Part shown: positions 1 through 64,000 of the stretch, in pieces | How positions within the stretch are numbered: position 1 is the stretch's first letter | Layout of the letters: every line of letters begins with the position of its first letter | NCBI RefSeq assembly: GCF_027625935.1 | Contig: NZ_CP115300.1 | Coordinates: forward strand, 7,750,001-7,814,000 | Direction: 5' to 3' | Origin: Streptomyces camelliae | GTDB taxonomy: Bacteria > Actinomycetota > Actinomycetes > Streptomycetales > Streptomycetaceae | Length of the DNA: 64,000 nucleotides | The notes under the pieces: model-generated | The model's input: the letters and a program-made list of their open reading frames with translations, nothing else | The model's database searches: none | What the model was told of the DNA's origin: nothing | Made by a program: the position numbers and the translations under genes

Positions 1-906
1 GCCGTTGACGCGCTCGCAGGAGCGGGTGTTCATCTTGTGCGGCATGGCCGAGGAGCCGACCTGGCCCGGCTTGAAGCCCTCGGTGACCAGCTCGTGCCCG
101 GCCATCAGCCGGATCGTCTTGGCCAGCGAGGACGGCGCCGCCGCCAGCTGCACCAGGGCGGTGACGACCTCGTAGTCCAGCGAGCGCGGGTAGACCTGGC
201 CGACCGAGGTGAACGCCTGCGCGAAGCCCAGGTGCCCGGCGATCCGGTTCTCCAGCTCGGCGAGCTTCGCCGCGTCGCCGCCCAGCAGGTCCAGCATGTC
301 CTGCGCGGTGCCGACCGGGCCCTTGATGCCGCGCAGCGGGTAGCGGCCGAGCAGCTCCTCGACGCGGCCGTAGGCGACGAGCAGCTCGTCGGCGGCGGTG
401 GCGAAACGCTTGCCGAGGGTGGTGGCCTGCGCGGCCACGTTGTGCGAGCGGCCGGCCATGACCAGCTCGGCGTACTCGCCGGCCAGCTTGCCGAGGCGCG
501 CGAGGACCGCCACCGTACGGTCGCGCATCAGCTCCAGCGAGAGCCGGATCTGCAGCTGCTCCACGTTCTCGGTGAGGTCACGGGAGGTCATGCCCTTGTG
601 CACGTGCTCGTGCCCGGCGAGGTCGTTGAACTCCTCGATCCGCGCCTTCACATCGTGCCGGGTGACTTTCTCGCGCTCGGAGATCGAGGCCAGGTCGACG
701 GTGTCGAGGACGCGCTCGTAGTCGGCGATCGCCTCGTCCGGCACCTCGATGCCGAGGTCCTTCTGGGCCCGCAGCACGGCGAGCCAGAGCTGCCGCTCCA
801 GCTTCACCTTCTGTTCGGGGGACCAGAGCGTGGCGAGCTCGGCGGAGGCGTAGCGTCCGGCGAGGACGTTCGGGATGCGGGGCTTGGCGGGCGCGGCAGA
901 AGTCAC
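1..906 (-). CDS. purB: Adenylosuccinate lyase, C-terminus cut by the window edge
   Basis: Cleaves SAICAR and adenylosuccinate to release fumarate, acting twice in de novo purine (AMP) synthesis in the cytoplasm. The visible 302 residues start at a GTG reading V-T-S-A-A-P-A-K-P-R and run off the left edge. The last visible residues hold the fumarase/aspartase superfamily signature SSAMPHKMNTRSCERVNG, whose flexible loop carries the catalytic serine. The full family protein is about 480 residues, so roughly a third is missing only because the window ends. No open partner is visible downstream. The call is firm because of the signature and overall similarity along the reading frame. Confidence 0.95.
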   Translation of the reverse strand, partial: MTSAAPAKPRIPNVLAGRYASAELATLWSPEQKVKLERQLWLAVLRAQKDLGIEVPDEAIADYERVLDTVDLASISEREKVTRHDVKARIEEFNDLAGHEHVHKGMTSRDLTENVEQLQIRLSLELMRDRTVAVLARLGKLAGEYAELVMAGRSHNVAAQATTLGKRFATAADELLVAYGRVEELLGRYPLRGIKGPVGTAQDMLDLLGGDAAKLAELENRIAGHLGFAQAFTSVGQVYPRSLDYEVVTALVQLAAAPSSLAKTIRLMAGHELVTEGFKPGQVGSSAMPHKMNTRSCERVNG

Positions 907-1486
907 GTGTATGGATTCTACTGGTGGTTTGTGCAGGCCAGCGCCAGGCCCCGGTTCGGCGGAAGCTACGAGAGGCCCGTCACGTCGTGCGCGGAGGCTA
1001 CGCCTGGCCCTCGTACGGCAGCAGCTTCGGGCGCTTGTCCGGGCGGCCATCGCCGGGTGGCACGATAGCGAACCGGCGAACGTCGTCGACCAGGCTCTTT
1101 TCGTGTGATGTTGCCGGCGTGTCGAATGGGCCTCGGTGTCAAGACGATCGAGGCTGTGCCGTTTCCCCAGGCACTCGTTCCGCGGCCCTTGGCGTTGCCT
1201 ACCGGCAGCAACCGGGACGGCATCGGGTCTCGCTCTCGCTCCTCCTGTCGTGTACGACGTCGAATGGACCGGAACCGGGCGGGATGCGTCGCGAGCCACC
1301 GTCCACCACGCCCCGATCCGCAACGGCTCGTGGGCCCGTAAGTGCAGCAGCCCCGGCGCACGTACAAGGGGTGGCAGCACGAGACGCCGATGCACCTACG
1401 GCCGCGGCGGCCCTGCCTCGCGGCACCGGCCGGCTGCCCACGCCACCTTGCGTACGCCATCTTCCCGAAACGTTTGACCCAACAGG
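907..1486. other. Intergenic stretch without a supportable gene
   Basis: About 580 bp upstream of purB. Open frames cross it on both strands, but their composition is Arg/Ala/Pro-rich shadow coding with no recognisable domain and no good ribosome site. It presumably holds the purB promoter near its left end; I see no convincing hexamers. Confidence 0.5.
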
Positions 1487-1504
1487 ATTTGAACATGTTC
1501 AAAT
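1487..1504. promoter_or_regulatory. Perfect 18-bp palindrome (candidate operator)
   Basis: The sequence ATTTGAACATGTTCAAAT is its own reverse complement and is AT-rich inside GC-rich DNA. It ends 63 bp before the GTG of the 57-residue membrane protein at 1568, a normal place for an operator. It contains GAAC and GTTC half-sites but with a 2-bp rather than 4-bp spacer, so it does not match the actinobacterial LexA box. Regulator unknown. Confidence 0.45.
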
Positions 1505-1567
1505 GGCAGTCCGGGAGTCGAGAGGGAACTGCCGTCATCCGCGCGGCAGATCTCACGAGGAGGCACG

Positions 1568-1741
1568 GTGGGTTCGGGCGCGGTGGTCATCGCATACGCC
1601 TTCCTGATCTACACAATCCTGATGGCGCTGTTCTGCGTCTTCATCGGGTCCAGGACCTCCTGGAGGATGGGCTGGCTCATATCAGTTCCAGTGATCTTCG
1701 CGCCCTGGGGTTTGGTGCTGATGGGGTTCGCCGTCTACTGA
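1568..1741 (+). CDS. Small two-helix membrane protein (57 aa)
   Basis: A short gene starting at GTG (VGSGAVVIAYAF...) and ending with GFAVY before TGA. A strong GAGGAGG ribosome site lies 4 bp upstream. The product has two hydrophobic segments, about residues 4-26 and 36-56, separated by the polar turn GSRTSWRMG, so both ends probably face the same side of the membrane. Codon third positions are less G/C-biased than in neighbours. I do not recognise a named family. The near-ideal ribosome site, coherent membrane topology and the upstream palindrome argue that it is real; similar very small membrane proteins are common and mostly uncharacterised in Streptomyces. Confidence 0.6.
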   Translation: MGSGAVVIAYAFLIYTILMALFCVFIGSRTSWRMGWLISVPVIFAPWGLVLMGFAVY

Positions 1742-2105
1742 CCGGTCCCGGCGGCCGGGACTGGGACGGCGCCGACCTACGGTGGGGCAGTAGGTGTGTC
1801 ATCTCATCGCACGCCGCGCTCGGCGGCCGACCGCCCCTCGGCCGGATCGCCGGAAGCGACTACCGGATCGTCTCCGACCAGCCACCCGAACCACTCGCGG
1901 ACATCCCGCAGCGGCTCACCTGCGAGGACTTCGCGTAACCAAGGTCCCGAGACACCACATTTAGAGGTCATTCGGCATGCCAGGGCCGGTGCCCGGTGCA
2001 CCAGGCATGCCACATCGCTCGGATCGCAGGTGCTCATCGAGAGCGACGACTGTAGTCACGGACCCCGCTCTTCAGCCTGACGACCCCGTTCGTCACACTG
2101 ACGCC
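1742..2105. other. Intergenic stretch, no supportable gene
   Basis: A 364-bp gap. A plus frame ends in ...PLADIPQRLTCEDFA at 1938 and a minus frame reads ...AGEPLRDVREWFGWLVGDD between 1804 and 2037. Either could be a remnant, but neither has a ribosome site or a domain I recognise, so neither is called as a gene. Confidence 0.4.
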
Positions 2106-2714
2106 GTGCCTCGAATAGCCACCGCCACCTCGTCCCGGCAGGTCCGCCGGCTGACCACGATGGCGTTTTTCGGTCCGCCGATGATCGTCGGGCTGTCGTT
2201 GCTGGCCGCCAATCCGGACTGGAGCGGGCTCGGACTGGTGCTCGGGACCTTCGCGCTGATCGCGACTCTCTCGCTGATGATCACCGCAGCGCCGAACGGG
2301 TGGTTGATCGTCGGCGGGGTGATCGTGGGGATCGCCGCGCTGTCCGGGCCGGGGCCGGTGCTGCAGGCAGAGGTGATGGCGCACCAAGGGCAGCGGGTGG
2401 AGGTGCGGGTCACCTCGGTGAAGACGTACCAGGGCAAGCACGGGCCGGAATACACCTGCCTTCTGGGGCGGGTGGACGGCAAGCCGCTCAAGCACGCCGA
2501 GCTGGGCAACGACTCCTGCGACGGGCCGATGGAGGTCGGGCAGACCGAGGACGTGCTCGTCGACCCGCACGGCTGGACGGCGCCGGAGCTGGCCGAGACG
2601 GACTACAGCGGGATCGACATCGCCGCGTGGGCCCTGCCGGTGGTACTGGTGCTCTTCGAGCTGCTGGTCTGGCTGTCCCGGCGGGTCGGGCTGCGCCGGT
2701 TCGAGGGCCGCTGA
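2106..2714 (+). CDS. Membrane protein, first of a tandem paralogous pair
   Basis: A predicted 202-residue membrane protein starting at GTG 2106 (VPRIATATSSRQVRR); an in-frame ATG at 2160 (MAFFGPPMIVG) is an alternative, and neither has a strong ribosome site. Three N-terminal hydrophobic helices (PPMIVGLSLLAA, LVLGTFALIATLSLMI, WLIVGGVIVGIAAL) lead into a soluble domain of about 80 residues with two cysteines (EYTC and NDSC) that could form a disulfide outside the cell. A last helix (WALPVVLVLFELLVW) precedes a basic tail. The stop overlaps the ATG of the next gene (ATGA), and the two products are clearly paralogous. Function unknown. Confidence 0.75.
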   Translation: MPRIATATSSRQVRRLTTMAFFGPPMIVGLSLLAANPDWSGLGLVLGTFALIATLSLMITAAPNGWLIVGGVIVGIAALSGPGPVLQAEVMAHQGQRVEVRVTSVKTYQGKHGPEYTCLLGRVDGKPLKHAELGNDSCDGPMEVGQTEDVLVDPHGWTAPELAETDYSGIDIAAWALPVVLVLFELLVWLSRRVGLRRFEGR

Positions 2715-3406
2715 TGGCGCCCGGGTCGCGGAAGAACGTGGCCTGGCCGCCGCACGTGGTGCGCCGGCTCGCCCGCACAGCCGCGCTCGTCCCCCTGCTG
2801 ATGGTGGGCATCGGCGTGCTCGGCACCAGCCCGGACTGGTTTCCGGCGGCGCTGATCCTCGGAGTGCTGACCGTGGCCCTCGCGATCGCGGTGCTGATGG
2901 CGACCGCGACCAAGGGGTGGGTGTTCTTCGCCGGGCTGATCATCGGACTGGCCGTCGAGCTCGGCTCTGGGCTGGTCTTCCAGGCCGCGCTGATGCAGAG
3001 CCAGGGGCAGCGTACCGAGGTGCGGATCACCTCGGTGTACACCACCAAGGGCAAGACCGGCCCGATCTACCACTGCAGGCTGAAGCGGACCGACGGCAGG
3101 CCGATGGCCCACGCCGACATCGTCGGCATGGGCTGCAACGGCACGGAGGACGCGGGCACCACCGAGGACCTGCTGGTCGACCCGAGCGGCTGGCTGGCCC
3201 CGCAGCCCGCCGATGCCGACTTCAGCTCCCTCCCCGTCGGCGTCGTGGGAGTCGGCGTCGCGATCGGGTTGTGGGAGCTGACTGTCTGGCAGACTCGCCG
3301 GATCGGCCTGCGTGAGGCCGCGGCGAACCCGACGGCGCCCGGCCGGCCGAGCCGTGCCAAGCCGAGCGCCGACAACCGGAGCAAGAAGAAGCGCAAGCGG
3401 CGCTAG
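2714..3406 (+). CDS. Membrane protein, second of a tandem paralogous pair
   Basis: A 230-residue protein whose ATG overlaps the stop of the preceding gene by one base, implying translational coupling. It repeats the partner's plan: N-terminal membrane helices, a soluble domain beginning QGQRTEVRITSV, two cysteines (YHC and MGC), the shared stretches TEDLLVDP and GWLAP, and a final helix (VGVVGVGVAIGLWELTVW). It differs by a longer, very basic C-terminal tail ending KKKRKRR, probably cytoplasmic. The pair arose by tandem duplication and they may form a hetero-oligomer. No family name is recognised. Confidence 0.8.
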   Translation: MAPGSRKNVAWPPHVVRRLARTAALVPLLMVGIGVLGTSPDWFPAALILGVLTVALAIAVLMATATKGWVFFAGLIIGLAVELGSGLVFQAALMQSQGQRTEVRITSVYTTKGKTGPIYHCRLKRTDGRPMAHADIVGMGCNGTEDAGTTEDLLVDPSGWLAPQPADADFSSLPVGVVGVGVAIGLWELTVWQTRRIGLREAAANPTAPGRPSRAKPSADNRSKKKRKRR

Positions 3407-3431
3407 TGCTGGAGTCCGCCCTGGAGGGCGA

Positions 3432-3695
3432 GAGATAGCTGCCCTCGACGGCCGACTTCAGAATCTTGACGCGCTTCGGGCAGAACCGGGAGATGCCGTC
3501 CTCGATCACCATCTCCGCGTCGTCCTTCGCCAGCTCCTTTGTCGCCGGCCACTGCGCCGGCGTTTTCCCTTCCCTCTCCTGCGCGCCCAGCAGCCCGCAG
3601 TACCGCTTCATCGCGTCCGCGGCCGTCGCCGTGTCCTGCCCGTCGAGGTGGAACGACGTGCCCAACGCCATCGCGTCGAAGTCCTCCTCCGGCGT
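3432..3695 (-). pseudogene. Remnant of a small secreted-type protein
   Basis: The minus frame reads a protein-like stretch of about 88 residues, from EEDFDAMALGTSFHLDG through MKRYCGLLGAQEREGKTPAQW and FCPKRVKILKSAVEGSYL. Its composition is that of a real protein, with two cysteines, unlike the surrounding shadow frames. No convincing start or signal peptide lies upstream, and downstream the frame runs without a natural stop into the antisense of the preceding gene. I read it as a gene truncated at both ends. It could instead be a genuine gene with an undetected start; the family is not identified. Confidence 0.4.
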
Positions 3696-3704
3696 CGACC
3701 TGAC

Positions 3705-3892
3705 AAAGCGACGTGGTATCAGGGCGTCGACGCCGGCTCCATCGAGTACCCGAGCCACCAGTACTGAGCGCGGAACCGGCCTGCCTACCCCTCATCGGCC
3801 TCCTGGCCGGCGGCTTCGTTGTCCTCGCGGGCTACCTGTGCGCCCTGCCGACCTGGATGTCCTCCTCGCGCATCCTGCCGGCCCATTGCTGA
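3705..3892 (+). other. Two short coding-like fragments
   Basis: On the plus strand one frame ends with TWYQGVDAGSIEYPSHQY at a stop at 3767. A second frame ends at 3892 and encodes a membrane-segment-like stretch, PLIGLLAGGFVVLAGYLCAL. Neither has a start with a ribosome site. Together with the truncated minus-strand remnant next to them they suggest that this spot has been rearranged. From 3893 to 4056 I see nothing further. Confidence 0.3.
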
Positions 3893-4056
3893 AACCTGGC
3901 CACGATGGACCCGTAAACCACCCCCACGCTCACAAGCCCGGGCGTGGCCCGGTGGTGGGCCGGGCTGACACGCACCCCACCCGGACCCCCACCAGCCCCC
4001 ATCCACTACCTCGGGGGCAGGTCACCCCTGCACGCCTTGACAAACCGCCCTACATA

Positions 4057-4905
4057 TCAGGGCCCCACCCGTCGCCAGTCCGTCACAGGGCCGGGGTTTG
4101 TGTGGTCCGCGGGGGTGACCCAGAAGGCTTTGCCCAGCTCAGCGCTAAAGTGGGCGCCTGTCCGGCCGTCTCCGGAGGAGCGGCCGGTCAGGCGGCGGCC
4201 GATCCAGGGCAGCAGATGCTGCCGGGCGAACCGGGCGTCCGCGACCCGGCGCGTGACCCAGCCGGGCGGGGGTGTGGCCGCCATCGGCACCCGCCACTCG
4301 GTGTCCTCCGGCTCGTACCCGAGCGTCTGCCACACCGCCTCGGCGACCCTGCGGTGCCCCTCCGCCGTCAGATGCAGCCGGTCCACGTCCCACAGCCGGG
4401 GATCGCCCAGCGCGGGCGCGCCGTACAGGTCGACGACGACCGCGCCGTGCTTCGCGGCCAGCTCCTCCACACAGGCGAACAGCTCCTCCATACGCGGCCG
4501 GAAGCGCTCCAGCACCGGGCCCTGGCGGCCGGGGCTGCGCATCAGCACGAGCTGCCGGCAGGACGGTGCGAGGCGTTCCACGGCCTCGGTCAGCAGGCCC
4601 TTCACCCGGCCCATGTCGCACTTGGGCCGCAGGGTGTCGTTGAGGCCGCCGACCAGCGTGACCACGTCGGCGTTCATGGCCGCCGCCCGGTCCACCTGCT
4701 CGTCGACGATCTGCCCGATCAGCTTGCCGCGCACGGCCAGGTTGGCGTACCGGAAGCTCGGTGTCCGGGCGGCCATCCGCGCGGCGAGCACATCGGCCCA
4801 GCCCCGGTAGGAACCGTCGGGCAGCAGGTCCGACATGCCCTCGGTGAAGGAGTCGCCGACCGCGACCAGGCTGCTGTATGGCGGAGATGCGGGATTCGTC
4901 TGCAT
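4057..4905 (-). CDS. SGNH/GDSL-type esterase or lipase (282 aa)
   Basis: Predicted cytoplasmic hydrolase of the SGNH superfamily, acting on ester bonds of unknown substrates. Block I is VAVGDSFTEG with nucleophile Ser19, the conserved glycine block reads NLAVRGKLIGQ, block III is VTLVGGLNDT with the oxyanion-hole Asn, and block V is DVDRLHLTAEGH with the catalytic Asp/His pair. ATG 4905 (MQTNPASPPYSS) was chosen because GDSL proteins place block I close to the N-terminus and upstream residues are low-complexity repeat DNA. No signal peptide is seen. The C-terminal 70 residues beyond the fold are basic and unannotated. It stands alone, transcribed away from the repeat block. Confidence 0.88.
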   Translation of the reverse strand: MQTNPASPPYSSLVAVGDSFTEGMSDLLPDGSYRGWADVLAARMAARTPSFRYANLAVRGKLIGQIVDEQVDRAAAMNADVVTLVGGLNDTLRPKCDMGRVKGLLTEAVERLAPSCRQLVLMRSPGRQGPVLERFRPRMEELFACVEELAAKHGAVVVDLYGAPALGDPRLWDVDRLHLTAEGHRRVAEAVWQTLGYEPEDTEWRVPMAATPPPGWVTRRVADARFARQHLLPWIGRRLTGRSSGDGRTGAHFSAELGKAFWVTPADHTNPGPVTDWRRVGP

Positions 4906-4959
4906 GGCGTCAGCGATGCTATCCCGCCGCCATACCCGCCGGTCGGTCACCCCCGGAAA

Positions 4960-5170
4960 CCAGCCCGGGCCCGAGCCGACCGGGCCGACCGGGCCGACGG
5001 GACCGGGCGGATCGAGCGGGGGCGAATCGGACCGGCCAGGCACCGGGGGCTTGAATCCTGCGGGACCGAGGACCGAGGACCGAGGACCGGGGACCAGGGC
5101 CCGGGGGCCGACGCAGGCCGGATCGGACCGGGTCAGGGCCGACCGGCCGATCCCGCACGTCAGACCTGGT
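4960..5170. repeat. Short tandem repeats
   Basis: Around 4975-5000 a 9-bp unit (GCCGACCGG) is repeated three times, and around 5063-5092 a 7-bp unit (GACCGAG) is repeated about four times. These simple arrays flank the longer 150-bp repeats and are of the slippage type. Open frames through this region are by-products of the absence of A/T-rich stops, not genes. Confidence 0.75.
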
Positions 5171-5180
5171 CGGTGCCGCT

Positions 5181-5509
5181 CGCCGGGTCCGGTGCTGTGC
5201 CCTCCTGCTGGGTCCAGCCGTATCGGCCTGCCGGGGCCAGAGTCGTACCCGCCCGCCGGGTCCAGCCGTATCCGTGCGCCAGGGCCACAGTCCTGGCCGG
5301 TCCTGTCCGCCAGGCCCGGCTGGTGCTGCTCGCCGGGTCCGGTGCTGTGCCCTCCTGCTGGGTCCAGCCGTATCGGCCTGCCGGGGCCAGAGTCGTACCC
5401 GCCCGCCGGGTCCAGCCGTATCCGTGCGCCAGGGCCACAGTCCTGGCCGGTCCTGTCCGCCAGGCCCGGCTGGTGCTGCTCGCCGGGTCCGGTGCTGTGC
5501 CCTCCTGCT
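5181..5509. repeat. 150-bp tandem repeat, two exact copies plus a partial third
   Basis: The interval 5181-5340 recurs base for base at 5331-5490, so two perfect 150-bp units lie at 5191-5340 and 5341-5490. A third copy starts at 5491 and diverges after about 5509. Each unit contains two copies of GGGTCCAGCCGTAT spaced 48 bp apart. Because 150 is a multiple of three, long open frames persist on both strands. Exact identity implies recent duplication. No start site or codon bias supports a protein. Confidence 0.93.
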
Positions 5510-5905
5510 AGGTCCAGCCATATTGGCCTGCCAGGGCCAGGGTCCTACCTGTCCGCTGGGTCCAGCCATAACCGCCCGCCCGGGTCCACAGCGCTACCTG
5601 CCCGCCCGCCGGGTCCAGCCGTAATGGTCTGCCGGGGCCAAGGCCCTACCTGCGCCGGGCCCAGCCATACCCGCCCGCCAGGGCCACAGCTCTACCGTCC
5701 GCCGGGACCAGCCTCACCCTCCCCGCCCGGTCCAGCCCTTTCGGCCGGGATCAGCCTTGTCCACTCGCCAGGGGCCGGCGCCGTACGTGACCGCCCGGGC
5801 CAGCCGTGTCCTCGCGCCGGGACAGAACCCTGCCCTCGCGCCGGGATCAGCCTTGTCCGCCCGCCAGGGGCCGACGCCGTACGTGACCGCCCGGTCCGGA
5901 CGTAT
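5510..5905. repeat. Degenerate minisatellite continuing the 150-bp array
   Basis: The core GGTCCAGCC recurs near 5510, 5558 and 5611 in increasingly diverged context. A second repeat type with a 96-bp period follows: GATCAGCCTTGTCC appears near 5749 and again near 5845, each followed by CGCCAGGGGCC and a GCCGTACGTGACCGCCCGG tail. No gene is supported between 4906 and 5985. Confidence 0.8.
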
Positions 5906-5985
5906 CCGCCGGCCGCCCGCCGGTTCGGCGCCGAATACGCTCGCCCGGTGCGGACACGGCCCTCGGCGCCGGATGTGCGGGAGGT

Positions 5986-6999
5986 TCAGGCCGGCTGGCC
6001 GAAGAGTTCTCGCAGTACGTCCTCCATGGTCACCAGGCCGGCCAGGCGGCCGTCGTCGCCGAGGACCGCTGCCAGGTGGGTGCGGCTGCCGCGCATCGCT
6101 GTGAGGACGTCGTCCAGGGGGGTGCTTTCGCGGACACGGGCGATGGAGCGCATGTCCCGGAGGCGGAACGGGATGTCCCGGGGAGAGGCGTCCAAGGCGT
6201 CCTTGACGTGCAGGTAGCCCACGATCCGCCGGCCCACGTCGACCACCGGGAACCGGGAGAAGCCCGACTCGGCCGTCAGCCGCTCCAGCTCCTCCGGGGT
6301 GACCCCCACGCGCGCGTAGACGACCTTCTCCAGCGGCACCACGACGTCCCGCACCGGCCGGCTGCCCAGCTCCAGGGCGTCGTGCAGCCGCTCCTGGGCC
6401 CGGCCGTCGAGCAGACCGGCCTCGCCGGCGTCCTTGACGATCTCGGCCAGCTCGGCGTCCGTGAAGGTCGCCGCGACCTCGCCCTTCGCCTCCACCCGCA
6501 GCAGCTTCAGCAGCCCGTTGGCGAACGCGTTGATCGTGAAGATCACCGGCCGCAGCGCCCGGGACAGCGCCACCAGCGGCGGGCCGAGCAGCAGCGCGCT
6601 GCGCACCGGCTCCGCCAGGGAGATGTTCTTCGGGACCATCTCGCCCAGCAGCATGTGCAGATACGTCGCCAGGGTCAGCGCGATCACGAAGGACACCGCG
6701 TGGCCCGCGCTCACGGATACCCCGACCGCGTGGAACACCGGCTCCAGCAGATGCGCGATCGCCGGCTCGGCGACCACACCGAGGACCAGCGTGCACAGCG
6801 TGATGCCCAGCTGGGCGGCGGCCAGCAGCGCGGAGACGTGCTCCAGACCCCACAGCACGCTCTTCGCCCGCCGGTCGCCCTCCTGGGCCAGCGGCTCGAT
6901 CTGCGAGCGGCGCACGGAGATCAGCGCGAACTCGGCGCCGACGAAGAAGGCGTTGACGACGAGCGTCGCCAGCCCGATCAGCAGCTGTACGGCGGTCAT
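5986..6999 (-). CDS. CNNM/hemolysin-C-like membrane protein with CBS pair, short form
   Basis: A 337-residue protein of the UPF0053/CNNM family, some members of which act in Mg2+ or Co2+ efflux. Residues 1-190 form the DUF21 membrane domain, with the family motif LGEMVPKNISLAEP near residues 118-131. Residues about 205-335 hold two CBS domains (VVVPLEKVVYARVG, then MRSIARVRESTPLDDVLTAM and GLVTMEDVLRELFG). The protein stops directly after the CBS pair and lacks the C-terminal CorC/HlyC domain that its upstream neighbour has. Its start overlaps the neighbour's stop (ATGA), so the two are translationally coupled and may form a heteromer. Substrate is unknown. Confidence 0.9.
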   Translation of the reverse strand: MTAVQLLIGLATLVVNAFFVGAEFALISVRRSQIEPLAQEGDRRAKSVLWGLEHVSALLAAAQLGITLCTLVLGVVAEPAIAHLLEPVFHAVGVSVSAGHAVSFVIALTLATYLHMLLGEMVPKNISLAEPVRSALLLGPPLVALSRALRPVIFTINAFANGLLKLLRVEAKGEVAATFTDAELAEIVKDAGEAGLLDGRAQERLHDALELGSRPVRDVVVPLEKVVYARVGVTPEELERLTAESGFSRFPVVDVGRRIVGYLHVKDALDASPRDIPFRLRDMRSIARVRESTPLDDVLTAMRGSRTHLAAVLGDDGRLAGLVTMEDVLRELFGQPA

Positions 7000-8339
7000 C
7001 GCGCCTCCTTCGGGCTCTCGTGGCTGCGTTCGTCGTCCAGCGGCGCGCGCAGCAGCACCCGGGCCGCCCGGCGGCCGGAGGCGTCCACCACGTCCAGCCG
7101 CCAGCCGGCGACCTCGACCGAGTCACCGGTCCGCGGTATCCGGCCCAGCCGGGTGGCGACCAGACCGGCCAGGGTCTCGTACGGTCCCTCGGGCACGCGC
7201 AGTCCCACACGCGCGAGCTGGTCGGTGCGGGCGGCGCCGTCGGCCGAGTACAGGGCCCGGCCGTGCTCGTCCGCGCCGGCCGCAGCGAGGTCGGGCGTCT
7301 CGTGCGGGTCGTGCTCGTCCCGCACCTCGCCGACGACCTCCTCCACGATGTCCTCCAGCGTGGCCACGCCCGCCGTGCCGCCGTACTCGTCGATGACGAC
7401 CGCCATCGTGCGCCGGCCGCCGAGCCGGTCCAGCAGCCGGTCCACGGTCAGGGACTCGGGCACGAGCAGCGGCTCGCGCATCACCTGGAAGACCCTGCGG
7501 TGGCGCCGCTGGTCGGCGGGGACGGCCAGCACATCCTTGATGTGGGCGGTGCCGACGACCGAGTCCAGGGTGCCCCGGTAGACGGGGAACCGGGACAGAC
7601 CGGTGGCCCGGGTCGCGTTCGCCACGTCCTCGCAGGTCGCCTGCGCCTCCAGGGCGATGACCTGCACACGCGGGGTCATCACGTTCTCGGCCGTGAGGTC
7701 GGCCAGGTTCAGCGTGCGCACGAACAGCTCGGCGGTGTCCGGCTCCAGCGCGCCCTCCTTGGCGGAGTGCCGGGCGAGCGCCGCCAGTTCCTGCGGGCCG
7801 CGCGCGGAGGCCAGCTCCTCGGCCGGCTCTATGCCCAGCCGGCGTACGACATGGTTGGCCGTGTTGTTCAGGTGCGTGATGAAGGGCCGGAAGGCCGCGC
7901 TGAACCAGCGCTGCGCGTTGCCCACCCGCCTGGCCACGGCCAGGGGTGAGGAGATCGCCCAGTTCTTCGGCACCAGCTCGCCGACGACCATCAGGAACAC
8001 CGTCGACAGCGCCGTACCGAGCACGAGCGCGACCGAACTCGCCGTACCGCCCGACAGGCCCATCGCGCGGAACGGTCCGGCGAGCAGCTTGGCGATGGAC
8101 GGCTCGGCGAGCATGCCGACGACCAGGTTCGTCACCGTGATGCCGAGCTGGGCGCCGGACAGCTGGAAGGTCAGGCTCCGTACGGCCTTCAGGGCACCGG
8201 CCGCGCCCCGCTCGCCGCGCTCGGCGGCCCGCTCCAGCTCGCCGCGCTCCACCGTGGTCAGCGAGAACTCCGCCGCCACGAAGGCACCGCAGGCGAGTGA
8301 CAGCAGGATCGCCACGAGGAGGAGCAGCACTTCGGTCAT
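6996..8339 (-). CDS. CNNM/hemolysin-C-like membrane protein, full length
   Basis: A 447-residue member of the same family as the downstream gene: DUF21 membrane domain (1-195) with VGELVPKNWAISSP, two CBS domains (about 215-335), and a C-terminal CorC_HlyC transporter-associated domain (about 355-435, including RVPEGPYETLAGLVATRLGRIP). The family includes proteins implicated in divalent cation export and metal tolerance. It is the first gene of a two-gene operon, starting ATG (MTEVLLLL), and a 159-bp gap with its likely promoter separates it from the acetyltransferase. Confidence 0.93.
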   Translation of the reverse strand: MTEVLLLLVAILLSLACGAFVAAEFSLTTVERGELERAAERGERGAAGALKAVRSLTFQLSGAQLGITVTNLVVGMLAEPSIAKLLAGPFRAMGLSGGTASSVALVLGTALSTVFLMVVGELVPKNWAISSPLAVARRVGNAQRWFSAAFRPFITHLNNTANHVVRRLGIEPAEELASARGPQELAALARHSAKEGALEPDTAELFVRTLNLADLTAENVMTPRVQVIALEAQATCEDVANATRATGLSRFPVYRGTLDSVVGTAHIKDVLAVPADQRRHRRVFQVMREPLLVPESLTVDRLLDRLGGRRTMAVVIDEYGGTAGVATLEDIVEEVVGEVRDEHDPHETPDLAAAGADEHGRALYSADGAARTDQLARVGLRVPEGPYETLAGLVATRLGRIPRTGDSVEVAGWRLDVVDASGRRAARVLLRAPLDDERSHESPKEAR

Positions 8340-8498
8340 CGGGTCACCCTCGTCCCAGCATCGGACAGGGCAGGACGGAACGCGCGGTGTCGCGGACTGG
8401 GAGGCTCGCCCATGGGCGGACGCTCACAACCTTTCATCGAGGATCGAGTGCTGACTGCTCCCTCAATGGTAAAGGATGAGCAAAGCATGCTGTCCGGC

Positions 8499-8924
8499 TC
8501 AGTCGGCGAGCGGCTTCACCCAGCGCCGCCACTGCTCCTGCGTCTCGTATCCGGCCGCACTCCACGCGTGGTGCGCGGTCTCGTTGCGGACCAGCACCAT
8601 CGCGTCCGCGCGCCGGCCGCCGAGCCGTACGAAGCGCTCCTCGGCGGCGGTCAGCAGCGCCGAGCCGATGCCCTGCCGGCGCCGCTCGGGACGCACCGCG
8701 AGCCGGTACAGATGGCAGCGCCAGCCGTCGAAGCCGGCGATCACCGTGCCCACCAGCTCGCCGTTCAGCTCGGCGAGGATGAGCGCCTCGGGGTCACGGG
8801 CGACCAGACGCTCCACCCCCTCCCGGTCGTCACTGATGCTGGTGCCCTCGGCGGCCGTCTTCCAGAAGGCGAGCACGGTGTCGAGGTCGTGCGGGAGGGC
8901 GGGGCGTATGCGCAGTTCGGTCAT
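8499..8924 (-). CDS. GNAT-family N-acetyltransferase (141 aa)
   Basis: Transfers an acyl group from acyl-CoA to an unidentified amine. The acetyl-CoA binding motif A is visible as LAVRPERRRQGIGSALLTAAEE (R-x-x-G-x-G/A type), followed by motif B around GYETQEQWRRWVK. ATG 8924 (MTELRIRPALPHD) was chosen because the GNAT fold begins immediately; in-frame ATG 8936 and GTG 8945 are alternatives and none has a good ribosome site. It is a lone gene between two transcription units with no context clue. Confidence 0.88.
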   Translation of the reverse strand: MTELRIRPALPHDLDTVLAFWKTAAEGTSISDDREGVERLVARDPEALILAELNGELVGTVIAGFDGWRCHLYRLAVRPERRRQGIGSALLTAAEERFVRLGGRRADAMVLVRNETAHHAWSAAGYETQEQWRRWVKPLAD

Positions 8925-8969
8925 GGGAGGCATCGGATCACGCACACCGCGCCCGCACGCCGATTTCCA

Positions 8970-9857
8970 CTATGCGGACTCCGCGCGCAGCCGCTCCATC
9001 ACCGGCGCGAACGCCTCCATGGACGGCTCCAGGACGGTCAGGTACGAGAACCCGAACCGCTCGCGCTGCGCCCGCAGCCGTGCCACGAGGTCGTCCAGCG
9101 GGCCGGCCAGCACGATGGGCAGGGACAGCGCCTGCTCCAGGGACAGCTGCGGCTGCCGTTCCAGCAGGGGCTTCAGCACGGGCTCGGGGTCGTCGGTGAC
9201 CGCCACCAGCTGCAGGAGCAGGTTCAGCTCCGCCTGCTCGGCCCGGCCCGCCGCCAGGTCCCGGTAGCGGGTCACCCGCTCGTCCAGCTCCTCGGCGGTG
9301 AGGGGCTCCAGCTTCCCGGGCGTGGCGGCCGGCCGGGCTCCGGTGAAGGCCGCGATGTCCGCGTGCTCGGCGGTCAGCCGCAGCATCCGGTCGCCGTTGG
9401 CGCCGATCAGCAGCGGCACCCGGGACTGGGCGGGCCGGGGCTGGAACTCGGCCGAGCCCAGCAGCCGGGCCACCTCGCCGGCCGTGTGCGCGAGATGGTC
9501 CACCCGCTCGCGCGCCGAGCCGTACGGCAGCCCGGCCTCCTCGTGCTCGGCCGGCACGTACCCGGTGCCGAGCCCGAGTTCCAGGCGCCCGCCGGTGAGC
9601 GCGTCGGTGGTCGCCGCCTCGCGGGCCAGCAGCGCCGGATTCCAGAAGCCCGCGTTGAGCACGAACGTGCCGAGCCGGGGCCGCTGCGTCGCCTCGGCCG
9701 CCGCGACCAGCGCCGGGAACGGCGCGACCATGCCGAGGTGATCCGGGACGAGGAGCACGTCGTACCCCAGCTCCTCGGCCCGACGGCACCTCGCCCGCCA
9801 CTCGGCGGCGGACGCGGGCGTGAACAGGGTGACCCCGAAGCGGAACGGACGCGACAT
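8970..9857 (-). CDS. LLM-class, probably F420-dependent oxidoreductase (295 aa)
   Basis: A luciferase-like TIM-barrel oxidoreductase. It begins MSRPFRFGVTLFTPASAAEWR behind a GGGGAGA ribosome site, has the early VPDHLGMVAPFPAL strand-loop, the TFVLNAGFWNPALLAREAATTDALTGGRLELGLGTGY core typical of F420-binding LLM proteins, and a C-terminal FGFSYLTVLEPSM segment. The NAGFWNP loop fits the TIGR03621-like subgroup of actinobacterial F420 enzymes as I know it. Substrate is unknown and neighbours give no hint. Confidence 0.9.
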   Translation of the reverse strand: MSRPFRFGVTLFTPASAAEWRARCRRAEELGYDVLLVPDHLGMVAPFPALVAAAEATQRPRLGTFVLNAGFWNPALLAREAATTDALTGGRLELGLGTGYVPAEHEEAGLPYGSARERVDHLAHTAGEVARLLGSAEFQPRPAQSRVPLLIGANGDRMLRLTAEHADIAAFTGARPAATPGKLEPLTAEELDERVTRYRDLAAGRAEQAELNLLLQLVAVTDDPEPVLKPLLERQPQLSLEQALSLPIVLAGPLDDLVARLRAQRERFGFSYLTVLEPSMEAFAPVMERLRAESA

Positions 9858-10022
9858 GAACTCTCCCCGACAGCAGACGACTTGAGCCTCCTCCCGCGAT
9901 TCCATCACGCCGACGGCCCGCCTGGGCGGAGACGGCCGTCAGCCGTGAGCGATCACCGTCAGTGGGCAGGCGTGACCATCGCCCGGGAGCCACTCGGGGG
10001 GCAGGTGCCGCCCGTGGGGCCG

Positions 10023-12590
10023 TCACTCGTGGGCGATCGCCGCCAGCACGTTCATCCGGGACGCCCGCAGCGCCGGCAGCAGCGCTGCCACCACGCCGAC
10101 CACCGCCGAACCGAGTACGACCGCGACGATCGTGGTCCAGGGAATGGCCAGTTCCTTCAGGCCGCGCAGGGCCAGTACCCGCTGCATGCACACGCCCCAC
10201 ACCAGGCCCAGCCCCAGGCCGAGGACCGCGCCGAACACCGCGATCACCACCGACTCCAGCCGGATCATCCGCCGCAACTGCCGTCGCCCCAGCCCGATCG
10301 CGCGCAGCAGCCCGATCTCCCGGGTGCGCTCCACCACCGACAGAGCGAGGGTGTTGACCACACCGAGCACGGCGATGACGATCGCCAGCGCCAGCAAGGC
10401 GTACACCAGATACAGCAGGACGGCGATCTGATCGTGGATCAGTTGCTTGTAGTCGGTCTGGTTGCGCACCTGCACCTGGGGGAAGGGCTTCAGCGCCCGC
10501 TCCAGCCGGGGGCGCAGGTCCTGCGGTTTCGTGCCGGCGGCCGCGTCGACGTAGAGCACGGAGTCCTGGCCGCTGGGCACGTACCTCTCGAACGTGCCGA
10601 GGCCGAAGTACAGGCCGCCCTGGGAGCCGAAGCCCTCCGCCGTGTCCTGGTCGGTCAGCGCCGCGACGGTCAGCTGCGTGTGCCGGCTGCCGGGGAACTC
10701 CACCGGGAGCACGCTGCCCATCCGCACCCCGTGGTCCTTGGCGAAACCGGCGTCCATGGCGAGGTGACCGTCCGCCAGCGCGGCCGCCGAGCCTCCTCGC
10801 GCGTACGTGATGTGCACGACGTCGTCGAGCCCCGGCCCGTACCCGACGGCGGACGTCTCGACCCGGTCCCCGTCCGGCAGCCGTACGGCGACCGGGGTGA
10901 GCCGCCGGCGCACCACGAGCCCGACGCCGTGCGTGCCGGCGGCGGTGTCCCGCACCTCCTTCGTGAACGGCGTGAAGTTGGCGTTCTGGATGATGAAGTC
11001 GGCACCGAGCGTCCGGTCGATCTGCCGGTCGAACGACGCCGACATCGAGGCGCTCGCCACCGACATCCCGCCGACCAGGGCCAGGCCCACCATGAGCGCG
11101 GCCGCCGTGGCGCCGGTACGGCGGGGATTGCGCAGGGCGTTGCGCTGGCTCATCCGTCCGACCGGGCCGAACAGCGCGGGGAAGGCCGCACCCAGCACCC
11201 GGATCACCGGCCGCACCAGCAGCGGCCCGGCGACCACGGTCGCGATCAGCGTCAGTACCACGCCGACGCCCAGCAGTGAGGCCGCCTGCGCCGTCCTCGT
11301 GGCCGCCGCGCACCCGCCCAGCGCCGCCGCCCCGGCCGCCCCCAGCACCGCGCCGACGACCGCCCGCACCGCGAGCGGCTTGCCGACACCGGCGACCTCG
11401 GCGTCCACCAGGGCCGCCATCGGCGACACCGCCGCCGCCCGCCGCGCGGGCAGATACGCGGCCACGAAGGTGACGCCCAGACCGACGACGTACGCGGCGA
11501 CGGGCGTCTCCCAGCCGAGGACCATCTCCGTGGCCTTCAGGTTCATCCCGAACGCGCTCATCAGCCGGATCAGCCCCAGCGCCAGCCCGATCCCGGCACC
11601 GAGGCCGAGCGTCGAACCGACCAGCCCGAGCAGCAGCGCCTCGGTCAGCACCGAGCGCCGCACCTGCCGCCGGTCCGCACCGAGCGCCCGCAACAGGCCC
11701 AGCTCACGGGTGCGTTGGGCGATCAGCATGGAGAAGGTGTTGACGATGAGGAACACACCGACGAGCAACGCGACCCCGGCGAAACCGAGCATCACGTACT
11801 TGATCACGTCCAGGAACGGGCCGAGCGCGGCCGCCGCCGACTTGGCCTGCTCGCCCGCCGTCTTCAGGTCGTAGGTGCCGGTGCCGATCGCCCGGCCGAC
11901 ACGCCGCTTGAGTTCGGCGTCCGGCACGCCCTTCGCCGCGTCCGCCGAGACACTCGTCGCCAGCGCCTGGGAGCCGAGCAGCTCCCGGCCCGCCACCGCC
12001 GGGTCCAGGAAGACCAGGGCCGCGCCCGGGTTGGTCGTGGTGAACGTGGCGATCCCGACGACCCGCACCCGGAACGTACCCGGCTGCGCCTGCACCGTCA
12101 GCGTGTCGCCGATCCGCACGTGCTTCTTGCCGGCGGTGTCCGCGTCCAGCAGCGCCTCGCCCGCACCCCTCGGTGCGTGGCCGGAGGTCAGCTCCACAGA
12201 GCTGTGCCGGGTGACGTACCAGGCGGTGGCGATGGTGGGGGCGCCGGTGGTCGGTCCGACGGACTTGTCGTGGCCGTCGACCACGACGACGTTCTGCACC
12301 TTGACGTCCGCACGGGCCGCCGTGACCCCGGGCACCCGCGCCACCCGGTCCCGCAGCGCGGCGGGCACGGTCTGCACGGTGCCGCCGGGCACCCGGGACT
12401 TCAGGCCCTGCTTCGGCTGTACGGTCACATCCGCGGCCGTGGAGGCGAAGAGCCGGTCGAAGGTACGGGTGACGGTGTCGGAGAAGATCAGGCTGCCCGC
12501 GACGAACGCCACGGACAGGATCACCGCCAGCGCGGACAGGGCGAGCCGCCCCTTGTGCGCGAGGAAACTCCTCAGGGTCGCCTTGAGCAC
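10023..12590 (-). CDS. ABC transporter permease, FtsX/MacB type (855 aa)
   Basis: Membrane subunit of an export or mechanotransmission ABC transporter. GTG 12590 (VLKATLRSFLAHKGRLALS) gives an N-terminal helix, a long extracytoplasmic region, a first FtsX domain (VIKYVMLGFAGVALLVGVFLIVNTFSMLIAQRT..., about residues 245-370), a second soluble region, and a second FtsX domain at the C-terminus (YLVYALLALAIVIAVLGVVNTLALSV...). This duplicated architecture is standard for actinobacterial MacB-like permeases. It starts 4 bp after the ATPase stop and clearly pairs with it. Substrate unknown; drug, lipid or peptide export are all possible. Confidence 0.94.
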   Translation of the reverse strand: MLKATLRSFLAHKGRLALSALAVILSVAFVAGSLIFSDTVTRTFDRLFASTAADVTVQPKQGLKSRVPGGTVQTVPAALRDRVARVPGVTAARADVKVQNVVVVDGHDKSVGPTTGAPTIATAWYVTRHSSVELTSGHAPRGAGEALLDADTAGKKHVRIGDTLTVQAQPGTFRVRVVGIATFTTTNPGAALVFLDPAVAGRELLGSQALATSVSADAAKGVPDAELKRRVGRAIGTGTYDLKTAGEQAKSAAAALGPFLDVIKYVMLGFAGVALLVGVFLIVNTFSMLIAQRTRELGLLRALGADRRQVRRSVLTEALLLGLVGSTLGLGAGIGLALGLIRLMSAFGMNLKATEMVLGWETPVAAYVVGLGVTFVAAYLPARRAAAVSPMAALVDAEVAGVGKPLAVRAVVGAVLGAAGAAALGGCAAATRTAQAASLLGVGVVLTLIATVVAGPLLVRPVIRVLGAAFPALFGPVGRMSQRNALRNPRRTGATAAALMVGLALVGGMSVASASMSASFDRQIDRTLGADFIIQNANFTPFTKEVRDTAAGTHGVGLVVRRRLTPVAVRLPDGDRVETSAVGYGPGLDDVVHITYARGGSAAALADGHLAMDAGFAKDHGVRMGSVLPVEFPGSRHTQLTVAALTDQDTAEGFGSQGGLYFGLGTFERYVPSGQDSVLYVDAAAGTKPQDLRPRLERALKPFPQVQVRNQTDYKQLIHDQIAVLLYLVYALLALAIVIAVLGVVNTLALSVVERTREIGLLRAIGLGRRQLRRMIRLESVVIAVFGAVLGLGLGLVWGVCMQRVLALRGLKELAIPWTTIVAVVLGSAVVGVVAALLPALRASRMNVLAAIAHE

Positions 12591-12594
12591 CGGG

Positions 12595-13440
12595 TCAGTC
12601 CTCCTGGGCGGCGGCGCTGTCGTCGTCGAGCCTGTCCCGGGCGACGTCGAAACCGGGGGTCTGGGGGTTCCCCTCAGGGAAAACGCGCATGCGGTCGAGT
12701 ACGGCCTCCGCCGTCGGCTCTGCCATCTCGTCCACGATCCGCCCGTCCGCGAGGAAGAGCACCAGGTCGGAGTGGGCGGCGGCGCCGGGGTCGTGGGTGA
12801 CCATGACGACCGACTGCCCGAGTTCGTCCACCGCACCGCGCAGGAAGCCCAGCACCTCCAGGCCGGCCCGCGAGTCCAGGTTGCCGGTCGGCTCGTCGGC
12901 GAAGATCAGCTCCGGCCGGGAGACCAGCGCCCGCGCGCACGCGACCCGCTGCTGCTGACCGCCGGAGAGCTGCGCGGGCCGGTGCTTCAGCCGGTCCCGC
13001 AGGCCGAGCGTGTCGATCACCTGGTCCAGCCATTCTTTGTCGGGTCCGCGGCCCGCGATGGCCATCGGCAGCGTGATGTTCTCGGCGGCCGTGAGCGTCG
13101 GGATGAGGTTGAACGACTGGAACATGAACCCGATCCGGTCCCGCCGCAGCCGGGTCAGCTCCCGTTCCTTCAGCCCGGTGATCTCGGTGTCGCCCAGCCA
13201 CACCCGGCCGGCCGACACGGTGTCGAGCCCCGCCAGACAGTGCATGAGCGTGGACTTGCCGGAGCCCGAGGGGCCCATCACGGCGGTGAACCGGCCGCGC
13301 GCGATGTCCACGTCCACCGAGTCCAGGGCGAGCACGGCCGCCTCGCCGGAGCCGTAGGCCTTGGTCAGCCCCCGGGCGCGGGCCGCGATCCCGCCGTCCG
13401 GCATGCGGCCCGACGCGTGCTGCGCAGCAGGTGTGGACAA
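12595..13440 (-). CDS. ABC transporter ATP-binding protein, MacB/LolD type (281 aa)
   Basis: Energises the adjacent permease. Walker A GPSGSGKST (about 56-64), Q-loop MFQSFNLIP, signature LSGGQQQRV, Walker B LIFADEPTGNLD and the H-loop VTHDP are intact. TTG 13440 was preferred over an internal ATG at 13404 because a GGGAGG ribosome site sits 5 bp upstream of it. The C-terminal 40 residues beyond the fold are typical of this subfamily. It is the first gene of a two-gene operon with the permease. Confidence 0.94.
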   Translation of the reverse strand: MSTPAAQHASGRMPDGGIAARARGLTKAYGSGEAAVLALDSVDVDIARGRFTAVMGPSGSGKSTLMHCLAGLDTVSAGRVWLGDTEITGLKERELTRLRRDRIGFMFQSFNLIPTLTAAENITLPMAIAGRGPDKEWLDQVIDTLGLRDRLKHRPAQLSGGQQQRVACARALVSRPELIFADEPTGNLDSRAGLEVLGFLRGAVDELGQSVVMVTHDPGAAAHSDLVLFLADGRIVDEMAEPTAEAVLDRMRVFPEGNPQTPGFDVARDRLDDDSAAAQED

Positions 13441-13558
13441 GACCGCCTCCCGTTCGCCGGAACCGCCCGTCCCGGGCGAGCGTAGGGGACAGGCCGACCG
13501 GGCGCACTGATTCCGCGCGCCCTTGCCCTTGCTAGCGTCTCGGCGCTAGCGTCGAAGC

Positions 13559-13804
13559 ATGGCGAAGACCCAGCTGAACGTGCGCGTGGACGAAGGCACC
13601 GCCCGCGCGGCCCGCGAACGCGCCCTGGCCCGTGGCATCAGCGTCAACCGCTATATCGAAGAGCTGGTCAGACAGGACACCGGGGAGGCCGGCCGGACGT
13701 TCGTGGAGGCCGCCGCCGACTTCATGAAGCAGTACGAGACCGTGTTCGCCGAGGAGTTCACCGAACCCCGAGGCACCGGTACCGGCACCGGGGACGGCCG
13801 CTGA
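13559..13804 (+). CDS. RHH/CopG-like antitoxin-type protein (81 aa)
   Basis: Likely DNA-binding antitoxin. It opens MAKTQLNVRVDEGTARAARERALARGISVNRYIEELV, the beta strand plus two helices of a ribbon-helix-helix domain, followed by a helical tail (EAAADFMKQYETVFAEEF) that would contact a partner, and a repetitive GTGTGTGDG end. The next gene begins 4 bp after its stop and is Doc-like, which gives the classical antitoxin-toxin order. An autoregulatory operator would be expected just upstream; an imperfect repeat of CTAGCGTC occurs at about 13530-13555. Confidence 0.82.
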   Translation: MAKTQLNVRVDEGTARAARERALARGISVNRYIEELVRQDTGEAGRTFVEAAADFMKQYETVFAEEFTEPRGTGTGTGDGR

Positions 13805-13808
13805 TCCC

Positions 13809-14183
13809 TTGAACGAGCTCAGCATCGACCTCGCCTGGCTGCTCATGCTCGCCGAACAGCGCACCCCCGGGGACCCGCAGGTCACCGACTGGGGCGCGCT
13901 GATCGCCGCCGTCGCCCGGCACAGGGCCGAGATATTCGGCGTGCCCGTCTACGACGACCCGCATGCCCGCGCCGCGTCCCTGCTCCAGCTGCTGATCCAC
14001 GTACCGGCGCTGGAACGCTCCAACGCGCTGTTCGCCTCCGCTGTCGCCTACGCCTACCTGGTCGCGAGCGGTGCCAAGGTCGTCACCACGGCGGAACAGG
14101 TGCGCGACCTCGCCCGGCTGGTGAAGGACGGCGGCGCCGACGTGGACGACATCGCGCGGGAGCTGCGGCGCTGGAGTATCTGA
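13809..14183 (+). CDS. Doc/Fic-like toxin-type protein with degenerate active site (124 aa)
   Basis: Starts at TTG 13809 and reads MNELSIDLAWLLMLAEQ. The predicted all-helical fold and the motif region HVPALERSN (residues 64-72) followed by the helix ALFASAVAYAYLVASG align with the Doc toxin motif H-x-F-x-x-x-N-K-R and its following helix. Only the His is kept: Phe is Pro, and the Asn-Lys-Arg of Doc is not conserved. Doc phosphorylates EF-Tu; this protein may therefore be inactive, changed in chemistry or use other residues. Homologues are annotated in Streptomyces as Fic-family toxin components, to my recollection. It is co-transcribed with the RHH protein. Confidence 0.75.
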   Translation: MNELSIDLAWLLMLAEQRTPGDPQVTDWGALIAAVARHRAEIFGVPVYDDPHARAASLLQLLIHVPALERSNALFASAVAYAYLVASGAKVVTTAEQVRDLARLVKDGGADVDDIARELRRWSI

Positions 14184-14208
14184 CGAGGGCCGTACGACAG
14201 GTGTCCGG

Positions 14209-14901
14209 TCAGCGGGCCTCCGGCTCCCCCGGCCGCCAGGCGACGCCCAGCACCCCGTACGAGGTCGGCAGCTTCGGGCCCTTCTCCGGCAGCGACAGCT
14301 GCCGGTACGGCCCGAGTTCGAACCCGGCCTCGCGCAGCGCGGCGACCGGCTCGCGGGCCACATGACAGCCGCCGAACAGGGCGGGCCACACGGTGCGGTC
14401 CAGGGCCTGCTGGGTCAGCGTCATCGCCCGGCCGCCGCCCTGCCCGTGCTCGAAGAACCGGACCTCGCCGCCGGGCCGCAGCACCCGCCGTACCTCGGCC
14501 AGCGTCCGCGCCACGTCCCGCACGCTGCACAGCACCAGCGACAGCACGGCCGCGTCGAAGGCTTCGCTCTTGACGGGCAGCGCCTCCGCCGCGCCCGGTA
14601 CGACGTCGACCGGCACCTCGGCACGCAGCGCGGCCTGCCGGGCCAACTGCCTGAGCAGCGGCTCCGGTTCGAGCGCGACGACCTCGGCGACGGCGGCGGG
14701 GTAGTGCGCGAAGTTCAGCCCGTTCCCCGCGCCGATCTCGATCACCCGCCCGGACAGCCCGGCGAGCAGCCGCGTCCGCACCCCGGCCAGACCGAGCCGG
14801 GTCTCGGCGTTCACGCTGCAGCGGGCGTAGAACCGGGCGAACAGCGGGTGGTGGACGGGACTCGGGGCCACCTTGGCAGACCCGGCCGACGTCAGTCGCA
14901 T
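14209..14901 (-). CDS. Class I SAM-dependent methyltransferase (230 aa)
   Basis: A Rossmann-fold methyltransferase of the UbiE/Methyltransf_11 type. Motif I is VIEIGAGNGLNF (about residues 53-64), the acidic motif II is VVALEPEPLLRQLA, motif post-I is AEALPVKSEAFDAAVLSLVLCSV and motif III is RRVLRPGGEVRFFEHG. It begins ATG 14901 behind a GGGAGG ribosome site. The C-terminal part (GGCHVAREPVAALREAGFE) resembles mammalian METTL7-like and bacterial phospholipid methyltransferase relatives, but the substrate is not clear. Convergent with the RHH/Doc pair. Confidence 0.9.
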   Translation of the reverse strand: MRLTSAGSAKVAPSPVHHPLFARFYARCSVNAETRLGLAGVRTRLLAGLSGRVIEIGAGNGLNFAHYPAAVAEVVALEPEPLLRQLARQAALRAEVPVDVVPGAAEALPVKSEAFDAAVLSLVLCSVRDVARTLAEVRRVLRPGGEVRFFEHGQGGGRAMTLTQQALDRTVWPALFGGCHVAREPVAALREAGFELGPYRQLSLPEKGPKLPTSYGVLGVAWRPGEPEAR

Positions 14902-14959
14902 GGCACCTCCCGGAGGACGTTCTCAGGGGGATTGTCCCCCGGGAAGCACGAGGGCACCC

Positions 14960-15676
14960 CTACGGCGCTACGCGCACCCGGAACGCCTCCGCGTCCCACA
15001 CCCCGTCCAGCCGGGGCGCGAGCCAACCCGGCGCGGCAATCCGGAAGTCGTCGGGCGGCACCGCTCCCGCCCCGGCGGGAATCGCCCCCAGCAGCGGAGC
15101 CCCCGCCACCTCCGGCAGGTCGGCCACGTTGCAGCGGGCGGCGAGGTCGGGGGAGCCGGGCCAGCTGCCGATGACCACGCCCGCCAACTCCAGCTCCCGG
15201 CGCCGCAGTTCGCGGGCCGTCAGCTCCGTGGTGTTCAGGGTGCCGAGCCCGGCCGAGGCCACGACCAGCACGGGTGCGTCCAGCAGCCGGGCCACGTCGG
15301 CCAGCGTGCCGCCGGCCGCGTCGAAACGGACGAGCAGCCCGCCCGCGCCCTCGACCAGCACCAGATCGTGCTCGGTGGCCAGCTTGGCCGCCCGGTCGGC
15401 CACCTCCCGCGGCCGCACCGGTGCCATCCCGGCCCGCCGGGCCGCCGTACCAGGCGCCAACGGTTCGGGAAAGCGGGCCATTTCGGTCGCCGTGAGCGGA
15501 CCCGCGAGCCGCGCGACCTCGTCGGCGTCCCCGCGCTCGTCCGGCCGTACGCCCGTCTGCGCGGCCTTCAGCACGGCCACCGAGCGCCCCGCCGCGAGCG
15601 CCGCGGCGGCGACGGCGGCGGTGGTGACGGTCTTGCCGACCTCCGTGCCCGTCCCCGTGATCACCAGTACCGGCAT
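14960..15676 (-). CDS. bioD: Dethiobiotin synthetase (238 aa)
   Basis: Catalyses ATP- and CO2-dependent ureido ring closure of 7,8-diaminopelargonate to dethiobiotin. It begins MPVLVITGTGTEVGKT with the P-loop GTGTEVGKT, then KAAQTG, and VLVEGAGGLLVRF, the conserved substrate/phosphate loop. GGAGG precedes ATG 15676, one base downstream of the bioA stop at 15678. Last gene of the bioB-bioA-bioD transcription unit. Confidence 0.97.
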   Translation of the reverse strand: MPVLVITGTGTEVGKTVTTAAVAAAALAAGRSVAVLKAAQTGVRPDERGDADEVARLAGPLTATEMARFPEPLAPGTAARRAGMAPVRPREVADRAAKLATEHDLVLVEGAGGLLVRFDAAGGTLADVARLLDAPVLVVASAGLGTLNTTELTARELRRRELELAGVVIGSWPGSPDLAARCNVADLPEVAGAPLLGAIPAGAGAVPPDDFRIAAPGWLAPRLDGVWDAEAFRVRVAP

Positions 15677-15677
15677 C

Positions 15678-16967
15678 TCAACCCTCCCGCGCCGCGGCGC
15701 ACACCGCGCGCGCGATCCGTGCCACGTCCTCGTCCGAGGCGACGTACGGCGGCATCGTGTAGACCAGGTCGCGGAAGGGCCGCAGCCACACACCCTCCCG
15801 CACCGCGGCGTCCGTCGCGGCCTTCATGTCCACCTCGTGGTCGAGCTGGACGACCCCGATGGCGCCCAGGACACGGACGTCCTTCACCCCCGGCAGTTCC
15901 GAGGCCGGCGCCAGTCCTTCCCGCAGACCCGACTCGATCCGCTTGACCTCCGACAGCCAGTCCTGCCCCAGCAGCAGTTCGACCGAGGCGCAGGCGACGG
16001 CGGCCGCGAGCGGGTTGCCCATGAACGTCGGGCCGTGCGCGAGCACCGGCACCTCGCCCCGCGAGATGCCGTCGGCGACCCGCGCGGTGCACAGCGTCGC
16101 CGCCATCGTCAGATAGCCGCCGGTCAGCGCCTTGCCCACGCACATCACATCCGGGGTGACGGCCGCGTGGTCCGCCGCGAACAGCGCACCGGTCCGGCCG
16201 AACCCGGTGGCGATCTCGTCGAACACCAGCAGCACGTCGTGCGCGTCGCACGCCTCGCGCAGCACCCGCAGATAGGCGGGGGAGTGGAAGCGCATCCCGC
16301 CCGCGCCCTGCACCACCGGCTCCACGATCACCGCGGCCAGTTCGTCCGCGTGGCGTGCGATCAGCTCACGCAGCCGGTCCGCGTACGACTCCTCGTACTC
16401 CACCGGGGGCGCGTCGGCGAACACCTGGCGCGGCAGCACGCCGGACCACAGCTCGTGCATCCCGCCCTCGGGGTCGCACACCGACATCGGCTGCCAGGTG
16501 TCGCCGTGGTAGCCGCCGCGCCAGGTCAGCAGGCGCCGCTTGCCCGGGCGGCCGAGCGAACGCCAGTACTGGAGGCACATCTTCGCGGCGACCTCGACCG
16601 ACACCGAGCCGGAGTCGGCCAGGAAGACATGCTCCAGGCCCTCGGGCGACATGTCGACAAGGAGCTTTGCGAGCCGTACGGCGGGCTCGTGCGTGAGCCC
16701 GCCGAACATCACATGGCTCATCCGGCCGAGCTGCCGCCGGGCCGCCTCGTTGAGGACCGGGTGGTTGTAGCCGTGGATCGCCGACCACCAGGACGACATG
16801 CCGTCCACCAGCTCGCCCGAGCCGTCCGCGAGCCGCAGCCGGACCCCGCTCGCCGACTCCACGACGAGCGGTTCGACACGCCCGGGCATCGGTCCGTACG
16901 GATGCCACACGTGCCGCCGGTCCAGCTCCAGCAGGTCGGGCACGCTCGGGCCGGGCAGGTCAGGCAT
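15678..16967 (-). CDS. bioA: Adenosylmethionine-8-amino-7-oxononanoate aminotransferase (429 aa)
   Basis: PLP enzyme that transfers the amino group of S-adenosylmethionine to KAPA, giving diaminopelargonate. Diagnostic stretches are [10 protein letters not shown] near the start, [16 protein letters not shown] (substrate pocket tryptophans), the [21 protein letters not shown] loop, [11 protein letters not shown], and the PLP lysine in [13 protein letters not shown] 16967 overlaps the 3' end of bioB by 8 bp, so translation is coupled. Length matches the family. Confidence 0.97.
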
Positions 16968-18177
16968 TGGGCGCGAGGTCCGTTCCGGCACCCCGGCGGC
17001 GGACGGCGACGAGGTCGGTGCGGGCCTCGTGCGCGGCGGGCGCCGCGGCCGTGGCCGCCGTACCGCACCCGTCCGCACCCTCGTGCGAGCCGCAGACGGA
17101 CCCGCATCCGGCACCCTCGTGCGAGCCGCACCCGGCGCTCTCGTGCGCTGCGCAGCCGCCGGTGGCCGCCGTCGCGCGGTGCTCGGGCAGGGTCACCTCG
17201 CCGGCGCCCTCCACCTCGAACCCGGCGTCCGCGATCATCTCCAGGTCGGCCTTGCCGGCCTGGCCCTCGGTGGTCAGGTAGTCGCCGAGGAAGATGGAGT
17301 TGGCCAGGTGCAGGGCGAGGGGCTGCATCGTGCGCAGATGGACCTCGCGGCCGCCCGCGATGCGCACCTCGACGTCCGGGCACACGAAGCGGACCATCGC
17401 CAGGATCCTCAGGCAGCGCTGCGGGGTGAGGTTCCACTCCTTGGCCAGCGGGGTGCCCTCGACCGGGATCAGGAAGTTGACCGGGACCGAGTCGGGGTCC
17501 AGCTCGCGCAGCGAGAAGACCACGTCGACCAGGTCCTCGTCGCTCTCGCCCATGCCCGCGATCAGGCCGGAGCAGGCGGACAGACCGGCGGCGTGAGCCT
17601 TGTTCACCGTGTCCACCCGGTCGGCGTAGGTGTGGGTGGTGGTGATGTCCGCGTACGTCCCCTCGGACGTGTTGAGGTTGTGGTTGTAGGCGTCCGCGCC
17701 CGCCTCGCGCAGCCGCTCGGCCTGGCCGTCGGAGAGCAGCCCGAGGCAGGCGCACACCTCGACGCCCTCGTTCTGATCCTTGATCGCCTTGATGGTGCCG
17801 GCGACCCGCTCCACGTCACGGTCGGTCGGACCGCGCCCGGACGCCACCAGACAGACCCGCTTGGCACCGCCGGCCAGCCCGGCCGCCGCGGCCCTGGAGG
17901 CCTCGTCGGGCTTGAGCCAGGTGTACTTCAGGATGCCGGTGTCGGAGCCGAGCCGCTGGGAGCAGTAGGAGCAGTCCTCCGGACACAGACCCGACTTCAG
18001 GTTCACCAGATAGTTGAGTTTCACCCGGCGCCCGAACCAGTGCCGGCGCACCTTTCCGGCCGCGGCCACCACATCGAGTACGTCGTCGTCGGAGGTGGCC
18101 AGTACGGCGAGCGCTTCCTCGCGGGTCGGCAGCTCGCGCCGAAGCCCCTTGTCCACCAGCGTGTTCAGCAGGTCCAT
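16960..18177 (-). CDS. bioB: Biotin synthase with a Cys/His-rich C-terminal tail (405 aa)
   Basis: Radical SAM enzyme inserting sulfur into dethiobiotin. The [4Fe-4S] motif CPEDCSYC, the [10 protein letters not shown] and GLIAGMGES stretches, and the [2Fe-2S] ligand region with [11 protein letters not shown] are all in place. ATG 18177 ([11 protein letters not shown]) fits the family N-terminus. The catalytic core ends near residue 330; a tail of about 66 residues follows, with five Cys and three His in repeats such as [13 protein letters not shown] between residues 340 and 372. The coding DNA of the tail contains three near-copies of CCTCGTGCGAGCCGCA. The tail may bind metal or feed iron/sulfur to the expended cluster, but this is inference. 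Divergent from bioF. Confidence 0.96.
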
Positions 18178-18324
18178 GAGGTCCGATCCTGTCCTACGGG
18201 ACCGTCCCGGGCCAAGGAGAGTTTGCACAACACAGACAGTTCACCGTGTGGGTATTGCCACACCCTGGGCGGCTGGCCGTCCCGCTAGGGTCTGTCCGCT
18301 ACCTACAAAAGCCCCGGAGGACCC
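18178..18324. promoter_or_regulatory. Divergent bioB/bioF promoter region
   Basis: The 147 bp between the two biotin genes must hold both promoters. A loose dyad with CACA and TGTG arms spans about 18229-18249 (around CAGACAGTTCACCG), a plausible site for a biotin regulator such as BirA or BioQ, but it does not clearly match a published consensus that I can recall. The bioF ribosome site GGAGG is at 18315-18319. Confidence 0.35.
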
Positions 18325-19452
18325 ATGGCGTTCGGCTGGATCGACGACCAGGCCGAGGCGCGCCGCCGCGCCGGACTCGTACGGACCCTGCGCCCGCGCC
18401 CCGCCGACTCAGCCCTGCTGGATCTGGCGAGCAACGACTACCTGGGCCTCGCCCACCACCCCGAGGTCATCGAGGGCGCGGCCGGGGCGGCGCGGACCTG
18501 GGGCGGCGGGTCCACCGGCTCCCGGCTGGTCACCGGCACCACCGAACTGCACACCGAGCTGGAGCGCGAGCTGGCCGCCTTCTGCGGCGTGGAGGCGGCC
18601 CTGGTCTTCTCCTCCGGCTACGCGGCCAACCTGGCCGCGGTCACCACGCTCGGCCCGCACGGCTCGCTGATCGTCTCCGACGCGGGCAACCACGCCTCCC
18701 TCATCGACGGCTGCCGGCTCGCCCGCGGTGAGCGGCAGGTGGTGGGGCACGCGGACCCGGAGGCGGTGCGCAAGGCGCTGACCACGCACGCGGGCGAGGC
18801 GATCGTCGTCTCCGACACGGTGTTCTCCGTGGACGGCGACGCGGCTCCGCTGACCGCGCTGGCCGAGGCGTGCCGGGAGCACGGGGCCGGGCTGGTCGTG
18901 GACGACGCGCACGGGCTCGGGGTGCTGGGCGAGGGCGGCCGGGGAGCGCCCTACGCGGCCGGGCTCGCGGGCGCCGCGGACGTGGTGGTCACGGCCACCC
19001 TGTCCAAGTCGCTGGGCAGTCAGGGCGGGGTGGTGCTGGGACCGGCGAGGGTGATCGACCATCTGGTCAACGCGGCCCGGACCTTCATCTTCGACACGGG
19101 CCTGGCCCCGGCGGCGGCCGGTGCGGCCCTGGCGGCGCTGCGGCTGCTCGTGCGGGAGCCGGAGCGCGCGGCGCGAGCCCGTGAGGTGGCCGCGGAACTG
19201 CACGCACGGCTGACCGCCGCGGGTCTGGAGGCGGTGCGTCCGGACGCCGCGGTGGTCTCCGTGCGAGCTCCGTCCCCGGAGCAGGCGGTGCGCTGGGCGG
19301 CCGACTGCCGTACGGCAGGGCTGGCCGTGGGCTGCTTCCGTCCTCCTTCCGTGCCCGACGGCATCTCGCGGCTGAGACTGACCGCCCGCGCGGACCTGTC
19401 CGGGGCCGAGATCGAACGCGCTGTACGGGTGATCGGCGAAACGCGACCATGA
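18325..19452 (+). CDS. bioF: 8-amino-7-oxononanoate synthase (375 aa)
   Basis: PLP-dependent condensation of pimeloyl-ACP or -CoA with L-alanine, the first step of the bicyclic biotin pathway. Family marks: LASNDYLGLAHHPEV, GGGSTGSRLVTGTT, VFSSGYAANLAAV, the cofactor Asp in VVDDAHGLGVLG, and the PLP lysine in TATLSKSLGSQGG. GGAGG lies 6 bp before the ATG. It is divergent from bioB-bioA-bioD; no bioC/bioH pimelate gene is present in the window. Confidence 0.96.
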   Translation: MAFGWIDDQAEARRRAGLVRTLRPRPADSALLDLASNDYLGLAHHPEVIEGAAGAARTWGGGSTGSRLVTGTTELHTELERELAAFCGVEAALVFSSGYAANLAAVTTLGPHGSLIVSDAGNHASLIDGCRLARGERQVVGHADPEAVRKALTTHAGEAIVVSDTVFSVDGDAAPLTALAEACREHGAGLVVDDAHGLGVLGEGGRGAPYAAGLAGAADVVVTATLSKSLGSQGGVVLGPARVIDHLVNAARTFIFDTGLAPAAAGAALAALRLLVREPERAARAREVAAELHARLTAAGLEAVRPDAAVVSVRAPSPEQAVRWAADCRTAGLAVGCFRPPSVPDGISRLRLTARADLSGAEIERAVRVIGETRP

Positions 19453-19487
19453 GTCGGCGTGACACGGCCGTGCTTCACCGGCTGCGG

Positions 19488-19709
19488 TCAGATGGCAGTG
19501 AGGAACTCCGCCCAGCTGTCGGCCGAGAAGAGCAGTGCGGGTCCGGCCGGGCTCTTGGAGTCCCGTACGGCGAGCAGTCCGGTCCAGGGACCGGAGCACG
19601 GCCGCGCCGTCTCCACACAGTTGTTGGCTCCCGTGCTGTAGCTGCTGCGCAGCCAGCGCACGTCGTGCAGGTCGGTACTGGCAGGGACGTTCCGAGGCAG
19701 TGTTGACAT
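19488..19709 (-). CDS. DUF397 protein (73 aa)
   Basis: A small protein of the DUF397 family, found in very many copies in Streptomyces next to XRE regulators. Diagnostic pattern: LHDVRWLRSSYSTGANNCVETA near the start, a central LLAVRDSKSPAGPALLF and the end DSWAEFLTAI. It starts ATG 19709, 15 bp after the regulator's stop, in one operon with it. In the WhiJ/AbaA type systems such small proteins are thought to act with the DNA-binding partner in developmental control. Confidence 0.93.
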   Translation of the reverse strand: MSTLPRNVPASTDLHDVRWLRSSYSTGANNCVETARPCSGPWTGLLAVRDSKSPAGPALLFSADSWAEFLTAI

Positions 19710-19724
19710 GGGGGGTGTGCCTCC

Positions 19725-20585
19725 TTACGCGCCGTCACCTATCCCGGCGATGTAGTCCAACGATTCCTCGGGGGAAAGGGCGTGGAACTGAAGGGTCGTG
19801 AAGGCCTCGGAGTAGGCCATGAGGTCTTCTTTCCGCTCCAGGTAGAGGCTACTCGTCAACTGGTCTAGAACAACCACATCCAGATCAGAAGTGCTCGGAA
19901 ATGAGAAAATAACAAAAGGTCCGGTGAGGCCCACATGGGCGCCGGCGCCGAACGGCAGTACCTGGAGCCGGACTTGGGGCAGCCGGGCGGCCTCCAGCAG
20001 CCGCTCCAGCTGCCGGGCCATCACCTCGGGGCCGCCGACCTCGCGCCGCAACACCGCCTCGTCCAGTACCGCGCACAGCGTCAGCGGCGGGTCCGAGCGC
20101 AGCACGTCCTGCCGGGCCAGCCGCACCTCCACCAGCGTGTCCAGGCGCTCCTCGTCCAGATCGGGCACGGCCGCCCGGGTCACCGCGCGGGCGTACTCGG
20201 GCGTCTGGAGCAGTCCCGGCACCACCGTGGTCTCCAGAGTGCGCATCGCGCTCGCCTGCGACTCCAGACTGATGAAATCCCGGTACGTGGGCGGCAGCAC
20301 CCCGCGGTAGGCGTGCCACCAGCGGTGCCGGTCGCCCGCCCCCTCGGAGCCCGCCAGCATCAGCAGCAACTCGCGCAGATGCCCGTCCCGCACCCCGTAG
20401 GCGTCCAGCAGCGAGCGCACATCGGCCGGTTTCACCCCGCTGGCACCGGTCTCGATCCGGCTCACCTTCGACTGGTGCCAGCCGACGAGCCGGGCCGCCT
20501 CACCGCTCGTGAGCCCAGCACCGGTACGCAGCATGCGCAGTTCGGCGCCCAGTTTGCGGCGCCGCACCGCCGGACCGTTCTGCAT
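19725..20585 (-). CDS. XRE-family regulator with DUF5753 domain, WhiJ type (286 aa)
   Basis: N-terminal helix-turn-helix (residues 10-65, LGAELRMLRTGAGLTSGEAARLVGWHQSKVSRIETG) followed by the DUF5753 domain (about 95-275) with the typical HAYRGVLPPTYRDFISLESQASAMRTLETTVVPGLLQT opening. The WhiJ class of Streptomyces regulators influences sporulation and antibiotic synthesis. The C-terminal coding stretch around 19870-19925 is markedly more A/T-rich than the rest of the gene. Operon with the DUF397 gene and divergent from a HATPase gene, which completes the usual three-part module. Confidence 0.93.
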   Translation of the reverse strand: MQNGPAVRRRKLGAELRMLRTGAGLTSGEAARLVGWHQSKVSRIETGASGVKPADVRSLLDAYGVRDGHLRELLLMLAGSEGAGDRHRWWHAYRGVLPPTYRDFISLESQASAMRTLETTVVPGLLQTPEYARAVTRAAVPDLDEERLDTLVEVRLARQDVLRSDPPLTLCAVLDEAVLRREVGGPEVMARQLERLLEAARLPQVRLQVLPFGAGAHVGLTGPFVIFSFPSTSDLDVVVLDQLTSSLYLERKEDLMAYSEAFTTLQFHALSPEESLDYIAGIGDGA

Positions 20586-20656
20586 GGGCTCCTCCTTACT
20601 CCTTCCGGGCCGCCCGAATACGGTCTCGCGTCGTAGAGTTCACCGCTTTGGGCGAC

Positions 20657-20672
20657 AGATATATGCATATCT
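20657..20672. promoter_or_regulatory. AT-rich inverted repeat in the regulator promoter
   Basis: AGATAT-ATGC-ATATCT, a 6+6 bp inverted repeat with 4-bp centre, stands out in GC-rich DNA. It lies 72 bp upstream of the XRE regulator start and 127 bp before the divergent HATPase gene, so it could be an operator or an unusually AT-rich promoter element for either. Confidence 0.4.
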
Positions 20673-20798
20673 TGGTGGATCGCTCCCCGTGACCGGTCCG
20701 GTGATGGCAGGCTGACGAGGAAGCACCAGTCCGGGACCGTACTCGAACCATCCGCTCCTTGTCGGACTGCGGTCCCGGGGGAAAGGGACGACGTCGCC

Positions 20799-21236
20799 AT
20801 GGCAGACCATCTGGAAGCATCCGTCACTCTGCCGAGCGATCCCGCCTCGGTCTCCGCCGCCCGTTCGTACGTCGTGGGGACCCTCGCGGAATGGGGTCTG
20901 CCGTCGGACACCGAAGCGGCCGACACCGTGCGGCTCATCGTCTCCGAACTCGCCACCAACGCCGTACAGCACACCTTCGGTCAGTCACCCACCTTCACGG
21001 TCGACATCGCGCTGGACCGTGACGAACATCTGCGCATCGGCGTCACGGACAGTCATCCGCGTTTCCCGAAGAGACTGCCCGCCGCAGTCCAGCAGGACAA
21101 TGGCCGCGGCATGGTCATCATCCGCTGGCTCACCGCCGAATACGGCGGCAAACTCCGTATCCGCCCGACCCGTGAGGGCGGCAAGACGGTCTCCATCGAA
21201 CTGCCGTGGATGGTTCCCGCGGGGCAGCACCCCTGA
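20799..21236 (+). CDS. HATPase_c_2 anti-sigma-like ATP-binding protein (145 aa)
   Basis: An RsbW/SpoIIAB-related Bergerat-fold ATPase. N box: RLIVSELATNAVQHTF (about residues 47-62); G1 box region: IGVTDSHPRFP; G2 region: DNGRGMVIIRWLTAEYGG, and a final strand TVSIELPW. Such stand-alone proteins in Streptomyces act as anti-sigma factors or as the kinase-like member of WhiJ-type modules. Divergent from the XRE-DUF397 operon. Confidence 0.9.
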   Translation: MADHLEASVTLPSDPASVSAARSYVVGTLAEWGLPSDTEAADTVRLIVSELATNAVQHTFGQSPTFTVDIALDRDEHLRIGVTDSHPRFPKRLPAAVQQDNGRGMVIIRWLTAEYGGKLRIRPTREGGKTVSIELPWMVPAGQHP

Positions 21237-21240
21237 GGGA

Positions 21241-21270
21241 CGGAGCGGCCCCTCTGCTGGAGCCGCTCCG
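21241..21270. terminator. Hairpin between convergent genes
   Basis: CGGAGCGGC pairs with GCCGCTCCG across a 12-base loop, 4 bp after the HATPase stop and 14 bp from the NlpC/P60 stop. It can serve as terminator for both; no T-run, as is common in Streptomyces. Confidence 0.6.
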
Positions 21271-21284
21271 CCCCTGACGATGGA

Positions 21285-21758
21285 TCAGCTGACCCGGCCG
21301 TACCAGACGCTCTTGGTCCAGATCTTCTGGAGCCGCACCACGTCCCCGGTCTTCGGAGCGTGCCAGATCTTTCCCTGTCCGGCGTAGATGCCGACGTGGT
21401 AGACGTTCGAGCCGTAGTGGAAGAACACCAGGTCACCGACCCGGCGGTTGCCGGCCGAGATGTGGCGCGTCTTGTTGTACTGCCCGGCTGCGGTACGTGG
21501 CAGGGTCTTGCCCGCCTTCTTGAACGAGTAGAGCGTCAGCCCGGAGCAGTCGAAGCGGCGCGGTCCGGTGGCCCCCCACGCGTACGGGGCACCCTTCTTG
21601 GAGGCCGCGACCTGGAGTGCTTTCGCCGCGAGGCTCGCGGCCGAGGCGTCGGTGGCGAGACCCGGGACCACGATCGAGCCGCCGACGGCGGCCAGGGTGA
21701 GTGCCGAGGCCGTGCCGGCCCGGGCCATGAGCGACGGGACACGATTGAGCGCAGTCAT
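21285..21758 (-). CDS. Secreted NlpC/P60 cell-wall peptidase (157 aa)
   Basis: A D,L-endopeptidase of peptidoglycan. ATG 21758 follows an AAGGG ribosome site. Residues 1-40 are a signal peptide (SALTLAAVGGSIVV, cleavage near DASA-AS). The NlpC/P60 domain starts at about residue 43 with YAWGATGPRRFDCSGLT carrying catalytic Cys71, then the His121 region (NVYHVGIYAG) and His133 (KIWHAPKTG). No LysM or other wall anchor is present, so it is a minimal enzyme. The transcript carries a ydaO-type leader, linking expression to c-di-AMP as for several Streptomyces wall hydrolases such as rpfA. Confidence 0.93.
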   Translation of the reverse strand: MTALNRVPSLMARAGTASALTLAAVGGSIVVPGLATDASAASLAAKALQVAASKKGAPYAWGATGPRRFDCSGLTLYSFKKAGKTLPRTAAGQYNKTRHISAGNRRVGDLVFFHYGSNVYHVGIYAGQGKIWHAPKTGDVVRLQKIWTKSVWYGRVS

Positions 21759-21775
21759 GCGCAACCCTTCGTCAG

Positions 21776-21957
21776 CCGCCTGTGAAGGATGACCTGTCGG
21801 ATTCGGGCTGGCGAAGGTGCCCGGCCGCGTTGCCGCGGCTTCACCCCAAGGGCTGCCCGGAACCTCAGTCCGTCTGCCAGTGACGCACAGACGAACATCC
21901 GCTCCGGCGACCCGTCTTGCTTGGGTCCTCCACTCCTGCCGATCCACTCCTGTCGAC
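21776..21957 (-). ncRNA. ydaO-yuaA (cyclic di-AMP) riboswitch
   Basis: Read on the minus strand, the leader of the NlpC/P60 gene shows the conserved blocks of the class in order: GGAGGACCCAAGCA, then CCTTGGGGTGAAGCCGC, the GCAACGCGGCCGGGCA hairpin, CAGCCCGAATCCGACAGG, TCATCCTTCACAGGCGGC and TGACGAAGGG directly before the coding region. These match the Streptomyces versions of the ydaO motif I know. The class is an off-switch on c-di-AMP binding. Ends are approximate. Confidence 0.9.
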
Positions 21958-22338
21958 CGGTCATCCGGGGCGGCGGCAGGATTCGGCGTCCGCCCGGATC
22001 GCCCCGCCGCGGTGGCGGGGGCTTGTCGTCAGTCAGGGATCTTGGCTCACCGCTGTCCGAAAATCCCAATGGATCCGGGGATTTGTGGCGTTACTCACCA
22101 CTCGCCCGTTCGGGTGGACAGTGCTGTGTTCGAGTCACCGTCAGTTCTCGTACGTAGGCCCCGACCTGGGACGAAATGCCTGCGCGTGATCGTCGGCCGG
22201 GCGCCCTGCGCAAGTCGGAAGACCGCGGAAATGATCCGGATATACACCGGTCGGCGGTACGTCGTTCGGGCCGTTTGTGTCCCGCGCGAACGGTCACGTG
22301 TCGACACCGCTGCCCGTCGGCCCGTTCGGGCGTCCGGA
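21958..22338. other. Intergenic region upstream of the riboswitch
   Basis: About 380 bp that must contain the promoter of the riboswitch transcript. An inverted repeat AAATCCC...GGGATTT (22061-22084) with a 10-bp centre lies roughly 105 bp upstream of the riboswitch. No gene is supported. Confidence 0.45.
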
Positions 22339-22644
22339 TCAGCGGACGCCTTCCGGCGGGAGCGCGACGCGCGCAGTACGGCGTTCACCGTCCAGCACCC
22401 GCAACGCCCGTGCCAGCGTGTCCCCGTGCAGCTCCGCCTCGCCCCGCTGATGCATCAACGCGAGGGCGTCCCGCAGCTCTGCGGCCTTGCGCACCAGGGC
22501 CTGGGCCGCGCGCAGACCCCGGTAGGTGTCGCCGTCGAGGGCCGGGTTGATCCTGCCCAGCAGGTCGACCGCCTCCAGGTAACGGTCGATCAGATCGCCC
22601 TCGGCACGCGTCAGCGCGGGCAGCGGCGGCAGCTCCGGAAGCAT
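22339..22644 (-). CDS. Small helical protein co-transcribed with the clpP-like gene (101 aa)
   Basis: Begins MLPELPPLPALTRAEGDLIDRYLEAVDLLGRINPALDG and continues as amphipathic helices (YRGLRAAQALVRKAAELRDALALMHQRG, then LARALRVLDGERRTARVAL). There are no membrane segments, cysteines or known motifs. It starts 7 bp after the ClpP-like stop, so it is in that operon. Unrecognised; by position it could be an adaptor or partner of the protease-like protein. Confidence 0.7.
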   Translation of the reverse strand: MLPELPPLPALTRAEGDLIDRYLEAVDLLGRINPALDGDTYRGLRAAQALVRKAAELRDALALMHQRGEAELHGDTLARALRVLDGERRTARVALPPEGVR

Positions 22645-22651
22645 CGTCGGC

Positions 22652-23302
22652 TCACCTCGCGTCCGGTGCGCCGGGCGTGCTCCGCCGGCTGGGCACGATG
22701 CCGTCCACCAGACCGTAGGCCAGTGCCGCCGGGGCGTCCAGCACCAAGTCCCGTTCCAGGTCGGCGTGCACCTGCTCCGCCGTGCGCCCGGTGTGCCGGA
22801 CGAGCATCTCCTCCGCCAGCGCCCGCATTCGGCCCAACTCCTCGGCCTGGATGAAGAGGTCGCTGGGCTGACCCTGCACCGGCGCGGCCAGCTGGGGCTG
22901 CGCGATCACCATGCGCGCGCCGGGCAGCGCGAACCGCTTGCCCGGGGTGCCGGCCGCGAGCAGCAGCGCCGCGTAGGAGGCGGCCTGGCCCAGGCAGTAG
23001 GTGGCCACGTCGCAGCTGACGTAGCGCAGCGTGTCGTAGAGCGCCGTCATCGCATGGAAGGTGCCGCCGGGGGAGTTGATGTACAGCGTGATGTCCCGCT
23101 CGGGGGCCGCGTGTTCGAGGTACATGAGCTGCGCCATCACGTCGTTGGCCGCCGTGTCGTCGAGCGGGGTGCCGAGGAAGACGATCCGGTCCTCGAAGAG
23201 CTTGCCGTAGGGATCGAGGGTGCGCGCGCCGCTGCTGGTGCGCTCGGTGAATTCCGGCAGGACATAGCGGGCGTGGGCGGCGAATTGCCGGGACATGGAC
23301 AT
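22652..23302 (-). CDS. ClpP-family protein lacking the catalytic histidine (216 aa)
   Basis: Clear ClpP fold: [25 protein letters not shown], the oxyanion loop [18 protein letters not shown], nucleophile Ser109 in [12 protein letters not shown], and the C-terminal [19 protein letters not shown] with Asp185. The catalytic histidine, normally in the MIHQP motif, is replaced by Ala134 (MVIAQPQ); the codon reads GCG. The subunit should therefore be inactive, like ClpR proteins of plastids and cyanobacteria, or work only within a mixed ring. Starts ATG with an AAGGGG ribosome site. Divergent from a Phd/YefM antitoxin, and followed by a 101-residue helical gene. Confidence 0.93.
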
Positions 23303-23351
23303 ACCCCTTCTCGTGGCGCGGCCGACGATGCGGCGCTGCTTCTGTAAAAAA

Positions 23352-23365
23352 TGTACAGGATGTAC
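23352..23365. promoter_or_regulatory. TGTACA-type operator between clpP-like gene and antitoxin
   Basis: GTACA-GGA-TGTAC forms a perfect inverted repeat (23353-23365), with the core TGTACA at 23352-23357. E. coli YefM is known to bind TGTACA-centred palindromes. A TAGAAT at 23373-23378 would make a -10 box 6 bp before the antitoxin ATG, implying a leaderless transcript. The site also lies 50-63 bp upstream of the clpP-like gene. Confidence 0.6.
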
Positions 23366-23384
23366 GTGACGTTAGAATGGGGGT

Positions 23385-23672
23385 ATGGCCTACGAGATTC
23401 CGGTGACACAAGCCAGGGCTGAGCTCGCCGACCTGATCAACCGGGTGGTGTACGGCGGTGAGCGCGTCGTCGTGACGCGGCATGGAAAGCCGCTGGTCGC
23501 GCTGGTCTCGGCCGCCGATCTGGAGCGGCTGGACGCGCTGGACGAGGCGGCCGGTGCGGCCGAGGAGCAGATCATCAGCTCTGTCTCGGGCGTCCGCGAG
23601 GCCGGTTCCGCTCCGCGTGAACAGCGCCGGTTCGGGATCGCCGCCGAGCATCGCGGACCCGGGGTGTCCTGA
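23385..23672 (+). CDS. Phd/YefM-family antitoxin, no adjacent toxin (95 aa)
   Basis: The N-terminal 70 residues are a complete Phd/YefM domain: MAYEIPVTQARAELADLINRVVYGGERVVVTRHGKPLVALVSAADLERLDALDE. Instead of the usual toxin-neutralising tail it ends with 25 Ser/Arg/Gly-rich residues. No RelE/YoeB/Doc-like gene follows; the next gene is ureA, 234 bp away. It may be a solitary regulator controlling itself and the divergent clpP-like gene, or a relic of a lost pair. Upstream of the ATG there is GGGGG at 1-bp spacing, not a working ribosome site. Confidence 0.9.
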   Translation: MAYEIPVTQARAELADLINRVVYGGERVVVTRHGKPLVALVSAADLERLDALDEAAGAAEEQIISSVSGVREAGSAPREQRRFGIAAEHRGPGVS

Positions 23673-23906
23673 CCCGTGCGGGTGAACCGGTAAGGCCCGT
23701 CCCATCGTGCAGTCATCGGTGGATCAAGGTCTGGTTAACGTCGTTGAAACGCCGACGAACTAGCCTGCCGATCCACGCCACCAGGGGTTTTTCTGCCCGG
23801 ATTCTCCTTGATCTTGGGAAATGTCCGTCTGTTAGACCTGACCCCGTCGTGGTGGCTGCGGCAACCGGACCCCGCACGGTCCGGAGCGAGGACTGTGAGG
23901 TGGGAC

Positions 23907-24209
23907 GTGCAACTGACCCCGCACGAGCAAGAGAGGCTGCTCATCCACGTGGCGGCCGACGTCGCCGAGAAGCGCCGGGCCCGCGGGCTGAGGCTCAACC
24001 ACCCGGAGGCGGTCGCGCTCATCACGTCGCACATCCTCGAAGGCGCGCGTGACGGCCGTACGGTCGCCGAGCTGATGTCCTCCGGCCGCAAGCTGCTCAC
24101 CCGGGACGACGTCATGGAAGGCGTCCCCGAGATGATCCACGACGTCCAGGTGGAGGCCACCTTCCCGGACGGCACCAAGCTCGTCACCGTCCACGAACCG
24201 ATCATCTGA
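23907..24209 (+). CDS. ureA: Urease gamma subunit (100 aa)
   Basis: Small structural subunit of nickel urease, which hydrolyses urea to ammonia and carbamate. GTG 23907 ([27 protein letters not shown]) gives exactly the 100-residue family length; an in-frame GTG at 23895 is less likely. The [19 protein letters not shown] and [25 protein letters not shown] segments are diagnostic. First of six urease genes in the order ureABCFGD. Confidence 0.96.
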
Positions 24210-24220
24210 CGGGGGCTGCC

Positions 24221-24532
24221 GTGATTCCCGGAGAGATCCTGTTCGCCGAGGGCCCGATCGTCTACAACGAGGGCCGTGAGGTCACCCGGCTGACCGTCCT
24301 CAACGCCGCCGACCGGCCCGTCCAGGTCGGCTCCCACTACCACTTCGCCGAGGCCAACCCCGGTCTGGAGTTCGACCGCGCCGCGGCGCGCGGCAAGCGG
24401 CTGAGCATCGCCGCCGGCACCGCCGTGCGCTTCGAGCCCGGCATCCCCGTCGACGTCGAACTCGTCCCCCTCACCGGCGCCCGGATCGTGCCGGGGCTGC
24501 GCGGGGAGACCGGAGGTGCCCTCGATGCCTGA
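24221..24532 (+). CDS. ureB: Urease beta subunit (103 aa)
   Basis: Starts GTG ([21 protein letters not shown]), 11 bp after ureA. The family stretch [25 protein letters not shown] and the GTAVRFEPG segment are present. It trims the trimer around UreC and helps place the mobile flap. Its stop overlaps the ureC start region by 8 bp. Confidence 0.96.
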
Positions 24533-26246
24533 GCTCTCCCGCGGTGCCTACGCCGACCTGTTCGGCCCGACCACCGGTGACCGTATCCGGCTCGCCGACA
24601 CCGATCTGCTGATCGAGATCGAGGAGGACCGCTCCGGCGGACCCGGAATCTCCGGCGACGAGGCGGTCTTCGGCGGCGGCAAGGTCATCCGCGAGTCCAT
24701 GGGCCAGTCCCGCGCCACCCGCGCCGAGGGCACCCCCGACACCGTGCTCACCGGGGTCGTCATCGTCGACCACTGGGGCGTCGTCAAGGCCGATGTCGGC
24801 ATCCGCGACGGCCGGATCACCGCGATCGGCAAGGCGGGCAACCCCGACACCATGGACGGGGTGCACCCGGACCTGGTCATCGGCCCCGAGACCGAGATCA
24901 TCGCGGGCAACGGGCGGATCCTCACCGCCGGCGCCATCGACGCCCACGTCCACTTCATCTGCCCGCAGATCGCCGACGAGGCGCTGGCCTCCGGGATCAC
25001 CACCCTGGTCGGCGGCGGCACCGGCCCGGCCGAGGGCTCCAAGGCGACCACTGTCACGCCCGGACCCTGGCACCTCGCCCGGATGTTCGAGGCGATGGAG
25101 GCCTACCCGGTCAACGTCGGGTTCCTCGGCAAGGGCAACACCGTCTCGCACGAGGCGATGCTCTCCCAGATCCGCGGCGGCGCGGCCGGCCTGAAGCTGC
25201 ACGAGGACTGGGGCTCCACCCCGGCCGTCATCGACGCCGCGCTCACCGTGGCGGACCGCACCGGCATCCAGGTCGCCATCCACACGGACACGCTGAACGA
25301 GGCCGGCTTCGTCGGTGACACCCTCGCCGCGATCGCGGGCCGGGGCATCCACTCGTACCACACCGAGGGCGCCGGCGGCGGGCACGCACCGGACATCATG
25401 AGCGTGGTCTCGCAGCCCAACGTGCTGCCCAGCTCGACCAACCCGACCCGGCCGTTCACCGTCAACACCGCCGAGGAACACCTCGACATGCTGATGGTCT
25501 GCCACCACCTCAACCCCGCCGTCCCGGAGGACCTGGCGTTCGCCGAGTCCCGGATCCGGCCGTCCACCATCGGCGCGGAGGACATCCTCCACGACCTCGG
25601 CGCGATCTCGATCATCTCCTCCGACTCCCAGGCGATGGGCCGGGTGGGCGAGGTGATCCTGCGCACCTGGCAGACGGCCCATGTGATGAAGCGCAGGCGT
25701 GGGGCGCTTCCGGGTGACGGGCGCGCGGACAACCGCCGGGTACGGCGCTATGTCGCCAAGTACACGATCAACCCGGCGCTCGCCCAGGGCCTCGCCGCCG
25801 AGATCGGCTCCGTCGAGACCGGCAAGCTCGCCGACCTCGTGCTGTGGGAACCGGCGTTCTTCGGGGTCAAGCCGCATCTCGTCATCAAGGGCGGGCAGAT
25901 CGCGTACGCGCAGATGGGCGACGCCAACGCCTCCATCCCCACCCCGCAGCCGATCCTGCCCCGCCCGATGTACGGCGCGATCGGCCGCGCCCCCGCCGCC
26001 AACTCGGTCAATTTCGTGGCCCAGTTGGCGATCGAGGACGGCCTCCCGGAGCGGCTGCGGCTCGGCAAGCGCTTCGTGCCGATCGCGTCCACGCGCCAGG
26101 TCACCAAGGCCGACATGCGCGAGAACGACGCCCGGCCCGACGTCCGGATCGACCCCGACAGCTTCGCCGTGCACATCGACGGCGAACTGGTCGAGGCGAC
26201 ACCGGCCGCCGAACTGCCCATGGCCCAGCGTTACTTCCTCTTCTGA
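24525..26246 (+). CDS. ureC: Urease alpha subunit (573 aa)
   Basis: Catalytic subunit. All nickel-site and active-site residues are visible with a constant +7 offset to Klebsiella: His141 and His143 (DAHVHFICP), the carbamylated Lys224 (GLKLHEDWG), His253 (IHTDTLNE), His279 ([10 protein letters not shown]), the flap Cys326/His327 (MVCHHL) and Asp367 (SSDSQAMGR). ATG 24525 has GGAGG 8 bp upstream, better than GTG 24516. It overlaps ureB and, by ATGA, ureF. Needs UreDFG for nickel loading. Confidence 0.98.
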
Positions 26247-26920
26247 TGAGCAGGGCCGCACTGCTCGTCCTGGCCGACGGCCGCTTCCCCGCCGGAGGGC
26301 ACGCGCACTCCGGCGGGGCGGAGGCCGCCGTCAAGGCGGGCCGGATCACCTCCGCCGCGAGCCTGGAGGACTTCTGCCGGGGCCGGCTGCACACCGCCGG
26401 GCTGGTCGCGGCCGCGCTGGCGGCCGCCGCCGCACTCGGCACCGACCCCAGTGAGCTGGACGCGGCGGCGGACGCCCGCACCCCGTCCCCCGCCCTGCGC
26501 GCCGCTGCCCGCCGGCTCGGCCGGCAACTGCTGCGGGCCGCCCGGGCGAGCTGGCCGTCCCCCGAACTCGATGCGTTGGCACGGCAGTTCCCCAAGGGCG
26601 CCCACCAGCCGGTCGTGCTCGGACTCGCCGCACGGGCCGCCGGACTCGCCCCGCGGGACGCGGCCCACTGCGCGCTCTACGAGAGCGTCAGCGGACCGGC
26701 CACGGCCACGGTACGACTGCTCAGCCTGGACCCGTTCGACGCGACGGGCGTCCTGGCGAGGCTGGCCCCCGAGCTGGACCGGGTCGCCGACCGGGCGGTG
26801 GAGGCGGCGAGGAGGGTGACCGAGGAGGGAACCGACGCGCTGCCCGCCGCATCGGCACCGCTGCTGGAGGTGGGGGCGGAATGGCACGCCGGCTGGCCCG
26901 TCCGCCTCTTCGCTTCCTGA
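26246..26920 (+). CDS. ureF: Urease accessory protein UreF (224 aa)
   Basis: All-helical chaperone that bridges UreD and UreG on apo-urease. [24 protein letters not shown] at the N-terminus is the UreF signature, followed by helical repeats and the DPFDATGVLARLAPELDRV region. The ATG overlaps the ureC stop by one base. Actinobacterial UreF proteins are shorter than enterobacterial ones, which fits. Confidence 0.93.
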   Translation: MSRAALLVLADGRFPAGGHAHSGGAEAAVKAGRITSAASLEDFCRGRLHTAGLVAAALAAAAALGTDPSELDAAADARTPSPALRAAARRLGRQLLRAARASWPSPELDALARQFPKGAHQPVVLGLAARAAGLAPRDAAHCALYESVSGPATATVRLLSLDPFDATGVLARLAPELDRVADRAVEAARRVTEEGTDALPAASAPLLEVGAEWHAGWPVRLFAS

Positions 26921-26962
26921 CTTTCCCACCCGTACCAGGCACACGGAACAACGGAGCCGTAC

Positions 26963-27627
<665 letters not shown>

Positions 27628-27640
<13 letters not shown>

Positions 27641-28395
27641 CCGCCACCGGCGTCCGGGCGCACGCGCGGATCGTCGCCCGGCCCGACGGTCGCGGCGGCA
27701 CCGCGCTGCCCGTGCTGGACGGCGAGGGGCCACTGGCCCTGCGCCGCACCCGGGCCGCCGGCGGCGAGGCCAGGGTGCTGGTCGTCGGCGCGATGAGCGG
27801 CCCGCTCGGCGGCGACCGCCTCGCGCTCACGGCGAGCGTCGCGGAGGGCGCCCGGCTGCACGTCGGATCGGCCGCCGCCACCATCGCCCTGCCGGGCCAG
27901 ACCAAGGCCGAGGCCCGCTACGACGTCCGGCTCGACGTGGCCGACGACGCCGAACTGCGCTGGCTGCCCGAGCAGTTGATCTCGGCCGGCGGCAGCGACC
28001 TGTACGTCACCACCCACGCCGAACTCACCGCAGGCGCACGTCTGGTGCTGCGCGAGGAACAGGTGCTGGGCCGCTCCGGCGAAGAACCCGGTCGGCTCAC
28101 CAGCCGCCTGACGGTACGGATCGCGGGCCGGACGGTGCTGGACCAGGAGCTGGCCTGCGGACCCGGGGCGCCGGGCGGCTGGGACGGTCCGGCCGTGCTT
28201 GCGGGGCAGCGCGCGGTGGGGCAACTGGTCGTCGTACGGCCGGAGTTCGCGCAGGAACCGGTCCGGGCGCAGGCCTTGGGGGAGTGTGCCGCGCTGATAC
28301 CGCTGGCGGGCCCGGCAGCACTGCTCAGCGCGGTGGCCCCGGACGCCCTGCGCCTGCGACGACTCCTGGACGAGGCACTGGCCAGGTTCGACTGA
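27628..28395 (+). CDS. ureD: Urease accessory protein UreD (255 aa)
   Basis: Scaffold protein that recruits UreF and UreG and may channel nickel. GTG 27628 has GGGAG 11 bp upstream; a second GTG at 27637 overlaps the ureG stop as GTGA and may be the true start, three residues shorter. Family marks: [49 protein letters not shown], and the [20 protein letters not shown] strand. Last gene of the operon. Confidence 0.92.
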
Positions 28396-28538
28396 CAGTT
28401 CGCGGCTCGAACATGATCATCCGGTTATCGGATTGGTAAAGATGACCGACGCCCCCCTGTTCTCAGGCTGCTCACAGCCGAGAGGATCCCTCGAACTGAC
28501 CACTCGCAGTGATCCTGCATGTAGGGGGAGGGGCCCAC

Positions 28539-30137
28539 TTGAGGGACAACAGACCGAAGAGCCGCCTGCTGGCGCTCGGTTCGGCCGGAGCACTCGTCAC
28601 CGCCACCCTGATCGCCGGCGCCGTGTCCGCGCCCGCGGCCAGCGCCGCCGGCCGGCCCAGCCAGGACCGGGAGGCCAAGGGCGCCGCGATCGCCGCCGCC
28701 CGCGCGGCCGAGGCGGGCATCGACTGGCAGGACTGCCCGGCCGACTGGGGGCTGGAGAAGCCCATCCAGTGCGGCTGGGTCAGTGTGCCCGTCGACTACG
28801 CCCACCCGTACGGCAAGCAGATCAAGCTCGCCGTCGACCGCATCGGCAACACGGGGACCAAGGCCGAGCGCCAGGGCGCGCTCGTCTACAACCCGGGCGG
28901 CCCCGGCGGCTCGGGTATGCGGTTCCCGCGCCGCGTCACCACCAAGAACCCCTTGTGGGCGAACGTGGCCAAGGCCTACGACTTCGTCGGCTTCGACCCG
29001 CGCGGCGTCGGCCACTCCGCGCCCATCTCCTGCGAGGACCCGCAGGAGTTCGTCAAGGCGCCGAAGATGGATCCGGTGCCGGACTCCGAGGCGGACAAGC
29101 TGGCCCAGCGCAAGCTGGCCCGCCAGTACGCGGACGGCTGCCTGGAGCGCACCGGCCCTGCGATGCTCCAGCAGATGACCACGCCCAACACCGCCCGCGA
29201 CCTGGACGTCATCCGCGCGGCCCTGGGTGAGAAGAAGCTCAACTACCTCGGTGTCTCCTACGGCACCTACCTCGGCGCCGTCTACGGCACCCTCTTCCCG
29301 GGCCACCTGCGCCGCATGATCGTGGACAGCGTGGTCGACCCGGCCCGCGAGAACATCTGGTACCAGGCCAACCTGAACCAGGACATCGCCTTCGAGGGCC
29401 GCTGGAAGGACTGGGAGGACTGGATCGCCGCGAACGACGCCGCCTTCCACCTCGGCACCACCCGCGCCGCCGTCCAGGCCGAGTGGCTCCAGCTGCGCGC
29501 CACCGCCAAGAAGAGCCCCATCGGCGGGGTCGTCGGCCCGGCCGAGCTGATCTCCTTCTTCCAGAGCGCCCCGTACTACGACTCCTCGTGGGTGCCGGTC
29601 GCGACGGTGTTCAGCAAGTACGTCGCCGGTGACACCAAGGCACTGGTCGACGCGGCCGCCCCCGACCTGTCGAACACCGCGGGCAACATCTCCGCGGAGA
29701 ACAGCAACGCCGTCTACACGGCCGTCGAGTGCACCGACGCCAAGTGGCCCACCAGCTGGAAGAAGTGGGACCGGGACAACACCCGGCTGAACACGCAGTA
29801 CCCGTTCATGACCTGGGCCAACGCGTGGATGAACCTGCCGTGTGCCACCTGGCCGGTCAAGCAGCAGAACCCGGTCGACGTCACGACCCACAAGGGGCTG
29901 CCGCAGGTGCTGATCGTGCAGTCCACCCGGGACGCCGCCACCCCGTACGAGGGCGCCGTCACGCTGCACCGGCGCTTCGCGGGCTCCCGTCTGATCACCG
30001 AGAAGGACGCGGGCTCCCACGGTGTGACCAGCCTGGTCAACCCCTGCATCAACCAGCGTGTCGACGCCTACCTGATCGACGGCAAGCTGGACGGCGCGGA
30101 CGTGACCTGCGGCCCGCACGCCACGCCCAAGCCGTGA
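28539..30137 (+). CDS. Secreted tripeptidyl aminopeptidase, alpha/beta hydrolase (532 aa)
   Basis: Exported serine peptidase of the S33/Slp type that removes N-terminal tripeptides; Streptomyces Tap and SlpD/E are relatives. TTG 28539 is chosen from the strong GGGGGAGGGG ribosome site 5 bp upstream. Residues 1-38 are a signal peptide (LLALGSAGALVTATLIAG, cleavage near AASA-AG). Catalytic triad: Ser240 (GVSYGTYLG), Asp465 (STRDAATP) and His494 (AGSHGVTS), with the C-terminal TAP-like domain. The oxyanion motif NPGGPGGSG is present. Followed by a strong hairpin. Confidence 0.95.
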   Translation: MRDNRPKSRLLALGSAGALVTATLIAGAVSAPAASAAGRPSQDREAKGAAIAAARAAEAGIDWQDCPADWGLEKPIQCGWVSVPVDYAHPYGKQIKLAVDRIGNTGTKAERQGALVYNPGGPGGSGMRFPRRVTTKNPLWANVAKAYDFVGFDPRGVGHSAPISCEDPQEFVKAPKMDPVPDSEADKLAQRKLARQYADGCLERTGPAMLQQMTTPNTARDLDVIRAALGEKKLNYLGVSYGTYLGAVYGTLFPGHLRRMIVDSVVDPARENIWYQANLNQDIAFEGRWKDWEDWIAANDAAFHLGTTRAAVQAEWLQLRATAKKSPIGGVVGPAELISFFQSAPYYDSSWVPVATVFSKYVAGDTKALVDAAAPDLSNTAGNISAENSNAVYTAVECTDAKWPTSWKKWDRDNTRLNTQYPFMTWANAWMNLPCATWPVKQQNPVDVTTHKGLPQVLIVQSTRDAATPYEGAVTLHRRFAGSRLITEKDAGSHGVTSLVNPCINQRVDAYLIDGKLDGADVTCGPHATPKP

Positions 30138-30157
30138 CCGGTTCCGTACGGTGACCA

Positions 30158-30185
30158 GGGGCGGCCGGGATCTTCCGGCCGCCCC
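30158..30185. terminator. Hairpin terminator between convergent genes
   Basis: GGGGCGGCCGG pairs perfectly with CCGGCCGCCCC around a 6-base loop, 20 bp after the aminopeptidase stop and 18 bp before the end of the acyltransferase gene on the other strand. Works in either direction. Confidence 0.85.
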
Positions 30186-30203
30186 TCACTCGTGCAACGG
30201 CCG

Positions 30204-30929
30204 TCAACTGAGCGGCGCCCGCGGGAACTTGCGCCCCTTTCCGCCCGTCTCCGCGGTCTGCCGGACCTTGACGACGGCCGCGTACTCGTCGACGTACTCC
30301 TGCTCGGAGAGCGTCAGGATCGCGTACATGATCTCGTCGGTGACGGCCCGCAGGATCGCCTTCTGCTGTTCCATGCCGGCGTAGCGGGAGAAGTCGAGGG
30401 GCTTGCCGAAGCGGATGGTGACGGGGTGGACGTTCGGGATGACCTTGCCGGGCGGCTGGGCCTCGAACGTGCCGATCATCGCGCAGGGCACGACCGGCAC
30501 GCCGGCCGTCAGCGCCATCACGGCGACACCGACCTTGCCCTTGTACAGCCGCCCGTCGTGCGACCGCGTCCCCTCCGGGTAGATGCCGAGCAACTCGTCC
30601 TTGCCCAGCACCTTGAGCCCCTCGCGGATCGCCGCCTGGCCGGCCTCCTTGCCCGAGCGGTCCACCGGGATCTGGCCGGCGCTGCGGAAGAAGAACGCGG
30701 TCAGCCGGCCCTTGAGCCCCGGGCCGGTGAAGTACTCCGCCTTCGCCAGGAACGTGATCCGGCGCTTGAGGATCGCCGGCATCAGGAAGTGGTCGGAGAA
30801 GGACAGATGGTTCCCCGCGACGATGGCCGGGCCCGATGCCGGCACGTGCTCCAGGCCTTCGATGCGGGGCCGGAAGACCAGTCTCAGCAGGGGGCCCAGC
30901 AGCACGTACTTGAGCAGGTAGTAGAACAC
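30204..30929 (-). CDS. PlsC-family 1-acylglycerol-3-phosphate acyltransferase (241 aa)
   Basis: Membrane-associated acyltransferase of phospholipid synthesis. The catalytic NHLSFSDH (H-x4-D) near residue 40, the block FRSAGQIPVDRSG and the glycerol-phosphate binding GIYPEGTRSHDG are clear. The N-terminal helix MFYYLLKYVLLGPLLRL anchors it. Several paralogues exist in Streptomyces, so the exact acceptor (lysophosphatidic acid or another polyol phosphate) is not certain. Confidence 0.93.
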   Translation of the reverse strand: MFYYLLKYVLLGPLLRLVFRPRIEGLEHVPASGPAIVAGNHLSFSDHFLMPAILKRRITFLAKAEYFTGPGLKGRLTAFFFRSAGQIPVDRSGKEAGQAAIREGLKVLGKDELLGIYPEGTRSHDGRLYKGKVGVAVMALTAGVPVVPCAMIGTFEAQPPGKVIPNVHPVTIRFGKPLDFSRYAGMEQQKAILRAVTDEIMYAILTLSEQEYVDEYAAVVKVRQTAETGGKGRKFPRAPLS

Positions 30930-31015
30930 GGCTCGCCCCTCACTCCGCCAGGCGCAGTCATATGTGAGTCATACGTAACCGCCTCGCACCTCCCTCATGC
31001 CCGTCCGCGCGTCCG

Positions 31016-32245
31016 TCACAACCGCACGATGACCAGTGCCGTGTCGTCGGTGGCGCCCCCGGGCGGCAGCAGCTCCAGCAGAACGGCGTCCGCGAGACTC
31101 TCGGGGTCCTCCTCGCGGTGGCGTGCGAGGGAGTCGGCGAGGCGGGCCAGACCGGCGTCGATGTCCTCACCGCGACGCTCGACCAGGCCGTCGGTGTAGA
31201 GGACGAGGGTGGCGCCCTCGGCGAAGTCCGTCATGGCCTGGGGGCGGGGTATCGGGTCGGGGCAGGCGTCGAGCGGCGGGTCGGTGGCCTGGTCGAGGAA
31301 CTCCGTGCGGCCGTCGGGGTGGACGAGGACGGGCGGCGGATGTCCGGCGCTGCTGTAGCTGATCGTGTGGTCGTCGAAGTCGATGAACGTCGTGACGGCG
31401 GTGGCCGATTCGGCGCCGTCGACGACGCTCGCGTACCGCCCCAGGATGTTCAGGGCCTCGCCCGGCCCCATGGCCACCCGGGAGGCGGCGCTCAGCGCGC
31501 TGCGCAGCTGGCCCATGACCCCGGCGGCCGCCAGGCCGTGGCCGACCACGTCGCCCACGGACACCCCGATGCGGTTGCCGCCGACCAGGTCGACGAGGTC
31601 GTACCAGTCCCCGCACACGTTCAGCGCGCCGACCGCGGGCCGGTACCGCACGGCGACACGATGGTGGCCGACCTGCCGGCAGGCGGGCAGCATGGCCTCC
31701 TGCAGGGCGAGGGCCACCTCGCGCTCGCGGGCGTGGGCCCGGCGCAGCCGCTCGTTGAGCTCCTGCAGTTCGCGGGCGCGCGTGTACAGCTCGGCCTCCA
31801 GGACCCGGGTCCGGCCCCCGGTGGGACCGCCGCGGGCCCGGATCAGCTCGGTGACCTCCTCCACCCGGTGCACCAGCAGCCTCACCTTCCCCTCCGGGCC
31901 GAACACCGGGGCGTTGACCGGGCTCCAGTAGCGCTCCTCCCACTCCCCGGGCCGGTCGGGGTTCTCGACGTCGTAGCGCTGCAGGGCCATGGCGTCGCGC
32001 TCGCCGGTGGCCGCGACCCGCGTCAGCGAAGCGGCCAGATTGCGCATGCCCGACGCGCCGGGGTCGTTCGGATTGTCCGGGAAGACGTCGAAGAGATAGC
32101 GCCCCACCACCTGATCGCGGGTGCGCCGGGCCGCCTTCAGGAACTCCGTGTTGGCATCCGCGAAGACCAGACCGGGCGTCAGCAGCGCCACCATGCCCGG
32201 CAGCGCCTGGAACACTGCCGCGTAGTCGATGGCCGTGTCGTCCAT
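31016..32245 (-). CDS. PAS-SpoIIE protein phosphatase (409 aa)
   Basis: PP2C-type Ser/Thr phosphatase that probably dephosphorylates an anti-anti-sigma factor. A PAS domain (about 8-125, FQALPGMVALLTPGLVFADANTEF) senses a signal, a helix links it to the SpoIIE domain (190-409). The metal-binding residues are intact: GDWYDLVDL, GDVVGHGLAAA, YTDGLVERR and ATDDTALVIV. ATG 32245 was chosen over GTG 32254 at equal support. It lies 96 bp downstream of another, larger phosphatase and is probably part of the same unit. Confidence 0.92.
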   Translation of the reverse strand: MDDTAIDYAAVFQALPGMVALLTPGLVFADANTEFLKAARRTRDQVVGRYLFDVFPDNPNDPGASGMRNLAASLTRVAATGERDAMALQRYDVENPDRPGEWEERYWSPVNAPVFGPEGKVRLLVHRVEEVTELIRARGGPTGGRTRVLEAELYTRARELQELNERLRRAHAREREVALALQEAMLPACRQVGHHRVAVRYRPAVGALNVCGDWYDLVDLVGGNRIGVSVGDVVGHGLAAAGVMGQLRSALSAASRVAMGPGEALNILGRYASVVDGAESATAVTTFIDFDDHTISYSSAGHPPPVLVHPDGRTEFLDQATDPPLDACPDPIPRPQAMTDFAEGATLVLYTDGLVERRGEDIDAGLARLADSLARHREEDPESLADAVLLELLPPGGATDDTALVIVRL

Positions 32246-32341
32246 GGCTGCCACCCATCCGCCGGAATCACGCCGGTTCCCGCCGTCTTCCTCTGCCAGC
32301 CGTTGTTCTCTGTCATACGACGTCCCCGCGTGCCGCGCACG

Positions 32342-34798
32342 TCAGACCGGCGGCTCCGTCAGGGACTGCTCGGCCCAGATGACCTTTCCGCCGGGTACGA
32401 AGCGGGTTCCCCAGCGCTGGGAGAACTGGGAGACCAGCAGCAGCCCGCGGCCGCCCTCGTCCGTGACGCGCGGATGGCGCAGATGGGGCGCGGTGGCACT
32501 GCCGTCGCTGACCTCGCAGATCAGGGTCCGGTTCCTGATCAGCCGGAGCCGGATGGGGCCCTCGGCGTGCCGGATGGCGTTGGTGACCAGCTCGCTCACG
32601 ACCAGTTCGGTCGTGAACGCCAGTTCCTCCAGGCCCCACTCGTCCAGTTGCCGGGCGGCGTCCTTGCGGGCGTCGGAGACCGCGGCCGGGTCGGGGGGCA
32701 GCTCCCAGTCGGCGACCCGGTCCGTGCCGAGCAGCCTGGTGCGGGCCAGCAGGAGGGCCACGTCGTCGTGCGGCCGGGCCGGGACCAGGGCGTCGATCAC
32801 GGTCCGGCAGGCCTGATCGAGCGAGGAGCCGTACCGCTCCAGGGCGCGGCGCAGCCGGCCGCGGTCAGCGTCGGCCGTTCCGTTGTCGTACGCGTGGGCC
32901 AGCAGGCCGTCGGTGTGCAGGGCCAGCGTGCTGCCCTCGGCCAGGGACAGCTCGACCGCCTCGAAGGGGGCACCGCCCACCCCGAGCGGCGGCCCCTGCG
33001 GCAGATCGACGAAGCTGACGGCGCCGTCGGGCAGGACGACGGCGGGCGCCGGATGGCCTGCGGCGGCCATCGCGCACTGCCCGGCGACGGGGTCGTAGAC
33101 GACGTACAGACACCCCGAGCCCACCGACTCCGCGCCGCCGGCCGTCGTGTCCGCAAGCGGCAGGCCTTCCTCGTCGGCCGTGCGCGCCACCAGGTCGTCG
33201 AGATGGGCGAGGACCTCCTCGGGCGGCAGATCGAGCGCCGCGAGGGTGCGTACGGCGGTGCGCAGCCGCCCCATGGCCGCGGCGGCGTCGATCCCGTGCC
33301 CCGGCACCTCGCCCACGACGAGGGCGACGCGCGCACCGGACAGCGGGATCAGGTCGTACCAGTCGCCGCCGAGGCCGGTCAGCTCGTCGGCCGGCCGGTA
33401 GCAGGCGGCCACCTCCACCGCAGCCTGCTCGGGCAGTCGCTGCGGCAGCAGGCTGCGCTGCAGGACCAGGGCTGCGTCCCGTTCGCGGGTGTAGCGGCGG
33501 GCGTTGTCCACGCACACCGCCGCCCGGGACACCAGGTCCTCGGCGAGACTCAGGTCGTCCTCGTCGAACGGGTCCTGCCGGTGGCCCCGGAAGAAGGTCG
33601 TGACCCCCATCGTGACGCCCCGCGCGCTGACGGGCACGATCAGCACGCTGTGCAGGCCCAGGTCCAGGAAGGTCGCCGCCCGGCCGTCCGGGATGTCCGT
33701 GGCCCACTCCCTGGCCAGCGGATCGAGCCGTGCCTCGCGCCAGGAGCGGCCCGTGGTCAGACAGCGGATCGGGGGCGAGCCGGCGAAATAGGTGGCCACC
33801 TCGCCGATCCCGACGACGGACTCCGGGACCCCCGGGTTCACCGACTGTTGCCCGGCGCGCCGCAGCGGCACCCGGTCCGTGTCGCCCGGCTGCTCGGGCT
33901 CCGCGCCCCGCAGCACGGACTCCAGCAGGTCCACGCTGACGAAGTCGGCGAAGTCCTGCACGGCCACGTCGGCCAGTTCCTGCGCGGTGCGCACGATGTC
34001 CAGGCTGCGGCCGATCTGCTCGCCGGCCCGGTCGAGCAGGGCGAGGCGCTGCCGGGCCCGGTGCCGGTCGGTGATGTCGACGACGGTGTAGTACACGCCC
34101 ATCGGGTGGCCCTGGTCGTCGTCCAGGCGGGTGAACGACATCATGTGCGCCGTCTCCCGGTGCGGCGCGGACCGCACCTGGCCCACATGCTCGTACCCGA
34201 CCACCGGCCGGCCGGTCTCCAGCACGCGCCGCATCTGGGTCTCGATGCCGCCGAAGTCGATGCCCGGCTGGATCTCCGCCAGCCGCCGCCCCAGCCGCTC
34301 CCGCGGGGAGCCGCCGCCGTACCGCTCCAGGGCCGCGTTCGACCACACGCACCGCAGATCCGTGTCCACGATGGCGATGCCGACGGGGGAGTCGGTCACC
34401 ATCTGCTCCAGCACCGCACGGCTCATGTCCCAGCCGCGTGCCCCGGAGACGTCGGAGAGCAGAACCAGCCAGTGCGGCGCGCCGCCGGGTTCCATCGCGG
34501 GAGTGACCCGCACCATCACCCGGACCGGCTGCCCGTCCTTGCGCCGCGCGGTCAGCAGCCCCGCCCAGCCGCCGTCCCTGCGGCACCGCGCGGCCAGTTC
34601 GGGCACCCGCGTGGCGTCCTCGGCGGACAGCAGACCGGTCACCTCGGTGCCCACCACCTCGGCCGCCGGGTACGCCAGCAGCCGCTGGGCATCGCGGGTC
34701 CAACTCGTCACCACGCCCCGCGCGTCGAGCAGCAGGGGCGCGGCATCGGCCACGTCGAACCGCTGCCGGGCAGCGTCCCGCTTCTCGTGAGTGCCCAC
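32342..34798 (-). CDS. PAS-PAS-GAF-SpoIIE-HATPase signalling protein (818 aa)
   Basis: Multi-domain regulator that carries both an antagonist phosphatase and an anti-sigma-like kinase domain. Order: PAS (about 15-115), PAS (125-240, VLEQMVTDSPVGIAIVD), GAF (250-420), SpoIIE phosphatase (440-650) and a C-terminal HATPase_c_2 (680-815) with N box SELVTNAIRHAE. In the SpoIIE domain GDWYDLIPL and HDDVALLL are normal, but the usual GDV-x-GHG reads GEVPGHG, a metal-ligand Asp-to-Glu change. GTG 34798 has GAGAGG 6 bp upstream. Probably same operon as the next phosphatase. Confidence 0.9.
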   Translation of the reverse strand: MGTHEKRDAARQRFDVADAAPLLLDARGVVTSWTRDAQRLLAYPAAEVVGTEVTGLLSAEDATRVPELAARCRRDGGWAGLLTARRKDGQPVRVMVRVTPAMEPGGAPHWLVLLSDVSGARGWDMSRAVLEQMVTDSPVGIAIVDTDLRCVWSNAALERYGGGSPRERLGRRLAEIQPGIDFGGIETQMRRVLETGRPVVGYEHVGQVRSAPHRETAHMMSFTRLDDDQGHPMGVYYTVVDITDRHRARQRLALLDRAGEQIGRSLDIVRTAQELADVAVQDFADFVSVDLLESVLRGAEPEQPGDTDRVPLRRAGQQSVNPGVPESVVGIGEVATYFAGSPPIRCLTTGRSWREARLDPLAREWATDIPDGRAATFLDLGLHSVLIVPVSARGVTMGVTTFFRGHRQDPFDEDDLSLAEDLVSRAAVCVDNARRYTRERDAALVLQRSLLPQRLPEQAAVEVAACYRPADELTGLGGDWYDLIPLSGARVALVVGEVPGHGIDAAAAMGRLRTAVRTLAALDLPPEEVLAHLDDLVARTADEEGLPLADTTAGGAESVGSGCLYVVYDPVAGQCAMAAAGHPAPAVVLPDGAVSFVDLPQGPPLGVGGAPFEAVELSLAEGSTLALHTDGLLAHAYDNGTADADRGRLRRALERYGSSLDQACRTVIDALVPARPHDDVALLLARTRLLGTDRVADWELPPDPAAVSDARKDAARQLDEWGLEELAFTTELVVSELVTNAIRHAEGPIRLRLIRNRTLICEVSDGSATAPHLRHPRVTDEGGRGLLLVSQFSQRWGTRFVPGGKVIWAEQSLTEPPV

Positions 34799-34897
34799 GG
34801 TCGGCCTCTCTGTCGCTGAGAGTGGTCTACCCCTTCCTGGCTCAATCTTCACCCTCGGGGCGCCGGGCGGGACGGGCAGTGGGCCGCGTGGGACGGC

Positions 34898-34928
34898 GGG
34901 CGGGGCCGGAGCATGACAGGCCCCGCCC
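34898..34928 (-). terminator. Terminator of the rocD-ddaH unit
   Basis: GGGCGGGGCC and GGCCCCGCCC form a perfect 10-bp GC stem over an 11-base loop, 14 bp beyond the rocD stop. It also marks the boundary to the phosphatase genes. Confidence 0.8.
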
Positions 34929-34941
34929 TCCGCCCCTCAGG

Positions 34942-36174
34942 TCACGAACCCAGCACCTTGGCCAGCGCCGCCAGCGCCGAGCGCAGCTCCTCCGCGGTGA
35001 CGGTCAGCGGGGGCGCCAGCCGGATGGTGGAGCCGTGGGTGTCCTTGACCAGGATCCCCTCCCGCATCAGCCGCTCGCTGATCTCACGGCCGGTGCCGAT
35101 CGCCGGGTCGATGTCGACGCCCGCCCACAGCCCGCGCGCCCGGAAGCCGACCACGCCACCGCCGGCCAGCTCGGCCAGTCCGTCGCGCAGGACCACGCCC
35201 AGCTCGGCGGCCCGCCGCTGGAACTCGCCGGTCTCCAGCAGGCCGATCACGGCCGTGCCGACGGCCGCCGCGAGCGGGTTGCCGCCGAAGGTGGAGCCGT
35301 GCTCGCCCGGGTGCAGCACGCCCAGCACCTCGCGCCGGGCCACCACCGCCGACACCGGCACGATGCCGCCGCCGAGCGCCTTGCCGAGCGTCAGCACGTC
35401 CGGCACGACGTCCTCGTGCTCGACGGCGAGGGTGCGGCCGGTGCGGCCGAGGCCCGACTGGATCTCGTCGGCGATGAACAGGCAGCCCTTGCGCCGGGTC
35501 AGCTCGCGCACCCCGGCGAGATAGCCGGCGGAGGGGATGACGACGCCGGCCTCGCCCTGGATGGGCTCGATCAGCACCGCAGCCGTCGTGTCGTCGACCG
35601 CCTCCTCCAGCGCGGCCAGGTCGTCGTACGGCACGATCCGGAAGCCGGGCGTGAACGGGCCGAAGCCGCCGCGGGCCGTCTCGTCGGTGGAGAAGCTGAC
35701 GATGGTCGTCGTACGGCCGTGGAAGTTCTCCGCCGCGACGACGATCGTCGCCTGTCCGTCCGGGACGCCCTTGACGTCGTACGCCCATTTGCGGGCCACC
35801 TTCACGGCGCTCTCCACGGCCTCCGCGCCCGTGTTCATCGGCAGCACCATGTCCAGCCCGGTCAGCGCCGCGAGCCGCTCGGCGAACTCGGCGAGCCGGT
35901 CGTTGTGGAAGGCGCGGGAGGTCAGCGTGAGCTGGTCCAGCTGGCGGTGCGCGGCCTCGATCAGCGCCGGGTGACGGTGGCCGAAGTTCAGCGCCGAGTA
36001 ACCGGCGAGCATGTCGAGGTAACGCCGGCCCTCGACGTCCTCGACCCAGGCGCCCTCGGCCCGGGCGACGACCACGGGCAGCGGGTGGTAGTTCTGCGCG
36101 AGGACCGGTTCCTCGGCGCGGATCAGGTCGGCGGACGTACGCGTCGGCGCGGACACACGGGTGGGCGCGGTCAT
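34942..36174 (-). CDS. rocD: Ornithine delta-aminotransferase (410 aa)
   Basis: PLP enzyme converting ornithine and 2-oxoglutarate to glutamate semialdehyde and glutamate in arginine breakdown. YHPLPVVVARAEGAWVEDVEGRRYLDMLAGYSALNFGHRHP, NTGAEAVESAVKVARKWAY, FHGRTTTIVSFS, DEIQSGLGRTG and the PLP lysine in TLGKALGGGIVPVSA match the family. ATG 36174 overlaps the ddaH stop by one base, so the two are coupled. Confidence 0.95.
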   Translation of the reverse strand: MTAPTRVSAPTRTSADLIRAEEPVLAQNYHPLPVVVARAEGAWVEDVEGRRYLDMLAGYSALNFGHRHPALIEAAHRQLDQLTLTSRAFHNDRLAEFAERLAALTGLDMVLPMNTGAEAVESAVKVARKWAYDVKGVPDGQATIVVAAENFHGRTTTIVSFSTDETARGGFGPFTPGFRIVPYDDLAALEEAVDDTTAAVLIEPIQGEAGVVIPSAGYLAGVRELTRRKGCLFIADEIQSGLGRTGRTLAVEHEDVVPDVLTLGKALGGGIVPVSAVVARREVLGVLHPGEHGSTFGGNPLAAAVGTAVIGLLETGEFQRRAAELGVVLRDGLAELAGGGVVGFRARGLWAGVDIDPAIGTGREISERLMREGILVKDTHGSTIRLAPPLTVTAEELRSALAALAKVLGS

Positions 36175-36983
36175 CAGCGGATCTCCTGGGTGCAGCACTT
36201 GATGCCACCGCCGGCCTTGTGGAACTCCGAAAGGTCGACGGGGACGGGGACGTAACCGTGGCCGGCGAGGCTGTCTGCGAGCGCCTCGGCCTGCGGGGCG
36301 ATGAAGACATTGCGGCCGTCGGACACGGAGTTCAGGCCGAACGCCATCGCGTCGTCGCGGCCGGCGAGCACCGCGTCCGGATACAGGCGGCGCAGCACCT
36401 CGCGGCTCCCCGCCGAGAACGCCTCGGGGTAGTAGCAGATGTTGTCGTCGTCGAGGACGAACAGCGCGGTGTCCAGGTGGTAGAAGTACGGGTCCACCAG
36501 AGTCAGGCCGATCACCGGGTGGCCGAGGAACTCCTGCGCCTCCTGGTGCGCCTCGCGGGTGGTGCGGAACCCGGTGCCGGCGAGCACGTACCGGCCCGTC
36601 CACACCAGGTCCCCCTCGCCCTCGGTCACCGCCTCCGGGCGGTACACGTCGTAGCCCGCCGTCTTGAACCAGGTGTCGTAGTGCACCGACTCGGGGCGGC
36701 GCTCGGGTGCGTGGAACAGCGAGCCGAAGACCCGGCCGCCGACGACGAAGGCCGCGTTGGCGGCGAAGACCATGTCGGGCAGGCCGGGCACCGGCTCGAC
36801 CGACTCGACGGTGTGGCCGTGGGTGCGGTAGGCGCGGATCAGCGCCTGCCACTGCTCCTGGGCGAGATCCACGTCGACCGGTCGGTCGGGATGCATCCAG
36901 GGATTGATCGCGTAACTGACGGCGAAATGTCTGGGTTCACAGACGAGAAAGCGCCGGGAACGCGGCACACGGCTTTCGGGCAC
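36174..36983 (-). CDS. Amidinotransferase/DDAH-family hydrolase (269 aa)
   Basis: Guanidine-modifying enzyme of the dimethylargininase/arginine deiminase superfamily. Substrate loop MVFAANAAFVVGGRVF, the His of HLDTALFVLDDDN and the C-terminal nucleophile Cys in GGGIKCCTQEIR are present. GTG 36983 (VPESRVPRSRRFLVCEPRHF) has GGAGG 9 bp upstream and drops the 15 extra N-terminal residues. In an operon with rocD the natural product is probably citrulline or ornithine, so methylated arginine, arginine or an arginine dihydrolase reaction are all possible; the context favours arginine catabolism. Confidence 0.9.
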   Translation of the reverse strand: MPESRVPRSRRFLVCEPRHFAVSYAINPWMHPDRPVDVDLAQEQWQALIRAYRTHGHTVESVEPVPGLPDMVFAANAAFVVGGRVFGSLFHAPERRPESVHYDTWFKTAGYDVYRPEAVTEGEGDLVWTGRYVLAGTGFRTTREAHQEAQEFLGHPVIGLTLVDPYFYHLDTALFVLDDDNICYYPEAFSAGSREVLRRLYPDAVLAGRDDAMAFGLNSVSDGRNVFIAPQAEALADSLAGHGYVPVPVDLSEFHKAGGGIKCCTQEIR

Positions 36984-37140
36984 AGAGGGTTTCCTCCGGT
37001 TCCTGTGTGTCACTGACGGGTGACACAACGGTAGGAACGGAGATCCACGGCCGACAAGTGCGAAAAGCTGCGTGCATGTGCAGCATCGATGCGTCGTCGC
37101 CCGCCTTCACGCACAAGTGCTGCGCATACTTCCGCGCGCC

Positions 37141-37626
37141 TCATTCCGGGGCCGGCTGGGTGGCGCCCGCTTCCGGGCTCTCCGGGAGGAGGTGGGACAG
37201 CACCATCACGCTGATCGTCTTCCGGATGAACGGCTCGGTGCGGATGCGCTCCAGCACCTCCTCGAAGTGCTCCACGTCCCGGGCCCGGACATGCAGCAGC
37301 GCGTCCGCGCCGCCGGTGACCGTCATGGCCGCCGTGATCTCCGGATGGTTCCGTACGACCTCCGCGAGCCGCCGGGGCGGGGCCGCGCCCTCGCAGTACA
37401 CCTCGACGTACGCCTCCGTGCGCCAGCCCAGCGCCGACGGCTTGACCGTGGCCGTGAACCCGGTGATCACCCCGGTCTCGCGCAGCCGGTCCACGCGTCG
37501 TTTGACGGCGGTGGACGACAGCCCTACGTCCGCGCCGATCTCGGCGAAGCTGGTCCGGGCGTTCGCCATCAGCGCGGTGATGATCTTGCGGTCGAGATCG
37601 TCGAAGGAGGCGGTCCTGCTGTTCAT
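37141..37626 (-). CDS. Lrp/AsnC-family regulator (161 aa)
   Basis: Feast/famine regulator with N-terminal winged helix (DDLDRKIITALMANARTSFAEIGADVGLSSTAVKRRVDRLRETGVI, residues 9-53) and a C-terminal RAM effector domain (about 70-150, EAYVEVYCEGAAPPRRLAEVV). Transcribed in the same direction and located 157 bp upstream of the ddaH-rocD unit, which it probably controls in response to arginine or a related amino acid. Confidence 0.93.
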   Translation of the reverse strand: MNSRTASFDDLDRKIITALMANARTSFAEIGADVGLSSTAVKRRVDRLRETGVITGFTATVKPSALGWRTEAYVEVYCEGAAPPRRLAEVVRNHPEITAAMTVTGGADALLHVRARDVEHFEEVLERIRTEPFIRKTISVMVLSHLLPESPEAGATQPAPE

Positions 37627-37664
37627 GCGGGCACTGTAATCAGCCACGCCCGCCGCGAGACGGC

Positions 37665-37865
37665 CTAGGACGGCGTGATGACCATGGCGAGGGTCAGCAG
37701 ACCCAGCACCACCCAGCCGAACCACAGCCAGCCGTTGCTGCCGAGCGCGACCGTGTAGGCGGTCACGGCGACGAGCCCGCCGACCGTGAGCGCCCCCATC
37801 GCCTTGGTGGAGCCGCTGGTGGAGCCGTTCGTCGAGCCGTTCGTACCGTTCGTGGAACCGGGCAT
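37665..37865 (-). CDS. Small two-helix membrane protein with NGST repeats (66 aa)
   Basis: Begins MPGSTNGTNGSTNGSTSGSTKAMG, a tandem Ser/Thr/Asn/Gly repeat encoded by a degenerate 12-bp DNA repeat, then two hydrophobic segments (ALTVGGLVAVTAYTVAL and WLWFGWVVLGLLTLAMVI). Unrecognised family; small proteins of this kind are common in Streptomyces. The repeat is likely variable in copy number between strains. Confidence 0.75.
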   Translation of the reverse strand: MPGSTNGTNGSTNGSTSGSTKAMGALTVGGLVAVTAYTVALGSNGWLWFGWVVLGLLTLAMVITPS

Positions 37866-37935
37866 CGCGACACCCTCCTCATGGTCCGTCCTCGACCATG
37901 GTGCCCCGGATCCCGCCCGGAGGGGATGGCTCCGC

Positions 37936-38886
37936 CTAGCCCTTGCGCGCGTTCAGCGAGGCCAGGTAGGCGTTGTACGCCTCCAGCTCCTTGTCGCCGT
38001 CCCGGTCCGCGGCCCGGTCCGTGCGCCTGGCCTGCCGCTGCTCGGAGCGATACCACTGGAACAGCAGCGCGATCAGCACCAGCACGGACGGGACCTCGCT
38101 GAACGCCCAGGCGATACCGCCCGCGGCGTTCTGGTCGGACAGCGCGTCGATGCCGAGCGAGGCGGGCGGGTGCTCGAAGGTGCTCACCATCGGCGCCGAC
38201 GCCATCATCAGCGCGATGCCGAAGAACGCGTGGAACGGCATGCCCGCGAACAGCTCCAGCATGCGCATCACGTACCCGGGCCGGTGCGGGCCCGGGTCGA
38301 CGCCCATGATCGGCCAGAAGAACACCATGCCCACGGCGAAGAAGTGCACCATCATCGCGATGTGCCCGGCCTTCGACCCCATCAGGAAGTCGAACAGCGG
38401 GGTGAAGTACAGCACGTACAGGCTCGCGATGAACATCGGGATCGTGAACGCCGGGTGCGTGACGATCCGCATGTAGCGGCTGTGCAGCAGCGCCAGCAGC
38501 AGCTCGCGCGGCCCCTTGCGGCCCTTGCCGGCGACGGGCAGCGCGCGCAGCGCCAGCGTGACCGGGGCGCCGAGCAGGATCAGGATGGGCGACAGCATGC
38601 TGATGATCATGTGCTGCACCATGTGCACGCTGAACATGACCATGCCGTAGTCGTTGAGCTTGGTGCACATCACCACCGCGACGGTCAGCACACCGACGGC
38701 GTACGACACCGTACGGCCGGCCGGCCACGCGTCCCCGCGCCGCCGCAGCCGTACGACACCCCATCCGTACAGCCCGAGCCCGAGCAGGCACGCGATGAGG
38801 AAGAACGGGTCGGTGGACCACTCCAGCCCCCGCCCCAGCGTGAACGGCGGCAGATCCATCATCATGCCGTGCCCGCTGTGATCCAT
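37936..38886 (-). CDS. ctaG: Cytochrome c oxidase assembly protein, CtaG/caa3 type (316 aa)
   Basis: Multi-pass membrane protein of the caa3_CtaG family (distinct from the Cox11-type CtaG) that helps copper insertion into cytochrome oxidase. Several helices are evident, with Met/His-rich face MDHSGHGMMMDLPPF at the N-terminus and SVHMVQHMIISMLSPILILLGAP, the family core. The Cu-binding role is inferred from the His/Met pattern. Monocistronic as far as visible. Confidence 0.9.
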   Translation of the reverse strand: MDHSGHGMMMDLPPFTLGRGLEWSTDPFFLIACLLGLGLYGWGVVRLRRRGDAWPAGRTVSYAVGVLTVAVVMCTKLNDYGMVMFSVHMVQHMIISMLSPILILLGAPVTLALRALPVAGKGRKGPRELLLALLHSRYMRIVTHPAFTIPMFIASLYVLYFTPLFDFLMGSKAGHIAMMVHFFAVGMVFFWPIMGVDPGPHRPGYVMRMLELFAGMPFHAFFGIALMMASAPMVSTFEHPPASLGIDALSDQNAAGGIAWAFSEVPSVLVLIALLFQWYRSEQRQARRTDRAADRDGDKELEAYNAYLASLNARKG

Positions 38887-38941
38887 CCGGCGGCTCCTGT
38901 TTCGTGGGGGTTGTGCGAGTTGTCCGCCCCCAGAGTAGAAC

Positions 38942-38971
38942 TGCCCCCGGTCACGGCCGTGACCGGGGGCA
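38942..38971 (-). terminator. Terminator downstream of pfkA
   Basis: A 30-bp near-perfect palindrome: 14-bp stem TGCCCCCGGTCACG with its complement over a 2-base loop, 17 bp past the pfkA stop. Confidence 0.85.
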
Positions 38972-38988
38972 GGTTGTCCGCAGGCGAA

Positions 38989-40014
38989 CTACAGCACGCA
39001 CTCCGCCTCGTCGTACCGCTCCACCGGAACGGTCTTCAGCGTCTCCACGGCCTCCGCCAGCGACACCATCACGATGTCGGTCCCGCGCAGCGCCGTCATC
39101 CGGCCGAACTCGCCCCGGTGCACGGCCTCCACCGCGTGCCAGCCGAAGCGCGTGGCGAGGACCCGGTCGTACGCGGTCGGCGTGCCGCCCCGCTGGACGT
39201 GCCCGAGGATGACCGGCCGCGCCTCCTTGCCGAGCCGCTGCTCCAGCTCGATCGACAGCTGCCGGGCGATGCCGGCGAAGCGCTCGTGGCCGTAGATGTC
39301 CTTGCCGCCCTCGTCGAACTCCATCGTGCCGGTCTTCGGCTTGGCGCCCTCGGCTGCGACCACGATGGCGAACCGCTTGCCCGCCGCGAACCGCTCGCCG
39401 ACCTTCTTCGTCAACTCCTCGATGTCGAAGGGCCGTTCCGGTACGACGACGGCGTGGGCGCCGGCCGCCATGCCGGAGTGCAGCGCGATCCAGCCGGTGT
39501 GCCGGCCCATGACCTCCACGATCAGCACCCGCTGGTGCGACTCGGCGGTGGTCTTCAGCCGGTCCAGGGCCTCCGTCGCCACGGTCACGGCCGTGTCGAA
39601 GCCGAAGGTGACATCGGTGACGGCGATGTCGTTGTCGATGGTCTTGGGCACGCCCACGATCGGCAGCCCGTTGTCCGACAGCAGCCGGGCCGCCTTCAGC
39701 GTGCCCTCACCGCCGATCGGGATGATCGCGTCCAGGCCGAGCTCCTGGACATGGCCCTTGGCCCGCTCCACCCCGTCGCGCAAGTGCTCCGGGCGGACCC
39801 GGGAGGAGCCGAGGATGGTGCCGCCGCGTGCCAGGATGCCGCCCACGGCATCGAGGTCGAGCTTCAGATAGTCGCACTCCAGGAGGCCTTTCCAGCCGTC
39901 CCGGAAACCGATGACCTCGTCGCCGTGGTCGGCGACGGCACGGTGCACGACGGACCGGATGACGGCGTTCAGGCCGGGGCAGTCGCCGCCGGACGTGAGG
40001 ACACCAATGCGCAT
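38989..40014 (-). CDS. pfkA: 6-phosphofructokinase, actinobacterial type (341 aa)
   Basis: Phosphorylates fructose 6-phosphate in glycolysis. TSGGDCPGLNAVIRSVV, the nucleotide motif PIGGEGTLKAA with Gly104, the active-site loop VPKTIDNDIAVTD with Lys124, VEVMGRHTGWIALHSG and GHVQRGGTPTAYDRVLATRFG are visible. Gly104 predicts ATP rather than PPi as donor, although Glu103 and Lys124 are the residues of PPi-type enzymes; S. coelicolor PFK, studied by others, has this combination and uses ATP. Streptomyces have several paralogues, so the index number is not assigned. Confidence 0.95.
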   Translation of the reverse strand: MRIGVLTSGGDCPGLNAVIRSVVHRAVADHGDEVIGFRDGWKGLLECDYLKLDLDAVGGILARGGTILGSSRVRPEHLRDGVERAKGHVQELGLDAIIPIGGEGTLKAARLLSDNGLPIVGVPKTIDNDIAVTDVTFGFDTAVTVATEALDRLKTTAESHQRVLIVEVMGRHTGWIALHSGMAAGAHAVVVPERPFDIEELTKKVGERFAAGKRFAIVVAAEGAKPKTGTMEFDEGGKDIYGHERFAGIARQLSIELEQRLGKEARPVILGHVQRGGTPTAYDRVLATRFGWHAVEAVHRGEFGRMTALRGTDIVMVSLAEAVETLKTVPVERYDEAECVL

Positions 40015-40226
40015 AGCCCGAAATACCTTCTCAACGTGGGCCGGGTGACCGGACCACGTTGTCCGGCGGATTCCCGGCCACCCTACCGGCGTGAGGGGGT
40101 CGCTCCGTAGCAGGCGTCCGCCTGCTGGACGCGCCCGCGCATATGAGCGGACGGTCCGTCAGGCGGGCTCGGAACCATCGTGCCGACAGGCGCTGGAAAG
40201 GCCCTCCAGTGTCCCTGGAAGGAGCC

Positions 40227-40955
40227 TTACGCAGGCTGCTGAGCGGCCGCGATGCGCTCGCCCCGCAGAGCCTCGTACCAGCGGTCGTCGATCGGCGGCA
40301 GCGCGTTGACGTCGAGCGCCAGCTTCAGCAGCAGGTCGGCGATCAGCGGGTTGCGGGCGAGGACCGGGCCGTGCATGTACGTACCGAAGACGGTCCCGTT
40401 GTACGCGCCCTCCGTGCCGTCCCCGGTGCCGTTGCCCTTGCCGATCTGCACCCGGGCGAACGGGCGGGCGTTCGGGCCGACGTGGGTGACACCCTGGTGG
40501 TTCTCGAAGCCGGTCAGCTGGGGCAGGCCGAGCTGCGGGTCGATGTCGGCGAGCACGTCACCGACGCACCGCTCGCCCTCGCCGCGCACCGACACCACGT
40601 CGAGCAGACCGAGGCCCGGCTCGCGCTGGCCGAGGTCGTTGATGAACTCGTGGCCGAGGATCTGGTAGCCGGCGCACACCGAGAAGACGATCGCGCCGTT
40701 CTGCACGGCCTGGTACAGATGTCCGTCCCGGCGCAGCCGCTCGGCCGCGAGCCGCTGCGGGCGGTCCTCGCCGCCGCCGATCAGGTAGATGTCGCCGGAG
40801 GTCGGGATCGGCTGGTCGCTGCGCACGTCCAGGCGGGCCACGTCCAGGCCGCGCTGCCGGGCCCGGCGCTCCACGACGAGCGCGTTGCCCTGGTCGCCGT
40901 AGGTGCTCAGCAGGTCCGGGTAGACCCACACCAGCCGCAGTTGGTTGTCGCTCAT
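40227..40955 (-). CDS. gatD: Lipid II glutaminyl-amidotransferase subunit GatD (242 aa)
   Basis: Class I glutaminase half of the MurT/GatD complex that amidates the D-glutamate of lipid II. It opens LRLVWVYPDLLSTYGDQGNALV, has catalytic Cys94 in FSVCAGYQILG and the His195 of GTYMHGPVLARN. No other kinase motif. Starts 29 bp after murT in the same operon. Confidence 0.95.
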   Translation of the reverse strand: MSDNQLRLVWVYPDLLSTYGDQGNALVVERRARQRGLDVARLDVRSDQPIPTSGDIYLIGGGEDRPQRLAAERLRRDGHLYQAVQNGAIVFSVCAGYQILGHEFINDLGQREPGLGLLDVVSVRGEGERCVGDVLADIDPQLGLPQLTGFENHQGVTHVGPNARPFARVQIGKGNGTGDGTEGAYNGTVFGTYMHGPVLARNPLIADLLLKLALDVNALPPIDDRWYEALRGERIAAAQQPA

Positions 40956-40984
40956 GAGGTGATCGCCCTTCGAGGATCAGAAGA

Positions 40985-42223
40985 TCAGTTGCCGACGCGG
41001 CGGCGCAGGTCCTGGAAAGCGGTGTAGTTCGCGATGACCTCGATCCGGCCGGGCGGGCACATCTGCACGGCCTGGTCGAGGGTGTCGCAGACCTGGAAGT
41101 GCTGGTTCGCGACCTCCAGACGGACGGCGAGGTCCAGCTTGCGATCGCCGATCACGAAGATCGGGTGGCCGGTGAGCCGGGTGTAGTCGACGTCCCACAG
41201 CCAGGAGGTGTCGGTGCCGTCGGCCCCGCGGGCGTTCACGGAGAGGATGACCGGCGCGGGCGGCTGGTCGATCAGGGAGAACGTCTCCAGCCAGCCGGCC
41301 GGGTTCTTGGCCAGCAGCAGCCGCAGATCACGGTTCAGGAACTGCACGACGTCGTAGCGGCCGGCCACGGCCTGCACCTGGTACATCCGCTCCAGGGCGA
41401 CCTGCGGCGGCACCCCGAAGACGGCGGCCACGGCGGCGGAGCTGGCCGCGTTCGCCTTGTTGGCGCGCCCCGGGAGCTGCAGATGGATCGGCCACGCGGA
41501 GCCGTGCGGGTCGAGGACGTGGTCCCCGGACAGCGCCCAGGTCGGCTGGGGCCGGCGGAACCCGCACTCGCCGCAGTACCAGTCGTCGCCGGGGCGCTGC
41601 ATCACGCCACCGCAGGACGGGCAGGACCAGGCGTCGTCCTTCCACATCTGCCCGGCGGCGACCCAGACCACGTTCGGGGAGGAGGAGGCGGCCCACACCA
41701 CCAGCGGGTCGTCGCAGTTGGCGACGACGACGGCCTTGGAGCCGGCGAGGCCCTCGCGCCAGTTCTCGGCGAGCATCCGGGTCTCGGCGGCGCGGTCGAG
41801 CTGGTCGCGGGAGAGGTTGAGCAGGGCGATGCACTTCGGGTCGGTGTCCCGGGCCACCCCGGCCAGGTACTTCTCGTCGACCTCGATGACCGCGAACTTC
41901 GCGTCCGAGCCGCCCGCGAGCGCGGAGGTGATGCCGGCCGGCATGTTGGCGCCGAGCGCGTTGGACACGACCGGGCCGGCGGCGCGCAGTGCCTCGGCGA
42001 TCAGCCGGGTCGTCGTGGTCTTGCCGTTGGTGGCGGAGACCAGGACGACGTCCAGGTTCTGGGCGAGCCGGGCGAGCAGGTCGGGGTCGAGTCTCAGCGC
42101 GACCCGGCCACCGATCACCGACCCGCTGCCGCGTCCCGCGGCGCGCGATGCCGCAGCGACCGCCTTGCCCGCGGTCACGGCCAGCTTGGCCCGCGGCGTG
42201 AGCGGGTCCGAGTTGCCTGCCAT
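40985..42223 (-). CDS. murT: Lipid II isoglutaminyl synthase subunit MurT (412 aa)
   Basis: Mur-ligase-like subunit that activates the lipid II glutamate with ATP, partnered with GatD. P-loop SATNGKTTTTRL (about 63-74), the ALGANMPAGITSAL segment, a Cys4 zinc ribbon (Cys201, 204, 217, 220; CPSC and CGEC) typical of the Mur-T subgroup, and the LPGRANKANAASSAAVAAVFG Mur-ligase central motif. Amidation permits cross-linking by transpeptidases. Confidence 0.95.
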   Translation of the reverse strand: MAGNSDPLTPRAKLAVTAGKAVAAASRAAGRGSGSVIGGRVALRLDPDLLARLAQNLDVVLVSATNGKTTTTRLIAEALRAAGPVVSNALGANMPAGITSALAGGSDAKFAVIEVDEKYLAGVARDTDPKCIALLNLSRDQLDRAAETRMLAENWREGLAGSKAVVVANCDDPLVVWAASSSPNVVWVAAGQMWKDDAWSCPSCGGVMQRPGDDWYCGECGFRRPQPTWALSGDHVLDPHGSAWPIHLQLPGRANKANAASSAAVAAVFGVPPQVALERMYQVQAVAGRYDVVQFLNRDLRLLLAKNPAGWLETFSLIDQPPAPVILSVNARGADGTDTSWLWDVDYTRLTGHPIFVIGDRKLDLAVRLEVANQHFQVCDTLDQAVQMCPPGRIEVIANYTAFQDLRRRVGN

Positions 42224-42372
42224 CAGTTCTCGATCCTCCTTGCGTACGCGCCGCGCCTGGGGCCATCCGGCAGCGTGGTGTGGACCTCAGCCTATCGAGA
42301 TCCCTTCGCACACCCGAATCGCGCCCACACCTGGGCGAGGGCGTGGGTCGAACGAACCGTACCCTTGCGGCC

Positions 42373-42918
42373 ATGCGACACGGTTCCATTCCGGGCGCCC
42401 GCGGGCGAGTCCGGCCCCTCACCCTGCTCGGCGACGCGGCGCTGCGCGAGCAATGCCGGGAAGTCACCGAATTCGGCGCCGAGCTGGCGGACCTCGTGGA
42501 GGATCTGTTCGCCACGATGTACGCGGCGCAGGGGGTCGGTCTGGCGGCGAATCAGGTGGGAGTGCCGCTGCGGGTGTTCGTGTACGACTGCCCCGACGAC
42601 GATGACGTACGTCACCTGGGTCACATCGTGAACCCCCGCCTGGTGGAGACGGACGGTGTCGTGATCCGCGGCCCCGAGGGCTGCCTGTCCCTGCCGGGGC
42701 TGGAGGCGGGGACGCAGCGGTATGACCACGCGGTGGTCGAGGGTGTCACGGCGACGGGGGAGCCGGTCACCGTGCACGGCACGGGGTTCTTCGCGCGGTG
42801 CCTGCAGCACGAGTGCGACCACCTGGAGGGCCGGGTGTACGCGGATCAGGTGACGGGGTGGCGCAAGCGCAGACTGCTGCGGCAGATCTCCCGGGCTTCC
42901 TGGAGCGGGCAGGCCTGA
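42373..42918 (+). CDS. def: Peptide deformylase (181 aa)
   Basis: Removes the formyl group from the initiator methionine. All three motifs are present: GVGLAANQVG (54-63), EGCLSLPG with metal ligand Cys104, and QHECDHLEG with His146 and His150. The N-terminus has about 15 extra basic residues (MRHGSIPGARGRVRPL) before the fold. Streptomyces carry several deformylases; which is the main one cannot be told here. Faces the TetR gene, with stop codons 4 bp apart. Confidence 0.95.
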   Translation: MRHGSIPGARGRVRPLTLLGDAALREQCREVTEFGAELADLVEDLFATMYAAQGVGLAANQVGVPLRVFVYDCPDDDDVRHLGHIVNPRLVETDGVVIRGPEGCLSLPGLEAGTQRYDHAVVEGVTATGEPVTVHGTGFFARCLQHECDHLEGRVYADQVTGWRKRRLLRQISRASWSGQA

Positions 42919-42922
42919 CCGC

Positions 42923-43567
42923 CTAGAACCCGGGACCGCCGATCCTGTCCCCGGCCGCCGCCAGACGGCCCCACAGCAGGTCCGCCAAAGACCGCACCAA
43001 CTCGGCCCGGGCGCAGGGCCGTTCCCCCAACCACCAGTCCCCGGCCGCGTGCATCATCCCGACGATCCCGTGCCCCCACACCCGCGCGAGCTGCTGGCTG
43101 TCCGGACCGAGGTCCACCCGCTCCTCGATGACCTGGGCCAGCTCCTCGCCCATCCGCCGCAGCAGCGGAGCGGAGTGCTTGCCGACGTCGAAGCCCTGGT
43201 CGCCGCCCGTGCTGCCCTCCGCCGGGTGCATCAGGAACCGGTACACCTGAGGACGCGCCTCGATCGCGGCGAGGTAGGTGTCCAGCGTGGACTCGACCCG
43301 CTCGCGCCGGTCCGCGGGAGCGTCCAGCGCCGCCCGCAGGGAAGCGAGCAGCGCGTCCGTGTGCCGCTTGGCGAGGGCCGCGTACAGCCCGCCCTTGTCG
43401 CCGAAGTGGCGGTACAGGATCGGCTTGGTGATCCCGGCCTCGGCCGCGATCGCGTTCATCGACGCCTGCGGGCCGTCCCGGAGCACCACCCGGTCCGCGG
43501 CCTCCAGCAGCTCGCGCCGTCGGCGGTCGGCGGACCGCTGCTGCTCGGTCCGCTGTGTGGTGTCCAT
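42923..43567 (-). CDS. TetR-family regulator (214 aa)
   Basis: Begins with a basic tail followed by the helix-turn-helix RELLEAADRVVLRDGPQASMNAIAAEAGITKPILYRHFGDKGGLYAAL (residues 18-63). The ligand domain is DWWLGERPCARAELVRSLADLLWG at its end, in line with fatty-acid-related TetR proteins. It is divergent from the acyl-CoA dehydrogenase at 43738, across an intergenic region with strong inverted repeats, which it most likely binds. Effector probably an acyl-CoA. Confidence 0.92.
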   Translation of the reverse strand: MDTTQRTEQQRSADRRRRELLEAADRVVLRDGPQASMNAIAAEAGITKPILYRHFGDKGGLYAALAKRHTDALLASLRAALDAPADRRERVESTLDTYLAAIEARPQVYRFLMHPAEGSTGGDQGFDVGKHSAPLLRRMGEELAQVIEERVDLGPDSQQLARVWGHGIVGMMHAAGDWWLGERPCARAELVRSLADLLWGRLAAAGDRIGGPGF

Positions 43568-43682
43568 GTCTTCTCCCCACCCGTGCTGATTCGGTGACGC
43601 CTGCGCAAACTAACACTGACTGTGCCCCTGACATCGAACGGGATGCCGAGGCGTCATCGCCGGTTGACTTTTCCTACCCGTG

Positions 43683-43711
43683 GGTAACAGACTCGGGTTA
43701 CCGCTAGTAAC
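43683..43711. promoter_or_regulatory. Inverted repeats in the tetR/acyl-CoA dehydrogenase intergenic region
   Basis: GGTAAC (43683-43688) and GTTACC (43697-43702) form a perfect dyad with an 8-bp centre. A second overlapping dyad GTTAC-CGCTA-GTAAC covers 43697-43711. The element lies 27-55 bp before the acyl-CoA dehydrogenase start and 116 bp before tetR. It is the likely operator of the TetR protein. Confidence 0.65.
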
Positions 43712-43737
43712 ATCGCACTGCCGCCGCTGGAGGGGAC

Positions 43738-44967
43738 ATGGCCGAGTTCACCATGGAGCTGAACGACGAACAAAGGGAAGTCCGGGACTGGCTCCATGGC
43801 TTCGCCGCCGACGTGATCCGCCCCGCGGCCGCCGAGTGGGACGAGCGCGAGGAGACTCCCTGGCCGGTCATCCAGGAGGCCGCGAAGGTGGGCATCTACT
43901 CCCTCGACTTCTACGCGCAGCAGTACTTCGACCCCACCGGGCTCGGTATCCCGATGGCGATGGAGGAGCTGTTCTGGGGCGACGCGGGCATCGCCCTCTC
44001 CATTGTGGGCACGGGCCTCGCCGCCGTGGGCGTGCTCGCCAACGGAACCGAGGAGCAGATCGGCACCTGGATCCCGCAGATGTACGGCGACCAGAACGAT
44101 GTCAAGGTCGCCGCGTTCTGCTCCTCCGAGCCCGACGCCGGTTCCGACGTCGCCTCCATGCGCACGCGTGCCGTGTACGACGAGACGAAGGACGAGTGGG
44201 TGATCAACGGCACGAAGACCTGGGCGACCAACGGTGGCATTGCCAACGTCCATGTCGTCGTCGCCGTCGTCGACCCGGAGCTGGGCTCCAAGGGCCACGC
44301 CTCCTTCATCGTCCCGCCGGGCACCCCCGGTCTCGCGCAGGGCCAGAAGTTCAAGAAGCACGGCATCCGCGCCTCGCACACCGCCGAGGTCATCCTCGAC
44401 AACGTCCGGGTCCCCGGCTCCTGCCTGCTCGGCGGCAAGGAGAAGCTGGACGAGCGCCTCGCCCGCGCCCGCGAGAGGGCGAAGGCCGGCGGAGGGGAGC
44501 GTGTGAAGAACGCGGCGATGGCGACGTTCGAGGCGTCCCGCCCGGCCGTCGGCGCGATGGCGGTCGGCACGGCGCGCGCCGCGTACGAGGTCGCCCTGGA
44601 CTACGCGAAGACCCGCGAGCAGTTCGGCCGGCCGATCATCGACAACCAGGGCGTCGCCTTCCAGCTCGCCGACATGCGGACCCAGATCGACGCGGCCCGG
44701 CTGCTGGTCTGGCGCGCCTCCTGGATGGCGGTCAACGGCAAGCCGTTCACCGCCGCCGAGGGCTCCATGTCGAAGCTGTTCGCCAGCGAGACGGCCAAGA
44801 AGGTCACCGCCCAGGCCATCCAGATCCTCGGCGGCAACGGTTACACCCGTGAATACCCCGTCGAGCGCATGCACCGGGACGCGGCCATCTACACCATCTT
44901 CGAGGGCACGAGTGAGATCCAGCGCCTGGTCATCGCCCGCACCCTCTCGGGCATGCCTCTGCGCTAA
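43738..44967 (+). CDS. Acyl-CoA dehydrogenase (409 aa)
   Basis: FAD enzyme of fatty or branched acyl-CoA oxidation. [80 protein letters not shown] and the C-terminal [15 protein letters not shown] with the catalytic Glu are all typical. Its stop overlaps the end of the convergent cupin gene by 4 bp (shared CTAA). Probably regulated by the divergent TetR. Confidence 0.95.
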
Positions 44968-45485
44968 CGGTGCTTGAGCGGCGTCAGCTGCTCGATGTCG
45001 TACGTGGCCCGCAGCGCCTCGATCGCCTCCTGGTCCGGCGGGCCCCCGTTCCCCAGGATCTCCAGCAGCTCCTCGAAGTAGCGTTCGTGATCCGGCGGCG
45101 GACTCGCCTGGAAGAACATCTTCGCCGGCGTGTCCGTCGGGTTCGCGAACGCATGGGGGCAACCGGGCGGTACGACGATCACCGTACCCTGGGTCGCCCG
45201 GACCACCCTGTTGCCCGAACTCGACTGCCACTTCTGCCAGTTGTCGGGTGTGCGGACGAGCGGCTCGAAGGCGAGGACGTCGAGCTCGCCCTCCAGGACG
45301 TAGAACAGCTCCTCGCTGCGCGTGTGCACATGCGCACCCACGTCGAAACCCGGCGGGACCTCCACCTCGAAGGTGGAGGCCATCCGCGAGTGCATGCCGG
45401 TGACCTTGAACGTCACCCGCTGGGCCGGTGTCTCGACGACACGGCCGTGGCCCGGCGGTACGAGGAGTCCCTCGGTCCCGGTCAT
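44964..45485 (-). CDS. Cupin-domain protein of the pigment operon (173 aa)
   Basis: Single-cupin protein. Motif 1 is [17 protein letters not shown] and motif 2 [15 protein letters not shown], providing metal-ligand histidines and Glu. The wide [19 protein letters not shown] insert is between them. It starts 7 bp after the P450 gene and so belongs to rppA-P450. Cupin proteins of such clusters are candidate dioxygenases or cyclases acting on flaviolin, but the activity is not established here. Confidence 0.88.
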
Positions 45486-45492
45486 CGCCCGC

Positions 45493-46707
45493 TCACCAGG
45501 TCACCGGTACGGCCTCGGGACCCCGGATCAGCGCGCCCTTCTTGAAGGGCACCTGCTCCGGCGGGACGGCCAGTCTGAGGCCCGGAATCCGGTCCAGCAG
45601 GGCGTCCACCATGAGTTCCTCCTCCAGCCGGGCCAGCATGTTGCCGGGGCAGAAGTGCGGGCCGAAACCGAAGGAGACATGGGGGTTGGGACTGCGCGAG
45701 AAGTCGATCGTCTCCGGGTCGGGGAAGACGTCCGGGTCGCGGTTGGCGGCCAGGTAGGAGTTGTACACCGCGTCGCCCGCGCGGATCCGCACGCCCCGGA
45801 TCTCCACGTCCACCAGGGCGATGCGGGACAGGCCGACCGCGTTGCGGTGCGGGATCCAGCGCAGGAGCTCGTCGATCGCCTTCGGGCGGATCTCCGGCTC
45901 CGCGCGCAGCCGGTCCACCAGGTCGGGGCGGGTCAGCAGCAGATAGAACATCTGGCCGCTGTTGTTGGTGACCGCCTCGCCGCCGATCTGGAGCAGCCCG
46001 GCCAGCCCGACCGCCTCCTCCAGGGTGATCTCACCCCGGCCGACCGCGGCGCCGAGCAGCGAGGTGACATCCTCGCCCGTGCTGTTCTCGCGCAGCCCGA
46101 TCAGGTCGGAGAAGTAGGCGGCCATCTCCCGCTTGGCCTTCTCGCTGACCTCCTTGCCGTTCGAGGAGGACAGGATGAGCTGCGTCCAGGTGTGCATGAC
46201 GTGCCGGTCGGCGGCCGGGACGCCCATCATCTCGCAGATCACCGCGATCGGGAACGGGCTGAGGATCGTGGCCGTGAGATCGGCCGGCGGGCCGTCCTGG
46301 AGGAGTTCGTCGATCAGCTCGTCCAGCATGGCCCGGGCCTTCTCCCGGACCCGCTCCACGCCCTTGGTGGTGAACGCGGGCGCCACCGAGCGGCGCAGCC
46401 GGGTGTGGTCGGGCGGGTCGAGGAAGCCGACCGCTCCCGGGTCCGGGATGAAGTGCGGGGCCAGCCGGGTGACCGGCTTGTCCATGACGGCCTCGCGGCT
46501 GAAGCGGGCGTCGTTGGTCACCATGCGTACGTCGTCGTACCGGGTCACCAGCCACGCCCAGCCCTCGCCGTTGGGCAACTGGATGCGGGTGACCGGTCCC
46601 TCGCTCATCAGCTCTCTCAGCACCGGGTCGAAGTCCGTCCCGGTCAGATCGAGCGCCGGCCAGTGCCGGATCGGGGGCAGGGTCTCGGTGAGCGTCTCTT
46701 CCGTCAT
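45493..46707 (-). CDS. Cytochrome P450, CYP158A family (404 aa)
   Basis: Heme monooxygenase next to rppA; the CYP158A2 enzyme of S. coelicolor couples flaviolin into dimers and trimers. Heme-binding motif FGFGPHFCPGN, ExxR helix DELLRWIPHR, and an I-helix reading LLQIGGEAVTNNSG, in which the usual catalytic Thr after the acidic residue is Ala, as is known for CYP158A2. Start MTEETLTETLPPI, 7 bp from the rppA stop. Needs ferredoxin and reductase from elsewhere. Confidence 0.92.
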   Translation of the reverse strand: MTEETLTETLPPIRHWPALDLTGTDFDPVLRELMSEGPVTRIQLPNGEGWAWLVTRYDDVRMVTNDARFSREAVMDKPVTRLAPHFIPDPGAVGFLDPPDHTRLRRSVAPAFTTKGVERVREKARAMLDELIDELLQDGPPADLTATILSPFPIAVICEMMGVPAADRHVMHTWTQLILSSSNGKEVSEKAKREMAAYFSDLIGLRENSTGEDVTSLLGAAVGRGEITLEEAVGLAGLLQIGGEAVTNNSGQMFYLLLTRPDLVDRLRAEPEIRPKAIDELLRWIPHRNAVGLSRIALVDVEIRGVRIRAGDAVYNSYLAANRDPDVFPDPETIDFSRSPNPHVSFGFGPHFCPGNMLARLEEELMVDALLDRIPGLRLAVPPEQVPFKKGALIRGPEAVPVTW

Positions 46708-46714
46708 GCCGTAC

Positions 46715-47779
46715 TCATGCCGTTTCTCGGTCGGAGCCGCGCCAGCGGCCCAGCGCCATTTCCGCGGTGATGCCGGGTCCGAACCCGGCGAGCAGCCCGC
46801 GTGCCCGGTGCTCGGCGCCGCCCTCGTCGAACATCCGGCGCAGCGCGTCCAGCACGACGCCGGAGGCGATGTTGCCGTACTCGGTGAGGGTGGCCCGGCT
46901 GAACCGGAACGCGTGCGGGTCGACCTGGAGGAACTTGCTCAGGTCGTCGAGGATGCGCGGCCCGCCCGCGTGGACGATGTAGAAGTCCAGGTCGGACGCG
47001 TCCCAGCCGTGCAGGCCCGCGAGGTCCTGCAGCGCCGGGGCGAGCGGCTCCATGGTGGCCGGCACCCGCTTGTCGAGCAGGAAGTGGAAGCCGGTCGCAC
47101 GGACGTCGTACATGATCCACTCTTCGGTCTTCGGGATCAGGTACGAGCCGTTGCGCTCCAGCTCGATGCCGGTGCCGCCCGTGCCGCGGACCACGGCGGC
47201 GGCTATGCCGTCACCGAACAGGCCGTTGGAGAGCAGCGAGCCGACGCCCAGGTCGGTGGGCTGGTAGCACAGCGAGCAGAACTCGCAGGCCACGATGAGC
47301 GCGTTGCTGTCGGGGTAGGCCGAGCAGAAGTCGTGGGCGCGGTTGATCGCCGCGCCGCCGGCCGCGCAGCCCAGCTGGGCTATGGGCAGCTGTCGTGTGG
47401 TGGGGTCGAAGTCCATTTCGTTGATCAGCCACGCCGTGAGCGAGGGCATCATGAAGCCCGTGCACGAGACGTAGATGATCACGTCGATGTCGGTGGTGAG
47501 GAGTTCCGCGTCGTCGAGCGCCCGCTGGATCACCGCGGGGACCCGGGCCTTCGCCTCGGCCTCGTAGAGCTTGTTGCGCTCCTCGAAGCCGGGGTGCTTG
47601 AGGGTCTCCTCGATGGGCTGCACGATGTGCCGGGTCTTGACGCCCGTGTTCGCGATCAGCCGTAGCGCGAGCGGCAGTTGTGGATGATCCGCGTGGCGGG
47701 AGCGCGCCAGCTCCAGCGTCTCCTCCATCGTGATCACGTGTTCCGGAACCGACACCGCCGGTCTGCACAAAGTCGCCAT
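46715..47779 (-). CDS. rppA: 1,3,6,8-tetrahydroxynaphthalene synthase, type III PKS (354 aa)
   Basis: Condenses five malonyl-CoA to THN, which oxidises to flaviolin. Catalytic triad Cys138 (QLGCAAGGAA), His270 (FYIVHAGGPR) and Asn303 (TLTEYGNIAS) at the same numbers as in characterised RppA. ATG 47779 (MATLCRPAVSVPEHVIT) is the family start; longer upstream frames are ignored. The final SDRETA tail is about 20 residues shorter than S. coelicolor RppA. First gene of rppA-P450-cupin. Confidence 0.96.
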   Translation of the reverse strand: MATLCRPAVSVPEHVITMEETLELARSRHADHPQLPLALRLIANTGVKTRHIVQPIEETLKHPGFEERNKLYEAEAKARVPAVIQRALDDAELLTTDIDVIIYVSCTGFMMPSLTAWLINEMDFDPTTRQLPIAQLGCAAGGAAINRAHDFCSAYPDSNALIVACEFCSLCYQPTDLGVGSLLSNGLFGDGIAAAVVRGTGGTGIELERNGSYLIPKTEEWIMYDVRATGFHFLLDKRVPATMEPLAPALQDLAGLHGWDASDLDFYIVHAGGPRILDDLSKFLQVDPHAFRFSRATLTEYGNIASGVVLDALRRMFDEGGAEHRARGLLAGFGPGITAEMALGRWRGSDRETA

Positions 47780-47829
47780 GAACCGTGCCTGCTTTCGCCG
47801 TCCGGAAGGCCTTCGCCCGCCGGTCAGAA

Positions 47830-47857
47830 GGTGGTTCACCTCAGGAGGTGGTCCACC
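47830..47857. promoter_or_regulatory. Near-perfect 28-bp dyad upstream of rppA
   Basis: GGTGG-TT-CACCT and AGGTG-GT-CCACC face each other across CAGG, matching at 10 of 12 positions of each arm. It lies 51 bp upstream of the rppA ATG on its template side and can fold into a strong RNA hairpin or serve as an operator. It is the only prominent structure in the 358-bp gap 47780-48137, which contains no gene. Confidence 0.6.
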
Positions 47858-48137
47858 CACGATCACCCGTCAGGGCGGCGATCTCTCGCCGGACTACTCC
47901 AGACCGGGGACACCCTGTCGGGGTCGGAGAAGAAGCCGCACGTCGCGCGGGGGAGAACAGCGCGACGGACAGGGTGATCCCGGCCGGCCGCCGGGCCCTC
48001 GACGGACGCGGTTCCGACCTGACGGCCGACGGACGGCGTCGGTGCGGGCAGCGATCGGCGGTGCAGGTTCTGGGCAGCCCTGAGCGTGGCCGCGACGAGT
48101 CACAGCGCACCTGCACCCGGTACGGGGTCGAAATCCC

Positions 48138-48371
48138 CTACGGCGTCCCACTGCTGTGCGCGATGCACGCCACGTCGATACGATCCGCGAGCTTGGCCAG
48201 CTCGATGGTGAGCGCGGCGACCGTGTCCTCGTCCAGCCCCTGCTCCCCGGCCTCCACAAGCCGCAGCCACCGCCCGCCCACGGTCCGCAGCAACCTGCTC
48301 ACATCGGCGGCAGCCACCTGCAAGGTCCCGCGGTCGTCGACGATCAGAGGCAGAGTCACTTCGCGGTTCAC
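48138..48371 (-). CDS. Small conserved-looking protein (77 aa)
   Basis: GTG 48371 starts VNREVTLPLIVDDRGTLQVAAADVSRLLRTVGGRWLRLVEAGEQGLDEDTVAALTIELAKLADRIDVACIAHSSGTP. It has a beta-strand opening and two amphipathic helices. The upstream residues of the open frame show no coding character. I do not recognise the family; a ribosome site is not obvious. It sits between rppA's promoter region and the semialdehyde dehydrogenase, in the same direction. Confidence 0.65.
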   Translation of the reverse strand: MNREVTLPLIVDDRGTLQVAAADVSRLLRTVGGRWLRLVEAGEQGLDEDTVAALTIELAKLADRIDVACIAHSSGTP

Positions 48372-48396
48372 AAATGGGATGGTAGCCCCGCAGCGC

Positions 48397-49782
48397 TCAC
48401 AGCCCCTGCCAAACGGTGGTGATGTTGCAGAACTCCCGGATTCCGTGCCCGGACAGCTCACGGCCGTACCCCGAGCGCTTGACACCGCCGAACGGGAACG
48501 CCGGGTGGGAGGCGGTCATCCCGTTGACGAACACCGAACCGGCCTCCAGATCGCGGGCGAACCGCGCCACCTCGTGCTCGTCCCGCGTCCACACGTTGGA
48601 ACTCAGCCCGAACGGCGAGTCGTTGGCGATGAGCAGCGCCTCGTCCAGGTCACCGGCCCGGTACAGCGTGGCCACCGGGCCGAACGCCTCCTCCCGGTGG
48701 ATGCGCATGTCCCGGTGGATGCCGGCGAGCACGGTCGGCGGGTAGTACCAGCCCGGCCCGTCCGGCCGCTGCCCCCCGCACAGCACCTCGGCCCCGCCGC
48801 GCCGGGCGTCGTCGACCAGTTCCTCCAGATCGGCGCGCCCCTGCTCGGAGGAGAGCGGCCCGACCTCGGTGTCCTCCTCCAGCGGGTCGCCGACCTTGAG
48901 CGCCTTCATGCCCGCGACGAACCTCTCGGCGAAGGCGTCGTACACGTCCGTGTGCACGATGAACCGCTTCGCGGCGATACACGACTGCCCGTTGTTCTGC
49001 ACGCGCGCGGTGACGGCGACCTCGGCGGCCCGGTCCACGTCGGCGGAGGGCAGCACGATGTACGGGTCGCTGCCGCCGAGCTCCAGCACCGTCTTCTTGA
49101 CCATCTCACCGGCCGTGGAGGCGACCGCCCGGCCCGCGGGCTCACTGCCCGTCAGGGTGGCCGCCTTCACCCGCTCGTCGCGCAGGATGTCGTCCACCGC
49201 GCCCGCCCCGATCAGCAGCGTCTGGAAGCAGCCCTCCGTGAAGCCCGCCCGGTGGAACAGGTCCTCCAGGTACAGGGCCGTCTGGGGCACGTTGGAGGCG
49301 TGTTTGAGCAGGCCCACGTTGCCCGCCATCAGCGCGGGCGCCGCGAACCGTACGACCTGCCAGAGCGGGAAGTTCCACGGCATGACCGCGAGCACCGGTC
49401 CGAGTGGCCGGTAGCGCACCCGGACCCGGGACGCCCCGGAGTCCTCGGCGTCCGAGGCGGCGGGCTCCTCGTCGGCCAGCAGGGCCTCGGCGTGCCCGGC
49501 GTACCAGCGCATCGCCTTCGCGCACTTCGCGGCCTCCGCGCGTGCCTGCCTGACCGGCTTGCCCATCTCCAGGGTCATGGTCCGGGCGATCTCCGGCTGG
49601 TCCTCGTCCAGCAGATCGGCGGCCTTGTCCATCAGGCGGGCCCGCTCGGCGAACGTGGTCGTCCGGTACGTGCGGAACGTGGCCTCGGCGAGCTGGAGCC
49701 GGCGCTGAAGCTCCTCCTCGCCCATGGGCTCGTACGTCTTGAGCGTCTCGCCGTTCGCCGGGTTCACCGTCGCGATGGGCAT
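48397..49782 (-). CDS. NAD(P)-dependent succinic semialdehyde dehydrogenase (461 aa)
   Basis: ALDH-superfamily enzyme of GABA degradation. Catalytic Cys in NNGQSCIAAKRFIV, general base Glu in VLELGGSDPYIVLPSADVD, cofactor-binding MPWNFPLWQVVRFAAPALMAGN and the end FPFGGVKRSGYGRELSGHGIREFCNI fit GabD2-like enzymes. ATG 49782 follows GGGAGG. Exact aldehyde substrate is inferred from the subfamily. Confidence 0.92.
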   Translation of the reverse strand: MPIATVNPANGETLKTYEPMGEEELQRRLQLAEATFRTYRTTTFAERARLMDKAADLLDEDQPEIARTMTLEMGKPVRQARAEAAKCAKAMRWYAGHAEALLADEEPAASDAEDSGASRVRVRYRPLGPVLAVMPWNFPLWQVVRFAAPALMAGNVGLLKHASNVPQTALYLEDLFHRAGFTEGCFQTLLIGAGAVDDILRDERVKAATLTGSEPAGRAVASTAGEMVKKTVLELGGSDPYIVLPSADVDRAAEVAVTARVQNNGQSCIAAKRFIVHTDVYDAFAERFVAGMKALKVGDPLEEDTEVGPLSSEQGRADLEELVDDARRGGAEVLCGGQRPDGPGWYYPPTVLAGIHRDMRIHREEAFGPVATLYRAGDLDEALLIANDSPFGLSSNVWTRDEHEVARFARDLEAGSVFVNGMTASHPAFPFGGVKRSGYGRELSGHGIREFCNITTVWQGL

Positions 49783-49857
49783 GGCTGACCTCCCTGGGAG
49801 CGGGCTTGTCTCGACCTTCGCGCGCGGGCGTGCTGTCCGCAACGCGTGAGCGCCTCC

Positions 49858-50331
49858 TCAGCCCGAGTGCTCCGCCAGCCGGTCGAGAAACGCCGCCTGC
49901 GCGCTGATGATCAGCTCCCGGGCCCGGTCGAGGCCCAGCCACGCCACCCGGTCCAGCTCGGGGAACTCCTGCACCCGGCCGGACCTCGGCGGCCACTCCA
50001 TGGTGAAGCTGCCGGGGTCGAAACCCGACAGGTCCAGGTCCGCCGCCACCGCCCACGCCGTGACGATCTTTCCGCCCCGCTGCACGACGTCGCCCAGCGG
50101 TACGGCCTCCCCGTCGGGCGGTGCCAGCCCCAGCTCCTCCCGGAACTCGCGCCGGGCCGCCTCCAAGGCGGGCTCGTCGGGTGCGTACTCGCCCTTGGGG
50201 ACCGTCCACGCCCCCGCGTCCTTCTTCGCCCACAGCGGGCCACCCATATGGCCCAGCAGCACCTGAAGTCCCTCGTCGGTGTGCCGGAACACCAGCAGTC
50301 CCGCGCTGCGCTTCGTCGCACGCGCCGTCAC
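49858..50331 (-). CDS. NUDIX hydrolase (157 aa)
   Basis: Pyrophosphohydrolase. The Nudix box is GEYAPDEPALEAARREFREELGLAPP (G-x5-E-x7-R-E-U-x-E-E-x-G-U complete). GTG 50331 has GGAGG 7 bp upstream and overlaps the end of the ligase gene by 4 bp. The RSAGLLVFRHTDEGLQVLLGHMGGPLWAKKDAGAWTVPKG start resembles diadenosine-polyphosphate hydrolases; co-location with a DNA ligase suggests nucleotide sanitation or repair. Confidence 0.92.
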   Translation of the reverse strand: MTARATKRSAGLLVFRHTDEGLQVLLGHMGGPLWAKKDAGAWTVPKGEYAPDEPALEAARREFREELGLAPPDGEAVPLGDVVQRGGKIVTAWAVAADLDLSGFDPGSFTMEWPPRSGRVQEFPELDRVAWLGLDRARELIISAQAAFLDRLAEHSG

Positions 50332-51866
50332 GGTGTGACCTCCGGGTGGGCCGCCAGCAGGGCCTCCACCGTATCGGCCTCCTCGGGCCGTTTGTCCTCG
50401 CGGTAGCGGACCACGCGGGCGAAGCGCAGGGTGACGCCGGCCGGGTAGCGGGAGGAGCGCTGCAGGCCGTCGTACGCGATCTCCACGACGAGTTCGGGGC
50501 GGACCCGGACCACCCAGCCGTCGTCCTCGACGGCCAGCTCCCGCAGCCGCTTCGTCTGCCAGGCGAGCATCACGTCGGTCATGCCCTTGAAGGTCTTGCC
50601 CAGCATGGCGAAGCCGCCGTCGGCGGTGCGGGCGCCCAGGTGGAGGTTGGAGAGCTTGCCGGTGCGGCGGCCGTGGCCCCACTCGGCGGCCAGCACCACC
50701 AGGTCGAGGGTGTGCACGGGCTTGACCTTCAGCCACGCGGCGCCGCGCCGGCCCGCGCTGTAGGGAGCGGCCAGCGCCTTCACCATCACGCCCTCGTGCC
50801 CGCGGGCCAGCGTCTCGGCGAGGAAGCGTTCCGCCTCCGCGATGTCCTTCGGTCCCCGCGCCACCGTACGACGCACCCGCATCGGCTCGGGCACCAGCCG
50901 CGCCAGCTCCGCGTGCCGCTCGGCGAACGGCAGGTCCAGCAGATCGCGGCCGGCGACGGCCAGGACGTCGAAGAAGACGGGGGAGACCGGGACCTGGCCC
51001 GCCGCCTTCGCCACGTCCGTGCGCGACCCGACCCGGCCCGCGGTCTCCTGGAAGGAGCGCGGGCGGCCGTCCGCGCCGAAGGAGATCACCTCGCCGTCCA
51101 GGACGAACTGATCAGCCGCCAACTCCCGTGCAATGGCGGTCACTTCGGGCATCCGGTCGGTGATGTCGTCCAGGGTGCGGGTGTGCACGCGGACCGCGTC
51201 GCCGTCCCGGTGGACCTGCACCCGGATGCCGTCCAGCTTCTCCTCCACCGCGCAGGCGCCCAGCTTGCGCACCGCCTCGGCGACCGAGGACGCGCTCTGC
51301 GCCAGCATCGGCAGCACCGGCCGGCCGACGGTGAGCCCGAACCGCTCCAGCGCCCCCGGCCCCTCGGCGAGCAGCGCCCGGGCGACCGTCTGCAGCGAAC
51401 CGGCGAGCATCACCGCCCGCCGCACGCGGGCCGGGTCCGCGCCGGTGGCCCGGGCGAGGCCCTCCACCGCGACCGCGTCCAGCGCGCCCTGCCGGACCTC
51501 GCCGGTGAGCAGCCCGCGCAGAAAGCGCTGCTCCTCCTCGGTGGCCGCACCCATCAGCGCGCCGACGATCCGGGTCCGCTCCGCCTGCGCGCCCGGCCCG
51601 GAGACCGCGCCCAGCTCGGTGAGCAGGGCGTCGACCTCCTGGACGGTGAGGGCGGGCCCGGCGGCCGGCGGCACGGCGCGGCTCAGCACCCTCCAGCCGA
51701 CACCGATCCGCCCCTGCGGCAGCCGTCCGGCCAGATACGGGATGACGATCGGCACGTCGTCCGCCGCCGCGTCCCGGAACAGCTCCGCGAGCAACTCCGT
51801 CTTACGGGACCGGGCCGCCGCCGCGGCGACGTCCCGGGACACCTGGGCGAGCCGGGCAAACAGCAT
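50328..51866 (-). CDS. ATP-dependent DNA ligase (512 aa)
   Basis: Covalent nucleotidyl transferase sealing nicks with ATP, distinct from the NAD-dependent LigA. Motif I is EEKLDGIRVQVH with adenylated Lys210; motif IIIa FDVLAVAGRDLLDLPF; motif IV HEGVMVKAL; motif V AWLKVKP. The N-terminal half is a DNA-binding domain (SRKTELLAELFRDAAADDVPIVIPYLAGRLPQGRIGVG). No polymerase or nuclease partner is fused. ATG 51866 gives the usual family length. Confidence 0.95.
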   Translation of the reverse strand: MLFARLAQVSRDVAAAAARSRKTELLAELFRDAAADDVPIVIPYLAGRLPQGRIGVGWRVLSRAVPPAAGPALTVQEVDALLTELGAVSGPGAQAERTRIVGALMGAATEEEQRFLRGLLTGEVRQGALDAVAVEGLARATGADPARVRRAVMLAGSLQTVARALLAEGPGALERFGLTVGRPVLPMLAQSASSVAEAVRKLGACAVEEKLDGIRVQVHRDGDAVRVHTRTLDDITDRMPEVTAIARELAADQFVLDGEVISFGADGRPRSFQETAGRVGSRTDVAKAAGQVPVSPVFFDVLAVAGRDLLDLPFAERHAELARLVPEPMRVRRTVARGPKDIAEAERFLAETLARGHEGVMVKALAAPYSAGRRGAAWLKVKPVHTLDLVVLAAEWGHGRRTGKLSNLHLGARTADGGFAMLGKTFKGMTDVMLAWQTKRLRELAVEDDGWVVRVRPELVVEIAYDGLQRSSRYPAGVTLRFARVVRYREDKRPEEADTVEALLAAHPEVTP

Positions 51867-51895
51867 GGAGCCATGGTCCACCAGGGACCGGACGG

Positions 51896-52142
51896 CTACA
51901 CCTCGGCCCGTGCACCGAGGTCCGCCATCAGCAGCTCCCCGTTGATCGCCGCGGTTGCGCTCCGCCGGGCGGGCCGCGGTGTGTCGGCGTTCGTCTGCGG
52001 CGTCATCGTGGCCGGTCACGCCCACGCGGCGGTAGCCGCATGTCAGACACGGCCCGCGCCCCTTCGGGGCGCTGTACCCGCGCCGTTACACGCTGACCGC
52101 CTCGTCGAGGTCCGCCATCAGCAGCTCCCCGTTGATCGCCGC
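51896..52142. repeat. 37-bp direct repeat: truncated copy of the reductase 3' end
   Basis: The block CGAGGTCCGCCATCAGCAGC and the 17 bases after it occur at 51916-51952 and again at 52106-52142, 190 bp apart. In the second copy it encodes AAINGELLMADL near the C-terminus of the reductase. The first copy, read on the minus strand, gives RSATAAINGELLMADLGARAEV followed by a stop at 51896, i.e. a detached C-terminal tail. It looks like the stump of a deleted tandem paralogue. Confidence 0.85.
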
Positions 52143-53030
52143 CCCCGCCCGGTACCCGCGGCTGGCCGCGTTGATCACCTGTTCGGCGAAGCCGCTCGCG
52201 TTGCCCGCCGCCCAGAGGCCGGGCACGGTCGTCAGTCCGCGTTCGTCGATCACCGGGTAGCTGCCGAACGGGGTCTCGCGCAGCTCGGCGCCCAGCCGCA
52301 CGAGGAGGTCGTTGCGGGGTACGGCGCGCGGGGCGGTGTAGAGCACTTCGCGGTCGTGGACCGTGCCGTCCGCCAGCCGGACCCCCGTGAGCCGGTCGCC
52401 GGTGACGACGAGTCCCGCCACCTCGCCGGGCACGATCGCGACCCCGGCGGCGGCCAGCCGGCGCAGATCGCCGTCCGTCAGCTCCGACTCGCTCACCTGG
52501 TGCAGGAAGAACCGCACGTCCTTCGTCCACTGGGTCACCATCAGCGCCTGGTGCACACTCAGCGGCGAGGTCGCGAGCACGCCGGTCGGCAGGTCGCGGA
52601 CCTCCCAGCCGTGGCAGTACGGGCAGTGCACCACGTCCCGGCCGAATCGGTCGGCCAGCCCCGGGACCTCGGGCAGTTCGTCCGTCAGGCCGGTGGCGAT
52701 CACCAGCTGACGCGCCCGTACCGTCCGGCCACCGGCGAGCCGCGCCGTGAAGCCTTTCCCGTCCCGGGCCGCGTCCACCACCCGGTCCCGGACCAGCTCC
52801 ACGCCGTACCGGGCGATCTCCGCACGGCCGGCCGCCAGGAACTCGGCCGGGGACATGCCGTCGCGGGACAGATAGCCCTGCATGTGGGCGCTCGGCGCGT
52901 TGCGCGGCTCGCCGGCGTCGACGACCAGGGTGCGGCGCCGGGCCCGGCCGAGGACCAGTGCGGCGGACAGCCCGGCGGCTCCGCCTCCGACGACGACCAC
53001 TTCGTACGCGTACCTGTTGTTCTCGGTCAT
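52086..53030 (-). CDS. Thioredoxin-reductase-like FAD-dependent oxidoreductase (314 aa)
   Basis: NAD(P)H:disulfide oxidoreductase-type flavoprotein. FAD-binding VVVVGGGAAGLSAALVLGRARR, redox-active Cys136/Cys139 in HCPYCHGWE (a CPYC rather than CAxC pair), NAD-binding GVLATSPLSVHQAL, and ERGLTTVPGLWAAGNAS. Divergent from an XRE-cupin regulator whose operator overlaps its promoter. Probably a stress or small-molecule disulfide reductase, not the main TrxB. Confidence 0.92.
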   Translation of the reverse strand: MTENNRYAYEVVVVGGGAAGLSAALVLGRARRRTLVVDAGEPRNAPSAHMQGYLSRDGMSPAEFLAAGRAEIARYGVELVRDRVVDAARDGKGFTARLAGGRTVRARQLVIATGLTDELPEVPGLADRFGRDVVHCPYCHGWEVRDLPTGVLATSPLSVHQALMVTQWTKDVRFFLHQVSESELTDGDLRRLAAAGVAIVPGEVAGLVVTGDRLTGVRLADGTVHDREVLYTAPRAVPRNDLLVRLGAELRETPFGSYPVIDERGLTTVPGLWAAGNASGFAEQVINAASRGYRAGAAINGELLMADLDEAVSV

Positions 53031-53059
53031 GTCGCGACCGTGGCTCGATCGCCGCGGTA

Positions 53060-53088
53060 TTGACAAATGTATTTGCCGTTTCTGCAAT
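53060..53088 (+). promoter_or_regulatory. Promoter with embedded palindrome for the XRE-cupin gene
   Basis: TTGACA (53060-53065) and TGCAAT (53083-53088) are separated by 17 bp, the standard spacing, and are followed by the ATG 6 bp later, implying a leaderless mRNA. The palindrome CAAAT-GT-ATTTG (53064-53075) overlaps the -35 and the spacer, and lies 34 bp upstream of the divergent reductase start. It is a good candidate autoregulatory operator. Confidence 0.7.
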
Positions 53089-53094
53089 AGAGGC

Positions 53095-53670
53095 ATGAGC
53101 ACTGACGACGTACTGGCGGAGGTGGGCGCCCGGCTGCGCCGCATCCGCAAGGAGCGGGAGGTGACCCTGGCCGCGCTGTCGGAGGCGACCGGGATCTCCG
53201 TGAGCACGCTGTCCCGGCTGGAGTCCGGCCTGCGCAAGCCCAGCCTGGAGCTGCTGCTGCCGATCGCCCAGGCGCATCAGGTGCCGCTGGACGAACTGGT
53301 CGGCGCGCCGCCGGTGGGGGATCCGAGGGTGCGGGCCAAGCCGATCGTGCGCGGCGGGCGCACCCACTGGCCGCTGACCCGCCAGCCCGGCGGCCTGCAG
53401 GCCTTCAAGGTGCTCGAACCGCAGCGCAAGCAGGAGCCCGACCCGCGCACCCACGAGGGTTACGAGTGGCTGTACGTGCTCTCGGGCCGGCTCCGGCTGG
53501 TCCTCGGCGAGCACGACGTGGTGCTGGCGGCGGGGGAGGCCGCCGAGTTCGACACGCGCGTGCCGCACTGGTTCGGGTCGACGGGGGAGGGGCCGGTGGA
53601 GTTCCTCAGCCTGTTCGGGCCCCAGGGGGAGCGGATGCACGTACGGGCCCGGCCGACGTCCCGGAAGTGA
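53095..53670 (+). CDS. XRE-cupin transcriptional regulator (191 aa)
   Basis: HTH of the Xre type at residues 9-64 (ARLRRIRKEREVTLAALSEATGISVSTLSRLESGLRKPSLELLLPIAQ) plus a C-terminal cupin sensor (about 100-175, YEWLYVLSGRLRLVLGEHDVVLAAGEAAEFDTRVPHWFGSTG). Such proteins sense small ligands through the cupin. ATG 53095 has no ribosome site but a promoter that ends just upstream. Likely controls itself and the divergent reductase. Confidence 0.93.
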   Translation: MSTDDVLAEVGARLRRIRKEREVTLAALSEATGISVSTLSRLESGLRKPSLELLLPIAQAHQVPLDELVGAPPVGDPRVRAKPIVRGGRTHWPLTRQPGGLQAFKVLEPQRKQEPDPRTHEGYEWLYVLSGRLRLVLGEHDVVLAAGEAAEFDTRVPHWFGSTGEGPVEFLSLFGPQGERMHVRARPTSRK

Positions 53671-53767
53671 CGCAGTTCCCTCGCGGGCGACTGTTCCCTG
53701 ATCGGCAAGCGACCGCTTAGTATGCCGTCGGACCCGGTCAGACGAAGCAGTCCCGTGGAGGCCCCGC

Positions 53768-54733
53768 ATGCAGGCATGGCAAGTGCACGAGAACGGCGAG
53801 CCGAGTGAGGTGATGCGCCTCGCGGAGGTGGACCCGCCCACGCCCGGCGACGGCCAGGTGCTGCTGCGGGTGCGCGCCGCCAACATCAACTTCCCGGACG
53901 CCCTGCTGTGCCGGGGCCAGTACCAGGTCCGCCCCCCGCTGCCGTTCACGCCCGGCGTGGAGATCTGCGGCGAGACCGAGGACGGCCGCCGGGTGATCGC
54001 CAACCCCGCGCTGCCGTACGGCGGTTTCGCCGAGTACGCCCTCGCCGACGCCCGCGCCCTGCTGCCCGCGCCCGAGTCGCTGGACGACGCCGAGGCCGCC
54101 GCGCTGCACATCGGCTACCAGACGGGCTGGTTCGGCCTGCACCGCCGGGCACACATCGAGGCCGGGGAGACCCTGCTCGTGCACGCCGCCGCGGGTGGTG
54201 TCGGCAGCGCCGCCGTCCAGCTCGGCAAGGCGGCCGGAGCCACCGTGATCGGTGTCGTCGGCGGCGCGGACAAGGCCGCCGTCGCCCGTGAGCTGGGCTG
54301 TGACGTGGTCGTCGACCGCCGCAGCGAGGACGTGATCGCGGCCGTGAAGGAGGCCACCGGCGGCCGCGGCGCCGACGTCATCTACGACCCCGTCGGCGGC
54401 GAGGCCTACGCCCAGTCCGCCAAGCTGGTCGCCTTCGAGGGCCGGATCGTCGTCGTCGGCTTCGCCAGCGGCACCATCCCGAGCCCCGGCCTCAACCACG
54501 CCCTGGTGAAGAACTACTCGATCCTCGGCCTGCACTGGGGCCTGTACGCGACCAAGAACCCGAAGCTCATCCCGCACTGCCACGAGGAACTGACCGACCT
54601 GGCCGCCCGGGGCGCGATCAAGCCCCTGGTGAGCGAGCGGGTACCGCTGATCGAGGCCGCCCGGGCCGTGCAGAAGGTGGCGGACGGCCGGTCCACCGGC
54701 CGGATCGCCGTGGTGATGGAGGGAGCAGCATGA
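53768..54733 (+). CDS. Zinc-free NADPH:quinone oxidoreductase-type enzyme (321 aa)
   Basis: MDR-superfamily reductase. MQAWQVHENGEPSEV start, ANINFPDALLCRGQYQ, NADPH motif LLVHAAAGGVGSAAVQLGKAAGATVIGVVGG, and the YDPVGGEAYAQSAKLV segment. Its stop overlaps the next gene's ATG by 4 bp (ATGA), so the three genes form an operon with two acyl-CoA dehydrogenases; it may act on an enoyl- or oxo-acyl intermediate of that pathway. Confidence 0.92.
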   Translation: MQAWQVHENGEPSEVMRLAEVDPPTPGDGQVLLRVRAANINFPDALLCRGQYQVRPPLPFTPGVEICGETEDGRRVIANPALPYGGFAEYALADARALLPAPESLDDAEAAALHIGYQTGWFGLHRRAHIEAGETLLVHAAAGGVGSAAVQLGKAAGATVIGVVGGADKAAVARELGCDVVVDRRSEDVIAAVKEATGGRGADVIYDPVGGEAYAQSAKLVAFEGRIVVVGFASGTIPSPGLNHALVKNYSILGLHWGLYATKNPKLIPHCHEELTDLAARGAIKPLVSERVPLIEAARAVQKVADGRSTGRIAVVMEGAA

Positions 54734-55911
54734 CCGACGCCGACGAACTGGTCCGCCGTACACGCGAGTTGCTCGACCAGAACCCGCCCGCGAGCACCGA
54801 CCGGCTGGAGTTCCTGCGGGCCCGCTTCGACGCCGGTCTCGCCTGGGTGCACTACCCGGAGGGCCTCGGCGGACTGGGCGCCCCCCGCCACCTCCAGGTC
54901 GTCGTGGACGCCGAGCTGGAGGCCGCCGGCGCCCCCGACAACGACGCGCGCCGCAACGGCATCGGGCTCGGCATGGCTGCCCCGACCATCCTCAAGTACG
55001 GCACCGAGGAGCAGAAGCAGCGCTTTCTGCGGCCGCTGTGGACGGGGGAGGAGGTCTGGTGCCAGCTGTTCAGCGAGCCCGGCGCCGGCTCCGACCTCGC
55101 CGCGCTCGGCACCCGGGCCGTCCGGGAAGGCGACACCTGGGTCGTCAACGGGCAGAAGGTGTGGACGTCCGGCGCGCACAACGCCCGCTGGGCCATCCTC
55201 ATCGCCCGCACCGACCCGGCCGTGCCCAAGCACGCGGGCATCACGTACTTCCTGTGCGACATGACCGACCCGGGCGTCGACGTCCGGCCACTGCGCCAGA
55301 TCACCGGCGAGGCCGAGTTCAACGAGGTCTTCCTCACCGACGTCCGCATCCCCGACTCCCGCCGCCTCGGCGAGATCGGCGACGGCTGGCGGGTCGCCCA
55401 GACCACCCTCAACAACGAGCGCGTGGCCATCGGCGGCATGCGGCTGCCCCGCGAGGGCGGCATGATCGGCCCGGTCGCGAAGACCTGGCGCGAGCGTCCC
55501 GAGCTGCGCACCCACGACCTCCACCAGCGCCTGCTGAAGCTGTGGGTCGAGGCCGAGGTCTCGCGCCTCACCGCCGAGCGCCTGCGCCAGCAGCTCGTCG
55601 CCGGACAGCCCGGCCCCGAGGGCGCCGGCATGAAGCTCGCCTTCGCCCGCCTCAACCAGGAGATCAGCGGCCTGGAGGTCGAACTGCGGGGCGAGGAAGG
55701 CCTGTTGTACGACGACTGGACCATGCGCCGCCCCGAACTGGTCGACTTCACCGGCCGGGACGCCGGCTACCGCTATCTGCGCGCCAAGGGCAACAGCATC
55801 GAGGGCGGGACCAGCGAGGTCCTGCTGAACATCGTCGCCGAGCGCGTCCTCGGCCTGCCCGCCGAGCCGCGAACCGACAAGGACGTCGCCTGGAAGGACC
55901 TCGCCCGATGA
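54730..55911 (+). CDS. Acyl-CoA dehydrogenase, Glu-containing partner (393 aa)
   Basis: FAD dehydrogenase. SEPGAGSDLAALGTRAV, WVVNGQKVWTSGAHNARWAI and the C-terminal KGNSIEGGTSEVLLNIVAERVLGLP with catalytic Glu in the EGGT context. It overlaps both neighbours by 4 bp (ATGA each). Tandem with a second, smaller dehydrogenase lacking that Glu, a pattern of heterotetrameric ACADs such as mycobacterial ChsE4-ChsE5. Confidence 0.94.
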   Translation: MTDADELVRRTRELLDQNPPASTDRLEFLRARFDAGLAWVHYPEGLGGLGAPRHLQVVVDAELEAAGAPDNDARRNGIGLGMAAPTILKYGTEEQKQRFLRPLWTGEEVWCQLFSEPGAGSDLAALGTRAVREGDTWVVNGQKVWTSGAHNARWAILIARTDPAVPKHAGITYFLCDMTDPGVDVRPLRQITGEAEFNEVFLTDVRIPDSRRLGEIGDGWRVAQTTLNNERVAIGGMRLPREGGMIGPVAKTWRERPELRTHDLHQRLLKLWVEAEVSRLTAERLRQQLVAGQPGPEGAGMKLAFARLNQEISGLEVELRGEEGLLYDDWTMRRPELVDFTGRDAGYRYLRAKGNSIEGGTSEVLLNIVAERVLGLPAEPRTDKDVAWKDLAR

Positions 55912-56981
55912 CCGATCTTCTCTACTCCGAGGAGGAAGAGGCGCTGCGGGCCGCCGTACGGGACCTGCTCACGGACCACTGCGCCCCGGCCGACGTCCTC
56001 GGCCGCGTCGAGTCGGACACCCCGCACGACCTCGCCCTGTGGAAGCAGCTCGCCGACGGCATGGGTCTGGCCGGCCTTCTGGTGCCCGAGGCACAGGGCG
56101 GCCAGGGCGCCTCGCATCGGGAAGTGGCCGTCGTCCTGGAGGAGTTGGGCCGCGCGGTCGCCCCCGTGCCCTACCTCACCAGTGCCGTCGTGGCCACCGA
56201 GGCCCTGCTGGCCTGCGGCGACGAGGAACTGCTGGGCCGCCTGGCCTCGGGGCGCACCATCGGCGCCCTCGCCGTCGGACTGCACACGGCACCGAGCGCC
56301 GCCTTCACGGCCGTGCGGCTCGAAAGCGGCGTCCTGCACGGCGAGTTGACCGGCATCGCCGACGCGGCCGTGGCCGACGTGCTGCTCGTCCCGGCCGACG
56401 ACGGCGGCCTGTACGCCGTCACCGCCGACGCGGCGACCGTCACCCCGCAGGTCTCCTTCGACCTGACCCGCCCGCTGGCGACCGTACGGCTGGAGGGTGC
56501 CCCCGGCCGCCGTGTCGGCGACGCCGAACCGGCCGTACGACGGGCCCTGCGCGCTGCCGCCGGACTGCTCGCCTCCGAACAACTGGGCGTCGCCGACTGG
56601 GCGTTGACCGAGACGGTCCGCTACCTGAAGGAGCGCAAGCAGTTCAACCGGCCGGTCGGCGGCTTCCAGGCGCTCAAGCACCGGCTCGCCCAGCTGTGGC
56701 TGGAGACGGTCAACCTCCGGGCGGCCGCGCGCGCCGCCGCCGACGCGCTCGCCTCCGGCGAGGACGCGGAGATCTCCGTCGCCGTCGCCCAGGCATACGC
56801 GGCTCCCGTCGCCGTCCACGCCACGGAAGAGGCCGTGCAGCTGCACGCCGGTATCGGCATGACCTGGGAGCACCCGGCCCACCTGTATCTGAAGCGGGCC
56901 AAGGCGGACTCGATCGCCTACGGCACGGCGGGCGTGCACCGGGAGGCGCTGGCCGGGCTGGTCGACCTCCAGACACCCTGA
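55908..56981 (+). CDS. Acyl-CoA dehydrogenase, Glu-lacking partner (357 aa)
   Basis: Shorter family member: EEALRAAVRDLLTDHC, EAQGGQGASHREVAVVLEELGRAVAP, LKERKQFNRPVGGFQALKHRLAQLWLET and HAGIGMTWEHPAHLYLKRAKADSIAYGTAGVHRE. At the usual catalytic position it has an AYGTAG sequence in place of the E-G-T, so the subunit cannot supply the base itself. The pairing with the upstream gene suggests an alpha2beta2 enzyme. Strong terminator follows. Confidence 0.92.
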   Translation: MTDLLYSEEEEALRAAVRDLLTDHCAPADVLGRVESDTPHDLALWKQLADGMGLAGLLVPEAQGGQGASHREVAVVLEELGRAVAPVPYLTSAVVATEALLACGDEELLGRLASGRTIGALAVGLHTAPSAAFTAVRLESGVLHGELTGIADAAVADVLLVPADDGGLYAVTADAATVTPQVSFDLTRPLATVRLEGAPGRRVGDAEPAVRRALRAAAGLLASEQLGVADWALTETVRYLKERKQFNRPVGGFQALKHRLAQLWLETVNLRAAARAAADALASGEDAEISVAVAQAYAAPVAVHATEEAVQLHAGIGMTWEHPAHLYLKRAKADSIAYGTAGVHREALAGLVDLQTP

Positions 56982-56993
56982 CGTCACCCGAGC

Positions 56994-57021
56994 GAAGCCC
57001 GCCCCGTCTGGGGCGGGCTTC
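56994..57021. terminator. Operon terminator
   Basis: GAAGCCCGCCCC and GGGGCGGGCTTC form a perfect 12-bp stem over a 4-base loop (GTCT), 12 bp after the dehydrogenase stop. Confidence 0.92.
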
Positions 57022-57142
57022 TTCACGTGCCTGCTCCGCGGAGGTGAACAACGCGCCAACTCCCCGCGAGACAGCCTCCGTTGAGTGGAGAGTGCACGCA
57101 TACTCTCCCCGGTCCCATCCGGCACCTCAAGGGAGGCAGAGC

Positions 57143-58006
57143 ATGGCCCTCACCACCCGACGCAGAGCCCTCGGCACCCTCGGCGCCGCCCTCGCCGGCG
57201 CGGTCGCGCTGCCCGCGGCACAGGCCTGGGCGGGCGGTTCCCAGCGGGGTCCGCACCCGCTGTGGAACGCCCACGCCCACAACGACTACGAGCACCCGCA
57301 TCCCCTGTTCGACGCGCTCGGCCACCGCTTCAACAGCGTCGAGGGCGACATCTTCCTCGTCGGCGACCAGCTTCTCATCGGTCACGACACCTCCGAGCTG
57401 GACCCGTCCCGCACCCTCGAATCCCTCTACCTCGACCCGCTGGCCGCGCTCGTGAAGGCCAACCACGGCTCGGTGTACCGGGGTTGGCGCAGGCCGCTGC
57501 AGCTCCTCATCGACATCAAGACCGAGGGCTCCTCGACCTACCTCGAACTCGACCGCCATCTGCGCCGCTACCCACACCTGTTCACCCGGTACGACCGCGG
57601 CCGTGTGCACCGCGGACCCGTCACCGCCGTCATCTCCGGCGACCGTGCCGCCCGGATCCCCATGGCGGCACAGGAAGAGCGGCGGGCCTTCTACGACGGC
57701 CGGCTCACCGACCTCGGCAGCACCGCCCCCGCCTCCTTCATCTCGCTGATCAGCGACAACTGGACCCAGAACTTCACCTGGACGGGGGCAGGCGCGTTCC
57801 CCGACGCCGAGCGGCAGAAGCTGCGTGGCATCACCGCCGCCGCGCACGCGCACGGGCAGCGGGTGCGGTTCTGGGCCACCCCGGACGCCGCGGGCCCGGC
57901 CCGCGACGCCCTGTGGACGGAACTGCTCTCCGCCGGCGTCGACTACCTCAACACCGACGACCTGGCCGGCGCGGAGACCTTCCTGGACGCCCACCCCTCC
58001 GCGTAA
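57143..58006 (+). CDS. Exported GDPD/PI-PLC-type phosphodiesterase (287 aa)
   Basis: Signal region MALTTRRRALGTLGAALAGAVALPAAQAWA with the twin-arginine pattern TRRRALG and cleavage near AWA-GG, so probably exported by Tat. After that NAHAHNDYEHPHPLFDALGHRFNSVEGDIFL and LLIDIKTEG match the glycerophosphodiesterase/PI-PLC-like TIM barrel, with HAHND and EGD as candidate metal/catalytic residues. GGGAGG precedes ATG 57143. Substrate unknown; phospholipid headgroup diesters are likely. Confidence 0.88.
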   Translation: MALTTRRRALGTLGAALAGAVALPAAQAWAGGSQRGPHPLWNAHAHNDYEHPHPLFDALGHRFNSVEGDIFLVGDQLLIGHDTSELDPSRTLESLYLDPLAALVKANHGSVYRGWRRPLQLLIDIKTEGSSTYLELDRHLRRYPHLFTRYDRGRVHRGPVTAVISGDRAARIPMAAQEERRAFYDGRLTDLGSTAPASFISLISDNWTQNFTWTGAGAFPDAERQKLRGITAAAHAHGQRVRFWATPDAAGPARDALWTELLSAGVDYLNTDDLAGAETFLDAHPSA

Positions 58007-58107
58007 CACCACACGATCGGGGGACACGTCAGCTGCCCGGACGAACCCTCCGCTACGCCACACTTGCGGCCGAACGCCGTCAAAGGGCGTGGCGGAGGAG
58101 GTTCCCG

Positions 58108-58302
58108 ATGGCCGTTTCCATCTCTGTGGTGCTGTTGCTCATGATCCTGGCCGTGCTCTTCATGCGCAACGGCGGGCTGAAGATCTCCCACGCGCTGGTC
58201 TGCATGGTGCTCGGCTTCTTCCTGGCCGGCTCCAGCATGGCGCCCACCATCAGCAGCACGCTCACCGCGACCGCCGACCTGGTCAGCAGTCTGCGGCCCT
58301 GA
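58108..58302 (+). CDS. Small membrane protein (64 aa)
   Basis: Begins MAVSISVVLLLMILAVLFMRNGGLKISHALVCMVLGFFLAGSSMAP; two hydrophobic segments and a short polar tail. GGAGGAGG lies 8 bp upstream. Similar small proteins with a GLK/R-x-SHA-VC---GF-LA pattern occur in Streptomyces plasmids, integrative elements and chromosomes; function unknown. It is 11 bp from the convergent phosphodiester glycosidase stop. Confidence 0.8.
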   Translation: MAVSISVVLLLMILAVLFMRNGGLKISHALVCMVLGFFLAGSSMAPTISSTLTATADLVSSLRP

Positions 58303-58313
58303 GCCGTACGCCC

Positions 58314-59552
58314 TCACCGATCGGAGAAGACGCCGATGCCGTTCGCGACGGGACGCTCGGCGCCGCCGCTCGGATGGTTGCGGACGGTCACGGCGCGCGT
58401 GCCCGCGTTCCGGGTGACCAGCTCCGTCGAGCCGCCGCCGTCGAGGTTGAACGCGTCGGACGCGCCCAGCGAGCGCATGGTGGCCGCCTCCTCCGCGACC
58501 GTCATCCCGGTGCGATAGGCGGCGGCGCCGTCCAGTGCGAGGATCAGCATCTGCCGTCCGCCGTCCTTGAAGCCCACGACCGTGCGCACCGCCGAGGTGC
58601 CGTCGTCCAGGCCGGACAGCGCCGTGCCGTCGCGCAGCACCGGGAAGCCGCCGATCGCGAACGCGTACGGCACCCCGGACGACGCCGCCACCAGGGTGTG
58701 CGTGACCGTCACCGCGTCCCCGACACCGAGCTTGCGCAAGCGCCGCGCGCCCTCCTCGCGGCCCAGCAGGACCGTGGTGCCCGCCGGGATCGAGCCACTG
58801 CCCGGGGTGTCCGCGGCCGAGACGACCCGGCCGTCCCGGACCTGCACCTCGTAGGTGTCGGTGCTGCACGACGCCGAGCGCCGGGTGTCCGTGCCGCAGA
58901 CGGCGCGCTCGCGGGAGGCGCTGCCCCAGCGGGAGGTGAAGGCGCCGACGGAGTTCTCCGGCAGCGCGTACTGGTTCAGGCCCTTCAGGGTGAGCCGGCC
59001 CTCCGGGGTGGTGATGGTGCCGGCGAGGGAGAGCCGGTCCAGCCGGGCCCGCCCGTCCGTGCCGACACCGAAGACGTCCTGGGTGTTCGTCCCCTGGGGC
59101 AGCGTGGGCCCGAACCGCTGGCCGTCCGGCACCGCCGCCTTGAGCACGTGCCCGTCCGCGATCGCCGGTCCGACACTCGCGCCGGTGGCCTCCACACCCG
59201 GATGCTGCGTCTCGGTGATGTTGAAGAAGTCACCGTTGACCCCCGCGACCGCTCCGGCCGAGTCCGCCATCCGGGAGACGGTGGCCCGGGCCGCCACCGC
59301 GCCCGGGTACAGCAGATCGACGCGGACATGCGGATTGCCCAGGTCGACCGTGAGGAGATGGGCGTGCGCCGGGCCCGCGGCCGCGGCGACGTCGAACTGC
59401 CGGTAGGTGACCCCGGGCGCGATCCGCCGGCCCGCCGGTACGGCACCGGCCGGCGCCGCCCCCGCCAGGGCCGCACCGGCCAGCACTCCGAACGCAGTGA
59501 CCACCGTGAGAACCGCTCTCGCCGCTGCCGTACGCCTGCTTCGTCCTGTCAC
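58314..59552 (-). CDS. Secreted NAGPA-type phosphodiester glycosidase family protein (412 aa)
   Basis: GTG 59552 (VTGRSRRTAAARAVLTVVTAFGVLAGAALAG) gives a signal peptide of about 38 residues. The NAGPA domain carries VAGVNGDFFNITETQHPGVEATGASV, and the C-terminal catalytic core MLILALDGAAAYRTGMTVAEEAATMRSLGASDAFNLDGGGSTELV with the DGGGS motif. Related proteins hydrolyse alpha-GlcNAc phosphodiesters. Cysteines at CGTD and SCST may form a disulfide. Confidence 0.9.
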   Translation of the reverse strand: MTGRSRRTAAARAVLTVVTAFGVLAGAALAGAAPAGAVPAGRRIAPGVTYRQFDVAAAAGPAHAHLLTVDLGNPHVRVDLLYPGAVAARATVSRMADSAGAVAGVNGDFFNITETQHPGVEATGASVGPAIADGHVLKAAVPDGQRFGPTLPQGTNTQDVFGVGTDGRARLDRLSLAGTITTPEGRLTLKGLNQYALPENSVGAFTSRWGSASRERAVCGTDTRRSASCSTDTYEVQVRDGRVVSAADTPGSGSIPAGTTVLLGREEGARRLRKLGVGDAVTVTHTLVAASSGVPYAFAIGGFPVLRDGTALSGLDDGTSAVRTVVGFKDGGRQMLILALDGAAAYRTGMTVAEEAATMRSLGASDAFNLDGGGSTELVTRNAGTRAVTVRNHPSGGAERPVANGIGVFSDR

Positions 59553-59635
59553 CGTGCCCCCTGATGTCTCGTCAACTGTCCCTGCGACAAGGGCTTAGGG
59601 GGCAGTTGAGCAGACGGGGACGCACGGCGGGCCGA

Positions 59636-59995
59636 CTAGGCGTCGACTACGCGAGAACGAGTGAGAAAACGCACCCCCTCGGGTGCCTCCAGCGAGAAGC
59701 CGCTGCCGCGCCCTGGTACGACGTCGACGATCAGCCGGGTGTGGCTCCACGCCTGGTACTGGCTGCGGGACATCCAGAAGGTGACCGGCTCCGCCACGCC
59801 GTCCACCGTCAGCTCCGCCAGCAGCACGTCCGAACCGCCGGTGCGGAACTCGCCGTCCGGGTAGCACATGGGCGCGCTGCCGTCACAGCAGCCGCCGGAC
59901 TGGTGGAACATCAGCGGACCGTGCTCGGCGCGCAGCTTCCGCACCAGCTCCGCGGCCCGCGGGGTGAGTTCGACGCGGGGGACTACCTCTTCCAT
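59636..59995 (-). CDS. DUF779 protein (119 aa)
   Basis: The family stretch FHQSGGCCDGSAPMCYPDGEFRTGGSDVLLAEL, and FWMSRSQYQAWSHTRLIVDVVPGRGSGFSLEAPEGVRFLTRSR are diagnostic of DUF779, often located next to aldehyde dehydrogenase genes. Cys pair and third Cys in CCDGSAPMC suggest metal binding. No aldehyde dehydrogenase is adjacent here. ATG 59995 with AGGACGGTGACC upstream. Confidence 0.93.
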   Translation of the reverse strand: MEEVVPRVELTPRAAELVRKLRAEHGPLMFHQSGGCCDGSAPMCYPDGEFRTGGSDVLLAELTVDGVAEPVTFWMSRSQYQAWSHTRLIVDVVPGRGSGFSLEAPEGVRFLTRSRVVDA

Positions 59996-60150
59996 GGTCA
60001 CCGTCCTGGAGAGCCGGGGGCGCGGGGGCGCCGGACCCGGTCCAGTCTCACGGCTCGTCACCGAGGCGTCCAGAAGGCGGTGTTGTGTCCCCCGAACGGG
60101 TGGCGGGCGGCGGCCGGATCGGTCGGCCGTGGGCCTGAGAGGATGCACAG

Positions 60151-60639
60151 ATGCGCGCTTCCTCCGGCCGGCCCGAGCCGCGCCTCGTGCTCGCCGGTGG
60201 CCACCCGCTCCGGGACGAGGCACTGGCCGCCGTCAACCGGGACCTGGCGGTCACCGTCCCTGGCCTGCCTGCCCTGCGCCTGATCGTCTGTCCGGACGCC
60301 GACGACCTGGACGAGCAGGTCTACGTGGCCCTTTCCGACGGTGAAGCGCACGGCACCTGCCTGATACCGGCCGAGTGGGCCGGCGAAGCCATGACGGCCG
60401 TCGCCGATGCCGCCCAGGAGACGGTGACGGAGCGGCTCTGGCGGGCCTGGCCGGTCTGCACCGTCCACGACCTCGGCATGCACGCGAGGGACGTCGACGG
60501 GACGCCGTCCTGGTGGTGCGCCGGCGGCTCCCGCAAGGGCGATCCGGCCCACATCCGGGCGGCGATCGGGGACCTGGACACCCTCCACCCGCCCCGCCGC
60601 CCGAACCGCAGACGCCGTAAGACCCGCAGGCCACGCTGA
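60151..60639 (+). CDS. Uncharacterised protein (162 aa)
   Basis: Begins MRASSGRPEPRLVLAGGHPLRDEALAAV and reads as an ordinary soluble protein with GEAHGTCLIPAEWAGEAMTAVADAAQETVTERLWRAWPVC and a very basic end, PPRRPNRRRRKTRRPR. I know no domain for it. It lies 24 bp upstream of, and probably with, the DUF2625 gene. Confidence 0.75.
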   Translation: MRASSGRPEPRLVLAGGHPLRDEALAAVNRDLAVTVPGLPALRLIVCPDADDLDEQVYVALSDGEAHGTCLIPAEWAGEAMTAVADAAQETVTERLWRAWPVCTVHDLGMHARDVDGTPSWWCAGGSRKGDPAHIRAAIGDLDTLHPPRRPNRRRRKTRRPR

Positions 60640-60663
60640 CATCCGGTCTGCGATCATCCTCCG

Positions 60664-61386
60664 GTGCGAGACATCGACGAGCTGACACAGGTGGCCGACC
60701 CGGCCTGGCCGGAACTGCGGCGGGCGTTCGCCGACAGCGCCGTACCCGTACAGGTGCTGCCCGCCGACGCGGACGAGGGCCGCCGCTGCCTGACGCAGCT
60801 CCAGGTCACGGCACGCTCCACGCTGGGTGCACTGGCCCTGCACTGCGGCGGGCTCGTCCTGGACGACGGCTGGGTGCGGGTGTACGGCGCGGGTTCGGCC
60901 GCCGATGGAATGCCGGGCCTCGGCCGGGTCAACGGGTTCCCCGCGGACCCCGACCCCGACTGGTACCCGGCGCACGGTCTGGTCGTCGGCCACGATGTGC
61001 TCGGCGGGGTGTTCTGCCTGAACGGCCACGACCCCGCCCGCGCCGGGCGACCCGGTGCGCCCGGACAGATGACGTACTTCGCACCCGACACCCTGGAGTG
61101 GGAGGCGCTGGACATGGGCCACTCCGCCTGGGTGGGCTGGCTGCTGTCCGGCCGGCTGGAGACGTTCTACGACGGGCTGCGCTGGCCGGCCTGGCGGGAG
61201 GAGGCGGCGGCTCTGGACCTCGCCCAGGGCATCACCGTCTTCCCGCCTCTGTGGACCGAGCAGGCCCACGCGGACCTGGCCGGGACCGCCCGGCGGCCGG
61301 TGGCGATGCGTGAGGTCCTCGGCGTCGCCGCCGACTCCGCCCGGCAGCTGGGCGCGGGCGAGCCCGGGTTCCTCGGTGACGTGTGA
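60664..61386 (+). CDS. DUF2625 family protein (240 aa)
   Basis: GTG start (VRDIDELTQVADPAWPELRRAF). PVQVLPADADEGRRCLTQLQVTARSTLGALALHCGGLVLDDGWVRVYGAG is the family signature as I recall it from DUF2625 proteins of other bacteria. Function unknown, probably an immunity or stress-type protein in other species. No membrane segments. Confidence 0.85.
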   Translation: MRDIDELTQVADPAWPELRRAFADSAVPVQVLPADADEGRRCLTQLQVTARSTLGALALHCGGLVLDDGWVRVYGAGSAADGMPGLGRVNGFPADPDPDWYPAHGLVVGHDVLGGVFCLNGHDPARAGRPGAPGQMTYFAPDTLEWEALDMGHSAWVGWLLSGRLETFYDGLRWPAWREEAAALDLAQGITVFPPLWTEQAHADLAGTARRPVAMREVLGVAADSARQLGAGEPGFLGDV

Positions 61387-61392
61387 GCGCCC

Positions 61393-61611
61393 TCAGCCGG
61401 TGACGCGGATCCGGCACATCAGCAGCGCGTATGCCGCCGCCGACACGAGCAGACCGGCCGGCAGGGTCAGGCCGTCGACGCCGCCCAGGGCCGCGGCCAC
61501 GGGCCCGGTGCAGACGGTGTCGACGCAGAGCGCGGAGGCGGTGACGCCCGCCCCGAGGGCCGGCGCCCCGGACCGGTTGACCCCGCCGGTGTACCAGAAG
61601 GGACTCGTGCG
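61393..61611 (-). pseudogene. C-terminal remnant of an NCS1-family purine/pyrimidine permease
   Basis: The minus frame from about 61611 to the stop at 61393 reads SPFWYTGGVNRSGAPALGAGVTASALCVDTVCTGPVAAALGGVDGLTLPAGLLVSAAAYALLMCRIRVTG, the last two membrane segments and end of nucleobase:cation symporters. All of the N-terminal 10 segments are missing; upstream the frame becomes unrelated. A permease truncated by deletion. Confidence 0.75.
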
Positions 61612-61931
61612 GGACTCGTCGCCGAGGGCGAGTCCGTCCACGCCTGCTCGCCCGACCCGCAGCGCTACACCCAGGTGACCACGGCCCTGCACCGCGCCGG
61701 TGTGCCGACGGCCACGCACGCAATCGGGGACGCGGCCGTGCGCCACGTGCTCGACTCGGTGCAGCCGCGGGGGAGGAGGACCGCGCGAGCCGGATCACCG
61801 TCGGGTACCGGACCGACCTGACCGTGCTGGCGGAGGATCCGCTGAGGGTGGCGGACACGGATCTGGCGGCGGTGCCGGTCGTACTCACGGTGGTCGGGGG
61901 CCGGGTCACTCATCAGGGGACGGGGCTGTAA
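61612..61931 (+). pseudogene. Remnant of an amidohydrolase (YtcJ-like)
   Basis: The plus strand first reads AGLVAEGESVHACSPDPQRYTQVTTALHRAGVPTATHAIGDAAVRHVLDSVQP, a segment near the metal-binding HAIGD of amidohydrolase-3 proteins, then, in another frame, SRITVGYRTDLTVLAEDPLRVADTDLAAVPVVLTVVGGRVTHQGTGL to the stop at 61931. The part between is deleted and the frames differ by one, and the N-terminal catalytic half is missing. It abuts the permease remnant head to head. Confidence 0.75.
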
Positions 61932-61945
61932 AGCCCCCGGCACTC

Positions 61946-62572
61946 TCAGCGGCGTTCCCGTCGTCGGCGCCACGCCTCGATCAGCAACGGCAGCATCGAC
62001 ACCACGACAACCGCGGCCACCAGCGGCAGCAGATAGTCGTCGACGTTCGGAACCGACGACCCCAGGCTGTACCCGGCGAGGACGAGGGCCTGTGACCACA
62101 GCACGCCACTCACGGTCTGCCACAGGGTGAAGGTGCGGACAGGCACCCCCAGCGCACCGGCCACGGGATGCAACACCGTCCGCAGCAGTGGCACGAACCG
62201 GCCGATGACCAGTGCCTTCCCGTAGCCGTACCGCGCGAGCAGCTCCTCGGCGCGGGCGGCCGCGGCCTTCACCCGGCGACTGGAGGTGCGCGCCAGCAGC
62301 GCCCGGCCGCCCTGCCGCCCGATCAGATACCCGACCTGGCCGCCCGCCACCGCCCCGACGGCCGCGCACAGCAGCACCTGCCACAGCGCGAGCCGGGGCG
62401 GCTGGTGCGCGCCGCCGGCGCACAGCACTCCGGCCGGGAACAGCAGGGTGTCGCCGGGCAGGAAGAAGCCGACCACCAGCAGACCGGACTCCGCGAAGAT
62501 CACCACCAGGACGCCGAGCGCGCCGAAGGCGGCCAGCACCGAGGCGCTGTTCAACGGATTGACGGCGATCAC
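61946..62572 (-). CDS. DedA-family membrane protein (208 aa)
   Basis: GTG start (VIAVNPLNSASVLAAFGALGVLVVIFAESGLLVVGFFLPGDTLLFPAGVL). The E-x-G-L-P-G-D motif, GQVGYLIGRQGG and the RFVPLLRTVLHPVAGALGV motif with essential Arg are typical of the DedA/SNARE-associated family, members of which are linked to undecaprenyl-phosphate and phospholipid scrambling. Single gene. Confidence 0.93.
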   Translation of the reverse strand: MIAVNPLNSASVLAAFGALGVLVVIFAESGLLVVGFFLPGDTLLFPAGVLCAGGAHQPPRLALWQVLLCAAVGAVAGGQVGYLIGRQGGRALLARTSSRRVKAAAARAEELLARYGYGKALVIGRFVPLLRTVLHPVAGALGVPVRTFTLWQTVSGVLWSQALVLAGYSLGSSVPNVDDYLLPLVAAVVVVSMLPLLIEAWRRRRERR

Positions 62573-62647
62573 CTGGGCGCGCCTCCTGGCCTACTCGCAG
62601 CCTCGTCGCGGGCCGCTTGCTCACCAGGATCGCCCGCCCGGCAGAAA

Positions 62648-62677
62648 ACCGCCCGCGTCCCTTCGGACGCGGGCGGT
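62648..62677. terminator. Strong hairpin terminator
   Basis: ACCGCCCGCGTCC and GGACGCGGGCGGT form a 13-bp stem with CTTC loop. It lies between the DedA start and fragments to the right; no intact gene ends near it on either strand, so the transcript it stops may come from a decayed gene. Confidence 0.8.
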
Positions 62678-62838
62678 GTCTGCCCTCCTCTCCGGCTCCG
62701 GTCAGCGCGTGACCGCCGCTCTCCGTGTGGCCGGACCCGGGTGTCTCGCCGGCGGCCGTCGCGCCGTCCGCGTGGACCGCGAACGCGGCCGTGCCGTGAA
62801 GGAGACCTTCGGACCGGGCTCGGTGCCGCCGTCGCCGG

Positions 62839-63042
62839 GCTCGCCTCGACGCGGCGGACGCCTTCCCAGGCGCCGCCGAACTACGGCCACTCTCCTGCGC
62901 GTTGCTGCGGCGCGGGCCGGGAGCCGCCGTCGTGCCGGGTCAGGAGGGGGACACCTTCGTCATCGACTCCGACGACCCCGCCGCGATGCTGGTGGACACC
63001 CCGCGCTGGAGCACCACGCCGGCCACGCGCCACGAGCCCTGA
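62839..63042 (+). pseudogene. C-terminal remnant of an unidentified gene
   Basis: One plus frame reads ARLDAADAFPGAAELRPLSCALLRRGPGAAVVPGQEGDTFVIDSDDPAAMLVDTPRW...RHEP to a stop at 63042, a protein-like stretch of about 68 residues. Upstream at 62709-62820 another frame (VTAALRVAGPGCLAGGRR...VKETFGPGS) might be the rest, separated by a frameshift. I do not identify it. Apart from the hairpin above, 62573-62708 shows nothing else. Confidence 0.4.
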
Positions 63043-63072
63043 CCCGCACCTTCGTCCATGCCCGCCGGGCGC

Positions 63073-63999
63073 TCAGCCGACGTGCAAGGTGAGCGCCGCC
63101 GTGTGCAGCCGGCCGGCCGTCCGGAACTGCAGGAACAGCCGCCAGTTCCCCGACTGGGCGAACTCGGCGTGGAAGGTCAGCGTCGGCCCGCCGTGGTCGC
63201 CGTCGACCTTGCTCTCCGGGTGCAGATGCGCGAAGGCCAGGTCGCCCTGGTGGAACGCGGTCAGGTGGGCGTAGGTGTCCAGATAGGGCTGGAGGTCGGT
63301 GACCGGCTTGCCGTCCTTGGTGACGGTGGCGGTGAGCTGATGGGCCATGCCGGCCATCGGGGCGCCCTTGACGGTGATCGTGTAGCCGTCGACCGTCGTG
63401 GTGCCGGACGCCTTTGCCAACGGCGTGGTCATCGCCATGCCGGGCACCTTCACGGTCCGGCTGAGGACGAAGTCCTTGCCCTTGCCCGAGCCGCTGTCCG
63501 GGACGAAGGAGGCGTACAGCCGCCAGGTGCCCGGCTGCAGCGCGGCCAGCGGCGCGGTCCAGGTGCCGTCCGGGGCCATGGCCGGGTGCACGTGCTGGAA
63601 GCCGGAGAGGTCGGAGCGGATGGCGTAGAAGTGCATGCGCTCTGTCTGGTCGACGGCGAACGCGGTGACCGGCTTGCCGTCCGGACCGGTGACGGTGAAG
63701 CGGTAGCCGGTCGCCTTGCCTGCGGTGAGGGTCGCGGCGGAGGAGGCCATCCGATAGCCGTCCTTCGCGTCGGCCAGCCCGTTGCCGGTCGCGGCGCTGT
63801 TCATGCCGGGCATGTTCGACATGTCGCCGGACGACGCCGAGGAGGAGGGGGAGGGGGTGCCGCTGTGGTTCATGCCGGTCATGGAGCCGTTGTCGGTTCC
63901 GGAGCCGGATCCGGAACCGCATGCGGTCAGGGTGAGGGCGAGGGCCGCGGTGGCGGCCGCCGCGAGAGCGTGACGAGTCGTCCGGAGAGCCTTGTACAT
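63073..63999 (-). CDS. Met/His-rich secreted lipoprotein (308 aa)
   Basis: Signal with lipobox LALTLTAC, lipidated Cys27, followed by a Gly/Ser/Asp/Met/His region (MTGMNHSGTPSPSSSASSGDMSNMPGMN), typical of copper-trafficking proteins, and then two beta-domains: YRFTVTGPDGKPVTAFAVDQTERMHFYAIRSDLSGFQHVHPAMAPDGTW and TVTKDGKPVTDLQPYLDTYAHLTAFHQGDLAFAHLHPES. HVHP and HLHP are candidate metal ligands. Heavy-metal handling is inferred. ATG 63999 lies one base from the window edge, so its promoter is not visible. Confidence 0.88.
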   Translation of the reverse strand: MYKALRTTRHALAAAATAALALTLTACGSGSGSGTDNGSMTGMNHSGTPSPSSSASSGDMSNMPGMNSAATGNGLADAKDGYRMASSAATLTAGKATGYRFTVTGPDGKPVTAFAVDQTERMHFYAIRSDLSGFQHVHPAMAPDGTWTAPLAALQPGTWRLYASFVPDSGSGKGKDFVLSRTVKVPGMAMTTPLAKASGTTTVDGYTITVKGAPMAGMAHQLTATVTKDGKPVTDLQPYLDTYAHLTAFHQGDLAFAHLHPESKVDGDHGGPTLTFHAEFAQSGNWRLFLQFRTAGRLHTAALTLHVG

Positions 64000-64000
64000 G

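Follow-up and report, generated by a model that had tools for sequence, protein, structure and literature searches.

ClpP5 of Streptomyces, a ClpP2-type subunit with recurrent loss of catalytic residues, encoded with a conserved 101-aa protein and a divergent Phd homologue

Results

The clpP5 locus of Streptomyces camelliae

The window, i.e. the whole stretch of DNA analysed here, comprises 64,000 nucleotides of the genome of Streptomyces camelliae (contig NZ_CP115300.1). It holds a gene for a ClpP-family protein, referred to here as clpP5, with the gene of a 101-aa protein (the partner) downstream and the gene of a Phd/YefM-type antitoxin homologue (phd) on the other side (Table 1). The genome has three ClpP genes in all, clpP5 and a clpP1-clpP2 pair located near 6.09 Mb (of 9.6 Mb), and the triads of both ClpP1 and ClpP2 are intact.

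Table 1. Features of the clpP5 locus, with positions in the window
Feature	Position	Strand	Basis or remark
Partner gene, 101-aa protein, family not recognised	22339..22644	(-)	7-bp gap to the clpP5 stop
clpP5, ClpP-family subunit, 216 aa, ATG start	22652..23302	(-)	ORF, Pfam/NCBIfam profiles, alignment
Catalytic-His site of ClpP5, Ala134, codon GCG	22901-22903	(-)	sequence reading
Putative operator TGTACAGGATGTACG	23352..23366	(.)	between phd and clpP5, first base 33 bp upstream of the phd start codon
Possible -10 hexamer TAGAAT of phd	23373..23378	(+)	inferred from sequence
phd, Phd/YefM-type antitoxin homologue, divergent from clpP5	23385..23672	(+)	PF02604 4.7e-13, TIGR01552 1.1e-15

The window ClpP5 matches the Pfam CLP_protease profile of the ClpP family S14 (PF00574) over residues 25-204 (7e-63) and scores 249.1 bits with the NCBIfam profile NF009205, above the cut-off of 228 bits. 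The initial annotation had described the nucleophile Ser109 and Asp185 as kept and the catalytic His as replaced by Ala. This was borne out by the open reading frame, by codons 131-137 (ATG GTG ATC GCG CAG CCC CAG, i.e. MVIAQPQ), by the PF00574 match and by alignment with ClpP2, the Ser and Asp of which align with Ser109 (in GQAASY) and Asp185 (in LERDLVL). The triad sites read S109-A134-D185, and the Ser-His-Asp triad of the family is incomplete.

A sequencing error or a single point mutation was ruled out as the source of Ala134. The codon GCG differs from CAC and CAT in all three bases, so a lone miscalled base is no explanation. Streptomyces sp. CoH27 (L004, with L085 covering part of that sequence) is an independent genome of this species and has the same Ala, at 99 % protein identity. 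His in sister species had been named as a possible sign of such an error, but none of the best 120 of 7989 homologue matches has it (a tally of 121 for this set includes the query). These close relatives mostly have Glu or Gln at the site, and also Ser, Arg, Gly, Thr or Asp; Ala occurs in 4 of the best 120. The conserved trait of the clade of the window is the absence of His, not Ala itself. Distant orthologues do have His (99/218, see below), which, given the intact outgroups, is the ancestral state and not a sign of error.

Ancestry and identity of ClpP5

In a tree of 98 ClpPs (31 of them ClpP5), ClpP5 formed a single clade (SH-aLRT 99) that falls towards ClpP2 and apart from ClpP1; this was a quick tree with long-branch warnings, its clades were read from the best tree, and cyanobacterial and plastid ClpR were not among its rows. 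One branch (94) joined ClpP5 to the ClpP2 of Streptomyces and of other actinobacteria, the branching order inside it not being resolved. ClpP5 is not a ClpP2 orthologue: its clade lies beside, not within, the Streptomyces ClpP2 clade (98), and its gene is not in the clpP1-clpP2 operon. The best PDB sequence match of the window protein is 5dzk, a ClpP2 presumably of mycobacterial origin.

By elimination, the window protein is very probably the ClpP5 of the literature, as five-copy genomes carry a gene of the window type besides clpP1P2 and clpP3P4. S. lividans has been described as carrying clpP1P2, clpP3P4 and a clpP5 termed monocistronic (PMC9765437). No S. lividans or S. coelicolor record was identified, and the match of names rests on the five-copy genomes.

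Loss of triad residues in Streptomyces and in other genera

Altogether 295 Streptomyces genomes were searched and 80 re-searched, and 218 ClpP5 copies (150 + 68) were read at the triad sites. Ser-His-Asp was complete in 84 copies, whereas at least one residue was absent in 134 (one in 73, two in 51 and all three in 10). His was missing in 119 copies and kept in 99, while Ser was missing in 48 and Asp in 38. The replacements at the His site were Gln (48), Arg (42), Glu (13), Ser (8), Ala (2), Thr (2), Asp (2), Gly (1) and Lys (1). Ser was lost in 36/119 His-less compared to 12/99 His-keeping copies and Asp in 32/119 compared to 6/99, both from raw tables for which independent pairs were too few for a test. 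A second set of 120 homologues was gathered with the S. viridochromogenes copy as the seed, and here it is the nucleophile that has been lost and His that is kept (SHD 52, AHD 50, AHE 11, others 7).

The 77 Streptomyces genomes that were not counted for triads, of which 25 were looked at, are not all without clpP5. Diverged, partial or frameshifted clpP5 genes are found among them, e.g. in G145, G172, G197, G242, G266, G281 and G288 (G197 and G242 were fetched and excluded from the triad counts because of their frameshifts), and the copy of G051 (64 %) was left out of the count despite being present. Only two ClpP matches were obtained in 30/295 genomes, and these do without clpP5.

In other genera 25 of the 30 ClpP5 copies read were intact and five broken, the 30 loci being the best-scoring ones among 46 genomes, with the more diverged G297, G309, G320 and G325 outside the count. 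As the outgroups and most of these copies are intact, triad loss is derived and recurrent. On a tree of the 218 ClpP5 and five outgroup sequences, from which the three triad columns had been removed, parsimony requires 16 changes at the His site, 22 at the Ser site and 18 at the Asp site; this was a quick tree whose clades rest on the best tree, and the well-supported branches by themselves call for no fewer than 8, 10 and 8 changes, respectively. Two further ClpP homologues had divergent triad sites, Pro-Arg-Glu in Pseudonocardia eucalypti (L054:5001-5624) and Gly-Arg-Gly in Saccharothrix luteola (L082:5001-5519), and no module gene was matched in either of the fetched loci.

Intact ClpP5 was less common in three-copy genomes (18/106) than in five-copy genomes (62/107; Fisher p 6e-10 on raw counts). 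A link between the absence of clpP3P4 and a broken ClpP5 was nevertheless dropped, since phylogenetically independent pairs gave it no support, and the raw association probably reflects shared ancestry.

The clpP3P4 pairs of 12 Streptomyces genomes (L330-L341) were read in the same way. The ClpP2-like second gene (ClpP4) has Gly in place of His in 12/12, while the triad of the ClpP1-like first gene (ClpP3) is intact in 12/12. In this sample, then, the ClpP2-type accessory subunits lose catalysis and the ClpP1-type ones do not. The Streptomyces ClpP1, ClpP2 and ClpP3 sequences of the 98-ClpP tree read S-H-D. One of the 12 ClpP4 also has Glu for Asp.

Selection and retained features

The two largest His-less clades of the ClpP5 tree hold 64 and 23 genomes. 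Their dN/dS values were 0.075 (40 members of the larger clade) and 0.102 (22 members of the smaller clade, which includes copies of the SAD type, as in the window), close to the 0.085 of 30 intact ClpP5 copies, and such values are not those of pseudogenes. The values of ClpP2 and ClpP1 (16 sequences each) were 0.032 and 0.038, respectively, so that ClpP5 has two to three times the dN/dS of these. Omega fixed at 1 fitted far worse in every set, by 1327 and 623 lnL units in the two His-less clades. Omega was obtained with a simple codon model of our own on IQ-TREE trees, with the branch lengths scaled together; the values are rough and comparable among the sets.

Site entropies of the S-H-D group and of the remaining copies would give a circular contrast at the three triad sites, and retained sites were therefore counted instead. 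Intact ClpP5 has 67 near-invariant sites in residues 12-205, and 50 of these are still near-invariant in the His-less copies. N76, P78, G79 and G80 are kept in 117/119 His-less copies and Arg184 in 118/119. All 218 copies read through at least 187 residues to a stop; in three of them it comes after 196-198 residues, a little short of where the tblastn match ends. The purifying selection, the retained motifs and the full-length reads of the His-less copies are the grounds on which a non-catalytic function of ClpP5 appears to be under selection.

The counterpart of the ATPase-docking pocket of ClpP2

In the Streptomyces ClpP1P2 complex the cutting is ascribed to ClpP1, and as a ClpP2 S131A variant is reported to be fully active, the catalysis of ClpP2 is dispensable; the ClpP2 pocket residues S94, Y96 and Y116 are described as needed for docking of the Clp ATPases (PMC9765437). 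At the corresponding positions of the alignment the window ClpP5 has T72, Y74 and Y94. The Tyr typical of ClpP1 at position 72 was found in 0/218 ClpP5 copies. Position 94 is aromatic in 98/99 His-keeping and in 82/119 His-less copies, i.e. the aromatic residue has gone in a part of the latter, and docking may have been lost in some of them. There are six ClpB_D2-small matches in the genome of the window, one of them in a frame of 450 residues that lies some 1.2 kb beyond clpP2 and is probably clpX, as expected at that place.

The partner and the Phd homologue

The small partner and the divergent antitoxin had both been proposed in the initial annotation. The partner proved to be real and conserved, being present in 216/218 Streptomyces ClpP5 loci and not found in two; it is on the clpP5 strand in all 216 and directly downstream in 215. 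The co-transcription with clpP5 that had been claimed for it is suggested by the 7-bp gap between the genes. The antitoxin assignment was confirmed by PF02604 and TIGR01552, the divergent ORF having the antitoxin DNA-binding domain of type II toxin-antitoxin systems (Phd/YefM), and a homologue was found inside the fetched stretch in 194/218 loci.

No convincing relative of the window partner was found in Pfam or PDB, and single relatives gave only weak Pfam hits (E 0.17 or worse), none of them naming a toxin. The family has PPLPALT and LDGERR motifs, was found in 57 of 121 genomes sampled across the bacterial family, and is more constrained than ClpP5. In a first-pass rough fit the dN/dS of the partner, 0.067, was below those of Phd (0.112) and ClpP5.

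At E 1e-5, the 77 genomes without a counted ClpP5 yielded the partner in 24 and a Phd homologue in 29; strong Phd rows (E below 1e-26) numbered 14, from 13 of these genomes. In two of them, G262 (L349) and G087 (L353), phd, the operator and the partner are still adjacent and no clpP5 match was obtained at the locus. Several genomes in which clpP5 is frameshifted, partial or undetectable still have the partner, Phd or both, which implies that the partner does not act through ClpP5 alone. Outside Streptomyces, the coordinates place a clpP5-like match directly beside the partner in 36/36 partner-bearing genomes. As the partner occurs without clpP5 in some genomes and the two are always paired in this other sample, the dependence of clpP5 on the partner seems to be stronger than that of the partner on clpP5.

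In the window, no toxin gene adjoining phd was recognised with Pfam, the neighbours being clpP5 and the gene of a urease gamma subunit (ureA). Six loci with a longer phd-ureA spacer have ORFs inside it that were judged by eye to be TetR-like and membrane-protein-like. G016 has a standard locus (L375) with phd and a diverged partner and without a clpP5 match, and elsewhere (L374) a ClpP2-like copy (SHD) beside diverged homologues of the partner and of Phd, an arrangement indicating that the module may move or duplicate.

The region between phd and clpP5

The 82-bp phd-clpP5 intergenic region contains TGTACAGGAYGTAC, a putative site for the Phd homologue. Its conserved palindromic form is TGTACAGGA(C/T)GTAC, and it gives the regulatory module suggested in the initial annotation a concrete candidate element. 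TGTAC-N(4-6)-GTAC was found in 170/194 Streptomyces phd-clpP5 intergenic regions, at a distance of 33 or 34 bp from the start of phd in 128 of the 170, and in 30/30 loci read from other genera; the narrower pattern of TGTACA within the last 120 bp was found in 158/194 Streptomyces regions. In the genome of the window the 17-bp form occurs once without mismatch, and seven further matches carry three mismatches, as many as were found with a reversed control. TATGAT or TAGAAT stands at the place of the possible -10 hexamer in a printed sample of relatives, and the phd mRNA is perhaps leaderless.

Among 11 phd loci that lack a counted clpP5, the operator was present in seven: G262, G087 and the standard locus of G016, where clpP5 was undetected, G256 and G107, which have remnants of it, and G197 and G242, where it is frameshifted. 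It was not found in the other four (G208, G145, G187 and G139), and the sequence upstream of the partner gene in four loci that have no phd match did not contain it either.

TGTACA cores are known from YefM-YoeB operators, with two TGTACA palindromes 12 bp apart (PMC7730913, PMC3303803). The cores in the window are TGTACA and TGTACG, 9 bp apart centre to centre. The likeliest reading of the Phd homologue is that of an orphan autorepressor of the Phd family, which perhaps also controls the divergent clpP5-partner operon.

Discussion

Our preferred interpretation, to which we give slightly better than an even chance, is that ClpP5 is a non-catalytic subunit of the ClpR kind that acts together with ClpP1. 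As a paralogue of the ClpP2 type it would no longer depend on an active site of its own, which is already gone in the window copy. The fold of ClpP5 is most likely that of an ordinary ClpP protomer, and the protein would then enter a mixed ClpP core in which the peptidase activity comes from ClpP1; in an alternative assembly it could form a mixed ring with ClpP2. Like ClpP2, it may offer a face to the Clp ATPases and/or alter gating and the choice of substrate. A ClpP1-ClpP5 core in which ClpP5 is the docking or gating part is proposed because ClpP2 catalysis is dispensable, ClpP2 has the docking pocket, and ClpP5 has T72, Y74 and Y94 in its place. The partner is possibly an adaptor or assembly factor of ClpP5, and the divergent Phd-like protein probably represses the clpP5-partner operon from a shared operator.

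The other way to see the triad losses is that ClpP5 is redundant and decaying under relaxed selection, with the triad broken early on the way to gene loss. We regard this as rather unlikely, even if clpP5 is indeed being lost in some lineages, as its frameshifted, partial and undetectable copies show. The losses are frequent and mixed in kind, the dN/dS of ClpP5 is above that of ClpP1 and ClpP2, the pocket aromatic is missing in 37/119 His-less compared to 1/99 His-keeping copies, and in-domain indels were found in 5/119 His-less but 0/84 intact copies, all of which would fit decay. The explanation is weakened by the dN/dS of the His-less clades, which is near that of the intact copies with omega=1 strongly rejected, by the size of the two largest of these clades, and by the full-length reads and structural motifs kept.

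The locus could also be mainly a regulatory or toxin-antitoxin-like pair of Phd and the 101-aa protein, to which ClpP5 has been added. The persistence of phd, operator and partner without a detected clpP5 in G262 and G087, the low dN/dS of the partner and the regular spacing of the operator from phd speak for such a pair, which we nevertheless consider improbable: the window partner has no Pfam family and the weak hits of its relatives name no toxin, it is divergent from phd and not downstream of it, and outside Streptomyces it was found only beside a clpP5-like gene. That His-less ClpP5 still cleaves, by means of another base or with help from its neighbours in a mixed ring, is very improbable. 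In its favour, Ser and Asp do remain in the window copy, and the triad of Listeria ClpP1 (Asn for Asp) is described as active only in complex with ClpP2 (PMC9765437); against it, the His site has several different replacements, Ala cannot serve as a base, and Ser too is lost in 36/119 His-less copies.

Returning to the non-catalytic role, a wider picture can be drawn, for which the chances are somewhat below even. A ClpP2-type subunit would have been disarmed many times and independently across the Streptomycetaceae with its body kept under selection, so that the selected task would be a non-catalytic one. Together with an orphan repressor of the Phd type and the 101-aa proteins as a new family, it would make up a module that regulates itself and through which a catalytically dead ring, for docking or gating, is exchanged into the ClpP1 core.

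Under the tags SCO1237-SCO1240, which we take to be the counterpart locus of S. coelicolor, no paper on the locus was found in the open-access literature. Searches of that literature did not turn up a report of ClpP5 triad loss either, and an earlier mention in the original S. lividans papers (Viala 2000 and others) is possible. The familiar examples of non-catalytic ClpP homologues come from cyanobacteria and organelles. In the present case a single orthologue within one genus has intact, half-lost and fully lost active sites, a natural experiment on the roles of ClpP rings beyond cutting, which bears on the assembly of the antibiotic target that is the complex Clp machine of Streptomyces. 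For the 134 broken copies the automatic label "proteolytic subunit" is open to doubt, and the results point to an unstudied family of partner proteins.

ClpP5 resembles the ClpP2 of Streptomyces ClpP1P2 in its side of the tree, its fold as judged from sequence and the small residue at pocket position 72. It differs in being a separate clade with its own locus beside urease genes, in its frequently broken triad and in its faster evolution. ClpP4 too is an accessory subunit of the ClpP2-like kind in which another residue stands in place of the catalytic His; it has, however, one fixed replacement and is encoded together with the ClpP1-like ClpP3, whereas no ClpP1-like gene adjoins clpP5. The accessory ClpP_ADEP of S. 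hawaiiensis is likewise a Streptomyces ClpP, described as acting through mixed complexes, as would be the case for ClpP5, but it is reported to be closest to ClpP1, to form an active complex with ClpP2 and to be known from one ADEP producer (PMC12607617). The control region is like the YefM-YoeB/Phd type II operators in its Phd/YefM domain protein and TGTACA core (PMC7730913, PMC3303803), and unlike them in the closer cores, in having no toxin recognised alongside and in facing a clpP operon.

The initial annotation had called the protein a ClpR-type subunit, and this holds as an analogy, with ClpP5 falling among the actinobacterial ClpP2-type proteins. Like the ClpR of cyanobacteria, plastids and apicoplasts, described as a ClpP homologue without the catalytic triad and a non-catalytic part of the ring (PMC7966870), ClpP5 has lost catalytic residues, only His in the window copy and all three in the ten most altered ones, while sequence features and purifying selection are retained. 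Unlike in ClpR, the loss has proceeded lineage by lineage and is often partial, and intact orthologues still exist.
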